Of a DNA stretch of 63,916 nt, positions 1-63,916 are shown one piece after another; position 1 is the stretch's first letter; every line of letters begins with the position of its first letter. The translations under genes and the position numbers were made by a program. The notes below the pieces were generated by a model that saw nothing but the letters and a program-made list of their open reading frames with translations, was not told where the DNA came from and made no database searches. The DNA lies in NCBI RefSeq assembly GCF_014698235.1, contig NZ_JACJSP010000025.1, positions 1 through 63,916 of the forward strand, written 5' to 3'. This DNA is from Limnothrix sp. FACHB-406 (GTDB lineage Bacteria > Cyanobacteriota > Cyanobacteriia > CACIAM-69d).

Positions 1-1
1 G

Positions 2-100
2 CTACTAGATAAATTGCGATATTTGCAAGTTGTACTCGGTCGCTATGGCTCAATCAGTCATTGGAGCTATGATTTACTGCCAGAAACTCTTGTTGCCTAG
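2..100 (+). CDS. C-terminal fragment of an unidentified protein
   Basis: An open frame enters from the left edge and ends at a TAG at 98-100, giving 32 residues with no start inside the window. It ends in SHWSYDLLPETLVA. The fragment is too short to assign to a family. It stops 44 bases before the likely start of the NB-ARC gene on the same strand, so the two could share a transcript. Confidence 0.4.
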   Translation, partial: LLDKLRYLQVVLGRYGSISHWSYDLLPETLVA

Positions 101-144
101 AATATGAAGTTTTGTGTTTAGATTCAACACTTCTGGCACGAGCC

Positions 145-2658
145 ATGAGCGATCGACCCGAAATCCAGCAGGGCATCATTGCTAACGATCAAGCCCAGAT
201 CGAGATCGGCAAGGTTGACCAGACGATGGGCGATCGCATCGAGCAGAACCACAGTGGTTCGGGCGATAACGTTGCGCGTGATAAGCACGTCCATGTCTAC
301 CAGTCAGCCCCACCGCCGAAACCGACTGGGGATGGGCCGCCGACGAATTTGCAGGATCGGGGGGTGGCGCGCGATCGCTTCTTTGGACGTGACGATGTGT
401 TGGCAGAGTTGCACCAGTTGCTCCAAACGGGTGATCACCGGGTGGCAATCGCCAGTGTGGATGGCATGGGCGGCGTGGGCAAGAGTGAGCTGGCGGTGCA
501 ATATGCGCGGCAACATTTGCACGAAACCTATCGCGGCGGGGTGGTGTGGCTGGCGGGGGAACGGGCGGGGGTTGAGCTGTTGAACTTTGCCCGATCGCGC
601 TTTTTCCCGACGGTTGATCTCGCGGAGTTCGGCGATTTGCCGGAGCAGTTAGACCATTGCTTGGCCCATTGGCCGGCCCAGGAAGTGCCGCCGGAATCGG
701 TGCTGTTGATTTTTGATGATGTGACGGACTATCGCACCCAAGTTGAGGCAATTTTGCCAAGCGATTCGCGATTTCGGGTGCTGATCACGACGCGGGCGAA
801 GTTTCAGGGGGTTGAGCGGCTGGAGTTGCAGGTGCTGACCCCAGAGGCGGCGCTCCAGTTGCTCGAAAGCATTGTGGGAAGGGAGCGGATCGCGGCGGAA
901 CCCAAGACGGCGGCGGCGCTGTGCGAATGGCTGGGCTATTTGCCGTTGGGGATTGAGTTGGTGGGCTACTACCTGAAGCGCAAGGCGGATCTGTCGCTGG
1001 CCACCATGCAAGAACGGCTGGCGGCGAAACGGTTGCAGGCCCCGGCGATCGCCCCCAAAGATCGAGATTTTCCCGAGGGAATGACGGCGCGGCGCGGGGT
1101 GGCGGCGGCCTTTGAGTTGAGCTGGCAAGCGTTGGACTCGGAGGCGCAACGGCTGGCGGTGTTGTTGGGTTGTTTTGGGCCGGCTCCGGTGTTGTGGGAG
1201 TGGGTGCAGGGTTGTTTGCCTAACGACGATGAGGAAGAACTCGAAGAGGCGCGAGATCAGTTGGTGAAGCTGAGTTTGGTGAAAGCCGAGGATGGGCAAT
1301 CTGCTTTGCATCCGCTGATTCGGGAGTTCTTTGCAGCCAAACGGGCGGACTGGCCCGAGGGCGGGGCGCTGCAACAGGCATTTTTGGGGCAAATGGTGAG
1401 CGTGGCGCAAACAGTTCCCTATCCGGTGACGCTGGCTGACTTGGCGCGTACCCGCCCCGCCTGGCAACACTTGGAAACGGCAGCGGCGGCCAGTGGCGAG
1501 ATTAATGATGAAGATTGCATTTGGGCCTTCACCGCACTGGCACGGCTGGCTGAGGGGCAAGGTCTCTGGGACGAAGCCGAACAGCACTACAGCGACTGCT
1601 TGAGCACCACCGAACGCCGCTTCGGCCCCGACCATCCTACCACCGCCACCAGCCTCAACGACTTGGCAGGACTCTACTATTCCCAGGGACGATACGAGGC
1701 AGCGGAACCCCTCTTTCGGCGATCGCTGGAAATCCGTGAGCAAGTGCTGGGAGTCGACCATCCCGACACCGCCCAAAGCCTCAATAGCTTGGCAAACCTC
1801 TACCAATCCCAGGGACGGTACGAGGCAGCGGAACCCCTCTACCGGCGATCGCTGGAAATCCGTGAGCAAGTGCTGGGAGTCGACCATCCCGACACCGCCA
1901 TCAGCCTCAATAGCTTGGCACACCTCTACAAATCCCAGGGACAGTACAAGGCAGCGGAACTCCTATACCGGGGATCGCTGGAAATCCATAAGCAAGTACT
2001 GGGAACTGACCATCCCGACACCGCCACCATCCTCAACAACTTGGCAGGACTCTACCAATCCCAAGGACGGTACGAGGCGGCGGAACACCTCTACCGGCTA
2101 TCACTGGAAATCCGTGAGCAAGTGCTGGGAGCCGACCATCTCGACACCGCCACCAGCCTCAACAACTTGGCAAACCTCTGCTTATACCAGGGATGGTACG
2201 AGGAAGCGGAACCCCTCTTGCGGCGATCACTGGAAATCCGGGAGCGAGTGCTGGGAGCCGACCATCCCTCCACCGCCACCATCCTCAACAACTTGGCAGG
2301 ACTCTACGAATCCCAGGGACGGTACGAGGCAGCGGAACCTCTCTACCGGCTATCACTGGAAATCAAAGAGCGAGTGCTGGGAGCCGACCATCCCGACACC
2401 GCCATCAGCCTCAACAACTTGGCACACCTCTACCAATCCCAGGGACGGTACGAGGCAGCGGAACCCCTCTACCGGCGTTGCTTGGAGATTTTTCTAGAGA
2501 AACTCGGTCAAGACCATCCCAACACCCAAACCGTTCAAGAAAATTTCCGCATCTTCGTGCAAACCGTCATCGAAGCTGATCGCGCCGCCGAACTCTCCGA
2601 CCACCCCCTCACCCAATCCATCCTGCAACAACTCACCACCCCACCCAAAACCCCGTAG
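145..2658 (+). CDS. STAND-type NB-ARC ATPase with C-terminal TPR array
   Basis: This is an 837-residue signal-transduction ATPase of the NB-ARC/TPR type, a class used by bacteria for regulation and for sensing phage or stress. The N-terminal 60 residues contain GDNVARDKHVHVY, resembling the short adaptor-like leaders of cyanobacterial STAND proteins; there is no catalytic effector domain. FFGRDD (about 79-84) opens the NTPase. GMGGVGKS (about 107-114) is Walker A, VLLIFDDV (about 187) is Walker B and VLITTRA (about 212) is the sensor motif. A winged-helix-like stretch follows. From about residue 465 there are eight kinesin-light-chain-like TPR units of 42 residues with core RYEAAEPLYRRSLEIREQ. 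The units are nearly identical at DNA level, so recent unit gain or loss is likely. The open frame extends to a TTG at 112, but the ATG at 145 is preferred. The stop codon lies inside a REP-like repeat. Family is clear; the signal sensed is unknown. Confidence 0.85.
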   Translation: MSDRPEIQQGIIANDQAQIEIGKVDQTMGDRIEQNHSGSGDNVARDKHVHVYQSAPPPKPTGDGPPTNLQDRGVARDRFFGRDDVLAELHQLLQTGDHRVAIASVDGMGGVGKSELAVQYARQHLHETYRGGVVWLAGERAGVELLNFARSRFFPTVDLAEFGDLPEQLDHCLAHWPAQEVPPESVLLIFDDVTDYRTQVEAILPSDSRFRVLITTRAKFQGVERLELQVLTPEAALQLLESIVGRERIAAEPKTAAALCEWLGYLPLGIELVGYYLKRKADLSLATMQERLAAKRLQAPAIAPKDRDFPEGMTARRGVAAAFELSWQALDSEAQRLAVLLGCFGPAPVLWEWVQGCLPNDDEEELEEARDQLVKLSLVKAEDGQSALHPLIREFFAAKRADWPEGGALQQAFLGQMVSVAQTVPYPVTLADLARTRPAWQHLETAAAASGEINDEDCIWAFTALARLAEGQGLWDEAEQHYSDCLSTTERRFGPDHPTTATSLNDLAGLYYSQGRYEAAEPLFRRSLEIREQVLGVDHPDTAQSLNSLANLYQSQGRYEAAEPLYRRSLEIREQVLGVDHPDTAISLNSLAHLYKSQGQYKAAELLYRGSLEIHKQVLGTDHPDTATILNNLAGLYQSQGRYEAAEHLYRLSLEIREQVLGADHLDTATSLNNLANLCLYQGWYEEAEPLLRRSLEIRERVLGADHPSTATILNNLAGLYESQGRYEAAEPLYRLSLEIKERVLGADHPDTAISLNNLAHLYQSQGRYEAAEPLYRRCLEIFLEKLGQDHPNTQTVQENFRIFVQTVIEADRAAELSDHPLTQSILQQLTTPPKTP

Positions 2659-2744
2659 GGGCGGGGTCTCCCCGCCCAGCCCCCACGACCATCCACCGCC
2701 CAGCCCCCACGACCATCCACCGCCCAGCCCCCACGACCATCCAA
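2655..2744 (+). repeat. GTAG-headed REP-like hairpin plus three 24-bp direct repeats
   Basis: GTAG (2655-2658) is followed by a perfect 8-bp stem GGGCGGGG/CCCCGCCC (2659-2666 and 2670-2677) with loop TCT. Three copies of a 24-bp unit (2673, 2697, 2721), core CCCAGCCCCCACGACCATCC, follow at once; only the last base of the third differs. A tetranucleotide GTAG 5' of a small hairpin is the known signature of REP elements moved by RAYT transposases, and a RAYT gene starts 49 bases downstream. The GTAG also supplies the TAG stop of the preceding gene. Confidence 0.8.
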
Positions 2745-2792
2745 ACGCAAAATTTTGATAATATGTGAAGCATTGTAAATGGTTGCATAACC

Positions 2793-3350
2793 ATGGGATA
2801 TAACCCCGAAATTCACCACAGGCGATCGATCCGTTTACGGAACTATGATTACGCCACACCGGGGATGTATTTCTTGACCCTTTGTACCCAACATCGCGAA
2901 CCCTGGTTGGGCAAAATTATTGATGGCAAATTTGACCCCACAGAAGATGGAGAAATTGCGATCGCGGCTTGGCAATCCTTACCCCAACGATTTCCAAATA
3001 TTCGATTGGATGGATTTGTGGCGATGCCTAATCATGTTCACGGCATCCTGGAAATTGTGAATGAATCGCCAGGGGCTGGGCGGGAAATGGTCGTGGGGGC
3101 TGGGCGGGGAGACCCCGCCCCTACGATTGGGGTGGGGAATGTGGTGGCGTATTTTAAATATCAGACGACGAAAACGATTAATCAAAAATCGGGTCAGGCT
3201 GGCAGACGAATTTGGCAGCGAAATTATTGGGAAAGAGTGGTGCGTCACGATCGGGAATTAACCAATTTTCGCAATTACATTGTCACCAATCCTCAACGCT
3301 GGGACTGCGATCGCCTCAATCCGCGCACCCAATGCCGCCACAATCAATAA
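2793..3350 (+). CDS. REP-associated tyrosine transposase (RAYT, TnpA_REP)
   Basis: A 185-residue HUH single-strand transposase of the Y1/IS200-like superfamily. RAYTs are single-copy enzymes that recognise and nick REP hairpins. The HUH motif is MPNHVHGI (His81, His83). The catalytic Tyr is most likely Tyr120 in YFKYQ, with Gln124 four residues on as in IS200 TnpA. The C-terminal block YWERVVRHDRELTNF is typical of the family. The frame is intact and starts at an ATG at 2793. Residues about 93-111, between the HUH strand and the Tyr helix, are encoded by an inverted copy of the REP element found upstream of the gene. No terminal repeats bound the gene itself, consistent with a domesticated RAYT. 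Confidence 0.9.
   Translation: MGYNPEIHHRRSIRLRNYDYATPGMYFLTLCTQHREPWLGKIIDGKFDPTEDGEIAIAAWQSLPQRFPNIRLDGFVAMPNHVHGILEIVNESPGAGREMVVGAGRGDPAPTIGVGNVVAYFKYQTTKTINQKSGQAGRRIWQRNYWERVVRHDRELTNFRNYIVTNPQRWDCDRLNPRTQCRHNQ
3087..3124 (-). repeat. REP-like element inside the RAYT gene (inverted copy)
   Basis: GGGCGGGG (3102-3109), AGA, CCCCGCCC (3113-3120) and CTAC (3121-3124) are the exact reverse complement of the GTAG hairpin at 2655-2677. The preceding ATGGTCGTGGGGGCTGGGC is the reverse complement of the adjacent 24-bp unit. A shorter related GGGGCTGGGCGGGAA lies at 3072-3086. The insertion keeps the reading frame. Confidence 0.8.
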
Positions 3351-3733
3351 TTTTTGCCCTCAGTAATGTCAGATTCTTGATCGTGAATCCAGACACCCCG
3401 GCGATTGTTTTATAGACACCTCAGCGTACTTAAACATTCTCGAATCTGTAGGGGCGCATCGCCATACGCCCTCCGATACGCGAGATCTCCGCAAACCAAT
3501 TCGTATTAAGCGATCGACCCGGTTGGAGGGCGTACAGCGGTACGCCCCGACCCGACCCCGCCCCATTGCCGCCGACAACCAACCCGCGATCCCGAGGGGC
3601 GATCGCGCCGCCGACCTCTCCGATCGCCCCAATCACCCCGCCGCTCCAAATTAAGCCAGGGTTAATCAACCGTTTGCGAGCTACGATCGCCCTAAGGACA
3701 GATCCACCCCCAGCGATCGAGCGAGGAAAAGCC
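3351..3733. other. Spacer with a pair of REP-like hairpins
   Basis: No gene is supported here. GTAG at 3448-3451 is followed by stem GGGCG/CGCCC (3452-3456 and 3467-3471). About 70 bases on, GGAG at 3525-3528 precedes stem GGCGTA/TACGCC (3529-3534 and 3541-3546). The two face the same way and resemble a BIME-like pair. The remainder is upstream sequence for the haemagglutinin/CHAT gene, including GAGGAAAA at 3723-3730 just before its start. Confidence 0.6.
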
Positions 3734-6700
3734 ATGGGTAGTTACCGGCAAACGGCGATCGGGATTTTTGGAATCGGCATGGCCCTCATGGCCAGCCCCG
3801 TCCATGCCGAACCGGCGATCGTTCCCGCCAACGACGGCCTGGGCACTACCGTTCAACAACAGGGCAACCAATACAACATCGGCGGCGGAACCCGATCGGG
3901 CGATAACCTGTTCCATAGCTTTCAGCGGCTGGGCCTCAGTCCCCAGGAAATTGCCAATTTTTTGGCCACACCAGACTTGCGGGCGATCGTTGGGCGCGTC
4001 ACTGGGGGTGAGCCGTCCGTGATTGAAGGGCTGATTCGGATCTCCGGCGGCCAGCCCAATTTATATCTAATGAATCCTGCGGGGATCCTGTTTGGGGCTG
4101 GGACCCGGTTGGATGTGCCCGCCTCGTTTATGGCCACCACCGCCGATCGGCTGGGTTTCAGCGATGGCGGTTGGTTTTCTGCCCAAGGCCCCGTGGACTT
4201 TCGCGGCTTGAGCGGTTCCCTGCAATGGCTGGATTTTGTGAGCGATCGCCCGGGTCATCTGTTGAGCTGGGGTTCCTTGGCCGTGGGCGAAGGACAAAAT
4301 CTGTGGCTGTTGGGCGGTGGTTCCGTGGTGTCCACGGGCCGGCTGCAAGCGCCCGGGGGCAACGTGACCGTGGCCGCCATTCCCGGCACGAATCGGGTCA
4401 GAATCGCGCCCGATGGATCCACCTTGACCTTGGAAGTGGCCTTGCCGGAACCGGGGGCGATCGGGGGGCGATCGCTGGCGGAATTGTTGGCCGGTAGCCC
4501 CACCGCCGCCGCATCCCAGTTGGTGATCAATCCCGATGGCTCGGTGCTGTTGCAGTCTGCCGCGTCGGGGCCCGTGGCCTTGCCCGATCGGGGTGTGGTG
4601 GTGGCCGGAAATGTGGACAGCGCCCGCTCCACCGGCCCCGGCGGCAGCATCACGATCGGGGGCGATCGGGTGGGTCTGGTGGGGGCTAACTTGGAAGCCA
4701 GCGGCCCTCAGGGGGGCGGTCGGGTGCAAATTGGCGGCAGCGAACGGGGCAGCGGTAATCTGTTCAGCGCTTGGGCCACTTGGGTCGATCGGGCCAGCCA
4801 AATTCAGGCCAATGCCACCGATCGAGGGGCCGGTGGTCAGGTGATTGTCTGGGCCGATGGTTTGACTTGGTATAGCGGGGCGATCGCGGCCCGGGGCGGC
4901 CCCAACGGTGGCCCGGGTGGTTTTGTGGAGCTGTCGGCCAAGGGGGAACTGGCCGTGCGGGGAACGGTGGATCTGACGGCTCCCTTGGGTTCCTTGGGCA
5001 CGCTGCTGCTGGATCCCCAGGATATTCGGATTGTGCCTGGTGTCCTGGGCAGTGATGATTCACAACTGAGTAGTAATGTGCCCTTTGGCCAGCCAGAAAG
5101 TCAGATTCTGCGCACTGATCAAGGCTTTTTTACGGGGCCGCCCGCTCCCGTGGACTTCACAATCAGTGAGGGGCGCTTAGAACTGTTGTTGAGCACCGCT
5201 AACCTGATCCTGGAAGCGGAGCGGGATATTGTGCTGGAAAATTTGCTTGACGATCGCCTCAGTCTGCGGATGGCCAATGGTGGGTCGGTGCGGTTCACGG
5301 CGGGGCGCGATGTGCGGTTTTTGGATTCCGCCGATGTATTGAGCACCTTGGGCGCACCAATCACCATTCAAGCGGGCGAAGCGATCTCGATCGGGGGACT
5401 GGAAACCCAGGGCGGGGCGATCGACCTCTCGGCCGGCTCCAGCATCACCACCGGCTCCTTACGCACCACCGGTAACGAAGGTGGCCCGATCACCCTCAAT
5501 AGCAGCAGCGGCTCCATCACCACGGGTGACATGAACACCATCGGCGGGGCGATTAACCTGTCTGCGCCGGGTAACCTGACCACGGGCGCAATCTCCAGCC
5601 AGGGCCCGATCGGGGGGCAAGTGACATTGCGCACCTCGGGCGGGGCGATCGCCACCGGAGCCATCACCAGTAGCGGCAGTCAGTCCGGCGGAGCGGTCAC
5701 GCTCAATGGCAGCACGGGGGTGACGGTGGGGGGCAATCTCCAGGCGATCGGCAACAATGGCAGCGGCGGCGGCGTGACGATCGACAGCAGCGGCCCGATC
5801 GCCCTCAGTGGCGACCTGTCCACCAGTGCTCCGGTGATTGGCGTGGCCGGTAATGTGGCAATCGCCAGCAGCAACAACAGCGCCGCGATCGCTGGTCTAA
5901 TCACAGCCGCAGGCAACGGCGGCGGCAACATCACCCTCACGGCCCAACGGGCCCTCAGCTTTGGCAGCCTCAGCACCCAGGGACAAAACGCCGCCGGTAG
6001 CATCACGCTGATCAGCGCCACGGATCAGATCAGTGGGGGCAACCTGAACGCCAGCGGCAACAGCCAAGGCGGCAATCTTCAGGCCCGCGCCAGCACCGGC
6101 ATCAGTTTGGGAACCCTGAATCTCAGCGCCATTGGAGGCAACGGCGGCAACGCCAACCTCACCCTCACGGGCCCGGGCGATGTGCAAATCACTAGCCTGA
6201 ACGCCCAAGGGGGGAGCGATGGTCGGGGTGGCAGCGTGGACATTGTGAGCACGCGCTTTTTCCGGGCCCTGGGGGCCTTCATTGATCGATCGGGTGTTTT
6301 GACCAGCATCGCCACGGGCGGCAGCCAGGGAGGGAATGCCGTCCGCATCACCCATGGTGGCGGTTCCCAAACGCCCGTTGTGCCTTTGGTGGTGGGCGAA
6401 ACGCCCAGCAGCGGCGGCAATGGTTTGGCCGGTGGCGTATCCACCGGCAGCAGCACCATCAGCACCGGTTCCTTTCCGGGCCCCTTCACCCAGGGCAATA
6501 TCGAATTCATCACCACGGGCGAGCCAGTTCCCACCCCCACGCCCACACCGACTCCTTCTCCGAGTCCCACCCCTAGCCCCACGCCGACCCCTTCTCCGAG
6601 TCCCACGCCAACGCCTTCTCCGAGTCCCACGCCAACTCCTTCTCCGAGTCCCACGCCGACTCCTTCTCCGAGTCCCACGCCGACTCCTTCTCCCAGTCCC

Positions 6701-8080
6701 ACACCGACACCCGTTGTGGAGCCAGAAGCGGAGGGCGATCGCCCTGACCCGGAAGCGGGGCGCATCGTGCAGCAACGGCCCATGGGCAACGGGGGGCGAT
6801 CGGGGGACAATCTGGCGGCCATTGAACAGGTGGCCCGTCGGCAAATTATTGACCACCTGAAAGGCGGCGCTTCGGATCGGGCGGCGGTGGAAATCGATCG
6901 ACTCTATACCACCCTCACCAACGGCCATCTGGGTCGGGCCCTGAGCAACGATGTGCAGAGTTTTCCCGACCTTCAGGGCACGTTGCGCCGTTTAGAGTCA
7001 AAAACGGGACTGAAACCGGCGATTTTGTATACCTTCGCTCGCCCTGAGCAGTTGGATGTAATTTTGGTGATTCCCGACGCACCACCGATCTATCGCGTGG
7101 TGCGCGAGGCCCCGCGCGATCGGGTTTTGAAGGCGGTGAATGATTTGCGAGCCGCCATCACCACCCCCGTTGCCCGCATCAGCAACACCTACCGCCCCCC
7201 GGCCGAGCAGCTATACCGCTGGATTGTGGGACCCGTGGCCGAAGAGTTGGTGCGCCATCAGGTGGACACGATCGCCTTTTCGATGGATCGCGGAATGCGA
7301 TCGCTGCCCGTGTCCGTGTTGCACGATGGCCAGCAGTTTTTGATTGAGAAATACAGCGTTGGGTTAATTCCCAGCATCAACCTGACTGATACGCAGTTTG
7401 AACCCATTCGATCGGCCCCGGTGCTCAGTTTTGGGGCCTCGGAGTTCACGGATTTGCCGCCGTTGCCCGCCGTGCCGGTGGAACTGGCCACGATCCAACG
7501 GCTGATTCCCCGGGATAAAACCTTTCTGAATGAAGAGTTCAACTTAGAAAACCTGAAACGTCAGCGGCGATCGAACCCGTTCCCGATTTTGCATTTGGCC
7601 ACCCACGCGGATTTTCGGCCCGGCTCTCCCCAAGATTCCTTTGTGCGGTTATGGGATCGACGGTTAGCCGTCAGTGATTTGCGCTACTTGGGGTTGGGCA
7701 GTCCGCCCGTGGAATTGTTGGTGCTGAGCGCTTGTCGCACGGCGATCGGGGATGAGTCGGCGGAGTTGGGATTTGCGGGCTTTGCGGTGGATGCGGGGGT
7801 GAAATCCGTGGTGGCCAGCCTCTGGTATGTGAGTGACGAGGGAACCTTGGGGCTGATGGCGGGGTTCTATGATGCCCTGCGATCGGCTCCCATCAAAGCG
7901 GAAGCCCTGCGCCGGGCCCAAATTGCCATGTTGCGGGGGCAAACCCGGGCCGAAGATGGGCGCTTGGTGTTTCCCGGTGGCGTTGTCGATTTGCCGCCGG
8001 AGTCGAGCAAGTTAGCAACTTTTTCCCTAGCTCACCCCTACTATTGGGCCAGCTTCACCACGATTGGCAGTCCTTGGTAA
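3734..8080 (+). CDS. Secreted haemagglutinin-like protein with C-terminal CHAT protease domain
   Basis: About 1448 residues. A signal peptide (ends near SPVHA, residue 26) leads into a filamentous-haemagglutinin N-terminal (two-partner-secretion type) domain with [10 protein letters not shown]. Glycine/serine-rich beta-helix-like repeats such as [10 protein letters not shown] follow. A Pro-Thr-Ser linker spans about residues 931-996. A CHAT (caspase-like) domain then runs from about 1050 to the end. The probable catalytic His1291 lies in HLATHADF and Cys1334 in LSACRTAIG. Haemagglutinin-CHAT fusions recur in cyanobacteria; a surface or periplasmic regulated protease is inferred. The ATG at 3734 is preferred over the open frame's earlier start because it follows GAGGAAAA and directly precedes the signal peptide. 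No dedicated TpsB transporter is nearby. A shorter paralogue of the CHAT part lies at 59647-60984. Confidence 0.88.
6526..6720 (+). repeat. Minisatellite encoding a Pro-Thr-Ser linker
   Basis: Near-identical 24-bp units (core CCTTCTCCGAGTCCCACGCC) encode repeats of PTPTPSPS between the beta-helical part and the CHAT domain. Copy number is likely to vary between strains. The stretch probably forms an extended flexible spacer. Confidence 0.8.
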
Positions 8081-8305
8081 TTTGCGGCCGTGTCATCGAT
8101 TTCAAATCGATCTCGAATCGATCTCCAGACGGGTCGATCGATTCCCCGGGCGATCGCGTTGCCCTTGGCGGCCACCAGTCCCAGCCCGCTATCCTGGCGA
8201 GAGGATTGGCCTGCGGATCAGCTAATCGTGGTGCATCTGTTGCTGTTTGGGTTCGTGTTGTAGTCGGTGTTTTGAGCTTTGCTTTGGTTTCAGTTTGGTT
8301 TTTTG

Positions 8306-8361
8306 TTTGATTGCTTTTGTTTGATTGCTTTCGTTTGATTGCTTTCGTTTGATTTTTGCTT
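8306..8361 (+). repeat. 14-bp tandem repeat in the spacer
   Basis: Units of 14 bp with consensus TTTGATTGCTTTCG start at 8306, 8320 and 8334, with a decayed fourth from 8348. They occupy the spacer upstream of the exosortase-associated gene. The same period is seen in other spacers of this window (27559, 45909). Confidence 0.7.
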
Positions 8362-8396
8362 TTGAGCCTGTCCTTGCCCGTCGCTGCTGTTCTCCC

Positions 8397-9191
8397 ATGA
8401 CCGACTCTTCCACTTCGGACTCGCAACCCACCCCCGCTCAAAATTTCTGGGGCCGCCATCGCTCAAAACTGCTGGCCCTGGGCCTGTTGGGGGCGATCGC
8501 CCTGGGATCCTTGCCGGGTTATGTGGCGGGCGGGGCCTGGCGCTGGCAACGGGCCGGCAACCCCAGCCAACTGAAAACCCTACGGCAATTACCCAAACAG
8601 GGTTTAGCCATTCCCGGTTGGCAAACCCAACCCATCAGCCAGCGCAGTTTGGGCGGTGAACAGTGGCTTTGGCAGCCGATCGAGCGAGTGCGGCCCCCAG
8701 GCCCGGGCGCAACCCCCAACGCCGCAGCCCAACGCGATCGCGCCGTGTTGTTGCTGATGCCCATGAAGCGTGGGCGCGATCGACCCCAAGTGGAATGGAC
8801 CGCTCTCGATTCCGGCAACTGGCTGGGCGACGGCCTGCAAACAGACTCAGAACAGACCTTGACCCTGGCCCCGGCGGGCCTGCCGCCCTTTCGGGCCCGG
8901 CTGGTGCGGCTTTGGACTAGTCAGCACCAAACCTATTTCCTGCTGTCCTGGTATGCCTGGCCCCAAGGGGGCGACCCGGCCCCCAGCCAATGGTTTTGGC
9001 GTGATCAACTGGCCCAATGGCAACAGGGCCACACCCCTTGGGTAGCGGTCAGTTTGCTGTTGCCTACGGATAAGCCCTTGGATGAGTGGGATCAAAACTA
9101 TCAAGCCCGCTTAACCGACCTGGCGCAACAGGTGCAGCAAGTTCTGCTGACAGGGCCGCTGAAACCCGTCCCCCCCAAGGTCGATCGCTAG
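8397..9191 (+). CDS. Cyanoexosortase B system-associated protein
   Basis: A 264-residue protein with a short cytoplasmic N terminus and one membrane anchor (about residues 24-44, LLALGLLGAIALGSLPGYVA). A periplasmic part of the EpsI-like type found beside cyanoexosortase B follows: GLAIPGWQTQ, then GGEQWLWQPIERV. Known partners of this family are thought to help a membrane transpeptidase-like exosortase act alongside exopolysaccharide synthesis. The ATG at 8397 is chosen because it gives the expected short N terminus; the frame is open upstream from 8325. It precedes an OPX export gene on the same strand. No exosortase gene is present in the window. Confidence 0.75.
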   Translation: MTDSSTSDSQPTPAQNFWGRHRSKLLALGLLGAIALGSLPGYVAGGAWRWQRAGNPSQLKTLRQLPKQGLAIPGWQTQPISQRSLGGEQWLWQPIERVRPPGPGATPNAAAQRDRAVLLLMPMKRGRDRPQVEWTALDSGNWLGDGLQTDSEQTLTLAPAGLPPFRARLVRLWTSQHQTYFLLSWYAWPQGGDPAPSQWFWRDQLAQWQQGHTPWVAVSLLLPTDKPLDEWDQNYQARLTDLAQQVQQVLLTGPLKPVPPKVDR

Positions 9192-9316
9192 CGCCGATCG
9201 CGAATTGCTGCATGGCTCAATCGGGATGGCATTGCTGCCCTTTGCCCCTGATTGAATTCTGCTGACTGGATACTTTGGATGCCGCTGATTCTGCCGTTGC
9301 TGCCCTTTTCTGCCCT

Positions 9317-10759
9317 ATGGCCCGTTCCTCCCTGCCCGCCTTGACCTTGGCCCTCAGCCGTTGTTTACCGATCGTCCTGCTCAGTAGTCAGGCGATCGCC
9401 GTCTTGGCCCAAACGCCTCGCCAGGGAGCGAATGGCTCAGGTTTAGATCAGCCCGTCAATCAGCCCGATCGCGATTCCGATCCGTCCGCCGCCGCATCCA
9501 CCGCTGAAGTCGTGTTTCCGGACATTCCCCGATCGGGCCCCGATCGCCCCCAACTCCAACCCATCCAAGCGGCCCCCCAGCCCAACCGGCCGCCAGCCAC
9601 CCCAACAACCCCAGCCCAACCGGCCCCGACTCAACCCTCTGGCCCCAACGCCGCCCCAGTGCCACTTGTGCAACCGGGACAACCGGGACAACCGGGACAA
9701 CCGGGGCAACCGGGGCAACCCATTCCCGACTGGCCCGAATCCCTCACCGCACCGCCCCCGGAATGGCGGGTCTATCGCCTCTCGTCCTACGACACGATCG
9801 CCATTCAGGTGCAAGGTTTCCCCGAACTCAACACCTCCACAATCGTCAATGTTCAGGGGCAAATTTCCGTCCCCCTACTGGGAATCGTCAACGCAGAAGG
9901 GCTAACCACCGCCGAACTGCAAAAGTTTCTACAGCAGGGTTACGAACGCTATCTTGTTAACCCGATCGTCACCGTCGGCGTGCTCACCCCCGTGAATCCT
10001 GACATTGTGGTCACTGGCGAAGTGGTCAAACCTGGGTTCTATCGAGTCAGCCCCTTTGATACGGTTGTGACCGCCCTGGTGGCCTCCGGCGGAGCCACCG
10101 ACTGGGCTGATTTACGGGCCATCAAAGTTCGCCGCCAACTGCCCGACGGCTCCACGATCGAGAAAAACGTGAACCTGCTCTCCCTGCTCGTGGAAGGGGC
10201 CCCGGAACCACGGATTTATCTGCAAGATGGCGATGCGATCGTGGTGCCTCGGCGCGAATCCGGCATTGATCCGGGCTATGACGCAGACCTGATGGCCCGC
10301 AGCAACGTAGCCCGCGCCGCCATTCGGATTCGGATGGTGAACTATGCCGGTCGCGGTGGCCTGGTCACCCTCACCCTGCCCAACGGCAGTACCTTCATTG
10401 ATGCGCTCAATGGCGTGTCATTGGATACCGCCCGGCTCCGGCGAATTGCCCTCATTCGTTTTGATCCAGAACAGGGCAAACCAGTCACCCGAATTCTGGA
10501 TGGCAAAGCTGCGTTTATGGGCGATCCAGCCAATAATCCTCCCCTGCGCGATAACGACGTGGTAGTTGTGAACCGCAACCTCATCGCTCGCGTTACCTAT
10601 GCCTTGAACACCGTGACCCAGCCGTTCCGAGATGTGTTGGGTTTCCTGCTCTTTTTCCAACAGTTGGATGAGGCGGCCACGTCCTTGTTTGGCCCCGGTG
10701 GCACGTTTGGAGGACCAGCAGAAACGCAAGAAGAAGGCAGCAGTAGCAATAATAATTAG
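9317..10759 (+). CDS. Polysaccharide biosynthesis/export outer-membrane protein (Wza/OPX type)
   Basis: About 480 residues. A signal peptide (LPIVLLSSQAIAVLAQ) precedes a Pro/Gln-rich region that includes five 9-bp units encoding GQP (9671-9715). A Poly_export domain (YRLSSYDTIAIQVQGFPEL, PLLGIVNAEGLT) and SLBB-type segments (DIVVTGEVVKPGFYRV) follow. The family forms the outer-membrane channel for capsular or released polysaccharide. The open frame begins at a TTG at 9275; the ATG at 9317 is preferred because it starts the signal peptide. It is co-oriented with the exosortase-associated gene, 125 bases downstream of it. No tyrosine kinase/co-polymerase (Wzc) is in the window. Confidence 0.88.
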   Translation: MARSSLPALTLALSRCLPIVLLSSQAIAVLAQTPRQGANGSGLDQPVNQPDRDSDPSAAASTAEVVFPDIPRSGPDRPQLQPIQAAPQPNRPPATPTTPAQPAPTQPSGPNAAPVPLVQPGQPGQPGQPGQPGQPIPDWPESLTAPPPEWRVYRLSSYDTIAIQVQGFPELNTSTIVNVQGQISVPLLGIVNAEGLTTAELQKFLQQGYERYLVNPIVTVGVLTPVNPDIVVTGEVVKPGFYRVSPFDTVVTALVASGGATDWADLRAIKVRRQLPDGSTIEKNVNLLSLLVEGAPEPRIYLQDGDAIVVPRRESGIDPGYDADLMARSNVARAAIRIRMVNYAGRGGLVTLTLPNGSTFIDALNGVSLDTARLRRIALIRFDPEQGKPVTRILDGKAAFMGDPANNPPLRDNDVVVVNRNLIARVTYALNTVTQPFRDVLGFLLFFQQLDEAATSLFGPGGTFGGPAETQEEGSSSNNN

Positions 10760-11163
10760 GGAATGATCGGAGATACAGCCCTTACCTCAATTACTAAGCA
10801 TAGTCGCCCGTAGGGTGGGCACTGCCCACCAAACCGTTGCTTTATGGCATCTGCAATATGGCGTGCCAATAATTCTAGGTAAAGGCTGTAGTGCCGTAAT
10901 TGAGTAGTAATGAGTTAGGGAAAATCTTGCAATGTGAGTGATCGTTTACCACAAGTCATCATCTCACAGAGAGTAACTAGCGTTTTAAGCAACAGCGGCA
11001 ACTCAATTCAGAATAAATTTCTGAAAAATTGGCATGATTTTGGATAAGAATGCAGGCAAGCGATCGAGTGGATATTCCGGCTCGATCGCCCGCCTATTGG
11101 TTAGCAATGGTTGAAAAAAACAAGGCAAAACAGTGAGGCAGATCGTGGCAATAATGATGGCAA
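10760..11163. other. Spacer with an inverted repeat enclosing a REP-like hairpin
   Basis: A pair of 13-bp inverted repeats matching at 12 of 13 positions (ACAGCCCTTACCT at 10775-10787, AGGTAAAGGCTGT at 10877-10889) encloses a GTAG hairpin. That hairpin is GTAG at 10810-10813 with stem GGTGGGC/GCCCACC (10814-10820 and 10824-10830). No coding region is supported in the rest. Confidence 0.55.
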
Positions 11164-11889
11164 TTATTGATAGTTCACAATCCGAGCAAAGCCGATCGGG
11201 TCAAGGCTAGCGCCACCAACCAACACACCGTTAATTTCCGGTTGGGCCATAATTTCATCAATCAACTCGGGCTTGACAGAACCGCCGTATTGAATCGGCA
11301 AGTCTTCACCATTGAGTTGATCGCGAATCCAGCCAATCACTCGGTTGGCTTCTTTGGATTCGCAGGTGTCCCCGGTACCGATCGCCCAAATGGGTTCATA
11401 GGCAATCACCAGATTGCTGAGGTTCACGCCCACCAACCCCGCCTTCAATTGTTGGGCAATGTGGGTTTGGGTTTCGCCTGCGTCGCGCTGTTGTTTGGTT
11501 TCGCCCACACACAAAATCGGGGTTAAGCCGGCCGCTTGGGCCGCCTTCAATCGGCGGTTGACGGTTTCGTCGGTTTCACCAAAATATTGCCGCCGTTCGC
11601 TGTGGCCCACCACCACGTAGCGAACACCCAGTTCGGTCAGCATTTCAGCCGAAATTTCGCCGGTATAGGCTCCGTTGGCTTCCCAATGGACGTTTTGCGC
11701 GCCGATGCGAATGCGGCTGCCGTGAAGAGCATTGGACAGCACGCTGAGATCCGTGAAGGGAACGCACAGCACAATTTCGCGATCGTCCGGGGTTTCGGCG
11801 ATTTGCTCAACGAAGGGCTTCAAAAACTCCAGGGTTTCGGCCTGGGTTTTATACATTTTCCAGTTGCCTGCAATGACGGTCTTAGCCAA
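11164..11889 (-). CDS. tpiA: Triosephosphate isomerase
   Basis: A 241-residue TIM-barrel enzyme interconverting dihydroxyacetone phosphate and glyceraldehyde 3-phosphate in glycolysis and the Calvin cycle. The catalytic residues are Lys11 (NWKM), His96 (VGHSERR) and Glu165 ([11 protein letters not shown]); YGGSVKP binds phosphate. The start is a TTG at 11887-11889, since the family N terminus [12 protein letters not shown] fits there. There is no in-frame ATG or GTG before an upstream stop. A strong AGGAGG lies about 28 bases upstream of the TTG, too far to act simply. It is transcribed alone on this strand. Confidence 0.97.
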
Positions 11890-11979
11890 GGTTCGGGGTT
11901 GCCTATTGCGCTAGAAATTTCCTCCTAGAACCTTATCGGGTCGGGCGATCGCGGTCAATTCAGAAGCGAAGGCCAACTG

Positions 11980-13059
11980 TCATCGATTGCTGGAACCGTT
12001 ACGGGGCGGACTGGGGCGCGGGCTGGGTCGGTTGCCAGTGGGGGCGGTGGGGTTGGGTGGGGTCGATCGCGCCGGTTCCATGCGTTGTAGGTAAGGGCCA
12101 GGATTTTGCGCCACCCAGCCCACGGAGGAGTTATAGCGAACTTCAAACCACAGGCCACGGCTGCGACCGTTGGCGGGGCGGCTGGGAATCGTACCCAGGC
12201 GAGTGCCCGCGTTGACCCGTTGCCCGCGCTGGACGGAGGTGGCTCCCAGGTTGGCGTAGCGAGTTTGGCGGCCGCCCTGGTGATTGATCACCACCAGTTG
12301 TCCTGGATAGCCAGAGTTGGGGCCCACAAAGGCGACGGTTCCGGGCCCAACGGCCAAGACAACGGCGCTGGGTCGGGCTTCAAGGGTGATGTAACTGTTA
12401 AAGACGGCGGCTCCGGCGGGCCCCACTTGCCAACCAAAGTCCGTCAGGGGACGGCTAATTTCCGACAGGGGATAGCGCAGCAGGTCGTTGTCGGGGTCGC
12501 TGGCGCTGGGGGGCGCGCCGACTCCAGGGTCGATCGGGGACCAAAGCACGCCGGGCACAAAGACCGATCGCCCCGGTTGGGCCTGGCAACCATTGACCGT
12601 AAACAGAGAGTCGGCCCGAACGCGGTATTGCTGGGCGATCGACTGCCAATTGTCGCCCGGTTGGGTTTCCACCCGAATTCCGTTAATGGGAGCAATCAAA
12701 ATTTCCGTGCCGGGTTTGGGCAGTTGGCCGCCCCGCAGGTTGGGATTCAGGGCCAGCAGGGTGCTGGGCAACAGGTTATAGCGACTGGCAAGACTTTCGA
12801 CGGTTTCTCCGGCGGCCAACCGATGGCGAACCAGTCGATCGAGCACCGCCGGGCCACAGGGGTTGCTGTTTGGCTCGGGGGTGGGGGGTTCGGCGGCTTG
12901 GGCATTGGCATGGGTAACGGGCATCAGGACGGGCCCCAAGGCGATCGCCCCCCAAAGCAACCAGCGCCAAGGGCCCGATCGCCTACCCGTTTCCTGGTTC
13001 CGGGTCTGGCCCAGCCCACCACCGACCAACGCAAATATCTCAGATACAATGAGGCCCAT
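11980..13059 (-). CDS. LysM protein with degenerate LytM/M23 domain
   Basis: About 359 residues. A membrane signal/anchor (WLLWGAIALGPVLMPVTHANA) is followed by two LysM peptidoglycan-binding segments (AAGETVESLASRYNLL and TQPGDNWQSIAQQYRV). A LytM-like domain (GTVAFVGPNSGYPGQLVVI, QRVNAGTRLGTI) comes next. The metallo-endopeptidase ligands appear to be missing: the HxxxD-type motif is replaced around ITLEARP and the HxH motif reads GLWFEV. The protein probably binds or regulates rather than cuts peptidoglycan, as EnvC and NlpD do. A Pro/Ser-rich tail ends the protein. The start at 13059 is a judgement: the frame is open further, but this ATG directly precedes the signal segment. It diverges from the next gene. 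Confidence 0.75.
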   Translation of the reverse strand: MGLIVSEIFALVGGGLGQTRNQETGRRSGPWRWLLWGAIALGPVLMPVTHANAQAAEPPTPEPNSNPCGPAVLDRLVRHRLAAGETVESLASRYNLLPSTLLALNPNLRGGQLPKPGTEILIAPINGIRVETQPGDNWQSIAQQYRVRADSLFTVNGCQAQPGRSVFVPGVLWSPIDPGVGAPPSASDPDNDLLRYPLSEISRPLTDFGWQVGPAGAAVFNSYITLEARPSAVVLAVGPGTVAFVGPNSGYPGQLVVINHQGGRQTRYANLGATSVQRGQRVNAGTRLGTIPSRPANGRSRGLWFEVRYNSSVGWVAQNPGPYLQRMEPARSTPPNPTAPTGNRPSPRPSPPRNGSSNR

Positions 13060-13139
13060 CTCGCCACCCAATGCCCAAAGCGGATACATCTTCCACGGTA
13101 CGCATTCCACCATACGCATTCCAACAGGCTTCAGCAGCA

Positions 13140-13910
13140 ATGACGGTGCAATCCGGCCCCGATGCTTCCGGCTTTCCCTTGGCGGATGAAGCTCGTGAAG
13201 AAGGTTTTGATCATTACCGCGATGATTACGATGCCGATTCCCGCGACGTGCCATTGTGGCCCACGCGCCGGATGCCCCGTTCCCCCGCCAGCCGATCGCC
13301 CCAAGACTTCACATCGGTGCTGCGGGAAATAGACCCCAGCGCCGGACAACCCGACCTTGCACCACAGCCCGACCTAATCGATTGCGTTGAGTTTTTGCGG
13401 AGTTTGCACCGCCCGATCGATCCAGCCGTGGCCGCCTTACCCCCCCTAGACACCGCGCCTTCGGAGCGCCAGGCGATCGAGTGGGAATACAAAATTGTGC
13501 GCGCCAAGCGTCCCCTCTTTGCCAATCCTGTCACCTTTGCCCAACTTTGTCGCGAAGAAGCCCTGGCCGGTTGGATTTTGTTGGAAAAGTTTGATGATCG
13601 CCGGGTACGATTTCGCCGACCGCTGCACTTGCGCGACGAACTGGATCGATCGGCTCTGCCCTTTGATCCCTATCGCACCCAATACCAAGGGCCCGGCTTC
13701 CGCAATTGGGGTTGGGGAATTGCCGCCCTGCTCGCGGCGGTCACCATTCCGGCCTATGCGGGCTATGCCTGGGTTTCGGTGCAACTGTTGGGCCCTTGGC
13801 GCGATGATTTGCCCCGTCCGGCCCAGCGGGTGGCTCCGGCTCCACCCCTGAATCCTCCCGCCGAGTCAGTGCTTGACATCCTCCCCGCCCCAAGGAACGA
13901 AGATTCCTAG
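13140..13910 (+). CDS. Conserved cyanobacterial protein of unknown function, DUF4177-like, one TM segment
   Basis: About 256 residues. The central block WEYKIVRA...EALAGWILLEKFDD has the look of DUF4177-like cyanobacterial proteins. One membrane helix (about WGWGIAALLAAVTIPAYAGYA) lies near the C terminus and is followed by a Pro-rich tail. An alternative ATG exists at 13071; neither start has a clear ribosome-binding site. The last 12-13 codons, DILPAPRNEDS and the stop, fall inside the IS200/IS605-like relic that begins near 13872, so the natural C terminus may have been replaced. Function unknown. Confidence 0.65.
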   Translation: MTVQSGPDASGFPLADEAREEGFDHYRDDYDADSRDVPLWPTRRMPRSPASRSPQDFTSVLREIDPSAGQPDLAPQPDLIDCVEFLRSLHRPIDPAVAALPPLDTAPSERQAIEWEYKIVRAKRPLFANPVTFAQLCREEALAGWILLEKFDDRRVRFRRPLHLRDELDRSALPFDPYRTQYQGPGFRNWGWGIAALLAAVTIPAYAGYAWVSVQLLGPWRDDLPRPAQRVAPAPPLNPPAESVLDILPAPRNEDS

Positions 13911-14057
13911 ACCTCGCGATCTAGGTTTCTGCTTTATTGCACCTGCCTCCACTCTCAAGGAGTTTTCCGGTCTTACGGTTGCTCCACAGACTGACACCGC
14001 TAGCCCAGCGGCCTGTCAAATTCTAGCAGGCCCTAAAGGGCGGGGTTTTAGACCCCG
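13872..14057. mobile_element. Relic of an IS200/IS605-family end (or non-autonomous derivative)
   Basis: The stretch has the arrangement typical of cyanobacterial IS200/IS605 flanks. CTTGACATCCTCCCCGCC is near its start, AGGAACGAAGATTCCTAG follows, TAGCCCAGCGGCCTGTCAAA comes later, and a terminal hairpin CGGGGT/ACCCCG (14041-14046 and 14052-14057) ends it. There is no tnpA or tnpB frame inside. It overlaps the end of the upstream gene and borders the low-GC nuclease pair. The assignment rests on pattern recognition, not a search. Confidence 0.5.
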
Positions 14058-14122
14058 TGTTAAGACAATAAATGCACAAATGCAAATGCACATCTGCCAC
14101 TTGAAATTTACTTGAGAGTATT

Positions 14123-14527
14123 TTGACGAGACTTGAGTTCATAGTCGATGGGCCACCCGTATCTCAACAAACCCGTAGGCGGGAGCGTCTTAGAGCCTGG
14201 AAAACGACAGTACGACAAGAAGCAGAGAAATATTGGCCCCCAGGACAAAAAGCAGCGATCGGTCTAATCATGCTGCAAATAACCTATTTCTATGATTCTG
14301 TGGCTATGGATGTGGACAATATTGTCAAGCCAATTCAAGATGCCATAATTGGATTAGCCTACATTGATGATGATCAAGTCACTGATGTTCTTGTCAGAAA
14401 ACGAAATCTGTCAGGCAACTTTAAAATTGAAAATATGACCTCAACCTTGGCAGAAGGCTTTCTTCGTGGCAATGAATTTTTGCATATTGTCGTCATTGAT
14501 GCTCCCGATCAAGAGGTACTTATTTAA
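14123..14527 (+). CDS. RusA-like endonuclease-fold protein
   Basis: A 134-residue protein with the RusA Holliday-junction-resolvase signature: FIVDGPPVSQQ near the N terminus, then MDVDNIVKPIQDA and YIDDDQV. The acidic cluster (Asp63, Asp65, Asp73, Asp82-84) matches the metal-binding carboxylates of RusA. The start is a TTG at 14123 with no upstream ATG before a stop, so it is uncertain. Its TAA overlaps the ATG of the next gene (TAATG), which implies translational coupling. Base composition is AT-richer than the neighbours. Phage and prophage RusA proteins cut branched DNA; here no phage genes surround it, so a role with the downstream nuclease is inferred. Confidence 0.75.
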   Translation: MTRLEFIVDGPPVSQQTRRRERLRAWKTTVRQEAEKYWPPGQKAAIGLIMLQITYFYDSVAMDVDNIVKPIQDAIIGLAYIDDDQVTDVLVRKRNLSGNFKIENMTSTLAEGFLRGNEFLHIVVIDAPDQEVLI

Positions 14528-15207
14528 TGGCAACTTCATCTGCAACTCTAGAAAGAGAGCGATTACTGCAATTGGCGGAAGAATATCGTAATCAGGGATA
14601 CGAGGTTTATTTTCATCCGAGTCTTGAAGATCTGCCAAATTTTCTGAAGAATTATCGTCCTGATATGATTGCTCGGCGAGGGAATGAAGCTGTGATCATT
14701 GAAGTGAAATCACGCCGTTCTCTGAGTTCCTCTTCTAGGCAATATCTCCAAAATTTAGCTCAATCCGTGGAACAGCATCCCGGTTGGCGCTTTGAGTTAG
14801 TGATGACTAATCCAGAGGATGCCGTCTACCCGCCAGAGGCTGAAGGCTCTCTTCAAGCATCTGAAATCGAAACAAGATTGCAGATAGCAAGGCAACTTGC
14901 AACGCAACATCCAGAGTCCGCGCTCCTCTATTCCTGGTCTCTGGCGGAGGCAAGCTTAAGGCTTGTTGCAGAAAATGAAGGAGTGATTGTACAAAAACTT
15001 GATCCACACTATCTCGTCAAACAGTTGGTGACAGAGGGTGTAATTTCGCGCTCTGAGTATCAGGTACTTATGAATGCGCTTTCATTGCGCAATGTAGTTG
15101 CTCATGGCTTTAAGACCGTACAGATTACACAAGAGTCTATAGATCAGCTAATTGATATTGCCGAGCAACTGTTGAAAATTTCGCATATTCGTGCCGAATC
15201 AGACTAA
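14527..15207 (+). CDS. PD-(D/E)XK nuclease (AHJR-like) fused to a HEPN-like domain
   Basis: A 226-residue protein. The N-terminal part is a restriction-endonuclease-like fold: RPDMIARRGNEAVIIEVKSR gives Asp46, then Glu59-Val-Lys61 (the D...ExK motif), as in the REase_AHJR-like family. The C-terminal helical part (about 115-220) contains LRNVVAHGF, an R-N-x3-H motif (Arg188, Asn189, His193) of the HEPN type, which in many toxins is a ribonuclease site. Translation is coupled to the RusA-like gene. Low GC and the neighbouring mobile-element relic suggest horizontal transfer. The fold assignments are motif-based; biological role is unknown, with defence or DNA repair as the main options. Confidence 0.7.
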   Translation: MATSSATLERERLLQLAEEYRNQGYEVYFHPSLEDLPNFLKNYRPDMIARRGNEAVIIEVKSRRSLSSSSRQYLQNLAQSVEQHPGWRFELVMTNPEDAVYPPEAEGSLQASEIETRLQIARQLATQHPESALLYSWSLAEASLRLVAENEGVIVQKLDPHYLVKQLVTEGVISRSEYQVLMNALSLRNVVAHGFKTVQITQESIDQLIDIAEQLLKISHIRAESD

Positions 15208-15216
15208 TTAACTCAA

Positions 15217-15885
15217 ATGCAACAGACGATTTCAACTCAACAGCACTGCGTTAAAGGTTCTCTGTTGCCGCTGATTTTGCTCAACCAAGTTGATTGCGCC
15301 CTGCTACCCGATCGCGCCCTGGCCCGTTGGATGACCGGTTCGATCGCCGGCCTCGCGATCGCCTGGGGAGCCGGGACTGGCCCCGCGATCGCGGCGGAAA
15401 CCATCACCTTTCGCTACGGCCCTTTGGGAGGAGCCTTGCCGGTCACCGATTTGGCGACTTGGGCCGATCGGGGAGAACTCTCGGATGATTTGGAAACCTA
15501 TTTGATCTTGAGCCAGCAACGACCCGATCGGGTGCGCCAAATTTTGACCCAGCGGGTGACCATGCCCCCTGTGTTGCTCGATCGGGCCCTGGCCAGTTCC
15601 CAGGGAGCAATCCTGTTGGAGCAGTTGAGCCAAGTGTTGCAAGGGCCCAAGCGCACCGACAACAATCAAAATCTCCGCCGGGCCCTGATGGCCGCAGCGG
15701 AGAATGACGGTCAAATTTCCCTGTTGGAGCTACTGCAAAAGTACCCGACTCAGAATGTGGATCTGCGGGTCGATCGACTGGTGAACTTAGCGGAAACTTG
15801 GCAACAATGGCGCGATCGGGGTGGTCAGTGGCTGGAGCAGCTCAATCAATGGGGAGACCGACTGAGATCGCGCCTGTTGTTTTGA
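15217..15885 (+). CDS. DUF1400 family exported protein
   Basis: A 222-residue protein with a hydrophobic signal (GSIAGLAIAWGAGTGPAIA, cleavage likely before AETITFRYGPL). A DUF1400 domain follows; in cyanobacteria this domain often precedes an alpha/beta-hydrolase. Here the hydrolase is absent and the protein is DUF1400 alone. The ATG at 15217 is used because it provides positive residues before the signal; an ATG at 15331 is the alternative. It lies 9 bases after the nuclease gene but has the high GC of the chromosome, so sharing a function with it is not implied. Confidence 0.65.
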   Translation: MQQTISTQQHCVKGSLLPLILLNQVDCALLPDRALARWMTGSIAGLAIAWGAGTGPAIAAETITFRYGPLGGALPVTDLATWADRGELSDDLETYLILSQQRPDRVRQILTQRVTMPPVLLDRALASSQGAILLEQLSQVLQGPKRTDNNQNLRRALMAAAENDGQISLLELLQKYPTQNVDLRVDRLVNLAETWQQWRDRGGQWLEQLNQWGDRLRSRLLF

Positions 15886-15925
15886 AAAAGCATCACCCTG
15901 GCGACCATGCCCAGGTCTTGCAACC

Positions 15926-16312
15926 CTAGCGATACAGCAGTCGATTCAGAATGCTGCGACCATTGGGCGAAAACACTTCCACCCGAATCGTGTCCGGATC
16001 CGACGGTTGCCAGCTCACCCGATAGCGATGACCGCTATTGTTCCAGGTGTAGGTGCGGCGGCTGGCATTGCCACCCACGGAAGCCCCGCTCAAAAACAAT
16101 GAATCCCCGCTATTTTCATTGCGGCCGTAGTAGGTGAGCGCGTTGCCTTGGTAAGCAATGCGCACGGTCCATTCCCCATCGGAAAATGTGCCGGTGGGCA
16201 AGCTTTGGGCCAAAACCACCGACGGGGCGATCGCGCTTTCAATCACTGGAACTGCCAAACCGAGTCCAATGGCCAAGGCGATCGCCGGCAGAGACATCAT
16301 CGACTGCTTCAT
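15926..16312 (-). CDS. Small secreted protein of unknown function
   Basis: About 128 residues. A signal peptide beginning MKQSMMSLPAIALAIGLGLA ends near SVVLAQ. The mature part GEWTVRIAYQGNALTYYGRN...HRYRVSWQPSD looks like a small beta-rich extracytoplasmic domain found in cyanobacteria. The start at 16312 is chosen at the signal peptide; the frame is open upstream. It converges with the DUF1400 gene. No function can be assigned. Confidence 0.6.
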   Translation of the reverse strand: MKQSMMSLPAIALAIGLGLAVPVIESAIAPSVVLAQSLPTGTFSDGEWTVRIAYQGNALTYYGRNENSGDSLFLSGASVGGNASRRTYTWNNSGHRYRVSWQPSDPDTIRVEVFSPNGRSILNRLLYR

Positions 16313-16545
16313 AAGTTGGAAAACATTGGGAAACGGATCCAAAACGGCTGAGGAGCTGAGAAAAACAATCGGCAGAGATGTTACACACCCCCGCCGAGAA
16401 GATCCAACTCGATTTTTATCTACCGCTTCTGAACCCCAGAATATCGGTGGAATCCTGAGATGGAAAGGAGTTGTGACCGATCGCTCGCAATTTTTAACAG
16501 ACTGTAGAACTTTGCATTGGTTAGTTACCAAAACGCGAGTTCTCT

Positions 16546-16718
16546 AGACCTCTTGCGCGAATCAGCGAACAGCCCTCATCCCCCAACCCCTTCTCCCAAG
16601 GAGGGCGAAGGGGAGCCAGAAATCGGGAATAACGGCGATTTCGTTGTTGGTTGCCAAGTCCCTCTCCCGACTTGGGAGAGGGATTTAGGGTGAGGGTTTT
16701 GATTGATGCAAGAGGTCT
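16546..16718. mobile_element. 173-bp MITE-like element with AGACCTCTTGC ends
   Basis: The ends are AGACCTCTTGCG (16546-16557) and TGCAAGAGGTCT (16707-16718), inverted repeats matching at 11 of 12 positions. The interior carries complementary arms CCCTCATCCCCCAACCCC...and GGATTTAGGGTGAGGG, plus CCCTCTCCCGACTTGGGAGAGGG, so it can fold into a long structure. There is no reading frame for a transposase. Similar elements are scattered in many cyanobacterial genomes. Confidence 0.65.
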
Positions 16719-16887
16719 TCTGGGCCATGCCTCCGTTTCTCCAGGCCGCGCGACGCAAACATCAGGGTTTCAGAAAGAAGACGACAGACCCTAGGGCCTG
16801 TCGTTTGTTCCTGGAATCCAGCGGAAATGGTTAATTTTCGATGCCCAAATCGTCGTCACAAGGGGCTGAGGGATTGGAGAACCAACC

Positions 16888-17724
16888 CTAAGACAGTTGC
16901 CCGAAGTGGGTTTCAATCAGCTCGGGGATCCGATCGGGCGAGATCCGGGTGTGGCGGGTTTTGTCCGGAAGGGTCACCACCGCCGGGCCGCGACTACATT
17001 CCTTGAGACAGCCCGTGGTTTGTACCTTGACCCGATCGCTCAGTCCCCGATCGGCCAAAGCCTGGTTAATGGCCCGGCAAACGCCATCGCTGCCCCGCTT
17101 CCGACAACTGGACTTTTGACAAATCAGGATTCTGCCGACGGGGCGGTTGGCAGGGCCCGTGGTGGCGCGATCGGTTGAGCGATCGCTTGCGTGATCGGTT
17201 GGGCGCGCTGATGACCGATCGGGTGAAGGGGACTGTGCAGGCGGCGTGAAGGGGGCCCGGTGGGGCATGGGAGCCGCAGCGGGGCGCGTGGGGGGCGCTG
17301 CCGGTTGCCGAGTCCAGGGCAAATTAGCCGAACGACTGAAGGGCGATCGCCCTGCCGGTTCCATGGGTTGCACCGAAGATCCCGTGAGGGCCTTGGCCTT
17401 AAACTTCACCCACCCTTTGTAGGGATGACATTTAGCCGTGCCCGCCAGGGAAACCCAACTGCCCACATGCAAGGTGTGGCCCAGGCGCGATCGCAACGGC
17501 TTAGCCAACTTGATCTGTTCAATGCGTCCGTCGGTTTCGAGTTGAAGCGCCTTGCAGCGGCCGGCCTTGTCGGTGTGGGTGGCACAAATGCGACCGCTCA
17601 GTTGGAAAAATTGTCGTTTTTTAAAGGGATAAAAGACCGATTGCAGCCCAAGCCGAGGGGGCGTGGCGGGGTTGAAAGGATTATGCGCGTTATGCAAGGG
17701 GCGATCGAACGAAAACGGCTTCAC
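16888..17724 (-). CDS. Thioredoxin-like [2Fe-2S] ferredoxin domain protein
   Basis: About 278 residues. The N-terminal part (FYPFKKRQFFQLSGRICAT...GWVKFKAKAL) resembles a small beta-barrel. A low-complexity Pro/Thr/Asp linker then leads to a thioredoxin-like [2Fe-2S] domain. The cluster cysteines lie in CQKSSCRKRGSDGVC and TTGCLKECSRGPAVV. Such domains carry electrons or bind partners in hydrogenase- and NDH-like systems, but standalone forms are of unknown role. The start is set to GTG at 17724 because GGAGGA (17729-17734) lies 4 bases before it; an in-frame TTG at 17736 would overlap that site. Confidence 0.8.
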   Translation of the reverse strand: MKPFSFDRPLHNAHNPFNPATPPRLGLQSVFYPFKKRQFFQLSGRICATHTDKAGRCKALQLETDGRIEQIKLAKPLRSRLGHTLHVGSWVSLAGTAKCHPYKGWVKFKAKALTGSSVQPMEPAGRSPFSRSANLPWTRQPAAPPTRPAAAPMPHRAPFTPPAQSPSPDRSSARPTDHASDRSTDRATTGPANRPVGRILICQKSSCRKRGSDGVCRAINQALADRGLSDRVKVQTTGCLKECSRGPAVVTLPDKTRHTRISPDRIPELIETHFGQLS

Positions 17725-18004
17725 GAAGTCCTCCAACTATCCAGAAAGATTTGCAATAAGGGAGGCTAAACAAAGGGGGTACGTCGATCGCCACCCCCGC
17801 TTCAGCCCATCAGGCTTGATTTATTGAGAAAACTATTCAATTAGAGTTTAGTGGATCTTGGCACACTTGCATCAAGGCGATTGAAAGAGTTTGCAGGAGG
17901 TTGCCTGCGCACAGTTGGATGGGTTAACGGCGAATTAACGTTTGATTAATGGGGCGATCGGTTATGGATTGCCCTTTAGCCACTCATTCCCCTCCTCTCT
18001 CGCA

Positions 18005-19066
18005 ATGCAAATTTGCGTCGAACGTTTCACGGTCACCAAGCGATCACCCCTCACCATCAGTCGCGGCACAAACCACGGCAACACCAATCTCTGGCTGCGG
18101 ATCTTTGCAGAGGGCTACGAAGGGTGGGGCGAGGCTTCCCCGGTGGTGCATGGGGCCCACGCCCAAACCACTGAGGCCTTGGCCAAGGCTCTGGAGTCGA
18201 TCGGGCCGCAACTGGCCGGCTGCCACCCACTCGATCGCCAGCAAATTGCCGATCGGGTGCGCTCATTGCCCTCGGCGGCGCGGGCGGCGATCGATCTGGC
18301 CCTGTGGGATTGGGCGGGCAAGCGATCGGGATTGCCCCTCTGGCAACTGTGGGGAGGCGATCGGGAACGGATTCCGCCCATTTCCGTAACAATCGGGATT
18401 GGCTCTCCGGCGGCGGCCCGGGAGCGGGTTCAACAGTGGCGATCGGTGATTGAAACCCCTTGGCTGAAGTTGAAGCTCGGTAGCCCCGAGGGGTTGGCGG
18501 CCGATCGGGCCCTGGTGGAAGCCGTGTTGGCAGAAGCCCCAACGGCCAAAATTTTGGTGGATGCCAATGGGGGTTGGGACTTGGCCGGGGCGATCGAGAT
18601 GGCCCGCTGGTTAGCCGATCGGGGCGTGGTGTATCTGGAACAGCCCTTGCCCGTGGGCCAAGAAACCCAACTCGCGGAGCTGAAGGCGCGATCGCCCCTC
18701 CCGATTTTTGTGGATGAAAGCTGTTTTGATGAGCGAGATATTCCGCAGCTTGCGCCCCACATCCACGGCATCAACATCAAGCTGATGAAATCCGGCGGTC
18801 TGACAGCGGCCACAAGGCTGGTGGCCACGGCGCGGGCCTGTGGCTTGCAAGTGATGTTTGGCTGCTATTCCGACAGTGCCTTGGCCAACACCGCTGCCTT
18901 GCAGTTGGGCCCCTGGGCCGATTACTTGGACTTGGATAGCCATCTGAATTTGATGGACGATCCCTTTGTGGGCGCGGCGATTGCGCCCGGTGGTCGATTG
19001 TTGCCCCCGATCGAGCCAGGGCTAGGGGTGCAACGGCGCGATCAACCCGCCATTGAAGAGCCTTAG
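18005..19066 (+). CDS. Enolase-superfamily dipeptide epimerase (L-Ala-D/L-Glu epimerase-like)
   Basis: About 353 residues of the muconate-lactonizing/dipeptide-epimerase branch. The catalytic lysine pair is in WLKLKLG. The metal ligands are in VDANGGW (Asp), YLEQPLP (Glu) and VDESCF (Asp), and the second catalytic lysine is in INIKLMKSGG. Such enzymes epimerise L-Ala-D-Glu from peptidoglycan turnover. o-Succinylbenzoate synthase is an alternative, but IKLMKSGGL and the short N terminus favour the epimerase. The ATG at 18005 fits the family start MQICVERFTV better than the earlier in-frame ATG near 17942. Confidence 0.85.
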   Translation: MQICVERFTVTKRSPLTISRGTNHGNTNLWLRIFAEGYEGWGEASPVVHGAHAQTTEALAKALESIGPQLAGCHPLDRQQIADRVRSLPSAARAAIDLALWDWAGKRSGLPLWQLWGGDRERIPPISVTIGIGSPAAARERVQQWRSVIETPWLKLKLGSPEGLAADRALVEAVLAEAPTAKILVDANGGWDLAGAIEMARWLADRGVVYLEQPLPVGQETQLAELKARSPLPIFVDESCFDERDIPQLAPHIHGINIKLMKSGGLTAATRLVATARACGLQVMFGCYSDSALANTAALQLGPWADYLDLDSHLNLMDDPFVGAAIAPGGRLLPPIEPGLGVQRRDQPAIEEP

Positions 19067-19114
19067 GCAGAGACAGCGCCCGATCGAAGCGGTTGATCGA
19101 AGCAGTTGGCAGAT

Positions 19115-19690
19115 CTAGGCCGTCGGGGCCGGTGAAATCAACGACACAACCACGATCGAACCCTCGCCTTGGGCCACCTCCGCTCGCAAGTTGGGGCCAA
19201 AGAAGCGCTCAATCTTGTCCCGCTTGGTCTGCCAGGTTTCAAAGGGCATTTTTGGAGATTCAAACTCCAGGATCAGCCCATAGTCTCCTTGCAAGTCCAC
19301 CTCTTCCACGCTGACCAGTTTGGGCCGTTCAGGATCCGTGGGAGCCAAGCCCAAACGCTCCAGCGCCAAGGAAAGATGGGCCTCTTCACCGTAGCGATAA
19401 CGGGTCACATCCTTGCGCACCTGGTTTTGGGTGGGGGTGGCCAGGCGATCGCGCAGGGCAACGACCTCCGAAGACGTGGGAGTTTTGTAGGGGGCTGGTT
19501 TCAACTCCGCAGCCTTCAGGGCCAAGCCCCCCAACAGCACCGGCACGCCGTAAAAAAAGGTGATCAGATTCAGGGTTGAGTTACCAATGACATAGGCCAC
19601 TGCCGCGATCGCCGTTAAGGCTCCACCGGCATAGAGCAAAATTCGAGCAAGGGGAAGGCTGCCAAACACGATCGCGTTCCGGGTATTCAT
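19115..19690 (-). CDS. DUF2854 membrane protein
   Basis: A 191-residue protein with two predicted membrane helices (about 12-30 and 38-57) followed by a soluble domain (DVTRYRYGEEAHLSLALERLGL). It belongs to DUF2854, conserved in cyanobacteria and plastids, with no established function. It starts at an ATG at 19690 and converges with the epimerase gene. Confidence 0.8.
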   Translation of the reverse strand: MNTRNAIVFGSLPLARILLYAGGALTAIAAVAYVIGNSTLNLITFFYGVPVLLGGLALKAAELKPAPYKTPTSSEVVALRDRLATPTQNQVRKDVTRYRYGEEAHLSLALERLGLAPTDPERPKLVSVEEVDLQGDYGLILEFESPKMPFETWQTKRDKIERFFGPNLRAEVAQGEGSIVVVSLISPAPTA

Positions 19691-19840
19691 TAACTAATGT
19701 AAATTCTGAGATGGAATGGCCCATTCGTCTAGCGGACGGGACGATCCCCAACTCCGCACCGACAGGACTGGATAACCGACCCGAACCCTTTTGCCCCCAA
19801 CCCTTTAGAACGCTTTCGTAAAGCTGAGGATGACTGTGCC

Positions 19841-20029
19841 ATGGATGTGCAAGTGCTGAAAGATCAGGTGCGATCGATTGCGGCCAAACGAGATTATTTA
19901 TTGTCGCTGCTCGATCGAGCCGATTTGGGCCCGATTCGGATTGACGTGAACCAGGCCTTGGAAGAGTTGGATGATTTGATTGCGGAATATGAGGAAGCCT
20001 TTCCCGGCGAGGCAATTCCCCAGGTCTAA
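19841..20029 (+). CDS. Small conserved helical protein
   Basis: A 62-residue acidic protein (MDVQVLKDQVRSIAAKRDYL...). It is predicted to be two amphipathic helices with a coiled-coil look (ALEELDDLIAEYEEAFPGE). Similar short proteins are common in cyanobacteria, but I cannot name a function. It stands alone between divergent and convergent neighbours and is followed by a hairpin. Confidence 0.6.
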   Translation: MDVQVLKDQVRSIAAKRDYLLSLLDRADLGPIRIDVNQALEELDDLIAEYEEAFPGEAIPQV

Positions 20030-20090
20030 TTCCCCAAACCTGGGGGGCGCGATCAATCCGCAATCCCATCGGTAGCGGGGCCCCGCAGGA

Positions 20091-20110
20091 GACCCTAAAA
20101 ACGTAGGGTC
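20091..20110. terminator. Hairpin between convergent genes
   Basis: GACCCTA (20091-20097), loop AAAACG and TAGGGTC (20104-20110) form a 7-bp stem followed by TTAAAAG on the plus strand. It sits between the 62-residue gene and the end of the oxidoreductase on the other strand. The T tract is weak, so termination is only probable. GCGGGGCCCCGC nearby (20075-20086) is a second palindrome. Confidence 0.45.
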
Positions 20111-20126
20111 TTAAAAGTAAGGGGCC

Positions 20127-21215
20127 TTAAAAACAGTGGACTAGCAGTTCTTGGGCGGCAGATAGTCCCGATCGCATTGCCGCTTCTAGGGATTGTCCCG
20201 GCGGATGAGCTGCACACCAGTCCCCCGCCACCGCCAGGGCCCGATCGGGATCAATCCAACACCCCTCATCCAGCGGATTTCGGGCGATCGCGTAGCGCCA
20301 ACGGTGTACCTGAATCCATTCGGGCTGTTGCAGGTGCAAGCCCAGATCGGCCCCGGCGCGATCGAGCAGCGCTTGCCCCACGGCCTCCAGCGTTGGCACA
20401 TCCCACAGCCGCTCGGCCACCGCAGCCGAACTTTGCAACAGCAACACCGGTTGCCCCATGGCCCAGATCCCGTCGGCCTTGCTGTCTTCGCGGGCTAACC
20501 AGCGCCAATCGGTGGGAATTTGGGCCCGAATTCCCTGCCAAGCTTCCCCATTGGGCAACTGCAATTCCCGATCGGGGCCATAGGCGGCCGTGACGCTGAA
20601 GCAGGGATCGAAGGTCACTTGGCGGGCCCGCTTGGCCCAGTCGGGGGCCACCGACTCCAGCAAGTCCGCCGCCTGGGGAGCCGGAATGGCCAGCACGATC
20701 GCCCCAGCAGTCCAAAATTCCTGCTGTTGCTCCGGTTCGATCGCCGCCGGAAAATCACACTGAATTGTCCAAGGTTCTCCCGGTTTTTCTGGAGCCGTCA
20801 GGGCAATGGCCCGGTGGCCACGGGCGATCGTTAGCCCCGCTGCCAATTGTTTGGCCGCAACGCTCAAACCAGCGGGCATGGCCCAGCGTTGATCCCCCGG
20901 AATGGTTCGCAAGCCCTCGGCGGTCAGGTGATGGAGCGGTTGGGGCCAAGGTTGCAGGTCGCTGGTGTTTTGCAGTTCCTGGATCCAAGCTTCCGTTAAG
21001 GGCCCCTGAGGTTCCAGGTAGGGCACGCCTCGATCGGCCCGACTGTCCAAATGGCGACGGGTATTTAGCCGCCCACCCAAGCCCCGGGACTTTTCCAGCA
21101 CCACGACCGATCGCCCGGCCGTTTGCAGTTGGCGGGCTGCCGTGAGTCCCGCCAACCCTGCGCCAATCACCGCGACAGAATGAGAGGGAGTTAAAGTCGG
21201 GGGAAGCGTTGTCAT
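20127..21215 (-). CDS. FAD-dependent amine-oxidase-like oxidoreductase
   Basis: A 362-residue flavoprotein. The dinucleotide-binding GxGxxG motif is VIGAGLAGLTAARQL (about 16-30), followed by VVVLEKSRGLGGRLNTRR, the RGGR-type flavin motif of the renalase/amine-oxidase group. The C-terminal FAD motif is ALAVAGDWCAAHPPGQSLEAA. The substrate is unknown. It starts at an ATG at 21215. Confidence 0.8.
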   Translation of the reverse strand: MTTLPPTLTPSHSVAVIGAGLAGLTAARQLQTAGRSVVVLEKSRGLGGRLNTRRHLDSRADRGVPYLEPQGPLTEAWIQELQNTSDLQPWPQPLHHLTAEGLRTIPGDQRWAMPAGLSVAAKQLAAGLTIARGHRAIALTAPEKPGEPWTIQCDFPAAIEPEQQQEFWTAGAIVLAIPAPQAADLLESVAPDWAKRARQVTFDPCFSVTAAYGPDRELQLPNGEAWQGIRAQIPTDWRWLAREDSKADGIWAMGQPVLLLQSSAAVAERLWDVPTLEAVGQALLDRAGADLGLHLQQPEWIQVHRWRYAIARNPLDEGCWIDPDRALAVAGDWCAAHPPGQSLEAAMRSGLSAAQELLVHCF

Positions 21216-21640
21216 AGGGACTTGATATCGGGGCGATCGGGCCAGGAATTTTACGGAGACTTTGCGTTATTTTTGGGGCAACCCAGCAGCACGGGCTAAA
21301 CGGCCAAGCCCATGGTCAGGGTTACCGGAACTTCAGACACTAAGACGAAATGCAAAGAAAATCTAAAGATTGTAGCGAGATTTAGCGCGATCTTACGTCA
21401 AGGCCATGGGCGTTTTCCCATCCCTTTGTACAATGGGGCTGACCCCAGGGCAAAGCAAATTTAGGCGTTGAGTTGCCATTCCTGCGCCCTTGTGTGACAC
21501 CTTTGGGAGCGATTGGCGCTAACTCTCACCCAAGCCATAGAAACCAAGCCATAAACAGGCTATTAGCGAGCCATTCATTGGCAATTCAAACGCTATTTAA
21601 ACGCTGGCAATCACGCTGGAAATGATGCGGAGTTGGGGCT
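21216..21640. other. Gene-free divergent promoter region
   Basis: This 425-base spacer separates divergent genes. A TACAAT box at 21429-21434 is a plausible -10 for a rightward transcript, but no matching -35 is obvious. GGAG about 9 bases before the GTG at 21641 is the ribosome-binding site of the next gene. No RNA gene or repeat was recognised. Confidence 0.4.
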
Positions 21641-22489
21641 GTGGACGAACTGCGAGCAGCATTGGAATTAGCAACTAATGACGAGTTGCGCGAACTGACG
21701 GAGATGCTGTTCGCGCGGAAGTTTAACCCCTTGGACTACGTTGCTACGCCCGATCCCCTGTCGGTGCAGAGCCGCGATCGGGAAGCTTGGTTGGACGCGA
21801 TCGACCGCCGATTTCGCTACTTGGCCGCCGATGGGCTAACGGTGTTGCGGGGGCGGTTCCATGAGGTGACCTACCGCGATGTGTTGGTCAGGGTTTGCCA
21901 ACATTTGCGATTGCCCTACGGTGAAACCTGGACGGCAACGGAGCTGGAGGCGGAAATTTTTCTGCATTTGCTCGATCGAGCCTGGAAGCGATTGCCCAAG
22001 CGCCAGCGGGCCGCCCTGACCAAGGACTTGCAACGGTCGATCGCCACGATTCCCGGTGTGGATGCCATTCCCGCAACCCTGCGGCGCGATCCGGTGCGGC
22101 TGCTGTTGGAAGGGGGCAGCGCGATCGCCCTGGATGCGGTGGTGCGGCCCCTGGTGTTGCGGCAAATTGCCCAGCAGTTTGTAACCCACATGGTGCGATA
22201 TCAGTCGGCCCAGGTGGCGATCGCGGCTTCCGGCGGCGCGGCGGCGGCCCTGGAAACCCAAGTGGCGGCCAAGATGGCCCAACGGGGAATGATGATGACG
22301 GCCGCTCGCTATGGTGCTGCGCAAACGGTGTTGGCGGTGATGGGGCCCCTGATGTGGGGCTGGTTTTTTGCGGATTTGGGTTGGCGAACGATCGCCACCA
22401 ACTACGGGCGGATTGTGCCAGCGGTGTTTGCCCTGGCCCAAATTCGGATGACACGCGGCGATGACGCGATCGCCTACGGATTTGCCTAG
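21641..22489 (+). CDS. YaaW family protein
   Basis: A 282-residue protein starting at GTG, with GGAG upstream. N-terminal ALELATNDELRELTEMLFARKFNPLDYV is the DUF3944-like motif of the YaaW family. The middle helical part (ATELEAEIFLHLLDRAWKRLP) resembles the Ubiq_cyt_C_chap region. The C-terminal half is hydrophobic and small-residue rich (VLAVMGPLMWGWFFADLGWRTIA), suggesting membrane association. The molecular role of the family is not established. It ends 16 bases before the O-antigen-ligase-like gene, probably one transcript. Confidence 0.78.
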   Translation: MDELRAALELATNDELRELTEMLFARKFNPLDYVATPDPLSVQSRDREAWLDAIDRRFRYLAADGLTVLRGRFHEVTYRDVLVRVCQHLRLPYGETWTATELEAEIFLHLLDRAWKRLPKRQRAALTKDLQRSIATIPGVDAIPATLRRDPVRLLLEGGSAIALDAVVRPLVLRQIAQQFVTHMVRYQSAQVAIAASGGAAAALETQVAAKMAQRGMMMTAARYGAAQTVLAVMGPLMWGWFFADLGWRTIATNYGRIVPAVFALAQIRMTRGDDAIAYGFA

Positions 22490-22505
22490 GGAGCGAGCCT
22501 AGGCC

Positions 22506-23828
22506 ATGGGGAAGTTGGCCGCGCTGGGGCGGGTTTGGCTGTGGCCCACGCGCTCGATTGTGATTGACCCGGCCCTGTTGGGGCCTTGGGCGGGGCTTTG
22601 GTGGGGGCTGTTGGTGTTGCCCCTGAGTCCGGCCTTGGGAGCGGTGGCGATTGGGCTGGGGATCATTGCCACCTATTGGCAACGCTGGAATGCAATTCGG
22701 CGCGATCGGCTGGTTTGGGCCTGGGGGGCGATCGGCCTGGTGATGTTGCTGTCCTTGCCCGGTTCGCCCAACTTGGAACGGGCGGCGTTGGGGCTGGCGA
22801 ATTTCTTACCGTTTTTTTGGGCCTTTGGGGCCTTCAGCCAACTGATCACCCATCGATCGCACCTGCGGCCCTTGGCTCAGGCGATCGTGTGGGGTTGCCT
22901 GCCCGCCGTGGGGTTGGGGTTGGGGCAACTGTTTGGGGGATGGCGCGGCCCGGTGCGCATCGTGCCGGTGATTGACTGGATTTTAGCTGCGGGCGGCAAT
23001 CCGCCAGGGCGACTGTCTTCGGCGTTTGAATATGCCAACGTGACCGCCAGCTACTTTGGGGTAGCGCTGGTGCTGGCCTTGGGGTTGTTGGTGATGGATC
23101 GGGAACGGCAGCGACAAGCGCAAACCCACCGATCGACCCATGCCGCCCTCGGTTGGGGGGTGATCCTGGGCAATGGATTATCAGTGCTTTTGCTGCTGGG
23201 GGCGATCGGGCTGACAGACTCTCGCAGTGGTTGGGCCCTGGCCGCGATCGACCTGTTGGCTACGGGACTATACGTTGGTTGGTTTTGGTTGTTGGCCCTG
23301 GCGGGCGGGGCGATCGCCTTGGCGCTGGGGGCGGCCTTTGGCCCGGAACCGGCCGCCGGGCCCCTGAGGGCGATCGTCCCGAAGGCCATTTGGGGCCGGC
23401 TGAATGATGCCCTTTATCCCGATCGCCCCGAAGCGACCCTGCGCCGGAGTCAGTGGGACTTTGCTTGGAATTTGGCAGCCCAACGGCCCTGGACGGGTTG
23501 GGGTCTGGGAAACTTCACAGGACTGTATCAACAGGCCACGGGCAATTGGCTGGGCCATCCCCACAACTTGGCCCTGATGTTGGCCATGGAAACGGGCTGG
23601 CCAGCGGCTTTGGGGCTGATTTGCCTCTGTGGCTGGATCATGGCCCAGTTCACCCGGGCGATCGGTCGTTGGGGCGATCGGGACTCCCAAACCCGTTTAG
23701 CCGCTTGGGGCTTGGGATTCGCCAATCTCGCCGCTTACCATCTCTTGGATGTCACCCTGTTTGATTTGCGGGTGAATTTATTGGGCTGGGTGTTGTTAGC
23801 GGGAATGCATGGCTTGCTCAAGGCCTAG
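22506..23828 (+). CDS. O-antigen ligase/polymerase (Wzy_C) family membrane protein
   Basis: A 440-residue polytopic protein with about ten or more hydrophobic segments. The Wzy_C/O-antigen-ligase signature is in the large central loop and after it: RLSSAFEYANVTASYFG, TDSRSGWAL, and RPWTGWGLGNF followed by HPHNLALMLAMETGW. The family polymerises or ligates lipid-linked glycans at the periplasmic face. It follows the YaaW gene closely. It adds to the polysaccharide genes of the window, but no glycosyltransferase cluster surrounds it. Confidence 0.82.
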   Translation: MGKLAALGRVWLWPTRSIVIDPALLGPWAGLWWGLLVLPLSPALGAVAIGLGIIATYWQRWNAIRRDRLVWAWGAIGLVMLLSLPGSPNLERAALGLANFLPFFWAFGAFSQLITHRSHLRPLAQAIVWGCLPAVGLGLGQLFGGWRGPVRIVPVIDWILAAGGNPPGRLSSAFEYANVTASYFGVALVLALGLLVMDRERQRQAQTHRSTHAALGWGVILGNGLSVLLLLGAIGLTDSRSGWALAAIDLLATGLYVGWFWLLALAGGAIALALGAAFGPEPAAGPLRAIVPKAIWGRLNDALYPDRPEATLRRSQWDFAWNLAAQRPWTGWGLGNFTGLYQQATGNWLGHPHNLALMLAMETGWPAALGLICLCGWIMAQFTRAIGRWGDRDSQTRLAAWGLGFANLAAYHLLDVTLFDLRVNLLGWVLLAGMHGLLKA

Positions 23829-23917
23829 GCCGGTTGTGGCAACCATGGACTGACAGGGGCTGGGATCGGTTGCCAAAGCGGATGGCCCCGAAACCCAGCC
23901 CATTGAGCGCCTAACGC

Positions 23918-26041
23918 CTAAACTGCCAGTTCGTAGGGGCTTTCCAGCTTGTCCAACTGCCGCATCAGCAGGCTCAGGAACAGACCCACATCGGTCACCA
24001 CGCCCACGGACTCCAGGGAGCCACGATCGGCCAGTTTCGTCACCACCGCCGGGTTGATGTCCACGCAAACCAGCTTCACACCCGCTGGGGTCATGTTGCC
24101 CACCCCGATCGAGTGGAGCATGGAAGACAGCATGATGATGGTGTCTGCCCCTTCCAGTAGTTGGGCGTAGGCTTGCTGGGCTTCCACCATGTCCGTCACC
24201 GTATCCGGCAAGGGGCCATCATCGCGGATTGATCCCGCCAGCACAAAGGGCACATCCTGTTTGACGCACTCATACATGATCCCGTTGGTCAACACGCCCT
24301 GTTCCACGGCCTTGGCAATGTTGCCGCAACGGCGAATGGTGTTGATCGTCTTCAGGTGGTGGCGGTGGCCGCCGCGCACAGCGATTCCTTGCTTCATGTC
24401 CACCCCCAAGGAAGTGCCCATCAAGGCCTGTTCCATGTCGTGAACAGCGATCGCGTTGCCGCCCAACAAGGCATGGACATAGCCTTCGCGAATCAGCCGC
24501 GAAAGGTGCTCACCGCCGCCCGTGTGGATCACCACCGGCCCCGCAACCACAACGGTTTTGCCGCGCCGCTCCCGCACCTGGCGCAGTTCCCAAGCAATTT
24601 GTTCCACCACCAGTTCCACGCGGCGCTCGCTGGAAACGCCGGATCCCATGAAGGTAAATTCCTGGGACTCGCGGGCCGTGCGATCGCCCCGGGCTTCGGC
24701 CTTGCGCACCGTGCGGATCCCGTCAATGCCGGTCACCACATATTCACCCAACTCCAGATCCCGCAGCAGTTTGCAGCGAGCCACCGGTTGCCCTTCGTTC
24801 AGGCCCGAGATCGCGATCGCCCCGTCCATGCGTTGGTTTTGCAGACGCACCCACCGGCCTTGGATCCGCACTTCCGTGGGGTAAATGGTGGTGACGTAAA
24901 AGTCATCGGGAGCCACGCCGGGCAGCTCAATGGGTTCCAACTGAGCATCCCGCTCGGCGCGATCGTCCGGAGCCACGGCCCCCAGATCGATCAACTGAGC
25001 CATCAATTCTTCCATCACCTCATGGGACGGTGCGGAAACCTTGATCCGAGCGGCGGAGGTGCTTTGGCGCTGCTCACCCAACCGGAAATCCAACACTTGG
25101 AAGCTGCCGCCCCCTTCCACAATCAAGTCCAGGGCGCGGTTAATTAGCCCCGAGTCCAGCAAGTGCCCTTGCATTTGAATCACACGGGTTTCAACGCCGG
25201 CCACCGCATGGCGATCTTCCATCACCGGCTCATTCACCCGCAGGGTCAGGCACTTGGCCGCGCCACCCGCCTTCAGGAATTCCGTGAGGGGCGTTTCCAC
25301 CACCTCAAACCCGGCCCGCGCCAGGGCGGATTTCAGGCTGTTGCTGGCCTTGTTCATGACCACCACTTGGCCCAGGTTCACGGAGTTGCAGGCAAAGTTC
25401 ACCGCGTCGGCTTCCTCGATCGCGATCCGCTTGGCCGCCGGAACCCGTCGCTCAATCAGTTGGTTGGAGTAGGCATCGAATGCACCGGGATAGTAGAGCA
25501 AGTAGCCGCCTTCGAGGGGACAGAAGCAGGTATCCAGGTGATAGAACCGCTCATCAACCAAGTGCAAAGACAGCACCTCAATATCCAGCCATTGGGCCAG
25601 GTAGGGATGCGAGTCCAATTCGGAGCGGAAGCCATAGCCCGCCCAGAGCCACCGCCCTTCGCGATCGAACAGGGCATCGCCGGCCCCTTCAAAGGGCAAA
25701 TCCTTGGGCAGTTCGTAAACCGTGAAGCCGTTTTGCTCAAACCAGGCTTTGAAGTAGGGTTCTTCACCCTGCCGTTCCTTGTGATAGAAGCGACTGAGAA
25801 CGGCCTTGTCTCCCAGCACCAGGCCGGCGTTGGCGGTGAACACCATGTCGGGCCAACCTTTGGCCGGTTCCACCAAATCGACGATCGCCCGAGCCTTGAG
25901 CACTTTGTAGAGTTTTTGCCACTGCTCCACTGCCCGATCGCGCGAGGACTTGTGGACATTGCCCTCCATCCAGGGATTAATCACATAATCCACGTCGTAG
26001 TGGTCAGGCGAGCACATCAGAATGCGAAGCTGGGCGGTCAT
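23918..26041 (-). CDS. argZ: Bifunctional arginine dihydrolase/ornithine cyclodeaminase
   Basis: A 707-residue enzyme of the cyanobacterial ArgZ/AgrE type. The N-terminal guanidine-modifying domain turns arginine into ornithine, CO2 and two ammonia. The expected catalytic residues are Asn71 (FTANAG), His168 (FYHLDT) and Cys264 (AAKCLTLR). The C-terminal TIGR00300/LOR-type domain (TFMGSGVSSERRVELVVEQ, IHTGGGEHLSRLI, VCVDINPAVVTKLADRG) converts ornithine to proline. Together they run the ornithine-ammonia cycle and cyanophycin-nitrogen release. It is a single gene starting at ATG 26041, with no cyanophycin genes alongside. Confidence 0.93.
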   Translation of the reverse strand: MTAQLRILMCSPDHYDVDYVINPWMEGNVHKSSRDRAVEQWQKLYKVLKARAIVDLVEPAKGWPDMVFTANAGLVLGDKAVLSRFYHKERQGEEPYFKAWFEQNGFTVYELPKDLPFEGAGDALFDREGRWLWAGYGFRSELDSHPYLAQWLDIEVLSLHLVDERFYHLDTCFCPLEGGYLLYYPGAFDAYSNQLIERRVPAAKRIAIEEADAVNFACNSVNLGQVVVMNKASNSLKSALARAGFEVVETPLTEFLKAGGAAKCLTLRVNEPVMEDRHAVAGVETRVIQMQGHLLDSGLINRALDLIVEGGGSFQVLDFRLGEQRQSTSAARIKVSAPSHEVMEELMAQLIDLGAVAPDDRAERDAQLEPIELPGVAPDDFYVTTIYPTEVRIQGRWVRLQNQRMDGAIAISGLNEGQPVARCKLLRDLELGEYVVTGIDGIRTVRKAEARGDRTARESQEFTFMGSGVSSERRVELVVEQIAWELRQVRERRGKTVVVAGPVVIHTGGGEHLSRLIREGYVHALLGGNAIAVHDMEQALMGTSLGVDMKQGIAVRGGHRHHLKTINTIRRCGNIAKAVEQGVLTNGIMYECVKQDVPFVLAGSIRDDGPLPDTVTDMVEAQQAYAQLLEGADTIIMLSSMLHSIGVGNMTPAGVKLVCVDINPAVVTKLADRGSLESVGVVTDVGLFLSLLMRQLDKLESPYELAV

Positions 26042-26255
26042 AACAGTGTCAGGTTGTGTGTAGGCCGAGGTTGAGCAAACAAGCCGTGGTCTAAACCCCG
26101 ATCCAAGCTTGAATCAGGGAGTGATTGGGGCGCGGGTTCTGTGGAGGTTATTCTAAAAAATGCCCCCGTTCCGCAAGGTTCACAGGCGACAGTTTTCAGA
26201 GTCATTTTCAGGGCCGAGGCTGGGGCGATCGGGTGCCGATGGGCACGGAAACGGC

Positions 26256-27350
26256 TCAGTGGGCAGGGGTTGAATCGGTTGGGTTGGGGGTTTCGGCGGG
26301 TTCTGTCTCTGGGGGAGAACTGATCGGGATCGGTCGCCAACGCCACCACCCGATCGCCCCCAACAACCCAATCATCAGGCCGCCAATGCCCACCCAACTG
26401 GGAACCCAAAACACCGCTTCGATCGTGGTGAGCGTGCCCGGTTCCAGAGTCCAAACCCAGCGGCCCTGTTGCCGTTGGGGGCTGGGGCGGTTGGGCTGGG
26501 TCGGGCCCGGTTGTCCTGCTTGGGGGTTCAAGTCGGGTTCCGGGTGGGGCCGTTGGATAGTGCTTTGGCCCCAATGGGGCACTCGCAAGCCAAATTGCCA
26601 ACGCAAGAGCCGGCTCGTGTCCACCAGGGCCAACTGCTCGCCGCCCAGGGCCGCCAGCGATCGCAAGTCCACCTCGTAGCGAAGTTGGTTTCGGACGGCG
26701 ACCAACCAATTTTGCTGCTGCAATTGGAACTGGCTGGGAAAGGCCAAGGGATCGAGCAAAGCCGGATCCGGCAACGAATCCCCATTCACCTTTGGCGTTT
26801 GATCGGCCAGCCGATCGCCCCCTCTGGCAATGGATCTCGTTTGGGCGGCGGTGGTCTGGTGGTCGGAGCGATCGCCCGACTTCGCCGCTTCTCGATCGAC
26901 GATTCCCAGGGTTTGGCTGAATGTCTGAAAGGTGGATTGTAAATCTTGCCCGTTCTGGAAGGGAATGGCGATCGTCAGGGTTCGATCGCTTTGCTCCAAC
27001 ACTTGACCCCCGATCGTCCTGGCTTGGGCGGCCCAGCGATCGAGCCAGGCCTTGGCCGTGACCTCGCCCCACACCTGCCACCCTTCACTCAGCCGCACCC
27101 TTTGCACCAATGCGCCATGGTTGGCATCCGGAAACCGCACCTCCGTATCCAAATCCACACAACCACCCAGCAGCACCAGCCAAACCACCAACAACAACAC
27201 CCGCAACGGGCGCAACCCCCACGCCCCCCTCGATCGCCCTCGACGTTGCCCAATGTTTGACCGCCTCCCGGTTTCCGTTAGCCCAGCGGGGCGAGGATGA
27301 ACGGTGGGGGCTGGGGTTGAGAGCGGCGATCGCTGCGGCATGATCCTCAT
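26256..27350 (-). CDS. DUF3153 lipoprotein
   Basis: A 364-residue protein. A long basic N-terminal segment precedes a hydrophobic stretch ending in a lipobox, LVLLGGC (Cys64), so the mature protein is probably a lipoprotein. DUF3153 (VDLDTEVRFPDANHGALVQRV, WLDRWAAQARTIGGQVL) follows. A low-complexity middle inserts into the domain, and a C-terminal membrane helix (about 321-340) ends in a short basic tail. The length of the N-terminal extension is doubtful, since the true start may lie closer to the lipobox. Function unknown; the family is cyanobacterial and plastid-related. Confidence 0.72.
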   Translation of the reverse strand: MRIMPQRSPLSTPAPTVHPRPAGLTETGRRSNIGQRRGRSRGAWGLRPLRVLLLVVWLVLLGGCVDLDTEVRFPDANHGALVQRVRLSEGWQVWGEVTAKAWLDRWAAQARTIGGQVLEQSDRTLTIAIPFQNGQDLQSTFQTFSQTLGIVDREAAKSGDRSDHQTTAAQTRSIARGGDRLADQTPKVNGDSLPDPALLDPLAFPSQFQLQQQNWLVAVRNQLRYEVDLRSLAALGGEQLALVDTSRLLRWQFGLRVPHWGQSTIQRPHPEPDLNPQAGQPGPTQPNRPSPQRQQGRWVWTLEPGTLTTIEAVFWVPSWVGIGGLMIGLLGAIGWWRWRPIPISSPPETEPAETPNPTDSTPAH

Positions 27351-27785
27351 GAAGGCCTGGGCAAGGGTTAATCAACTGTTTTTAAATCAACTGCTTTTAA
27401 CAGAGGGATGCACTCGTTAACAGAGATTCATTTTTTGTCACAAGCAGCCTAGAAGTGGCTTGTTATGCTGGATTCAGAGGACAGACCCCATTGAACTGGG
27501 CTAAAAACCCTCGGTCTTCGGAAGACCCTGCCGATTGCCGATGGGAGTGGCAACATCCGCTGAATTAAATTGGCTGAATTGAATTGGCTGAATTGAAATC
27601 AAGTTTGCTGAATTTTGCTGAATTGCCTTCGTGACTGGCGGGAGCACCATGGGGCGGTGATCTACGGCTGAATAACCACGAGTAACCGTCTAAGCAATCA
27701 ACCGTCCAATAAGTCCAATAACTAGTCCAAATAACTAGATAGGTCGGCCTTGGCCGATCGAATCCAGCTTAACCGAGGAGAGATC
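27351..27785. other. Long leader/spacer upstream of the fructokinase
   Basis: 435 bases without a convincing gene. It contains three consecutive hairpins (27487-27553, listed separately). These are followed by a 14-bp tandem repeat whose GCTGAATT core starts at 27559, 27573 and 27587, and decayed copies at 27607 and 27617. GAGGAG ends the spacer as the ribosome-binding site of the next gene. Confidence 0.5.
27487..27553 (+). ncRNA. Candidate structured RNA (three hairpins)
   Basis: CCCA/TGGG (27487-27490 and 27497-27500), GGTCTT-CGG-AAGACC (27513-27527) and TTGCC/GGCAA (27535-27539 and 27549-27553) lie in tandem. They sit about 230-300 bases upstream of the fructokinase start. The middle hairpin is GC-balanced and tight. 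I do not match it to a known riboswitch. It could be a leader structure, a small RNA or the transcription stop of an unseen short RNA. Confidence 0.3.
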
Positions 27786-28796
27786 ATGACGACTGCGCGC
27801 GTCTCCTCCCCGCAAGTCCTTTGCGTGGGTGAATTGCTTTGGGACTGTCTGGCTGATCAACCCGGCCGATCGATCGAAGCGGTGGAGTCTTGGACAACCT
27901 ACCCCGGTGGTGCGCCGGCCAATGTGGCTTGTGCCCTCAGCCGGTTGGGGGTGTCGGCTGGGTTTGTGGGCTGTGTGGGCAGTGAGCAGTCGGCCGATCG
28001 CCTGCTGGGGGAACTGCAAAGTTTGGGGGTGAATTTGGAGGGGGTGCAACGTCATCCCACGGCCCCCACCCGTGAAGTTTGCGTCTTGCGGGACGATCGG
28101 GGCGATCGACAGTTTGCCGCCTTTCGCAGCGGTGGATACATTGGCCACGACACCCGAGAATTTGCCGATACTCGGCTGCAAGCTTCCTTGCTGTTGGCGC
28201 GGCAGTTCCAAGCGGCCGATTGCTTGGTGTTGGGCACTTTGGCCTTGGCCTATCCCGACAGCAGCGCCGCCATCCGCCGGGCCTTGGACTTGGCCGATGA
28301 GCACTATCTCAAAATTGTGTTGGATGTGAACTGGCGATCAGTCTTTTGGCCCGACCCAGGCATTGCACCGGGATCGATCATGCCGTTGCTGGAGCGGGTG
28401 GATTTTCTGAAGTTGGCGCGGGAGGAGGCCGATTGGCTGTTCCATACCCACGATCCCATGGCGATCGCGGACAAGCTGGATCACCTAGAAGCCGTGCTGG
28501 TCACGGACGGGGAGCGCGGTTGTCATTACTGGATCAGTGGCCATGGGGGAGTGATGCCCGCTTTTAATGTGCCAGTGGTGGACACCACCGGGGCGGGCGA
28601 TGCCTTCACGGCGGGGTTTGTGACGCAACTGTTGGCACGGGGGCTGGCGGCCATGGCCGATCCGGCCGTTGCCCGATCGGTCGTGGCCTTTGCCAGCGCG
28701 GCCGGGGCCCTGACTACCACCAACCCGGGGGCGATCGATGCCTTACCTTTGCGATCGTCCATTGAGGATTTGTTGCGATCGCAGGGGCAACCATGA
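27786..28796 (+). CDS. PfkB-family sugar kinase (fructokinase)
   Basis: A 336-residue kinase starting MTTARVSSPQVLCVGELLWD. PfkB motif 1 is YPGGAPANVACALSRLG and motif 2 is VVDTTGAGDAFTAGF, with the catalytic Asp in GAGDAF. GELLWDC and GGAPAN favour fructokinase over ribokinase. It would phosphorylate free fructose from sucrose turnover. The ATG at 27786 is chosen because GAGGAG lies 6 bases upstream; the frame is open from 27750. Confidence 0.85.
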   Translation: MTTARVSSPQVLCVGELLWDCLADQPGRSIEAVESWTTYPGGAPANVACALSRLGVSAGFVGCVGSEQSADRLLGELQSLGVNLEGVQRHPTAPTREVCVLRDDRGDRQFAAFRSGGYIGHDTREFADTRLQASLLLARQFQAADCLVLGTLALAYPDSSAAIRRALDLADEHYLKIVLDVNWRSVFWPDPGIAPGSIMPLLERVDFLKLAREEADWLFHTHDPMAIADKLDHLEAVLVTDGERGCHYWISGHGGVMPAFNVPVVDTTGAGDAFTAGFVTQLLARGLAAMADPAVARSVVAFASAAGALTTTNPGAIDALPLRSSIEDLLRSQGQP

Positions 28797-28912
28797 ACAC
28801 CACCATGAGCACCGCGATTGTCAGGGCGGATTAACGGGGCTGATCCATGGAACTAATCAACCGCTAAAGAATGCCAACTCCCGCCGATTTGGCAAGCCCT
28901 TGAGAAACAAAG

Positions 28913-28951
28913 TTGCACGATCAACAAGTATTTGTTACATTATTTTACAAA
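28913..28951 (+). promoter_or_regulatory. hli promoter with RpaB HLR1 operator
   Basis: A -35 TTGCAC (28913-28918), a 17-base spacer and a -10 TACATT (28936-28941) are visible. GTTACATTATTTTACAAA (28934-28951) matches the HLR1 consensus, two TTACA half-sites separated as required for RpaB, exactly, and covers the -10. Known biology: RpaB bound over a core promoter represses in low light and is released in high light. The leader would be only about 15-20 bases. Confidence 0.8.
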
Positions 28952-28964
28952 TAGGAGTTGGTCG

Positions 28965-29117
28965 ATGAAAACCAACAGTCGCACAGCCCATCCGTGGGGC
29001 TTCACCGCCACCGCCGAAGTCTGGAATGGTCGCTTGGCAATGCTTGGCATCCTCGCGGCCATGATCACAGAATTGCTTTCCCGACAAGGGGTCATGCACT
29101 TTTGGGGACTGCGCTAG
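28965..29117 (+). CDS. High-light-inducible protein (HLIP/SCP family)
   Basis: A 50-residue single-helix thylakoid protein of the CAB/ELIP/HLIP family. The chlorophyll-binding motif AEVWNGRLAMLGILA has the ligands Glu18, Asn21 and Arg23. HLIPs protect photosystem II assembly intermediates and chlorophyll-synthesis enzymes under excess light. The ATG at 28965 is preceded by AGGAG (28953-28957). An HLR1 site overlaps the promoter and a strong terminator follows, so it is a single-gene, light-stress-controlled unit. Confidence 0.93.
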   Translation: MKTNSRTAHPWGFTATAEVWNGRLAMLGILAAMITELLSRQGVMHFWGLR

Positions 29118-29198
29118 CGGCAGCACGAAGGCAGATAGCGACTGTCGTGATTCGGATACCAGTCTCTCTAGTCTCTAAGGTCTCTAAAGTCAGGTGAG

Positions 29199-29227
29199 TG
29201 GGAGTTTTAAACGGCTCCCATTTTTTT
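29199..29227 (+). terminator. Rho-independent terminator of the HLIP gene
   Basis: TGGGAG (29199-29204), a ten-base loop and CTCCCA (29215-29220) are followed by seven T residues. It lies about 80 bases after the HLIP stop codon on the same strand. Confidence 0.85.
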
Positions 29228-29357
29228 ATGAATATTTTTCGGATGGGTCTTTTGGATTAGTTTTGCTCAAATTTGACCCGTGTTGATAAATTTTGGGTGG
29301 GCGTTTTTGATGAATATTGCGGCGCTCCGCCTGCGTATTAGCCTGAAAATTGCGGTG

Positions 29358-30899
29358 CTAAACCCGCAGGCCTCGCAAACAACGGGCTAGCACGGCACGT
29401 ACTTCAGCCGATCGCACCCAAAGCACTGGGCTGGTGTTGCCTGGGGGTGCGGGTTCCGCAGGGATCGATCTCCCTTGTAGTCCTGCCAGTTGCGCCAAGG
29501 GTTGATAGGTACGGGAGCCAACTTCCAGAATGATTGTGTCCGGCGGGCAAAGGGGCAACAGTGCCAGGGCCGGATGACTGGGGGAGACGATCGCCTCGGC
29601 CGTTTGAAAGATCCCGATTAAATCTGCCAACGAGCAGGCGGCTGGATCCAGCAAGCTGAACCCCCAACGGGCCAAGTCTTGGGCCACGGCGGGGCCGTTT
29701 AACCAAGGGCGATCGCGCCCATCACTGGCCGAAAGTACCCAACGACGGCAGTTGGGCGCAGTTTGCCGAAACCCAACCAGGGTCGATCGATTCGAGTCTG
29801 CTCCCAAGGCCCGCAGAGCGGCCACCCCATAGCTGGAAGGGCCATTGAAGCGGCGCGGCACAATGAGACTGTCGGCTTGGATTTGCAGGTGTTGATCGAG
29901 TTCCAGCAGCCGATCGGCGGGAATGCCCAGGCGATCGAGGGTTTCCCGTTGCCAAGGATGGGCCAAGCGATCGACCACAATCGCCGCGAAGGGTTCCCAA
30001 AAGGCTCCCCCCTCTGATTCCAAACTTTGCAAAACCTGCAGCCGGGGCAACAGTTCCTGAAACCAACGGTCGATCGCATCCCCCGCGCCGCTGGCCACCA
30101 CCGCCACCCGGCCCGCCACTTGCACAGTTGGCATCGGTCTGGGCGGTTGCACTTGCAGCCAACGGGGCAAGGCCCCATCGGACAGCTCCAAAATTAGCCG
30201 TTGCTGGGCATCAAACACCCCCACCATGCCCCGCCAATGCCAGAGGGAACCGTTGTCCACCTGGGCCGCAAAGGGGCGATCGTCTAGGGGAGTCGCGGTT
30301 TCCAAGCGAGTGAGCTGCTCTTGATGGCCCAATCGACCGGCCAGGGACCAAAGCCAATGGTCGGCCAGTCGTCCCCGCCAGCTATCGATGAGCTGAAAGG
30401 GAGAATGGGCCAAGCGATCGAGCTGGGCTAACCAACGGCGAGCTTCCGGGCGATCGGGATCCGCCAACCAGGCCCGCAATGCCAAATCTTCCGCTATGAC
30501 CAGCTCTCCTTGGGCCGCCTGGGCCTGGCTGGCCGTGAGCAGTAGGGGCCCGGCGGTGGGCCATTGGGGCAACAGGGGTTCCAAGGCGGCCCAGGCCGCA
30601 GCGGGCCGATCGCGCCGTAGCTCCACCCGTGCCAATGCCAAGGCCGCTAACCCATCTCCCGGGTAGGCTGCCAAGGCTTGACCATAGGCGATCGCCGCGC
30701 CTTCCCAATCGCCCGATCGCGCCAAGTCATGGCCCCAAGTCAGTTGCCAGGGAGTGGCAAGCGGCGCGAGGGCCGTAACAGGTTCCTGCACCGGGACAGG
30801 AGCCGGTGGGGCAGATTCGGGCGGTGGAGCAGGGGGCGAGACCGGCGGCAGGCGAGAAGCAAACCCCGATCGGCGCGATCGAAACGACGATTTCGCCAT
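29358..30899 (-). CDS. TPR protein with DUF563/GT61-type glycosyltransferase domain
   Basis: A 513-residue protein. A Pro-rich N terminus is followed by about three TPR-like helices ([34 protein letters not shown]). A DUF563 (GT61) domain then spans about 230-510, with SLIVPRRFNGPSSYGVAALRAL, WVLSASDGRDRPWLN and AEAIVSPSHPALALLPLCPPDTIILEV; AEAIVSPSH is the conserved nucleotide-sugar region. The substrate is unknown; a role in surface glycan synthesis fits the context. There is no signal sequence, so it acts in the cytoplasm or at the inner membrane face. Confidence 0.78.
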   Translation of the reverse strand: MAKSSFRSRRSGFASRLPPVSPPAPPPESAPPAPVPVQEPVTALAPLATPWQLTWGHDLARSGDWEGAAIAYGQALAAYPGDGLAALALARVELRRDRPAAAWAALEPLLPQWPTAGPLLLTASQAQAAQGELVIAEDLALRAWLADPDRPEARRWLAQLDRLAHSPFQLIDSWRGRLADHWLWSLAGRLGHQEQLTRLETATPLDDRPFAAQVDNGSLWHWRGMVGVFDAQQRLILELSDGALPRWLQVQPPRPMPTVQVAGRVAVVASGAGDAIDRWFQELLPRLQVLQSLESEGGAFWEPFAAIVVDRLAHPWQRETLDRLGIPADRLLELDQHLQIQADSLIVPRRFNGPSSYGVAALRALGADSNRSTLVGFRQTAPNCRRWVLSASDGRDRPWLNGPAVAQDLARWGFSLLDPAACSLADLIGIFQTAEAIVSPSHPALALLPLCPPDTIILEVGSRTYQPLAQLAGLQGRSIPAEPAPPGNTSPVLWVRSAEVRAVLARCLRGLRV

Positions 30900-30940
30900 G
30901 GATTAATGAGGATGTCTGAAAAGCATCTAGTCGTGGGGGC

Positions 30941-30958
30941 AAGGGGCTTAAGCCCCTT
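30941..30958. repeat. AAGGGGCTTAAGCCCCTT palindrome
   Basis: A perfect 18-bp palindrome preceded by TCGTGGGGGC. The same palindrome and context recur at 45854-45871 and 59585-59602, so it is a dispersed repeat family. Confidence 0.7.
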
Positions 30959-31120
30959 GTCTTCGTCGATCGCTGAGACCCGCAAGGTGGCAGTTTTGGC
31001 TTTTCAGGCCCCTAAGAGTCGTGGGCTAAGAGCTATGGAACAGGGCGATCGGTTTGGATCCTGAGTCAGGAGCATTGGTCAGCACCAGCACAAGAGATTC
31101 GCCCAATTCGCCCAAGCCGC

Positions 31121-31801
31121 TTAAAACTTCGCTTGAATATCCGTTGCCAGTTTACCAACGGCCTCTTCAACCGCCTTGCTCAACAGGGCATTGCCATCGG
31201 CGCTGCTGCTGCTGCCACCAACACCAAACACCGAGCCGCCACCGCTGCGGGAACTGGCCTCCGCTTCCCCCCGCGCCGTGCCTAAAATATCACCCGTGGC
31301 CGTGTCCACAATGCGGGCCGACAACTTCACCCGGGCGATCGTCTCTTCCGAGTTGCCCCCAATGCCAAAAGCGCCCCCGCTGGCCCGCCGACTTTCCACC
31401 GTGAACTGCGTGACCGTGCCAATGATCACCGCGTCCACCCCATTGGCCTTGCCAATTTCCACCGCCCGCGCCGTGCTCACTTCTCCGTCCGTGCGCGCCA
31501 CTTGGCTGCGATCGGCCACGCGATATTTACCCCCTTCCACCAGCGCATTGGTCACCAACTCGCTCACCCCCGTGCCCGCAGCGCCGCCCCGGTAGCTCGA
31601 CCAATAGCCCGTGTCGCCCGTGTTGCCGTAATAAAAATCCAGCACCACAATGCGCTTCTTTTGGGTTTGCTTGTCTGTCTGGGCGGCAGTCGCACTGTGG
31701 GCCGTGGCCACCGGCAACGCCACCGCCGGCAGTGCGACCCCCGTTGTCAGCAGGGTGACAACCAATGTTTTAGCAAAACCCAGTCCAATCGTTGATTTCA
31801 T
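31121..31801 (-). CDS. CsgG/HfaB-like exported protein
   Basis: A 226-residue protein with a signal peptide (MKSTIGLGFAKTLVVTLLTTGVALPAVALP). A CsgG-like domain follows: RIVVLDFYYGNTG, GVSELVTNALVEGGKYRVADRSQ and AVEIGKANGVDAVIIGTVTQF. Gly/Ser-rich loops lie in the second half. CsgG forms the curli export pore, but the lipobox cysteine and curli partners are absent. The protein is better called CsgG-like, perhaps an outer-membrane assembly or peptidoglycan-related factor. The ATG at 31801 is set by the signal peptide and by AAGGA just upstream. Confidence 0.8.
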   Translation of the reverse strand: MKSTIGLGFAKTLVVTLLTTGVALPAVALPVATAHSATAAQTDKQTQKKRIVVLDFYYGNTGDTGYWSSYRGGAAGTGVSELVTNALVEGGKYRVADRSQVARTDGEVSTARAVEIGKANGVDAVIIGTVTQFTVESRRASGGAFGIGGNSEETIARVKLSARIVDTATGDILGTARGEAEASSRSGGGSVFGVGGSSSSADGNALLSKAVEEAVGKLATDIQAKF

Positions 31802-32239
31802 AAAAATGTCCTTGTCGCTCGATCGAGGACTCCCGTGAACAATCCCTCGGCATTCGGCCAACATTTCGTTAATTCGTTAACCAGAATGCAGCGTTGGATG
31901 CTGTGTAAACGCAACGCCTATCTTAGGCTGGTGATCTTGGGATCGACAATGGGTAAAAATAGGTGAAAGCCTTAAGGCTTGTCATTTCTTTAGTGTTTTT
32001 CCCAAAGTGGGTCAACGCTAAGCGATCGCGCATTTTCAAGGCCCTGAAGATTGTGTTCATTAGATCAGATTTTTGAATCAAATTCCTGGAGAGATCTATT
32101 TGATCAAAAAAACAATCTTCTTGTTAGACTTTATGGATTTATGATCATGAATCCATAGAACAAAAGTTGTAAACTTAAAACATTGCAAGTCTGTCATATG
32201 CATTGGCATGTATATAAACATCAAGAGACCCATGAAACG
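31802..32239. other. AT-rich divergent spacer with a near-perfect 26-bp palindrome
   Basis: TATGGATT (32132-32139), T, ATGATCAT (32141-32148), G, AATCCATA (32150-32157) form a palindrome with only the T/G pair mismatched. It lies about 80-110 bases upstream of the diguanylate cyclase start and could be an operator. The rest is AT-rich, with no gene seen. Confidence 0.45.
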
Positions 32240-34225
32240 ATGAGAAAATTTTGGCAGCGAATTCTCAACGAGATTAATTCTGATCGTCAGCATCTCTCTG
32301 GACAAGACTCCCTCAAGATTATTGGTTCTAACCTAGCGATCGCCGTTGTTTACTCCCTCTTGGCAACCGTTAGCTTAGAATTTATCTCCTTACCGGGTAA
32401 GGTTGCTTCGGTTTGGCTACCCTCAGGACTTACCTTCGCTATTTTTTACTATTACCGATTCAAGGCTCTGCCTGGCATCATTTGTGGATCGATGTTTGGC
32501 TTAGTTCCATTATTTTTTGATTGGCAATTTTCTTTCGCTAGCTTTGTTCTTTTTAACTTAGTTTGTACCCTGGCCAACTGCTTTCAGCCCTTGATCAGCA
32601 CATGGATTTTTCAGAAGAAAGCCACGCTCGATCGCGCCTCTGGCCGAGTGCAGTCCGCATCCTTTTTCGTCATTGCAGCGGCCGCCGGGCCCTTCGTGTC
32701 TGCCACCATGGGCATCACCATTTCCTATTGGATTGGCACGATTACTTGGAAAGACTATGGAGTTTGTTGGTTGTCCTGGTGGCTGGCAAGCACGTTGGCT
32801 CACTTAATCTTTACTCCTCCCATTTTGCTTCTCAAGGAATTGGGGTGGCGACAGATTTTTGCGGGGTTGCACCGAGCAATGCGCTGGACTTTTGAAAGCA
32901 GTGCCATTGTGGTTTTCACCGCAGCCATTGTTTGGATTGACTTTTTTTATGGCTATCCTTTGGCTTACGTGCTCTTTGCAATTTTGATTTGGAGTGTTTT
33001 TCGCTTAGGAGAACTGATCTCAGCATTGGGAGTAGCGATCATTTCCTTAGCAGCAATTATCGCCACTTCCCAAGGAACAGGATCCTTCTCCGATCGCACA
33101 CCCAATGAATCAATTATTTTGCTGCAATCATTTATCGGGATTCTTTCGATTACGGGGCTAATTTTGTCAGCAACGGTTCAAGAGCGCCAAGCGATTCGGT
33201 CAGATTTGGTGCAAATGCTGGAAACGTTGGAAATTAGGATTGAAGAGCGCACCGCTGACTTACGGTTGAGCGAGGCGCAACTGGATGCGTTTTTTTCGGC
33301 AGCGCCTTGGGGCATGGGAATTATTGATCATCACTATCGCTATGTGCGGGTGAATCAGGTATTGGCGAAGATTAATGGTTTACCGGAGTCGGGGCATTTA
33401 GGGCGCTTGATTTGGGATGTGGTTCCTGGGTTGCGATCGAGTTTGGAGCCACTGTTTCAAGCGGTTTTCACCACGGGTGATTCGATTTTGAATCAGGAAA
33501 TTAATGCCCAAATTTCTGCTCAATCTCGAATTGATAACACTTGGCTAGTGTCCTATTTTCCGATTTTTGATATGGATCATCAACCCTATCGCGTTGGGTT
33601 TCTGGTGATGGATATTACCGATCGCAAGCGACTGGAATTACAATTGGCTCACCAAGCTCGCATCGATGGACTGACGCAAATTGCCAATCGCCGGCATTTT
33701 GATGAAGTGCTGCAATCGGAGTGGAATCGATGTTTGCGATCGACCCAACCCCTCTCTTTAATGCTCTGTGATGCGGATTATTTTAAAAAATATAATGATA
33801 CCTATGGCCACTTAATGGGCGATCAATGCTTGGTGGCGATCGCTCAAGTTCTTCGGGAACATGCCCGCCGAAGTAGTGATTTGGCGGCACGCTATGGGGG
33901 CGAAGAATTTGCAATTTTGTTACCCAACACGACCCTAGCGGAAGCGGTGCAATTAGCACATCAAATTCGCGGCCAAATTCATCAGTTGGCGATTCCCCAC
34001 AGGGGTTCCCAGGTGAGTAGCCACGTGACTTTAAGCATTGGGATCATGAGCCATATTCCCCAGTCGGGAGATGAAGTTTCTGATCTGATTGCCGGGGCCG
34101 ATCGCTCCCTATACGAAGCCAAACAGCAGGGGCGCGATCGAATTGTGGCGCTGCCCTATGAGGCAATCCGGCAACCGTCTTCCTTGGCGGGGGATGTGCC
34201 GCGCGATCGCCCCAGTTCTCGTTAA
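32240..34225 (+). CDS. MASE1-PAS-GGDEF membrane diguanylate cyclase
   Basis: About 661 residues. An N-terminal MASE1 sensor has about eight membrane helices, including PGKVASVWLPSGLTFAIFYY. A coiled coil (VQMLETLEIRIEERTADL), a PAS domain (AQLDAFFSAAPWGMGIIDHH) and a GGDEF domain follow, with an intact active site in ARYGGEEFAILLP and FKKYNDTYGH for nucleotide binding. It makes c-di-GMP at the membrane in response to an unknown small signal. The ATG at 32240 is preferred as the family start MRKFW, though its ribosome-binding site is weak. It converges with the helicase-nuclease gene, 4 bases apart. The MASE1-coding part is AT-richer than the GGDEF part. Confidence 0.9.
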   Translation: MRKFWQRILNEINSDRQHLSGQDSLKIIGSNLAIAVVYSLLATVSLEFISLPGKVASVWLPSGLTFAIFYYYRFKALPGIICGSMFGLVPLFFDWQFSFASFVLFNLVCTLANCFQPLISTWIFQKKATLDRASGRVQSASFFVIAAAAGPFVSATMGITISYWIGTITWKDYGVCWLSWWLASTLAHLIFTPPILLLKELGWRQIFAGLHRAMRWTFESSAIVVFTAAIVWIDFFYGYPLAYVLFAILIWSVFRLGELISALGVAIISLAAIIATSQGTGSFSDRTPNESIILLQSFIGILSITGLILSATVQERQAIRSDLVQMLETLEIRIEERTADLRLSEAQLDAFFSAAPWGMGIIDHHYRYVRVNQVLAKINGLPESGHLGRLIWDVVPGLRSSLEPLFQAVFTTGDSILNQEINAQISAQSRIDNTWLVSYFPIFDMDHQPYRVGFLVMDITDRKRLELQLAHQARIDGLTQIANRRHFDEVLQSEWNRCLRSTQPLSLMLCDADYFKKYNDTYGHLMGDQCLVAIAQVLREHARRSSDLAARYGGEEFAILLPNTTLAEAVQLAHQIRGQIHQLAIPHRGSQVSSHVTLSIGIMSHIPQSGDEVSDLIAGADRSLYEAKQQGRDRIVALPYEAIRQPSSLAGDVPRDRPSSR

Positions 34226-34229
34226 TGGC

Positions 34230-37200
34230 CTAGGTTGAAAGTTCCCGTGGGGCCGCATCACAGGTGTCGTGGTAAGGGCAAAACTGACAGGCGGGGCCCG
34301 GCGTGGGGTCAAATTGTCCTGCCCGAATTCGTTGGGCAATCTCGATCGCTTGGGCTTGCAGCGGTTGCAGTTGGGGTTGAGTGAACCATTCGATCGGGCG
34401 ATCGGGATGGCGCAAGTAGACCAGGGCGGCCCGATCGGCCCCCAAGGCATGGGCATAGGCCCACAGTTGCAGTCGGTGTTCGCTGGGCACGCGATCGCGA
34501 TCGGTCTTGAAGTCCAAAACTCCGGCGGTTCCCACCCAGTCGGCCACCCCATTCAGCCGCAGGGTTTGGCCGTGAGGCAGCGCCAAATCAAACCCGATCG
34601 GCACTTCTTGCTGAGCTTGGGGATCGTGGCTCAGGGGAACCAAGGCGGGATCCTGCCAAAATCGATCGGCGAGGGTCAGGGCTTCGCTAACCGCTTCGAG
34701 ATCCAATCCGGGATCCTGGGCCGCCAGGGTAGCGACATTTTGAATGCGCCGTTCGATCGCCCGGTGAACCAACGTGCCAATCCGGCGCGATCGGGCGGGC
34801 CCGTCACCGCTGGGGGAGCGATCGTCCACAATGCGCCAAGCAAACCGCCGGGGACAGCGTGCATATTCACTGAGGGCCACCACGGGCAATTCATCCAAGC
34901 CGGAGGACACCCAACCCCAAAGGGGCTGACCGTCGTCGGGAAGTGGGCGGGGGGCAGTTGGGGGGCGATCGCCCGGCGCGGTTGGGTCTTGGGGGTTTTG
35001 GGAATTGGCTTGATTGGTTGGATTGGGCTGAGCGGTTGGATCGGGTTGATTGGTTGAATTGGGTCGATCGGGAAAATCCGGCGAGTCTGCGGGGATCATC
35101 ACACAGTCGATCGGCCAGCCTTGGGCCTGGGCCACCCCTTGCACCCAATCCCAAGGACGGAAGCGATCGCCCGTTTCGTCTTCGCTGGTTTCGGGTTTTT
35201 CCGATTTTTCCGATTTGTCCGGTTTTTCACCTTTTTCAGCCTTGTCTTCATGCCAAGGCAAATTGGCGCTCAGGAGCAACCGATCGCGGGCCCGAGTCAA
35301 AGCAACATAGAGTAATCGGCGGGTTTCCGCCTGCTCCGCTTCCCGATCGGCTGCTGCCAGCAAGTGCCACAGGGCTGGAATTTGTGGATTTTCCTGGGGT
35401 TGGTCACGCCACTGGAACACGAATCCCAAGTCCGCGCTCATTCGCCAAGAAGTTGACTGTTGGAAATCTCGCTGGGGATTCAGATCCGGCAACACCACCA
35501 CCGGCCATTCCAACCCCTTGGACGCATGGATGGTCATCAGGTCAATGGCGTTACCGGCTTCCAGGGGCGATCGGGCAAAGAGGGTTTTGAGGTCACCAGA
35601 ATTCAGCCGTCGCACGGTTTCAATGCGTCGCAACCGCCGCACCACGCCAAAGGTGTCGCCCACCCCTTCCTCCAATTGGGCGATCCAGTCGGCAAAGTCG
35701 CGCCAATCCCGCAGGCGGCGGGCCCCGTCCGGTAAGTTAGCGATCGTGGCACTGTAGCCCGTGGCTCGATCGGCCCGGTGCAGCAACTGGGAGGGCAGTT
35801 CCCGCCGCCGATCGCCCCGCCAGCGCCGCAACTGCTCCACCGCCCGCTTCAGGGCTTGTTGATCGCCCTCGTCTAACTGATTGAAAGTCGCGGAGTCGGT
35901 GAGCAACTCTTGCAGAGCGGCCCACCAATTGGGCGATCGGCGCGGCGCGGGGGATCCGTCAGGGGTGGCGGGTTCCGGCGCTGGAAACTGGCGACTGACC
36001 GCGAACAGGGCCCGATCGCTGACCGCAAACCAAGGACTACGCAAAATCGTGACCAGGGCCACGCTATCTTGCGGATCTGCCAAAAACCGGAGCAAAGCGG
36101 TTCCATCCTTCGCCTCACGGGTATCCAGCAAGTCGCCGGAGCAGAGATTCACCGGCAACCCCGCCGCCGTTAGGGTTTGGGCAATGATGCTCAGTTGCCG
36201 ATGGGTGCGCCCCAAAATTGCAATGTCGCGAAATTCCAGCGGGCGAGGGGTTCCCAAGGCCTTATCAAAAATCAGCAATCCCCGATCGACCCAATCGCGC
36301 AATCGTTGACCGATCGCCTGGGCCTCGGCCACCCGCCGGATCGCAACCTTCTGCGCTTTGCGGGTGGCCGCCACCGCCAACAGGGTCACGGGGCGATCGA
36401 GGGGTGGTTCTGCCCGATCGCCCCGTAAGGGTTGGTGCAACTCGTTCAACAACGGCTCACAAAGCGCATTCCCCGCGACCACCAAATCTCGATGGGTGCG
36501 GAAGCTCTGGGACAAACTGACCCGATCGCCCTCGGCAGCGCGAGCCAGGCGATCGCACCAATCTTGAAATAGCCCCACTTCTGCCCGGCGAAACCGATAG
36601 ATTGATTGCTTGCTGTCGCCAACGATCGTCACCTTTGCCTGATCGTGTTGCAGGCGATCGAGCAAGGCGCTTTGCACCGGATTTGTATCTTGAAATTCAT
36701 CCACCAAAAATGCTTGCCATCGCTGACGATAGTAGGCTTGAACTTCCGGCATTTCCAACGCCTTGAGGGCATACCATTCCAGATCGCTAAAGTCCATGAT
36801 CCGGGCTTGCTTTTTCGCCACTTCCAAGCGAGAACGCACCCAACCATAGACTTGGCGAATGGTTTTCAGTTTTTCCTCAAAGCGATCGTCAACTTCTCCT
36901 AATTTGCAAAGAATGGCTCCTTCTTTTAAGGCCTGGTTAATCTGACCTCTCACAGCCTTCATCGCTGCTCTGACGGATTCTAAAAGCTCCGCAGAATCCC
37001 AATTTTTCTTGCTGCCTCGTCCTTTATTAAAATCAATCGCCTTTGTCCAAGCGGCCCATTGATCGGAATCGCGATTTTGGGCGATCGCATCCATTAATTC
37101 CAAAATTCGCTGCCGATTGCCCTCGGCTCCGTCTCCGGGCCTCCCAGCCCATTGGGATAAAAACTGTTGTGCCGATTGCCAACTGGGAGCATTCACCAGC

Positions 37201-37826
37201 CGATCGAGCGCTGCTTGTCGCCAAATTTTGACCTGTGTTTCCCAATCGGTGCGATCGCGCTGCAAGGCCTGTTCCGCCGTATAGCGATCGGCTAATAATC
37301 CTTCCAAAATGGGGCGCAAAGTGGAATAGGGCACAGCCGCATAATGCGATTCCGGCAGCTCATCCAACGCCAAATCTAACTGTTCCTTTTGCCAAAGACT
37401 CGTTTCCCAAGCCTCTTGAATCGTGAAGTTGGGCGCTAATTCCAAATGGTGTGCCTGTTCTCGGCAAATCTGTCCCGCCACGGCATGGAAAGTGTTCACC
37501 GCCGCCGCTTCCAAATCGGCCAATAGGTCACAGCCTGGCCAGCGATCGTAGAGTTGGGTCAGGGCTGATGGATGGCCACTGGCCAGCGCTGCGGCTTCGG
37601 TGGCCAAAAGCTGTTGTAAATCCTGCCGAATGCGCGATCGCAACTCCTCCGCCGCTTTGCGGGTGAAGGTGACCGCCACAATCTCGATCGGGGAGCAGCC
37701 AAATGCCGTCACATGGTGCAGGTAGCGTGCAGCCAGCATGTGGGTTTTGCCCGTGCCGGCCCCTGCCAACACTGCCACGCTCTGGGGTGCTTCCGCGGCC
37801 CGCCGCTGATCAGGAGTGAGCATCAA
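34230..37826 (-). CDS. AddA-like UvrD-family helicase with C-terminal Fe-S nuclease domain
   Basis: A 1198-residue SF1A helicase-nuclease, the usual AddA length. Motif I is AGAGTGKTH (about 21-29), motif II LVDEFQDTNPVQSALL, motif III GDSKQSIYRFRRA, and motif V/VI LMTIHASKGLEWPVVVLPDLN with LLYVALTRARDRL. The C terminus is a PD-(D/E)XK nuclease (LDFKTDRD, QLWAYAHALG). Its cysteines in YARCPRRF and ACQFCPYHDTC look like a 4Fe-4S clamp, as in AddB and Cas4. It likely resects double-strand breaks. Two low-complexity inserts (Lys/Glu/Ser-rich, then Pro/Asn/Thr-rich) separate helicase and nuclease. No AddB partner lies in the window. Confidence 0.87.
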   Translation of the reverse strand: MMLTPDQRRAAEAPQSVAVLAGAGTGKTHMLAARYLHHVTAFGCSPIEIVAVTFTRKAAEELRSRIRQDLQQLLATEAAALASGHPSALTQLYDRWPGCDLLADLEAAAVNTFHAVAGQICREQAHHLELAPNFTIQEAWETSLWQKEQLDLALDELPESHYAAVPYSTLRPILEGLLADRYTAEQALQRDRTDWETQVKIWRQAALDRLVNAPSWQSAQQFLSQWAGRPGDGAEGNRQRILELMDAIAQNRDSDQWAAWTKAIDFNKGRGSKKNWDSAELLESVRAAMKAVRGQINQALKEGAILCKLGEVDDRFEEKLKTIRQVYGWVRSRLEVAKKQARIMDFSDLEWYALKALEMPEVQAYYRQRWQAFLVDEFQDTNPVQSALLDRLQHDQAKVTIVGDSKQSIYRFRRAEVGLFQDWCDRLARAAEGDRVSLSQSFRTHRDLVVAGNALCEPLLNELHQPLRGDRAEPPLDRPVTLLAVAATRKAQKVAIRRVAEAQAIGQRLRDWVDRGLLIFDKALGTPRPLEFRDIAILGRTHRQLSIIAQTLTAAGLPVNLCSGDLLDTREAKDGTALLRFLADPQDSVALVTILRSPWFAVSDRALFAVSRQFPAPEPATPDGSPAPRRSPNWWAALQELLTDSATFNQLDEGDQQALKRAVEQLRRWRGDRRRELPSQLLHRADRATGYSATIANLPDGARRLRDWRDFADWIAQLEEGVGDTFGVVRRLRRIETVRRLNSGDLKTLFARSPLEAGNAIDLMTIHASKGLEWPVVVLPDLNPQRDFQQSTSWRMSADLGFVFQWRDQPQENPQIPALWHLLAAADREAEQAETRRLLYVALTRARDRLLLSANLPWHEDKAEKGEKPDKSEKSEKPETSEDETGDRFRPWDWVQGVAQAQGWPIDCVMIPADSPDFPDRPNSTNQPDPTAQPNPTNQANSQNPQDPTAPGDRPPTAPRPLPDDGQPLWGWVSSGLDELPVVALSEYARCPRRFAWRIVDDRSPSGDGPARSRRIGTLVHRAIERRIQNVATLAAQDPGLDLEAVSEALTLADRFWQDPALVPLSHDPQAQQEVPIGFDLALPHGQTLRLNGVADWVGTAGVLDFKTDRDRVPSEHRLQLWAYAHALGADRAALVYLRHPDRPIEWFTQPQLQPLQAQAIEIAQRIRAGQFDPTPGPACQFCPYHDTCDAAPRELST

Positions 37827-37892
37827 TGATCCCGCCGTTGCTGAATGGGTGGATGATCGCGATTGATCCTATCAAATCAGAAAAACAAGACC

Positions 37893-37918
37893 AAAAAAGC
37901 CACCCTTGCGAGGCGGCT
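37893..37918 (-). terminator. Rho-independent terminator after the DUF561 gene
   Basis: Read on the minus strand, AGCCGCC (37918-37912), a seven-base loop and GGTGGCT (37904-37898) form a stem with one G-T pair. A run of T residues (37898-37893) follows. It lies between DUF561 and the helicase gene on the same strand. Confidence 0.75.
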
Positions 37919-38031
37919 TCTGTGCTCATTTTTGAGGTTTGGGAAAATCAGCCATCCGTGAGGTTACTGGCTGAGCTTAGGCTAAATCCCGATCGCCCAC
38001 CAAACTTGGCAGCGATCGGGACTCTGAGGCC

Positions 38032-38886
38032 CTAGTTCTCGGTGTCCAAAGCTGTACCAGTGCCAGTGCCTGAGGTGGCTTGCAGGTTCTTGGTGTCCAA
38101 AGCTGTGCCAGTGCCAGTGCCTGAGGCGGCTTGCAGGTTCTTAGTGCCCAAAGCTGTGCCAGTGCCCGACAACGACTCAACGATCGAGCGCACAGCAGCC
38201 ACCATAGCGATTTCGTTGTCCAGCTTGTTGATGGCCGAACCCACGCCCACGCCCGCAGCACCCGCCGCGATCGCCAAGGGAGCCGTCACCGCCGAAATCC
38301 CCGACGCGCAAAGCACCGGCACGGACACCGCGCGGCTGATTTCGTAGGCAGCGGCCAGGGTGGGAGCCGCCTTTTCAATCAAGCCCAGGCTACCGGCATG
38401 GACGGGTTGGCTGCTGGTGCCGCCTTCGGTTTGGATGATGTCTGCGCCAGCGGCCACCAGGGCTTCGGCCAGGGCCACTTGCTCATCCAGGGCCAGAATG
38501 TGGGGAACCGTCACCGACAGCAGCACATCGGGCAGCAGGCGGCGGGTTTCTTGGGTCATGGCCAACACTTCAGCAGCTTCAAAACGGATGCCTTGGGCAT
38601 AGAAGCTGTCAAAGTTCCCGATTTCAATCAGGTCAGCACCGGCCGCCACGCAGTCCACAAACTTGGCGGGTTCCACAGCGGACACACAGACGGGCAGGCT
38701 GGTGATCGCCTTAATTCGTTGCACCAAGGCGGGGTCGGCGGCAATGTCCACGAAGGTTGCACCGCCCAGCTCGGCTGCCTTGACGATCGCTTCGACCCGA
38801 TCGCCGTCGAAATTGTTCAAACCAGCGATCGCCTTCAACGCTTGGCCGCGATCGAGGGCGGATTGCAGTTGGGACATTGCACTCAT
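38032..38886 (-). CDS. DUF561 TIM-barrel protein with repeat-expanded C terminus
   Basis: A 284-residue protein of DUF561, conserved in cyanobacteria and plastids. The barrel includes ALKAIAGLNNFDGDRVEAIVKA, GGATFVDIAADPALV, ADLIEIGNFDSFY, IIQTEGGTSSQ and VPVLCASGISAVTAPLAIAAG, a phosphate-binding-like loop. Function is not established. The last about 45 residues are a tandem repeat of 17 residues (NLQA-SGTGTGTALDTK), encoded by 51-bp units, that looks like a replication-slippage tail. It lies downstream of leuC on the same strand, 127 bases away, with a REP hairpin between them. The start could be the first or fourth residue (ATG). Confidence 0.8.
   Translation of the reverse strand: MSAMSQLQSALDRGQALKAIAGLNNFDGDRVEAIVKAAELGGATFVDIAADPALVQRIKAITSLPVCVSAVEPAKFVDCVAAGADLIEIGNFDSFYAQGIRFEAAEVLAMTQETRRLLPDVLLSVTVPHILALDEQVALAEALVAAGADIIQTEGGTSSQPVHAGSLGLIEKAAPTLAAAYEISRAVSVPVLCASGISAVTAPLAIAAGAAGVGVGSAINKLDNEIAMVAAVRSIVESLSGTGTALGTKNLQAASGTGTGTALDTKNLQATSGTGTGTALDTEN
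38041..38170 (-). repeat. 51-bp tandem repeat in the DUF561 gene
   Basis: Units starting at 38041, 38092 and 38143 (51 bp apart) are near-identical, with only a few substitutions; the last is partial. They encode a 17-residue SGTGTGTALDTKNLQAT-type unit, in frame. Confidence 0.75.
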
Positions 38887-38945
38887 AGGTTCACCTGATT
38901 AGCGTGATTTGCAGATGTCCGCAATTGTATCAAGCACGGCCGGCG

Positions 38946-38970
38946 GTAGGGGCAGGTTTCAAACCTGCCC
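38946..38970 (+). repeat. GTAG-headed REP-like hairpin
   Basis: GTAG (38946-38949) is followed by a perfect 10-bp stem GGGCAGGTTT/AAACCTGCCC (38950-38959 and 38961-38970) with a one-base loop. It lies between leuC and the DUF561 gene and may also weaken transcription read-through. Confidence 0.7.
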
Positions 38971-39013
38971 TAACCCGTAACTTCAGCGAATAAAGAACAA
39001 ACCTTGCGCGTCG

Positions 39014-40423
39014 TTATAGCAACTCGCGCACATCGGTGACGGAACCGGTCACGGCCGCCGCTGCCACCATGGCCGGACTCATCAGCAAGGTGCGACCGCT
39101 GGCGGAACCCTGACGGCCCTTGAAGTTGCGGTTCGAGGAAGAGGCGCTGATTTGGCTGCCCTGCAACTTGTCTGGGTTCATGGCCAAACACATGGAGCAA
39201 CCGGCTTCCCGCCACTCGAACCCAGCGGCCTTGAAGATTTCATGCAGGCCTTCCGCTTCGGCCGCTTGCTTCACCGACTCGGAACCGGGCACGACAAAGG
39301 CGGTGATCCCTTCAACCACTTGGCGACCTTGGGCCACCTTGGCGGCTTCCCGCAGGTCACTGATCCGGCCGTTGGTACAACTGCCGATGAAGCAGACATC
39401 CACCTTGGTTCCGGCGATCGCCTGGCCCGGGGCGAGCTGCATGTAGTCGTAGGCTTCCTTGGCGATCGAGCGATCGCCCTCGTCCAGTTCTTCCACGGTC
39501 GGGATCGTTTCCGTCACGCCGATGCCTTGCCCGGGCGTGATCCCCCAAGTGACGGTCGGTTCAATGTCCGCCGCATCGAACACCACCACATCATCGTATT
39601 CAGCATCCGCATCGCTGCGAACACTCGTCCACCAAGCCACCGCCGCATCCCAATCGGCTCCCTTGGGAGCAAACTCGCGCCCTTGCAAGTAATCAAACGT
39701 GATTGGGTCGGGGTTGACGTAGCCGCAACGCGCGCCGCCTTCGATGCTCATGTTGCAAACGGTCATCCGTTCTTCCATGCTCATGGCCTCAAAGGTCGTG
39801 CCCGCGTATTCGTAGGCATAGCCCACGCCGCCTTTCACGCCCAGCTTGCGGATGATGTGCAGCACCACGTCTTTGGCGTAGACTCCGGGCCGCAGGTCGC
39901 CGTTCACTTCCACGCGGCGCACCTTCGGCTTGGTCATGGCCAGGGTTTGGGAGGCTAGCACGTCGCGCACTTGGCTGGTGCCGATGCCAAAGGAGATGGC
40001 CCCGAATGCGCCGTGGGTGGAGGTGTGGCTGTCGCCGCAGGCGATCGTCATGCCCGGTTGGGTCAGGCCTTGTTCGGGGGCGATCACGTGGACGATGCCT
40101 TGCTTGCCGGAGCCGATGTTATAGAACCGAATGCCGAATTCTTGGCAGCTTTGCTCAAGGGCGACGATCATGTCTTCCGCCAAGGAATCGATGAAGGGGC
40201 GCTGGCGTTGTTGCAGTTGGGTGGGGACAATGTGATCAACGGTGGCCACGGTGCGTTGGGGAAACGGCACGTTGAGACCCCGCTCGCGCAACATGGCAAA
40301 GGCTTGGGGGCTGGTCACTTCGTGGATCAGATGTAGGCCAACGAACAGTTGGGTTTGGCCCGAAGGCAATGTGGCGACGGTGTGCAAATCCCAAACTTTG
40401 TCGAAGAGGGTTCCTTGGCTCAT
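39014..40423 (-). CDS. leuC: 3-Isopropylmalate dehydratase large subunit
   Basis: A 469-residue aconitase-family enzyme isomerising isopropylmalate in leucine synthesis. It carries the 4Fe-4S ligands in [11 protein letters not shown] and [11 protein letters not shown], and the family start [35 protein letters not shown] is the substrate loop. The small subunit leuD is not next to it, as is common in cyanobacteria. It starts at ATG 40423. Confidence 0.96.
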
Positions 40424-40555
40424 GACGGGCGATCGCTCTGTGGTGGGTGTATCTCTCGGGGAAACGGCGATCGGCGGGCAACTTGCCGGGCCGATTCAGA
40501 GGTCTTATTCTATCGTGTCGCTGACGATCGCCCGTTGATTGACTTGGAGGCGATC

Positions 40556-40663
40556 ATGGTCATGAATACAGTCACAGATATAGTCACGAATCAGACCCAT
40601 CAACATTCGCAGGGGCGTATGGCCGTTGGCCCTTCAGCATTCCATGAAAACGATGACTCCTGA
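40556..40663 (+). CDS. Possible 35-residue leader peptide overlapping the methylase start
   Basis: An ATG at 40556 lies 5 bases after GGAGG (40547-40551 region), a stronger ribosome-binding site than the methylase has. The frame encodes MVMNTVTDIVTNQTHQHSQG and continues to a TGA at 40661-40663, past the methylase start at 40644 or 40653. It may couple or regulate translation of the methylase. It resembles no known protein and could be chance. Confidence 0.3.
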   Translation: MVMNTVTDIVTNQTHQHSQGRMAVGPSAFHENDDS

Positions 40664-41558
40664 TTCACCCGATCGCCCTGTGGTCGCCGATCAAAGCCGA
40701 TCGGAGCAGTTGCGTGATTGGCGATCGCCTCTGCGATATCCGGGGGGGAAACAAAAAGATTTGCCGATTTTTACGCAATATTTTCGATCGGCTAAGGAAT
40801 ATCGGGAGCCGTTTTTGGGGGGCGGCAGTGTGTTGCTCCATGCGATCGGGGCCGGCGTAGCGCAAGCATTTTGGGCCAATGATGCGAATCCGTTGTTAAT
40901 GGATTTTTGGCAGCAGGTGCAAACCGATACGATCGCCCTGGCCCGGTTGGTGCGATCGCTGCGGGATGACTATGACGGTGAGCGGCGCAAGTGCGATCAA
41001 TGGGTGGAATTTCGCGATCGCTATCAACAAAAGTTGGCGAACTTACCGGGCGATCGGCTCCATAATGCGGCGCGATTTTTTATTTTGAATCGCAGCACCG
41101 CCAGCGGCCTCACGGAGTCCGGCGGCATGACGGCGGCGGCCTATTGCGGTCGGTTCACGGAGTCCAGCATTCAACGGCTGGAAAATTTGCAAGGTCGGTT
41201 GGCGGGGGTGCGCTTGACCCTCGGTGACTATCAGACGCTGATTCATGCGCCCGGTGAAGATGTGTTTATTTTTCTCGATCCGCCCTATTTTTCCGCAGAA
41301 CAATCGCGGCTTTATGGGCGATCAGGCGATTTGCACAAGGGGTTTAATCATCAACAATTGGCGGCAGCTTTGCGCGACTGTCCCCACGATTGGCTGATGA
41401 CGATCGATAATTGTGAAGCAATTCAGGATCTCTATCCGGCCGATTGGGCGGATTGTTTACCCTGGACAAAGCCCTACAGCATGACCAATACCCAAGGCAG
41501 GCGATCGAAGGCCGGTCAGGAATTATTAATCGCCAAAAAAGGTCTGATCCAATTCTGA
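40644..41558 (+). CDS. D12-class (Dam-like) DNA adenine methyltransferase
   Basis: About 304 residues. The alpha-class N6-adenine methylase layout is clear: SPLRYPGGKQ (about 28-37), EPFLGGGS (AdoMet binding), NDANP, and the catalytic DPPYF (212-216). The ending SMTNTQGRRSKAGQELLI is typical. No restriction enzyme is adjacent, so it is probably a solitary methylase. GATC specificity (Dam-like) would make every HIP1 site GCGATCGC a target, but specificity cannot be read here. ATGs at 40644 and 40653 are both possible; a leader frame overlaps them. Confidence 0.85.
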   Translation: MKTMTPDSPDRPVVADQSRSEQLRDWRSPLRYPGGKQKDLPIFTQYFRSAKEYREPFLGGGSVLLHAIGAGVAQAFWANDANPLLMDFWQQVQTDTIALARLVRSLRDDYDGERRKCDQWVEFRDRYQQKLANLPGDRLHNAARFFILNRSTASGLTESGGMTAAAYCGRFTESSIQRLENLQGRLAGVRLTLGDYQTLIHAPGEDVFIFLDPPYFSAEQSRLYGRSGDLHKGFNHQQLAAALRDCPHDWLMTIDNCEAIQDLYPADWADCLPWTKPYSMTNTQGRRSKAGQELLIAKKGLIQF

Positions 41559-41609
41559 CGATTGTGGTTTAGATCAATTTTTATTCTCAATGGTTATTCC
41601 CGATCGCCC

Positions 41610-43172
41610 ATGGCTGCCATTCCGCCAAATCCTGAATTTTCTGAGTCAATGGAAGGGCCGATGGATCGACCCACCGATGTTGATGGGAGTGGCTTGGATC
41701 GCGGCAATTTTGAGGGTGATGATTTTGAGGGTGATGATTCTGAGAGTAATGATCTTGAGAGTAGCAATCGCCTAGACGAGTGGGATACGGTCGATCGGGA
41801 ATTGGATGCGGCGATCGAGTCCTTGGCGGATTTGGATGCGGAGTTGGCCTATCGCCAAGCCCGATCGGCCCTGCGATCACTGATGGAGCGGTTGGACTTG
41901 ACCCCCCGGGAGCGATCGGGTCTGGAGCCAGATCTGGAGGGTTTGGCGCAAATGCTGGACAAGCTGGAGGATCAGCGGGTTCAAATTGCCGTGTTTGGGG
42001 CCGTTAGTCGCGGCAAGTCTTCTTTGCTCAATGCCCTGTTGGGGCGATCGGTCTTTGAAACGGGCCCCACCCACGGCGTAACCCAATCCAGCCGAAGCAT
42101 TCATTGGACAGTGCCGTCCAGTTTGGGCCAAGTGGAACTGGTGGACACGCCGGGTATTGATGAAGTGAATGGGGCGGCGCGGGCGGCCCTGGCGCGGGAA
42201 GTGGGGCAAGCGTCGGATCTGATCCTGTTTGTGGTGGCCGGGGACATGACCCAAGTGGAATGCGAGGCCCTGTCTCAGTTACGGGAAGCGGGTAAGCCGA
42301 TCCTGCTGGTGTTGAACAAGATTGATCAGTTTCCCGAGGCCGATCGACAGGCCATTTACGAAAAGATTCGAGACGATCGGGTGCGGGAACTGCTGTCGCC
42401 CGATGAGATTGTGATGGTGGCGGCGGCTCCCCTGGTGGCCCAGGTGGTGCAGCGGCCCGACGGGACGATCGCGGCGGATTTGCAACGGGGCGCGCCCCAG
42501 GTGGAAAGCCTGAAGCTGAAAATTTTGGAGGTATTGGCAAGGGAGGGCAAAGCATTGGTGGCCCTGAATTCTTTGCTTTATGCCCAAGCGGCGGGCGATC
42601 GGATCCTGTCGCGCAAGTTGGCCCTGCGGGATCGTTCTGCCGATCGCCTGATTTGGAATGGCACGATTGCCAAAGCGATCGCCGTGGCGGTGAATCCCGT
42701 GGTGGTGTTGGACTTGGTGGGGGGCGCGGCGATCGACCTAGCCACCATTTTGGCCCTCTCGCGGCTCTACGGAATTCCCATGGGCCAACGGGGCGCGATC
42801 GCCCTGATGAAAACCATCGCGATCGGGCTAGGCGGCCTGAGTGCCGGAGAATGGATCGCCCGGTTGGGCCTCAGCGCCCTTAAGGGATTTTTGGGCCTGT
42901 CCACCGTCGCCACTGGCGGGATCACCACCGTGCCTTATCTGTCGATCGCCGCCACCCAAGCCGCGATCGCCGGAGTTTCTTCCTACGCGATCGGCCAAGC
43001 AACCAAAACCTACCTAGCCAACGATGCCTCCTGGGGCCCCGATGGGCCAAGGGCTGCGATCGGGCGGGTGTTAGCCACCTTGGATGAACAGTCGATCGTC
43101 AAACGCATTGAGGCGGAACTGTGGGCCAAACTGGGCCGGCCAGCGGTTCCCGATCCCTTTGGTTCTCGGTAG
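41610..43172 (+). CDS. DUF697 GTPase (dynamin/Era-like) membrane protein
   Basis: About 520 residues. An acidic, repeat-like N terminus (ESNDLESS) precedes a G domain: VFGAVSRGKSSLLNALLG (Walker A), VELVDTPGID, LVLNKIDQF and a Thr-rich switch (THGVTQSSRS). A hydrophobic C-terminal DUF697 region follows (AIAVAVNPVVVLDLVGGAAIDL, GITTVPYLSIAATQAAIAGVSSYAIG), likely membrane-inserting. The family is conserved in cyanobacteria and chloroplasts, and a role in membrane or protein traffic is only inferred. The ATG at 41610 follows the repeat-free upstream frame. Confidence 0.82.
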   Translation: MAAIPPNPEFSESMEGPMDRPTDVDGSGLDRGNFEGDDFEGDDSESNDLESSNRLDEWDTVDRELDAAIESLADLDAELAYRQARSALRSLMERLDLTPRERSGLEPDLEGLAQMLDKLEDQRVQIAVFGAVSRGKSSLLNALLGRSVFETGPTHGVTQSSRSIHWTVPSSLGQVELVDTPGIDEVNGAARAALAREVGQASDLILFVVAGDMTQVECEALSQLREAGKPILLVLNKIDQFPEADRQAIYEKIRDDRVRELLSPDEIVMVAAAPLVAQVVQRPDGTIAADLQRGAPQVESLKLKILEVLAREGKALVALNSLLYAQAAGDRILSRKLALRDRSADRLIWNGTIAKAIAVAVNPVVVLDLVGGAAIDLATILALSRLYGIPMGQRGAIALMKTIAIGLGGLSAGEWIARLGLSALKGFLGLSTVATGGITTVPYLSIAATQAAIAGVSSYAIGQATKTYLANDASWGPDGPRAAIGRVLATLDEQSIVKRIEAELWAKLGRPAVPDPFGSR

Positions 43173-43217
43173 GGGCGACTTTCAACCTCAACAACAGGAT
43201 TCCCCGGATTCGCGATC

Positions 43218-44405
43218 CTAGGGTTCCCGATCGGGCAGGGGTGGTTGGGCCGTGCCTTGGGCCGCTTCCACCGCCCGCACCGCATCAATCAGACCCCGCA
43301 CTTGGTCAGTGCCCTCGGATTTTTCAAACGTGAGCGGCATTTTGCCCCGAGCCACCATCCGCCAGCCCACCGGAGCCAAACTGGCCAGCCCCCGCCAATC
43401 GCGTCCCGAATTGCCAATGACCCGAATGGCAAACTGACGCTCATCAATCCACCCTCCCTCACGCACCATCTGCACCAGCGTTTGGCGGTGGCGCAAAGGT
43501 CGTTCGATCGCCTCGCCCGCCGTTGCCGTCTGTGCCAACAGCACCGACTTAATGCGCGAGATGCGATCGAGCGGGTTCACCTCCATCGGGCAAACTTCAT
43601 TGCAAGCAAAACAGCGCGTGCAACCCCAAACGCCGCTGCCATCCTCACCCAACTGGCTTAAGCGTTCCGCCGTTGCCCGATCGCGCGTATCGTCCACCAA
43701 CCGTTGCGCCTTCGCCAGGGCTTGGGGCCCCGCAAACTGCGGATTCACCATCACCGCGTTGCACTCCGAATAGCAAGCCCCGCAAGCGATGCAGTTGCCC
43801 GCTTGCTCCAACAGGGCCCGCTGATCCGGCGTTTGGCGCGTTTCCCGCAACGGTTGATCTGGAGGCTGATCTAGAGGTTGATCTAGAAGTTGATCCGTAG
43901 ATTGATCCGTTGGACTTGCCTGGCTTGCCTGATTGACCCGATCTGTTGAGACTGGCTGATTTGGCTGGGGCGATCGCTCCTGGGCCGCTACTGTTTCCGC
44001 CGCCGCCAACTGCTCCGCCCGGCTCACCGATGGGTGAATTGATTCCAACCGGGCCCAAAACGGTTGCAAATCCACCACCAAATCTCGAATCACCGGTAAA
44101 TTGCCCATCGGAGCCACGGTGATCACCGGCTCGCCGTGCTCATCCGTCCCGATCGCCCGGGTCAACATTTCCGAAACATTTTCTTTACAGGCCAGGCGCG
44201 ATCGGCCATTAATCTGCATGGCACAACTTCCGCAAATCGTATTTCGACAATTTTTGCGAAAGCCAAGACTGCCATCTTGCTCCCACTTGATACGATTCAG
44301 GCAATCCAGAATCGTATTTCCGGGTAAAACATTGTCCAGGCGATAGGACTGAACCCGAGGAGACGATCCGGGTTCCCGACGCATGATTTGGAAAGTGACT
44401 TGCAC
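43218..44405 (-). CDS. sdhB: Succinate dehydrogenase/fumarate reductase iron-sulfur subunit
   Basis: About 395 residues. The N-terminal plant-type [2Fe-2S] ferredoxin domain has CRNTICGSC and a later Cys in RLACKEN. The C-terminal domain has CIACGACYSEC and GCTRCFACNEVCPMEVNPL for the second and third clusters. It passes electrons from succinate to quinone in the thylakoid or plasma membrane. The GTG at 44405 gives QVTFQIMRREP, the family start; the frame extends to a TTG at 44423. A long Gln/Asp/Pro-rich insert (about 140-190), encoded by 12-bp repeats, separates the domains and is unusual. SdhA and membrane subunits are not in the window. Confidence 0.9.
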   Translation of the reverse strand: MQVTFQIMRREPGSSPRVQSYRLDNVLPGNTILDCLNRIKWEQDGSLGFRKNCRNTICGSCAMQINGRSRLACKENVSEMLTRAIGTDEHGEPVITVAPMGNLPVIRDLVVDLQPFWARLESIHPSVSRAEQLAAAETVAAQERSPQPNQPVSTDRVNQASQASPTDQSTDQLLDQPLDQPPDQPLRETRQTPDQRALLEQAGNCIACGACYSECNAVMVNPQFAGPQALAKAQRLVDDTRDRATAERLSQLGEDGSGVWGCTRCFACNEVCPMEVNPLDRISRIKSVLLAQTATAGEAIERPLRHRQTLVQMVREGGWIDERQFAIRVIGNSGRDWRGLASLAPVGWRMVARGKMPLTFEKSEGTDQVRGLIDAVRAVEAAQGTAQPPLPDREP

Positions 44406-45389
44406 GGCTGGTCGATTCGGCAAATACGGCAGGGATTTGATACTAGTCTAGTCGCAAATTGCTGGGAGACCCGCTCCCCCATCACACAATCTGCAATGTT
44501 TTTTGAGGAGGGTTTGAGCACCCCGCGGCCATCGTCCGATCGCCTTGCCCCCTTCCGTAAAAATCATCCGAAAACACCCAATTTGCAGTGCTTCTTCCCT
44601 GAAGAGGATACATTTTCTATTTTTGTGGGATGCGTCCGCTCCCCTTGTCTTTGCTTTTGGCCAGCCCCGCTTTAGCCTTAGCGGCAAAGGCCGTCATCCC
44701 GAACTGATCAAAGCAATCGAACCCACCCTGGGGGATAGATCAATCTATAGGGAGGCAAGAGCTTTTTTTAATCTAAAAATTTTGAGCAGTCCGATTCAAA
44801 TTTCTGCCGCTTGGGGCTATAGTCTTAATGTAGTCAATCTCGATTCCGGTGTTTTTCTGGATTCTGCCCAGGAGCGCATCTAAAGCTGCCTCAAAAATTT
44901 ATCTCCGTGCTTAGTCTCTAGGCGATCAATTTTTATGGGTAAATCCTAGGCTTCAGCCATGATTGGCATTGGCCGGTCTAAATTTAGGCTGCCTGTCAGA
45001 GCATGATCAACACCGGTAAAACCTGATTCCGATCGAGAGAGACATCTTCACTGACCATCCTTCGATGCAAGATTGTGCGGTTTGATCGTTTGTAGAATTA
45101 CCGCTGGATTTTGCCAGATTATGGCAAATCCCTGATTTTTGAGGGGCCAATCCAGTCGAATCGAACAATCGATCCAGCCAAGATCGATCGGGGTTTGATC
45201 ACCCTCCAATGAGTCGAAGAGTCTCTGAGGAGGTGATGTCTGAATTGGGGAAGTTCGGAACAATTGGCCTCGACTAGGGGACGCGCTAGGCTAAGTCGGC
45301 GGTGTTCTTGGGTTAAAGGGCAATTGCATCTGAGGAACCCCGCTTCAGCCGAGCTAGGCTTTTTTAACTGAACTGAATGTTTGACAGCA
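44406..45389. other. Long intergenic region upstream of cyAbrB
   Basis: About 980 bases. Frames such as one at 44545-44883 show no family features, no good ribosome-binding site and odd composition, so they are not called. A hairpin-like AGCCGAGCTAGGCT followed by six T residues (about 45347-45365) could be an attenuator or a terminator before cyAbrB. No RNA gene was recognised. Confidence 0.4.
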
Positions 45390-45782
45390 ATGAGTGATTC
45401 CGCAACTGCTCAACAACCCACACCGCTGAAGGGTAAAGCCCTACTGCAAAAACTGAAGGAACTCTCGAATCTGCCCCGTCGCGAAAAGGCAAAGCGCTGC
45501 GGCTACTACAAAGAGACCAAAAGCGGCCAAGTCCAGGTGAACTTGGCTGAGTTTTATGATGCATTGTTGGAAGCAAAGGGCACGCGGATTGATCCGGAAA
45601 GTGCCAAGGATGGTCGGGGTCGCGAACCGACCTATCGCGTGACGGTGCATCAAAATGGCCAAATCGTGATCGGTTCGACCTATACCCAAAGCATGGGTCT
45701 GAAGCCGGGCGATGAGTTTGAGATCAAGCTAGGCTACAAGCACATTCGCCTGGTGCAAGTGGACGGCAAGGGCGAAGAATAA
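45390..45782 (+). CDS. cyAbrB family transcriptional regulator
   Basis: A 130-residue regulator of the cyanobacterial AbrB family (clade with RCGYYKETKSGQVQVNL and a C-terminal AbrB-like DNA-binding fold, QIVIGSTYTQSMGLKPGDEFEIKLGYKHI). Such proteins (cyAbrB1, cyAbrB2) control carbon/nitrogen balance and nucleoid packing; which of the two this is cannot be settled. The ATG at 45390 gives the expected start MSDSATAQQ. It is transcribed alone after a long spacer. Confidence 0.9.
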   Translation: MSDSATAQQPTPLKGKALLQKLKELSNLPRREKAKRCGYYKETKSGQVQVNLAEFYDALLEAKGTRIDPESAKDGRGREPTYRVTVHQNGQIVIGSTYTQSMGLKPGDEFEIKLGYKHIRLVQVDGKGEE

Positions 45783-45853
45783 CTTGCAAAATAGCCCCTA
45801 GCACCAATGGGGGTAGACAAGGGGCTTAAGCTCTCTGTTCTCATTCCTGAGAC

Positions 45854-45964
45854 AAGGGGCTTAAGCCCCTTGTTTTGCTGGTTTTTTGGGGGGTGCGTCT
45901 TGAAGGGCCTGATCTGCTCTTACTGATCTACTCTTACTGATCTACTCTTACTGATCTGCCCTTT
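45854..45964. repeat. AAGGGGCTTAAGCCCCTT palindrome and 14-bp tandem repeats
   Basis: The palindrome is at 45854-45871; a degraded copy precedes it at about 45818. Four copies of CTGATCTACTCTTA-type 14-bp units start at 45909, 45923, 45937 and 45951, between cyAbrB and the M48 protease gene. Confidence 0.7.
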
Positions 45965-46080
45965 CAATCTGCCCTGATTGGTTTGTGTTTTTGGGTTTGC
46001 ACTTGTTGCCTTTCGGCTTGTACTTTGCAATTGGCGACTTGTGCTTACTCGCGTGGATTTTTGCGAGTTTCTAGCAACTT

Positions 46081-47070
46081 CTATCGCGCTGGGCGCAGGC
46101 GATCGAGTTCCCGTTGCAGGTCTTCAATTTGTTGGCGCAGGCGATCGGCTTCGGTGTTGCCGGTCGATCGCGCCGTGGTGGTTGCATTCGCCGTCACATT
46201 CACGGCCCCTTGAGCCACATCCCGTTGGTAGTCCCCGCGTCGAATGGCTTGATATTCCGCCGAAGTGGCCCAATCTTGGAGATAGCTGGCTCGCTCCACA
46301 GGGAAGGGATGGCTGCTGTACATGCCCTGGGGCAAGTTGTTGTAAAGAAAGAATTTATAAGCCTGATTCATGGCATCCGCGTCTAGGGATTGGTAGTCGC
46401 GGGCTTGCTTTTTGAATTCCGCAAGGCTCAGTTCTTGCAAATGTTTGGGACTGCCGCCGGCCACTTTCACCATGGTCATCAATACGGTGTCGAGATCATC
46501 GGTGGCAATCAGGGCGGCTCGATCGGCCGACAGTTCGGCCTTGCGCTTCCATTCATAAAACGCCATGACCAATGCGTTGCTAATCAGCATGTTGCTTAAG
46601 CCCATGGTCATTTGCCCCACCATGGAAGCCGCATACAGCGTCCAAATGGCCATTTGGGTGAGGGTGCTGTGGCCACATTTCAAATGTCCCAATTCGTGGG
46701 CTAACACCACGCGCAATTCGGCTTCATTCAGCAATTCCAGCAGGGCGGTGGTGAGCACCAAGGTGGGCTGTTCTTGACCAATGGTGAAGGCGTTGACCTG
46801 ATAGCTTTGGCTGACGAACAGGGCCGGCTCCGGGAACACATCGAGGTCTCGCAGACATTCCCGCAGGAGCTGATGCAGGCTGGCGTATTGACGGGGCCCC
46901 ACTTGGACGCTGTTGCCCATGTGGTAGAGATATTGGGGCCGATCGACCGCCACTTCTAGAAATTTGCGCGCCACCAAGTCAAATCCCGGCAGGCTTCGCA
47001 GGGCTTGCTCGGCTTCGCGATCGAGCGGATGACGAAAGGCTTCGCTGGAAATTCCGGGATAGCTAGGCAT
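46081..47070 (-). CDS. M48 family metallopeptidase
   Basis: About 329 residues. The zinc motif is HELGH at about 125-129, with the third ligand Glu in KAELSADRAAL, as in HtpX/Ste24-like M48 proteases. A hydrophobic stretch (LYAASMVGQMTMGLSNMLISNALVMAFY) suggests membrane association. A long coiled coil (NTEADRLRQQIEDLQRELDRLR) ends the protein. It may degrade damaged membrane proteins. The ATG at 47070 (MPSYPG) is preferred over 47082. Confidence 0.85.
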   Translation of the reverse strand: MPSYPGISSEAFRHPLDREAEQALRSLPGFDLVARKFLEVAVDRPQYLYHMGNSVQVGPRQYASLHQLLRECLRDLDVFPEPALFVSQSYQVNAFTIGQEQPTLVLTTALLELLNEAELRVVLAHELGHLKCGHSTLTQMAIWTLYAASMVGQMTMGLSNMLISNALVMAFYEWKRKAELSADRAALIATDDLDTVLMTMVKVAGGSPKHLQELSLAEFKKQARDYQSLDADAMNQAYKFFLYNNLPQGMYSSHPFPVERASYLQDWATSAEYQAIRRGDYQRDVAQGAVNVTANATTTARSTGNTEADRLRQQIEDLQRELDRLRPAR

Positions 47071-47147
47071 GGTTGGGAGCAAGGCCCCTCGGAAAGGGCC
47101 AAAACGACTGCAAGTTCAGCGTAGCGCGTTCCCCAGGATGGAGCGTC

Positions 47148-47996
47148 CTAAAGGCAACGATCGCGCCGTAACAGTTGTTGATAGGTCACCGCGCTCAGAC
47201 CCAAGCCCCCGATCGCCACCCCGCCCAACACCCACAGATGCAATGCAATATCAGCGGCCGTGGCTCCCTCGCTAGCCACCCGCAACAGGGCTTCATTCAT
47301 GTGGTAGATCGGGTCAAATCGGGCCAACTGTTGCAACAGGGGTGGAAACAGCCAGGCGGGCACAAAGCTGCCGCCCAAAATCAGCAGGGGCACGCCCAAG
47401 GCCGCCACCAACGCATTCACATCCTCCGTGCGCCGGGCAAATTGTCCCCCCAGCACAAAGCCCACCCCCACATAGGCCAACACACTCAGCAACCCGATCG
47501 CCCCGCCCAACCACCAGGCCCCCTGGAACTGGGCCCCCACGGCGGTGGCAATGATCCCCACAATGACCGCCTGGCCGAGGGCGATCGCCCCGTGAGCGAG
47601 GCTAATTCCCAAAAAATAAGCCATGCCACCCAGGGGCGACAGGCCCAGCCGCCGAAACGTGCCCGACTCTCGCTCGCCCACCAGGGTTGCCACCGTGCCG
47701 CCCAGACAGCTAAAAAACAGGGCCGCCCCCACCCAGGAAACCGGAGCCGCCCGCTCAAAGGCCGCCGCGATCGGCAGTTGGGCCCGCTCCGCCAAAATCA
47801 ACCCATTCAGCACCAACACCAGCGCCGGAAACAGCGACCAAAACACCAAACTGCGCTTGCGTCGCCACAACTCCTGCAAAATCCGCCGGGCGATCGCCAG
47901 CGCCTGCCGACCCATTAACCGAAGCGCAGTCGGAGTCACTGGAGAGAGTAAGGTTTTGGGAGATCTGATCATCTTTCTGATCATCTTAAAAATCAT
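47148..47996 (-). CDS. ABC-2 type transporter permease
   Basis: A 282-residue polytopic protein with about six hydrophobic segments (LVFWSLFPALVLVLNGLIL, VSWVGAALFFSCLGG, FLGISLAHGAIALGQAVIVG). VATLVGERESGTFRRLGLSPLG is the ABC-2 signature. The partner ATPase is not next to it, so the substrate is unknown. ATGs at 47996, 47984, 47972 and 47915 are all possible; 47915 gives the most conserved part. Confidence 0.75.
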   Translation of the reverse strand: MIFKMIRKMIRSPKTLLSPVTPTALRLMGRQALAIARRILQELWRRKRSLVFWSLFPALVLVLNGLILAERAQLPIAAAFERAAPVSWVGAALFFSCLGGTVATLVGERESGTFRRLGLSPLGGMAYFLGISLAHGAIALGQAVIVGIIATAVGAQFQGAWWLGGAIGLLSVLAYVGVGFVLGGQFARRTEDVNALVAALGVPLLILGGSFVPAWLFPPLLQQLARFDPIYHMNEALLRVASEGATAADIALHLWVLGGVAIGGLGLSAVTYQQLLRRDRCL

Positions 47997-48270
47997 TCTA
48001 AAAATTCGGTGGAGCCTTTGAAGTCATGATTTTGAGTGAGCCATTGCCCTCGATCGCGCCAGGAGAAAGCCCTGCAATCATGCACCGGGGCTGAATCCAA
48101 GCCCGCCTGAACCAGCCCGCAAAACTGTGATGGTGCGAATGTTTTGGTAGTTTAGGGTATGACTTGGAGTTTCCAAAACATTCCAAAACATTGTTGATGC
48201 TGAATTCAGCCCTCTACTCTCGGAAAATTTTGCCTTATCCTGTTCTTAGCTTGGTCAATGCATAAGCGTG

Positions 48271-48852
48271 ATGAATGTAACCTTAGGCGAGTTTTACGAT
48301 TCCCTACCTGATACCCAAGAATACCTAACCTTGGGGTTTTCACCGAGTGCGCAAGCTCGCAAAATTCGTTGGCGCAACTATGGACTATCGGCCGATTTTT
48401 TGGGCGACTATTTCGCCACCTTTTTTCCGGGCAACAATGAGGACGCGGCCGATAGCTCCAGCACTCAAGAAAATGTTAAGGCCTGTATTAGCTATGTCGC
48501 CAATGAACTCATTGAGAATGCGATTAAGTTCAGTGATGAACGGGTGAACAGCCCAGTCACTATTTCCCTCTATCTCTATGAGTCCAGCATCTTGCTTCTG
48601 GTTTGCAACAGCACAACGGCCGATCGCGCCATCCGATTTCAGAAGCACATCCATGATATTTTGACGACTGATCTTGACCTACTTTATGCTCAACGACTAG
48701 AGCAAATGGGGCGTGAAGAGTCCAATGAATCTTGCCTGGGGCTGATTTCAATCATGGCAGATTACGGAGTGAAAATGGGGTGGCGGTTTACATCGTCTAC
48801 TAATGATGACAACTCCGTTGCGATCAGCGTGATGGCCCGACTCACAGTGTAG
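48271..48852 (+). CDS. Anti-sigma-type serine kinase-like protein (DUF6272; Slr1861/HmpW-like)
   Basis: A 193-residue protein. The core SYVANELIENAIKFSDER is the N-box of GHKL anti-sigma-factor kinases (SpoIIAB/RsbW type), and SCLGLISIMADYG is the G-box-like part. In Synechocystis and Nostoc, similar kinases partner a STAS protein and a PP2C phosphatase (icfG/Hmp cluster) in partner switching. Such a STAS protein (49337) and phosphatase (51436) follow here. Start is ATG 48271; a GTG at 48268 is the alternative. Confidence 0.75.
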   Translation: MNVTLGEFYDSLPDTQEYLTLGFSPSAQARKIRWRNYGLSADFLGDYFATFFPGNNEDAADSSSTQENVKACISYVANELIENAIKFSDERVNSPVTISLYLYESSILLLVCNSTTADRAIRFQKHIHDILTTDLDLLYAQRLEQMGREESNESCLGLISIMADYGVKMGWRFTSSTNDDNSVAISVMARLTV

Positions 48853-49336
48853 TGATTGACTATTAAAATGTCGATCGCCCTGGAACTGAGCAAAGAGACC
48901 AAGATATTGTCAAACTCTTGCCAGCATTTCGGTGATGGGGGGATCCCGAAACCTTGCATGGCCCAGAGCAAGTTCATGTAAGGATAGTTAAGGCTCGATC
49001 GCATGGTGAAACTGCACCAACTGCGATGGCTCATTCGCGTGACTGACTGGATCGGGTGACTGGATCTAGCTAACGGGATCTACCAACGGGATCTACCAAC
49101 GGGATCTACCAACGGGATCTACCAACGGGATCTACCAACGAGATCTACCAACGGGATCTGAAGATGCGGCCACACCGGTCAGCATCACCACAGGATCACG
49201 ATTCGATCGCGCCTTCTCCATGGTTCGCCCCCAGCCCTGCCGCCTTACATCATGGCCCTATCTTTCTGTTAATACTTCTTAGTTCCTGGTTTTCTCCAAT
49301 GCCCCAGTCCTCCGCAATTTCCCACCACTCATTCGT
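48853..49336. other. Spacer with 13-bp tandem repeats
   Basis: Six complete CGGGATCTACCAA units start at 49074 and run every 13 bases to 49151, with a partial seventh. One unit has an A for G change. The rest of the spacer shows no gene. Confidence 0.65.
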
Positions 49337-49678
49337 ATGGAACTAAAACAACCGGACTACAGCATTCAGTATGACCCCGCCACGGCAACGATTCTCTGCC
49401 GTGGTTCCCTGCGTCTGGACGGCCTTGAGGCTTACCGTCCTGTGCTCGATATTTTGGAAGCGGCGGCGGAAGAGTCCGAGAAAATCATTGTTGACCTCCA
49501 GGAACTCGAATTCCTCAATAGCTCCGGTATCAGTATGCTGTCTATGTTTGTAGTTCGGTTGCGACAGCGGGGGACAGCAAAGTTAACTTTTAAAGGATCC
49601 GCTAATATTGTTTGGCAAACGCGATCGCTCAAAAATCTCCAGCGCCTCATGCCCAGCATTGAACTAGTGCTAACTTAG
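49337..49678 (+). CDS. STAS-domain anti-sigma factor antagonist
   Basis: A 113-residue STAS protein (ATILCRGSLRLDGLEAYRPV, KIIVDLQELEFLNSSGISMLSMFV). Ser62/Ser63 in LNSSG lie at the position phosphorylated in SpoIIAA. By analogy the upstream kinase phosphorylates it and the downstream phosphatase removes the phosphate. It lies between the kinase and a diguanylate cyclase on the same strand. Confidence 0.85.
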   Translation: MELKQPDYSIQYDPATATILCRGSLRLDGLEAYRPVLDILEAAAEESEKIIVDLQELEFLNSSGISMLSMFVVRLRQRGTAKLTFKGSANIVWQTRSLKNLQRLMPSIELVLT

Positions 49679-50020
49679 CGATCATGAGCTTGGAGATAGT
49701 TTCGTGGGTCATAACCGGATGGCTTGCTCAGAAGGGATGGCTCAGAATGGCTCACTCAGAAGGGATCGCTCGGAGTAGATCGCTCAACGTCGATCGACCC
49801 TGAGTCATCACCACTGAGTCATCATCATGACAAGCCATCATTCGGTGGGTAATCCTGCAGTGAGCAATCCTATGGCATCGATCACGCAGCATGGATTCCC
49901 TGAATTGCCCCTGATCCTTCCAGGTCTGTGCAACGCTCGGTTCAACATTCATCGGTTCAATCACTAGGCTGTGGCGTTGATGTTGATTGCTCCCTCGGCT
50001 CTACCCTCTACAAGCGGTCT
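49679..50020. other. Spacer with degenerate repeats
   Basis: About 340 bases. Repeats of GGCTCAGAA, GATCGCTC and GAGTCATCA are visible (about 49739-49830) but no RNA gene or promoter can be supported. The open frame of the next gene begins at a GTG at 49928. Confidence 0.35.
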
Positions 50021-51103
50021 ATGCCGCGTCTGTTTGGAGATACTGTGCGCGATCCCCAGTCGCTGCCCGATCCGGCGGCATCGTCTGATCCACAAGCGTT
50101 GATTGAAGAAAACAAACGCCTTCGCCAGCAGGTGGCTGCTTTAGAGCAAAGCAACCGCGATCTCCAGATCGCCCTTGAAACCACCGCCATCCATGGTGAC
50201 TGTATTGAAAACGAACTACAGTCCACCCTGTCGCTGTACCGTCGCCAACAGCAGCGATTGCAGACGATTTTGAAGCAAGTGGCCCAACAGAAGCGAGATC
50301 TGGAGTGGGTTTTGCAAACCACGATCGAGCATAGCAGCGTGATTGAAAACGAGCTGTTGAGCGCCAATGAGCGGTTGACCATCGAGGCCCATCAACACCG
50401 GAACGCGGAACAAAAACTGCAATCGCTGTTGGGAACCATTACCCGAGAACGAGAAGACCTGGAGCATGTGCTGCGGCTGATTATTGAGCATGGGGATGCC
50501 ATGATCGAGCAGCTCTATGTGCAAGCCACGGAAGCGGGAGCCAAGGCCACGATGGATGCCTTGACGCGCGTGGCCAACCGGCGGCGGTTTGATGAATATT
50601 TGGAGCAACAATGGCAAACGCGAGGCAGCCGGTCTGAGCCGTTGGCCTTGGTGATGGTGGATGTGGACTCCTTCAAGGCCTACAACGATTTGCTGGGCCA
50701 TGTGGCGGGGGATGTCTGTTTGCAGCAGGTGGCGATGGCGATCGCCCAAGTGGCTCGATCGACCTCGGATTTGGTGGCTCGCTATGGGGGCGAGGAATTT
50801 GCGGTCTTGTTGCCCCGCGCCACCTTGCAGCAGGCGGAATTGGTGGGAACCCGAATTCGCCAGGCCGTGTTGGGGTTAAGCCTGCCCCATCCCCGATCGG
50901 CCGTTAACCCTTGTGTGACGGTGAGCGTTGGGGTGGCGGCCATCTCGCCCTCCTTGACCACCTCGCCCACCCTGTTGGTGTCCCGGGCCGATCGGGCCCT
51001 ATATGCCGCCAAACAACAGGGACGCAATCGGGTGGTGGTGGCTGACGAACTCAGCAACGAAACGATCGCCCTTCGATCGGCCGTTGAAATGCGAATTCAT
51101 TAG
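50021..51103 (+). CDS. Coiled-coil diguanylate cyclase (GGDEF)
   Basis: About 360 residues. The N-terminal half is coiled coil in which the motif (K/R)DLE...IEHGD...IENEL occurs three times (RDLQIALETTAIHGD, KRDLEWVLQTTIEHSS, REDLEHVLRLIIEHGD). The GGDEF domain follows, with VDVDSFKAYNDLLGH and RYGGEEFAVLLP intact. It should make c-di-GMP; the helical array may transmit a partner's state. The start is uncertain: ATG 50021 is preferred, with a GTG at 49928 possible. It sits between the STAS and phosphatase genes, an uncommon insertion in such a set. Confidence 0.85.
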   Translation: MPRLFGDTVRDPQSLPDPAASSDPQALIEENKRLRQQVAALEQSNRDLQIALETTAIHGDCIENELQSTLSLYRRQQQRLQTILKQVAQQKRDLEWVLQTTIEHSSVIENELLSANERLTIEAHQHRNAEQKLQSLLGTITREREDLEHVLRLIIEHGDAMIEQLYVQATEAGAKATMDALTRVANRRRFDEYLEQQWQTRGSRSEPLALVMVDVDSFKAYNDLLGHVAGDVCLQQVAMAIAQVARSTSDLVARYGGEEFAVLLPRATLQQAELVGTRIRQAVLGLSLPHPRSAVNPCVTVSVGVAAISPSLTTSPTLLVSRADRALYAAKQQGRNRVVVADELSNETIALRSAVEMRIH

Positions 51104-51435
51104 GATTAGCGCTGAATTAGCATTGAATTAACGCTAAATGAGAAAGATCTCGAATTGGGCCCAGAATTAGGCCGAAAATCAAGCCATCAATTAAGGTTTG
51201 GATCAGATTTTGGATCAGGTTTTGAAGCAGACTTTGAAACAGACTTTGAAGCAAATTTGGCACTGAGATTCAAATTGGGCCTTGAACCGGGCTGTTTCTG
51301 AATTGAGTTCTCCCCCAAATGGGATCAGCTTTACATCGTTTTGACCCGACATTGGGCGCAACCAATGACATGGCCTAGGATTGAAACGACGAACAAACGG
51401 TTTAAGTGACAAAATTTTTTAAGTAACATTTACGT
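51104..51435. other. Spacer with degenerate 12-bp repeats
   Basis: A 330-base gap. About 51195-51255 holds decayed tandem copies of TTTGGATCAG and ACTTTGAAGCAG, about 12 bases apart. No gene or RNA was recognised. Confidence 0.4.
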
Positions 51436-53487
51436 ATGAATTTACAAAGACGCTTGCTATTCATGATGGCGGGGGTTGCAGTGGTGGCCGTCTTGCCCAC
51501 CATTGCCATTTTTCACTGGAACACCCATCACGAATTGATTCGGCGCTCCGAAACGGACGGCGTGCGCCTGGCCAACACCCTCAGCCGTGCTCTGTCGGTG
51601 TTGCGGGATGTGCCGGCCACCGTGGAAAACAAATTGGGCCAGCAAATGGCCGCCACCGCCACCGCCTTAGCTCAGTTAGTGGATTTGAGCCAAAAACGCG
51701 GCGAACCAACTGCCCAACTCCAACAACGAATTAACAAGATTCTGGCCGATTCGATCATTGATGAAGTTTGGATTTCGGATGCGGATGGATGTGCCCGCTT
51801 GCGACCGCCCGGGGAGGCGGTTTTTTGTTTTAATCCCGATCCGAAAAAACAACCCCAAGCCCATGTGTTTTGGCCCCTGTTGACGGGCAAGGCCAAGATG
51901 GTGATCCAAGAACCTCGGCGGCGGGAAATTGACGATCGCGTCTTTCAATACGTGGGGGTTCCGGGGATTGATCAGCGCCGCATTGTGCAAGTGGGGAACC
52001 ATGTGGCCTTTTTGGAATCCTTGCGCCAGGCCCTGGGTCTCGATCGCCTGATTGAGGAGTTGCTGCGGGAACCGGACGTGCTGGGCATTTGGGTGATTGA
52101 CTTGCAGGGCAAGGTGATTGCGGGTCAAGCTCGCCCGGAAAGCGGCCTCGGGAAGCAATTGGCCGAGCAGCAATTGTCTCTCTTGCGCAATAGCCTCAAC
52201 ACTCAGGCCACGGCCCGCGTGGTGAATGGCAATCTGCTGCATGTGATTGTGCCGTTGCGCGATCAGTCACAAGCCCTGCAAGGATCCGCCCTGGTCACCC
52301 TCTCGCTGAAGTCCCTGCAAGAGGCGTTGGCCACCCAAACCCGATTGCTCCTGATGGTGTCCAGCATGGTGCTGTTGCTGGTGGTGGTGGTGTCCTATTG
52401 GATGGCGGGTCGGTTGGTGGAGCCGATTGTGGCCCTGAATCGGGCTTCCCAGGCGATCGCCCGTGGCCATTGGGATCAACCCTTGCCCACCGATCGGGAA
52501 GATGAAATCGGCGCATTGGCCACCTCCTTTGCGCGGATGGTCACCCAACTGCAAGTGCATCTGGAAACCCTGGAACAGCGCGTCACTGAGCGAACCTATG
52601 ACCTAGCGCGGGCTAATCAGGAAATTGTGACCCTCAACCAGCAGCTCACGGACGAAAATCGCCGGATGGGGGCGGAATTGTCCGTGGTGCGTCGTTTGCA
52701 CCAAATGATTCTGCCCAAGGAAGAAGACTTGCTGAACACGGCGGATTTGGAAATTGCCGCCTACATGGAACCGGCCGATGAGGTGGGCGGCGATTACTAC
52801 GACGTGCTGCACCGGGATGGCCGGGTGGAAATCAGCATTGGCGATGTGACGGGCCATGGCCTAGAAAGCGGCATGGTGATGCTGATGGTGCAGGCGGCGG
52901 TGCGCACCTTGCAAGCGGTGGGCGAAATTGATCAGGTGAAAACGATCAACACCCTCAATCGCTTGGTGTATGACAACACCAGGCGGATGCGATCGTACCG
53001 AAACATGACCCTTTCCCTGTTGGTTTATGAGCGGGGGTCACTGCGCCTCAGCGGTCAGCATGAGGAGGCGATCGTGGTGCGGGCGGATGGGTCGATCGAT
53101 CGGGTCGATACCTTGGATTTGGGCTTTCCCCTCGGGATTGAAGCGGATGTCAGCAGTTTCATTGCCGAAGCGGAGGTCTATCTCAATCCCGGCGATTTGG
53201 TGGTGCTTTACACGGACGGCCTGACCGAGGCGGCCGACCACAGCAACCAGCTCTATGGGGCCGATCGCCTCTGTCGGTTGTTGCGAACCGAGCACCATCG
53301 CACCCCCCAGGAAATTTGTAAGTTGGTGGTGGATGATGTGTATCGCCACATTGGTGAGGCCAAGATTTTTGATGACATCACCCTGATTGTGATTAAGCGA
53401 CAGCAGGAGCCGGCCGATCGCCCGATCGAGTCTGTTACGGAGATCGACTGGCCCAATGTTTGTAGCTTGCCGTCCTTGTCGGCTTAG
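51436..53487 (+). CDS. Membrane HAMP-SpoIIE (PP2C) phosphatase, IcfG/HmpU-like
   Basis: A 683-residue protein. An N-terminal helix (about 8-27), a periplasmic sensor part of about 270 residues and a second helix (LLLMVSSMVLLLVVVVSYWMA) come first. HAMP (VEPIVALNRASQAIARGHWD), a coiled coil and a SpoIIE-type PP2C domain follow (EVGGDYYDVL, IGDVTGHGLESG, LVVLYTDGLTEA). Metal-binding Asp residues are present (GGDYYD, GDVTGHG, TDGLTEA). The family dephosphorylates STAS proteins in response to external signals. Start is ATG 51436. Confidence 0.9.
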   Translation: MNLQRRLLFMMAGVAVVAVLPTIAIFHWNTHHELIRRSETDGVRLANTLSRALSVLRDVPATVENKLGQQMAATATALAQLVDLSQKRGEPTAQLQQRINKILADSIIDEVWISDADGCARLRPPGEAVFCFNPDPKKQPQAHVFWPLLTGKAKMVIQEPRRREIDDRVFQYVGVPGIDQRRIVQVGNHVAFLESLRQALGLDRLIEELLREPDVLGIWVIDLQGKVIAGQARPESGLGKQLAEQQLSLLRNSLNTQATARVVNGNLLHVIVPLRDQSQALQGSALVTLSLKSLQEALATQTRLLLMVSSMVLLLVVVVSYWMAGRLVEPIVALNRASQAIARGHWDQPLPTDREDEIGALATSFARMVTQLQVHLETLEQRVTERTYDLARANQEIVTLNQQLTDENRRMGAELSVVRRLHQMILPKEEDLLNTADLEIAAYMEPADEVGGDYYDVLHRDGRVEISIGDVTGHGLESGMVMLMVQAAVRTLQAVGEIDQVKTINTLNRLVYDNTRRMRSYRNMTLSLLVYERGSLRLSGQHEEAIVVRADGSIDRVDTLDLGFPLGIEADVSSFIAEAEVYLNPGDLVVLYTDGLTEAADHSNQLYGADRLCRLLRTEHHRTPQEICKLVVDDVYRHIGEAKIFDDITLIVIKRQQEPADRPIESVTEIDWPNVCSLPSLSA

Positions 53488-53505
53488 GTCGCAAAATCCA
53501 CGACT

Positions 53506-54822
53506 TCAACCCTGGTTCACCCCCGAAGGCGAGGCGGCAACTCCCTGGGCGATCGCCTGGCCCGCAATCCAACCCGTAGACCAGGCACTTTGGAAATTGA
53601 ACCCGCCCGTGATGCCGTCAATGTCCAAAATTTCACCGGCAAAGTGCAACCCCGGGCAAGAGCGACTTTCCAAGGTTTTGAAGTCCACGGATTTCAAATC
53701 AATGCCGCCACAGGTCACAAACTCTTCCTTGAAGACTGCCTTGCCGGTGATTTTGAATTCTCCCTGCACCAACTCGCGCACCAACGCCTCGATCGGCCCC
53801 TTCGGTAAATCAGCCCAGCGAAAATCCGCCGCCACCCCCACCGTTTCCACCAATTTTTGCCAAAGCCGTTTCGGCAACTCCGGCGGCCCAGCGGTGGACA
53901 CGGCCTTGCGTGGGTTTTGTTGCTTCAGGGTTCGCAGTCGATCGCGTGCCTCCTCTGCCGAAGCCGTGCCCAGCCAGTTCACCCGCAACAGGGCCCGATA
54001 GTGAGCCTCGTGGAGCGATCGCGCCGCCCAGGCCGACAACCGCAACACCGCCGGCCCACTCAGGCCCCAATGGGTAATCAGCACCGGGCCGATTTGCTCC
54101 GAGTCCGGTGGCTTTTTGCCTTTGCCACCCCGATCGGCCTCCGGCAAAACCAGCCGCACCTGGGCCCGCTCCACGGCCAACCCCGCCAGCGTGTCTAGCC
54201 GGGGATCGGGAATGGCCAGGGTGAACAACGAGGGAACCGGTGACACAATCGGATGGCCCAACCCCGCCGCCCAGCGGTAGGCCGTCGGCTGGCTGCCCGT
54301 GGCCAGCAACACCCGATCGGCCGTCAAAATTTCCCCCGATCGCAACTGAACTTGGAATTGTCCCGCCTCGTGGGTGATGTTGCTGACCGCCGCCCGCGAT
54401 CGCAGCCGCACGCCCGCTCTTTCCGCCGCCCGCATCAAGCAATCGGCAATGGTGCTCGATCGATCCGTAATCGGAAACATCCGCCCATCCGGCTCGGTTT
54501 TCAGCAGCACCCCCTCCCCCACAAACCAAGTCACCGTATCGCGGGGTTGAAACCGGCTAAACACCCCCCGCAAAGCCTTGGCTCCGCGGGGGTAATGTTG
54601 CACCAACTGGGATGGCTCAAAGCAAGCGTGGGTCACATTGCAGCGGCCGCCCCCAGAAATCAGCACCTTGCTCAGAAATTGGGGCCCCGCCTCCAAAACG
54701 GTCACATCCAAGTCAGCATTCGCCCGCGCACAGGCGATCGCCCCAAAAAAGCCCGCGGCCCCGCCGCCCACCACCACCACTCGCCCCGATCGGTTCATGT
54801 TCGGGCGATCGTCCAAACTCAT
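53506..54822 (-). CDS. BaiN/RdsA-type flavoprotein (HI0933 family)
   Basis: A 438-residue NAD(P)/FAD-dependent oxidoreductase. The FAD motif is VVVGGGAAGFFGAIACARA (about 15-33), with LSKVLISGGGRCNVTHA, the HI0933 family signature, and a C-terminal LHFAGEILDIDGITGGFNFQSAWSTG. The function in cyanobacteria is not known. Its ribosome-binding site GGAGGT lies just upstream, overlapping the end of a 38-residue frame on the same strand. Confidence 0.85.
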   Translation of the reverse strand: MSLDDRPNMNRSGRVVVVGGGAAGFFGAIACARANADLDVTVLEAGPQFLSKVLISGGGRCNVTHACFEPSQLVQHYPRGAKALRGVFSRFQPRDTVTWFVGEGVLLKTEPDGRMFPITDRSSTIADCLMRAAERAGVRLRSRAAVSNITHEAGQFQVQLRSGEILTADRVLLATGSQPTAYRWAAGLGHPIVSPVPSLFTLAIPDPRLDTLAGLAVERAQVRLVLPEADRGGKGKKPPDSEQIGPVLITHWGLSGPAVLRLSAWAARSLHEAHYRALLRVNWLGTASAEEARDRLRTLKQQNPRKAVSTAGPPELPKRLWQKLVETVGVAADFRWADLPKGPIEALVRELVQGEFKITGKAVFKEEFVTCGGIDLKSVDFKTLESRSCPGLHFAGEILDIDGITGGFNFQSAWSTGWIAGQAIAQGVAASPSGVNQG

Positions 54823-54825
54823 CCC

Positions 54826-54942
54826 CTAACCTCCCGTCACGATCGGCCAAAAATGGGCCCCAATCCGAAACAGACTCAAGCCAATAAAACTCAGCAGCGC
54901 CACAAAAATGACCGCATTCGCAATTTCCGATAGTTTATTCAT
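54826..54942 (-). CDS. Small single-helix membrane protein (38 residues)
   Basis: An ATG at 54942 opens a 38-residue frame, MNKLSEIANAVIFVALLSFI then GLSLFRIGAHFWPIVTGG. It has one clear hydrophobic helix and a stop (TAG) 3 bases before the flavoprotein start. GGAGGT, the flavoprotein's ribosome-binding site, forms the last codons and stop. Its size, composition and coupling resemble small subunits of photosynthetic or respiratory complexes, but I do not recognise it. The ribosome-binding site before it is weak. Confidence 0.45.
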   Translation of the reverse strand: MNKLSEIANAVIFVALLSFIGLSLFRIGAHFWPIVTGG

Positions 54943-55579
54943 GATGATTAGTTCAATAGGCGGTCGGTCAATGACCTGATTAAGATAGCATTACAAAAAT
55001 CACACAATACCCGAATTAGCGTAAAAATTTAGAATCAAAGTAAAAAATCAAAAAACCTGAGTTGAAAACTCTGATTTTAAATTAAACAGTTATTATTAAA
55101 TAGTTATTTCTTTCAAAAGATTAATCATTGCATTAATATAGCCACTGCCTAAAGCGAATTAGCACGCCATATCGTAAACACTATGAAGCAGTTAGTTGGT
55201 GGGCAATGCCCACCCTACAGACGAATCATTGAATGAGTCAATTGAATTTATGATCAACTCTGCGAGTTTGGTATTGCAGAGCACAGTAGGCAAATCTTCC
55301 TAATTTCTTTATTGACAGTTCTCGGTCTTTAAAACCAAGATCGGGTTATCGGTGATCCAATTTTTAGGGATCCACGATCAATTCCCATGGCGTGATTTGC
55401 CATCCATAAGCAACATTAACGTTTAATTTCATTATTCAACATTAATGTTGCTAAAGGTGCTGAAGTTGCCGCTGTTCTGATCTGAATCATTGGGTCTGAA
55501 TGATCAGGGATATTGCGTTGGGGTGAATCTCTTCAGGTTCCGCATTTGATGCCGGTATTGTCAGTTAGGCAAGAATGAT
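54943..55579. other. AT-rich spacer upstream of pyruvate kinase with a REP hairpin and inverted repeat
   Basis: No gene is supported in 637 bases. An inverted GTAG hairpin (GGTGGGC, AAT, GCCCACC, CTAC) lies at 55198-55218. A perfect 11-bp inverted repeat AGCAACATTAA/TTAATGTTGCT lies at 55409-55419 and 55442-55452, about 130 bases before the pyk start. It may be an operator or hairpin. Confidence 0.5.
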
Positions 55580-57007
55580 ATGAAACCGTTAACCCATCGC
55601 ACCAAAATTGTGGCCACGATCGGGCCGGCCAGCGATTCTCCAGAAATGATCCGCAAAATGCTTTTGGCGGGCATGAATGTGGCGCGGCTGAATTTTTCCC
55701 ATGGTCACTATGATGATCATGCGGAGCGAATTTGGCGACTGCGGCAAGCCTCCGAAGAACTGGATTTGCCCCTGATGTTGCTGCAAGATTTGCAAGGGCC
55801 AAAAATCCGCGTGGGTGATTTACCACCCGAAGGAATTCCCCTCATAGAAGGAGAAATCTTAACCCTCGTCCCGATCGCAGAATATCAAAATCAACCCAAC
55901 ACCGTCGGCATTGACTATCCGCACTTGGCCGCCGAAGCGGAACCCGGCACACAAGTGTTGCTGGATGACGGGCTGTTGGAGTTATCTGTGCAACAGATTG
56001 ATGGTCACGCGGTTCATTGCCAGGTCATTGAAGGTGGCATTCTCAAAAGTCGCAAAGGGGTGAATTTTCCCAGCCTAGATTTGCAGTTACCTTCCATTAC
56101 CGACAAAGATAAACGGGATTTGGAGTTTGGGATTGCCCAGGGGGTTGATCTGATTTCTTTGAGCTTTGTGCGCAAGCCGGAAGATGTGCAGGTGTTGAAG
56201 GCATTGTTGGCGGCTAAGGGTGCGGAAATTCCGGTGTTGGCCAAGTTGGAAAAACCGCAGGCGATCGCCAATTTGCAGGCCATTATTGATGAGTGTGATG
56301 CGGTGATGGTGGCGCGGGGGGACTTGGGAGTGGAAATGCGCCCGGAGAAAGTGCCCTTGATTCAAAAACAGATCATTCGCCTCTGTAATCAAAGGGGAAT
56401 TCCGGTGATTACGGCAACCCAAATGTTGGACAGCATGATCCATAATCCACGCCCCACGCGGGCGGAGGCCAGTGATGTGGCGAATGCGATTATGGATGGT
56501 ACGGATGCGGTGATGTTGTCCGGTGAGTCGGCGGTGGGCAGCTACCCGATCGAGTCTGTCAAAATGTTGGCGCGGATTGCCACGGAGGTGGAACCCTCGA
56601 TTCAATTTGTGAACTATCCACCCAACCAAAATGAGGATACGGATGCCATCAGTGAAGCCCTGCACGCGATCGATGAAACGATCGATTTGCAATGCATTGT
56701 GGCATTCACCGAAACGGGATACACCGCCCAACTGGCATCGGCGGAGCGCCCCAGAACAACCATCATTGCTTACACCCCCGACCCCAAGGTTTATCACCGT
56801 TTGAGTTTAAGTTGGGGAGTCAGGCCCATTTTGCTGAAGGGATTTAATGGGGAAACGTTGGCCTCTGCGTTGGCGCTGGTGGAGCAAGATTTGCTGGCTC
56901 GTCAATATGCAGCGCCGGGGGATAAGGTTTTGGTGATGGGCGGTGTTCCCTTTGGCAAGGCTGGAAGTACCAATTTCCTGAAAATTCACACGATTGCCGC
57001 CGATTAG
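55580..57007 (+). CDS. pyk: Pyruvate kinase
   Basis: A 475-residue enzyme converting phosphoenolpyruvate and ADP to pyruvate and ATP. KIVATIGPAS, LARLNFSHG-like VARLNFSHGHY, VMVARGDLGVEM and TDAVMLSGESAVGSYPIE are the family motifs. The catalytic Lys and metal Glu regions (LEFGIAQGVDLISLSFVRK) are present. It lacks the extra C-terminal PEP-utilising domain of the longer cyanobacterial isozyme. The ATG at 55580 gives the correct N terminus. Confidence 0.95.
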   Translation: MKPLTHRTKIVATIGPASDSPEMIRKMLLAGMNVARLNFSHGHYDDHAERIWRLRQASEELDLPLMLLQDLQGPKIRVGDLPPEGIPLIEGEILTLVPIAEYQNQPNTVGIDYPHLAAEAEPGTQVLLDDGLLELSVQQIDGHAVHCQVIEGGILKSRKGVNFPSLDLQLPSITDKDKRDLEFGIAQGVDLISLSFVRKPEDVQVLKALLAAKGAEIPVLAKLEKPQAIANLQAIIDECDAVMVARGDLGVEMRPEKVPLIQKQIIRLCNQRGIPVITATQMLDSMIHNPRPTRAEASDVANAIMDGTDAVMLSGESAVGSYPIESVKMLARIATEVEPSIQFVNYPPNQNEDTDAISEALHAIDETIDLQCIVAFTETGYTAQLASAERPRTTIIAYTPDPKVYHRLSLSWGVRPILLKGFNGETLASALALVEQDLLARQYAAPGDKVLVMGGVPFGKAGSTNFLKIHTIAAD

Positions 57008-57191
57008 CAAGGGAGACTGAGCATTTTGAGCACCTGGAGTCAGGAGCGATCGCCCTAAAATCCCAGCGATCGCGCCAAGGCCCTATGGCAGAATTGAGGG
57101 CGTTCAACCCGGGCGTTCAACCCGGCTGTTCCAACCCGACGGGTTTCATCTGACAATCTGCTGACGATCTTCTGACGATCTGTTGAGATGA

Positions 57192-59024
<1,833 letters not shown>

Positions 59025-59069
59025 AGTCTTGTAGAGTAAGGTTGATGTCGTTCGGGCGATCGCGCGGCT

Positions 59070-59510
59070 GTGGCACATTGGATTCAGTTTTCCTACGAAC
59101 GCAACGAATATCTCGTGAATTTGGCGAGTATTCGGTTTTTTGCGCGTGACAGCAGCCAGCGCATCTCGTTTTGGCTGCCGGACTCTGCCATGCCCGTTGT
59201 TTTGGTTCCCCAGGATCATCCAACGGCCTACCGGCAGGTGATGGAATTTATCGATCGCCTGCCGGATGCCAACGCCGACTGTTACTGGGTGAATTTGGTT
59301 TACGATCGACGGCAATACACCATCAATCTGAAAACCATTCGGGCCTTCTCCCGATCGGCTAACGGGCGGCTGGTGTTTTGGTTGCCGGACAATGGCCAAG
59401 ACATGGTGTTGCACCCGGAACTCAACGCCGAAGCCTATCACCTAGTGAACGACTACATCACTAAATGCATCACGGGCCCCGGAGCGATCGACCCCCTGAT
59501 GGGCAATTGA
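59070..59510 (+). CDS. Internally duplicated small protein
   Basis: A 146-residue protein from a GTG. Two similar halves are visible: HWIQFSYERNEYLVNLASI then RISFWLPDSA and, in the second, YWVNLVYDRRQYTINLKTI then RLVFWLPDNG. Each half is about 65-70 residues with strands and a final helix (PTAYRQVMEFID, EAYHLVNDYI). I do not recognise the family; the duplication may form a pseudo-dimer. It follows pyrG at 45 bases. Confidence 0.6.
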   Translation: MAHWIQFSYERNEYLVNLASIRFFARDSSQRISFWLPDSAMPVVLVPQDHPTAYRQVMEFIDRLPDANADCYWVNLVYDRRQYTINLKTIRAFSRSANGRLVFWLPDNGQDMVLHPELNAEAYHLVNDYITKCITGPGAIDPLMGN

Positions 59511-59560
59511 CCCCCCGATGGGCGATCGATATCAACACAAGCCTCAATCGTCTTGGGGGC

Positions 59561-59602
59561 AAGGGGCTTAAGCCTTCGTGGGGCAAGGGGCTTAAGCCCC
59601 TT
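59561..59602. repeat. AAGGGGCTTAAGCCCCTT palindrome, two copies
   Basis: A truncated copy (AAGGGGCTTAAGCC at 59561-59574) is followed by the complete palindrome at 59585-59602, in a GTGGGGGC-like context as at 30.9 kb. It lies between the duplicated protein and the CHAT gene. Confidence 0.65.
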
Positions 59603-59646
59603 GTCTGTGTTGATCTGGGGGCGTACAGGGTCGTGATTGCCAGACG

Positions 59647-60984
59647 CTACCAAGGATTGCCAATGACGGTGAACGCCGCCCAGTAGTAGGGGTGCGATAG
59701 CAGTTCCTGGCCGGTGGCAGCAATATCCGGCGGCAGAAACACCGTGCCACCCCGGGCCCCGGAGCCGCGTAGCTCATTGCCCTCAATTCGCACCTGGCCG
59801 CGCAGGAGCGCCAATTGGGCTTGGCGCAGGGCTTCCGACTTGGTGGGGGCCTGGCGCAACTGGCGATAAAACTCATTCATCAGGGCTAGGGTTCCCCGAT
59901 CGCTCACATACCAAAGGCTGGCGATCGAGGCCTTGACTCCGGACGCGATCGCCATGCCCGCAAAGCCCAACTCCGCTTCCCGATCGCCCACGGCGGTTCG
60001 ACAAGCACTAAGCACCAACAATTCCACCGGCTTGCTGATCCAGTCGATCGCCTGGATTTGCGCCAAGCTCAATCGCTCTTGCCAAAACTGAATAAACGAC
60101 GCTTCGGGGCGACCGGCTTTGAATTCCGCATGGGTCGCCAAATGTACGATGCCATAGTCGCTGCGTTGGCGTTCCCGTTGCAGCGCCCCCAAGGTGAACT
60201 GGTTGTTCAAGAAATAACGACCGGGCCACAGACCGGGCCGATCGCCATTGCCGACGATCGCTTCCAGCTCGATCGGCACACCGGGCAAGGGACTGAGGTT
60301 GGTGGTGTCTTCAAACTGCGAAGCACCCATGGCCAGCACCCGCGATCGCTGGAGGTTGCCCGCTTGAGGATCAAAGAGGCTGAAGCCGGGAATTCGAGCG
60401 ATCGCGTATTTTTCAATCAAAAAGCGCTGGCCATCGTGCAGGGCTGCCAAGGGAGCCGATCGCAACCCCTCGCCGGGGCAAAAAATCAGCAGCTCAATCC
60501 CTTCCGCCTGGAGCTGTGACTCGATCGGGGCAATCAACCAATTGTGCAAGCGTCGGGCATAGGGTAAATAGCTGACTCCGTTCCGCTGCACCGGGTTGGT
60601 GATGGCAACGGTCAGCAGCTTCACCGCTTCGTTGACGGTTGCTTGGGACGCGCCGGGAATGATTTCAATTCTGGGTTCGCTGCGGCCGGTGACCAACACC
60701 AATTCCACATCATTGTCCCGGGGCATCATGTACAGCAGCGCCGATCGCTGGCCGGTGCGCCGTTCCATTTCCCGCAACTGTTCCGAGACAATCGCCGCCG
60801 AAATGCGTCGGGCGGGTAAGTCGCGGTTGAATTGGCGTTCGTATTCTCCCTCCCACAACGCTTCGATTTTGTTGACCACGTTGGCGGGGGTGACGGGTTC
60901 GCTGGGCTGGCTGGCCCAACCCGGCGGCGCGATCGTGCTGCCCACCATTACGGCTGCCAGGCTCGCCGTCAACTGTCGAATCAT
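59647..60984 (-). CDS. Secreted CHAT-domain protease
   Basis: About 445 residues with a signal peptide (MIRQLTASLAAVMVGSTIAP...WASQP). A CHAT domain takes the remainder, with His285 in HLATHAEF and Cys328 in LSACRTAVG. It aligns by motif with the C-terminal third of the large haemagglutinin-CHAT protein at 3734 (same SPYYWA-type ending), so the two are paralogues. A caspase-like protease outside the cytoplasm is inferred. The ATG at 60984 (MIRQ) fits the signal peptide better than 60996. Confidence 0.85.
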   Translation of the reverse strand: MIRQLTASLAAVMVGSTIAPPGWASQPSEPVTPANVVNKIEALWEGEYERQFNRDLPARRISAAIVSEQLREMERRTGQRSALLYMMPRDNDVELVLVTGRSEPRIEIIPGASQATVNEAVKLLTVAITNPVQRNGVSYLPYARRLHNWLIAPIESQLQAEGIELLIFCPGEGLRSAPLAALHDGQRFLIEKYAIARIPGFSLFDPQAGNLQRSRVLAMGASQFEDTTNLSPLPGVPIELEAIVGNGDRPGLWPGRYFLNNQFTLGALQRERQRSDYGIVHLATHAEFKAGRPEASFIQFWQERLSLAQIQAIDWISKPVELLVLSACRTAVGDREAELGFAGMAIASGVKASIASLWYVSDRGTLALMNEFYRQLRQAPTKSEALRQAQLALLRGQVRIEGNELRGSGARGGTVFLPPDIAATGQELLSHPYYWAAFTVIGNPW

Positions 60985-61055
60985 GCGATCGCCCATGGGT
61001 AGTGAAAACGCTGTTCCTATTCAAACAAGGCAACAGGGCGATCGTCAGGGCAACC

Positions 61056-61943
61056 TCAGGACGATCGCTGTTGCGGGTCGATCGCATCCCGCAGCCCATC
61101 CCCGATGAAATTGGCGCTTAAAACCGTCATAAAAATCGCCAGCCCCGGAAAAATCGCCATATGCGGCGCGGTTTCCAAAAAATTCTGGGCATCGTAGAGC
61201 ATTCGCCCCCAAGTGGGCACATCGGGCGGAAAGCCCAGCCCCAAAAAATTCAGGGTCGATTCCGTCAAAATGGCCGTGCCCACCGCCAAGGAAGCCGCAA
61301 CAATGGCCGGGCCGATCGCGTTGGGCAAAATATGCCGCCAAATTAACCAGCCCGATCGGGCCCCCAAGGCATAGGCCGCCAACACGAAATTGCGTTCTCG
61401 CAGGGTCAGAAAATTAGCCCGAATTAACCGCGCCACGCTCATCCAGTTCAACCCGCCGATCGCCCCAATCACCAGCAGAAAAATCCCCAATTCCGGCCCC
61501 GCGATCGCCCGCAACGGTTCCCGAAAGAGATAAATCAGCAGCAACAGCAGGGGCAACTGAGGCAAGGCCAAAAACAAATCCGTGAGCCGCATCAACAGCC
61601 CATCCACCCAGCCGCCATAGAACCCCGCCACCGCCCCGATCGTTGTGCCCAAGGTGACCGCCACCAGCATCGAGGCAATGCCCACCGTGAGGGACACCCG
61701 CCCACCGGACAGCACCCGCGCCAACAAATCCTGCCCCCGATCGTTCGTGCCCAACCAATGGGCCAGGCTGGGGCCTTGGTAGGCGCGGCCATAGTCCAAG
61801 TCCGTGGGCGAAAGGGGATAGAGCCATGGGCCCACCAGGGCCGCCAGCCCGATCGCCCCCAGGCAAATTAGCCCAAACAGGGCCAACCGATCGCGACAAA
61901 ATCGCCGCCAAGCCGCCCCCCACAGACTTTCCGAGTGATTCAT
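61056..61943 (-). CDS. DppC/OppC-type ABC transporter permease
   Basis: A 295-residue inner-membrane permease with five to six helices. The BPD_transp_1 EAA loop is ALGARSGWLIWRHILPNAIGP, and N-terminal LSPTDLDYGRAYQGPSLAHWLGTNDRGQDLLARVL is typical of DppC/OppC. It belongs to oligopeptide/dipeptide importers, but DppB, ATPases and the binding protein are not adjacent. Confidence 0.88.
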   Translation of the reverse strand: MNHSESLWGAAWRRFCRDRLALFGLICLGAIGLAALVGPWLYPLSPTDLDYGRAYQGPSLAHWLGTNDRGQDLLARVLSGGRVSLTVGIASMLVAVTLGTTIGAVAGFYGGWVDGLLMRLTDLFLALPQLPLLLLLIYLFREPLRAIAGPELGIFLLVIGAIGGLNWMSVARLIRANFLTLRERNFVLAAYALGARSGWLIWRHILPNAIGPAIVAASLAVGTAILTESTLNFLGLGFPPDVPTWGRMLYDAQNFLETAPHMAIFPGLAIFMTVLSANFIGDGLRDAIDPQQRSS

Positions 61944-62054
61944 TGACCTGGTTTGTAATTTTGTCTAATTTTGTCTAGTTCTGGCTTGTTCTGTCCTGCC
62001 CTATCGTGTTCTATAGCAACCGCACGATAGACCGCACCCTTTTTGCCTTATCCC

Positions 62055-62660
62055 ATGACTGACTTTTCCGAGCCACCCAATCCCCAACATCTCGCCACCT
62101 TGATTCGTGGCACCAGTCTGTATTTAGTCGGGCTAATGGGGTCAGGAAAAAGCAGCACCGGCCGCCAGTTAGCTGCCGCCCTGGATTATCGCTTTTTTGA
62201 CACAGATCAGTTGATTGAGCAGGCTGCTGGCCAGTCGATCGCCCAAATTTTTGCCACCGAAGGCGAGGCGGCCTTTCGCCAACTGGAAACCCAAGTGTTG
62301 TCGCAACTGTCCGCCTATAAGCGATTGGTGGTGGCCACCGGGGGCGGCATTGTCACCCAACAGGAAAATTGGGGTTATTTGCGCCATGGATTGGTGATTT
62401 GGTTGGATCCCACCCTGGAGACGATCGTGAACCGCTTGCAGGCGGATCCAGCCGAAATTGCCCAGCGGCCCCTGTTGCAGTCGCCCGACCCGGTGGCGGC
62501 CTTGGCGGAGTTGCGCGATCGTCGATCGGCCCAATATGCCCAAGCGGACTTGCAAGTGGCGATCGGGCCGGAACAGTCCCCCGCCCAGGTGGTGGATCAA
62601 ATTCTGGTGGGTATTCGCGGAGTCTTGCGGCCGGAGGTGACTGGCTCCACCGAAAATTAA
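62055..62660 (+). CDS. aroK: Shikimate kinase
   Basis: About 201 residues. Walker A is GLMGSGKS (26-33), followed by [16 protein letters not shown], the substrate-binding region VVATGGGIV, and RPLLQ near the lid. It phosphorylates shikimate for aromatic amino acids. The ATG at 62055 gives the common short N terminus; 62043 is also in frame. Confidence 0.92.
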
Positions 62661-62735
62661 TCAAGCTAGTTAATCAAGCCAGTCAATCAATCAAGTCAAT
62701 CAATCACCGTTGATTACCCCCCAGAGGCCGCCATT

Positions 62736-63827
62736 GTGACCCAATCCCGTCGCCAGTTTGTTCAAAATCTATTGGCCGGTGGTTTGCTGGCCACGGGGGC
62801 GGCGACCTGGCTGCAACGGGCCGATCGCACCTGGGCCCAAAGTCCTCCCAATTTGGAGCCAGCCCCTCCGCCCGATCGGGGTGATTTGCGGATCATTGCC
62901 ATCAGCGATCTGAACAATGGCTATGGCGAAACGGATTACCGCGCGGAGGTTCATCAGGCGATCGCCCTGATTCAGCGCTGGCAGCCGGATTTGGTGATTT
63001 GTGGCGGGGACATGGTGGCGGGCCAAAAGCTGGGCCTCACCCGATCGCAGTTCCAAGCCATGTGGGCCGGGTTCGATCGCACCATCTATCAACCGCTGTG
63101 CCAAGGGGGGATTCCCTTTGCGTTCACCTTGGGCAATCACGACGCTTCAAACATCACCTTGCCCGATCGAACTTTTAAATATGCACTCGATCGAAACGAA
63201 GCCGCAGCCTATTGGCGAAGACAGCGATCAACAATGAATTGGGACTGGGTGGATGATGCCTGGTTCCCTTTTTTTTATGCATTTCGGATGGGAAATGCCC
63301 TAATTGTCTCCTGGGATGCTTCGGGGCCCGTCATTAGTGCGGAACAATTATTACGGGCCGAACAGTTGTTTACCTCAGAAGTCGGCCGAGCAGCCCAGGT
63401 GCGATTGCTGTTGGGTCATATGCCACTCCATGCGGTTACTCCCCAACGCAACCAGCCGGGAAATGTATTGCGAGACACGGCTCCAGTGCAATCGCTCTTG
63501 GAACGGGCCCAAGTCACTGCCTACATCACGGGCCATCACCATGCTTACTTTCCGGCGCGTATGGGTATGGTCGATCTATTACACCTGGGATGTTTGGGAG
63601 GCGGTGCGCGATCGTGGCTGGGCACCTCTAGCACTCCAATCCGCACTTTGACCGTCATTGATGCACGGTTTGGATCTCCCAACTTGCGGTATAGCAGTTA
63701 TCAACTCAATCCTTTCCTCTCCCTGCGTGATGATCAGCTACCTCGGGAAATTGTTGGGTTTAACGGTCGGTTGGTGCGGCGCGATCAACTACTGTCCAAA
63801 GATCATGCTTTGAAGCAGAAGTGTTGA
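62736..63827 (+). CDS. Tat-exported metallophosphoesterase
   Basis: A 363-residue protein starting at GTG. An N-terminal twin-arginine signal (SRRQFVQNLLAGGLLATGA) precedes a calcineurin-type phosphoesterase: IAISDLNNGYG, VICGGDMVAG, FTLGNHDA, LLLGHMPLHA and ITGHHHAYF. It probably acts outside the plasma membrane on nucleotides or phosphodiesters; the substrate is unknown. It follows aroK by 75 bases. Confidence 0.87.
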   Translation: MTQSRRQFVQNLLAGGLLATGAATWLQRADRTWAQSPPNLEPAPPPDRGDLRIIAISDLNNGYGETDYRAEVHQAIALIQRWQPDLVICGGDMVAGQKLGLTRSQFQAMWAGFDRTIYQPLCQGGIPFAFTLGNHDASNITLPDRTFKYALDRNEAAAYWRRQRSTMNWDWVDDAWFPFFYAFRMGNALIVSWDASGPVISAEQLLRAEQLFTSEVGRAAQVRLLLGHMPLHAVTPQRNQPGNVLRDTAPVQSLLERAQVTAYITGHHHAYFPARMGMVDLLHLGCLGGGARSWLGTSSTPIRTLTVIDARFGSPNLRYSSYQLNPFLSLRDDQLPREIVGFNGRLVRRDQLLSKDHALKQKC

Positions 63828-63845
63828 ATGACAGATTCAGGTTAT

Positions 63846-63878
63846 AAAAAAGGGGTAAGAAGATGTAATTCTTACCCC
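63846..63878 (-). terminator. Rho-independent terminator for a minus-strand gene beyond the window
   Basis: GGGGTAAGAA (63852-63861) and TTCTTACCCC (63869-63878) make a perfect 10-bp stem with a seven-base loop. The T run needed for termination is on the minus strand (AAAAAA at about 63846-63851 on the plus strand). It therefore belongs to a gene entering from the right. Confidence 0.8.
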
Positions 63879-63916
63879 AAACAATCAAAAAGTAGTACAC
63901 CAATGTTACGCTCATT

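Follow-up and report, generated by a model that had tools for sequence, protein, structure and literature searches.

The window, meaning the whole stretch of 63,916 nt that was analysed, carries a RAYT (TnpAREP) gene that follows the gene of an NB-ARC/TPR protein. REP-derived sequence is found both upstream of the RAYT gene and inside it, and the features are collected in Table 1. A second and different REP-like inverted pair (GTAGGGGCGCATCGCCATACGCCC, GGGCGTACAGCGGTACGCCCC) lies 3' of the RAYT gene at window positions 3448-3551.

Table 1 Features of the RAYT locus. Positions are those of the window; the protein motifs are numbered by residue.
Feature	Position	Strand	Remarks
NB-ARC/TPR protein gene 5' of RAYT	112-2658	+	Pfam TPR_12 and NB-ARC
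Upstream REP hairpin	2655-2677	+	GTAG gives the TAG stop (2656-2658) of the preceding gene; likewise in G001 and G004
Three 24-nt tandem units joined to upstream REP	2672-2743	+
RAYT / TnpAREP gene, 185 aa	2793-3350	+	NF047646, Pfam, AlphaFold and 4er8 matches
HUH motif H81-V-H83	3033-3041	+
In-gene REP-derived block, encodes residues 94-111 (GAGREMVVGAGRGDPAPT)	3072-3125	-	Inverted relative to 2654-2707, with 94% identity over 54 nt; shared with L026 and L027, junctions included
Copy, inside the RAYT gene, of the 21-nt core of the tandem unit (24 nt)	3087-3107	-	Exact match to three upstream units
REP hairpin proper (GTAGGGGCGGGGTCTCCCCGCCC), GTAG foot on minus strand	3102-3124	-	Exact copy; ssDNA fold
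WQR, residues 141-143
Catalytic Y162	3276-3278	+

The RAYT ORF matches the NCBIfam model NF047646 (REP_Tyr_transpos) in two stretches with 61.4 bits and an E-value of 8e-17, which misses the curated cut-off of 80 bits, and the match of the protein to Pfam Y1_Tnp is weak. The top PDB match of its AlphaFold model is 4er8, a TnpAREP with REP hairpin, and a profile match also links the protein to this structure. Although the protein is not filed under the NF047646 equivalog model, its predicted fold and its motifs are those of a TnpAREP, and the catalytic residues are present. We compared the protein to the traits of subclass 2.4 of these enzymes (PMC6006769), which corresponds to group 4 of Bertels. 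The HuH motif NH[IFV]H is present as N80-H81-V82-H83 and the WQ motif as W141-Q142. The Y motif reads YIVTNP as against YIxNNP in the subclass, so that Y, I, N and P are kept and T replaces one N; YIxNNP itself is seen in other rows of the same alignment. The variable insertion between beta3 and alphaC is represented by a low-confidence loop at residues 91-110, with lengths that range widely among homologues. Of the long canonical or double-foot GTAG REPs that flank such genes, the upstream REP is an example, having GGG/CCC at the stem base (3 GC pairs). An in-frame REP within the tnpAREP gene, which is also a trait of the subclass, is present in the window RAYT. A further trait given for the subclass is an 8-aa insertion where alphaB ends.

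The in-gene block and its upstream counterpart are identical at 51 of their 54 positions, and the exact stretch within this inverted repeat covers 39 nt (2654-2692 and 3087-3125). ORF 2793-3350 stays open across the block, and the preliminary description of a REP element in frame inside the RAYT gene is thereby borne out. The same description had an exact copy encoding residues of about 93-111; the exact part encodes residues 99-111 only, and the 54-nt block as a whole residues 94-111. Within the window the 23-nt hairpin is found twice and no more, against 0 expected from 100 shuffles; exact copies of the 21-nt repeat core number four, where shuffles give 0.02. As ssDNA, the in-gene hairpin folds with -10.8 kcal/mol (z -4.3). 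What the RAYT transcript carries is the inverse REP strand, with CUAC at the 3' end, and not the GTAG strand. The proposal that the mRNA contains its own target structure needs correcting on this point.

In the AlphaFold model, pLDDT is 56-59 over loop residues 91-110 and above 90 over most of the core; the N- and C-terminal ends of the model are likewise low. The extra loop that had been anticipated for the protein is found in the model behind the HUH strand (81-88) and ahead of helix alphaC (114-133). It was rightly placed after the HUH strand, but the next element is alphaC and not the catalytic Tyr162 helix (153-172), which comes later. By prediction the loop encoded by the REP is an exposed and disordered stretch, and the enzyme should still fold.

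Two relatives share the insertion. The RAYT genes of genomes G001 (L027) and G004 (L026) have the identical 23-nt hairpin at the same place and with both junctions as in the window RAYT. The order of TPR gene, REP and RAYT is also kept in both, the stop codon of the TPR gene being the TAG of the upstream REP in these genomes as in the window genome (G000), and the genes downstream differ. The repeat units attached to the in-gene hairpin measure 24 nt in G000, 39 nt in G001 and 24 nt in G004, every one a multiple of three, whereas the intergenic array of G001 is built of 38-nt units. Among the three related genes dN/dS of the RAYT core is 0.18-0.20, so that by this measure the core evolves under purifying selection. 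Identity at the third positions of the core is 80-84% across the three genomes, as compared to 100% for the hairpin. We dropped hairpin conservation as a proof of selection, because the synonymous sites are too few for significance.

Pattern searches of the genomes gave 11 hairpin sites with at most two mismatches in G000, 25 in G001 and 100 in G004. Most exact copies in G004 have a TTT loop, whereas the in-gene copy has TCT as in G000 and G001, which fits inheritance rather than fresh copying. Twenty dispersed copies were checked in G004 and none was shown to lie within a recognised gene; one ORF covering the hairpin has a Pfam match, with the domain far downstream and no Met ahead of the hairpin, and most other ORFs over the copies appear spurious. 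In the window genome many of the dispersed copies are embedded in a conserved repeat that is longer, at about 160 nt (L004, L005, L006, L007, L008, L011, L020 and L023; positions about 1430-1590), and part of the hairpin is tandemly multiplied in the L005 and L006 copies of that repeat. The relatives that are found on plasmids are distant ones only.

We then turn to the linker in RAYT homologues at large, using two samples. The first comprises 93 homologues that span about 18 phyla and were ranked by how similar they are to the window protein, linker included; the second comprises 48 further cyanobacterial RAYT genes. A footed hairpin lies in the linker of 63 of the 93 homologues (68%), as compared to about 1% or less of windows in the conserved core, 24% and 18% in the adjoining 120 nt upstream and downstream, and a few percent or less past 240 nt; this excess may be inflated, because the linker of the window protein counted in the ranking. 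The corresponding values in the second sample are 20 of 48 genes (42%) for the linker, 33% and 29% for the flanks and 0 for the core. Occupancy of the linker is therefore at or above that of the adjacent intergenic 120 nt in both samples. In another RAYT subclass (DHLH...YIHYNP), the linker has a footed hairpin in none of 26 genes. Linker-over-flank enrichment is strong in the first sample and weak in the cyanobacterial one, and we do not claim it as functional proof.

Alignment of the homologues shows that some relatives, for instance L028, L089 and L151, have a short linker free of REPs. Distant RAYTs do not have the segment as an ordinary, conserved part of the protein; the site is variable, and many relatives have different REPs there, with frame and orientation differing as well. 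A somewhat laxer scan for REP-like linker elements, coded S for sense, A for antisense and D for double foot with a digit for the frame, gave S0 24, S1 8, A0 4, A1 16, A2 20, D0 15 and D1 10. Of the single-foot REPs, 32 are thus sense and 40 antisense, and no sense-strand element of the survey is in the frame that reads GTAG as a stop. Wherever a linker holds mixed orientations, the sense REP stands ahead of the antisense one with the feet outward (22 of 22). On a core-only tree, which is poorly resolved, the minimum numbers of changes are 17 between REP and none, 9 for the antisense frame, 5 for the sense frame and 5 for the double-foot frame, and the frame changes are best explained by separate insertions. 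The presence of two orientations and several reading frames within the family suggests repeated insertion. The in-gene hairpin is closer to the flanking REPs of its own locus than to those of other loci (p 4e-6, with rows that are phylogenetically non-independent), and identity between in-gene and own-flank REPs is at least 90% in 29 of 64 cases. In another group of cyanobacterial RAYTs (L030, L177, L158-L161, L235), this linker is occupied by a double-foot palindrome of a different kind, GTAGGGGCGAACGGCCGTTCGCCCCTAC with its variants. Long tandem-repeat linkers of up to about 120 aa are seen in L032, L253, L273 and L279, and are apparently multiplied REP-derived or similar units held in frame.

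Three other explanations of the in-gene block were considered. Both the genome and the repeat are GC-rich, and a low-complexity coding sequence might come to resemble a REP by chance; we regard this as practically excluded, given that shuffles expect no exact match of 39 nt and that relatives hold REPs of different sequence at the equivalent position. Autoregulation had also been put forward in the preliminary description; either the RAYT would bind the REP of the mRNA that encodes it, or the hairpin in that mRNA would damp translation. In its favour, the stretch of transcript surrounding the insert is more stably folded than its shuffles (z -2.3), the in-gene hairpin is strong, and the sense strand offers a weaker, GTGG-footed pairing. 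However, binding by characterised TnpAREPs is confined to the GTAG strand of ssDNA and excludes the iREP (PMC8266576), whereas the transcript is the inverse strand, and the linkers of the family hold single-foot REPs in either orientation. We therefore consider autoregulation very unlikely.

Selection at the DNA level would give the in-gene REP a role as resident cognate copy, one from which the REP population of the RAYT is seeded or maintained, or one that ties enzyme and target together when the gene moves. It would agree with linker occupancy that is high in many phyla and above the flanks in the broad sample, with the match of in-gene REPs to the flanking REPs of their own locus, with the REPIN-like, outward-facing order of mixed linkers, and with a hairpin free of differences among the three genomes, in contrast to the third positions of the core. 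Nevertheless, linker and flanks are roughly similar in the second cyanobacterial sample, the identity of the hairpin is non-significant with so few synonymous sites, about one third or more of the members have no linker REP, and the counts are inflated by shared descent. Such selection is an unlikely explanation in our view. It is likewise rather doubtful that RAYTs of this subclass have, in the in-gene REP, a selected cognate master copy in an outward-facing REPIN arrangement that keeps enzyme and target together on transfer. If selection does maintain the occupancy, the gene of a RAYT would include the target of the enzyme.

The reading that we prefer, with high confidence, is that the window RAYT is a TnpAREP of the subclass-2.4 kind whose cognate REP entered, with the frame preserved, the variable loop that joins the HUH strand to alphaC and is tolerated there. 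The insertion would have been a single event that preceded the split of the three genomes sharing it. Afterwards the core would have been kept by purifying selection, and the attached units would have changed, by expansion or turnover, in steps that are multiples of three. The REP probably stays because the linker is among the few tolerant spots in the gene and because REPs abound at the RAYT locus. We infer that the RAYT itself put the REP into its gene and that any activity would be unaffected. Self-insertion tolerated in a linker, which had been offered earlier as one possibility, is supported by the homologues without a REP, the low-confidence loop, purifying selection on the core and published precedent. 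Occupancy of the linker might be above what mere tolerance would give.

Rickettsia palindromic elements (RPE) are selfish palindromic DNA found in frame in protein genes, where the added peptide is tolerated. The window case shares with them the in-frame palindromic insertion and the tolerated peptide and differs in sequence and host, and we know of no link between RPE and RAYTs. Intragenic GTAG/CGTC REPs in other genes, as well as REPs supplying stop codons, have been described (PMC3733652). A GTAG-footed hairpin in an unbroken ORF and a REP whose TAG is the stop of the neighbouring gene are common to those cases and ours, but the hosts there are assorted genes (uvrA, recB), whereas here it is the gene of the REP's own presumed transposase. 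The E. coli TnpAREP/RayT (PDB 4er8) has the same HUH-Y1 fold and is the best structural match, with 20% aligned identity; it belongs to subclass 2.2, which is described without in-gene REPs (Quentin et al., PMC6006769).

The closest system is TnpAREP subclass 2.4, in which REPs that lie in frame inside the gene, on a peripheral extension placed between HuH and Y, are predominant (Quentin et al. 2018, PMC6006769). The window RAYT shares its NH[IFV]H and WQ motifs, the variable insertion between beta3 and alphaC, the cyanobacterial host, and GTAG-footed REPs both beside the gene and, in frame, within it between HuH and Y; its Y motif comes near YIxNNP. The differences are YIVTNP in place of YIxNNP and the in-gene 24-nt units (39 in G001) joined to the hairpin, and none of these is essential. 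An in-frame REP in a RAYT is already published as a hallmark of an enzyme subclass, and the window adds one more example: a clear case of a published oddity, with two relatives sharing the insertion. The figures that go beyond the main text of PMC6006769 are linker occupancy against core and flanks, the match to REPs of the own locus, the variation in orientation and frame, and the outward-facing mixed linkers.
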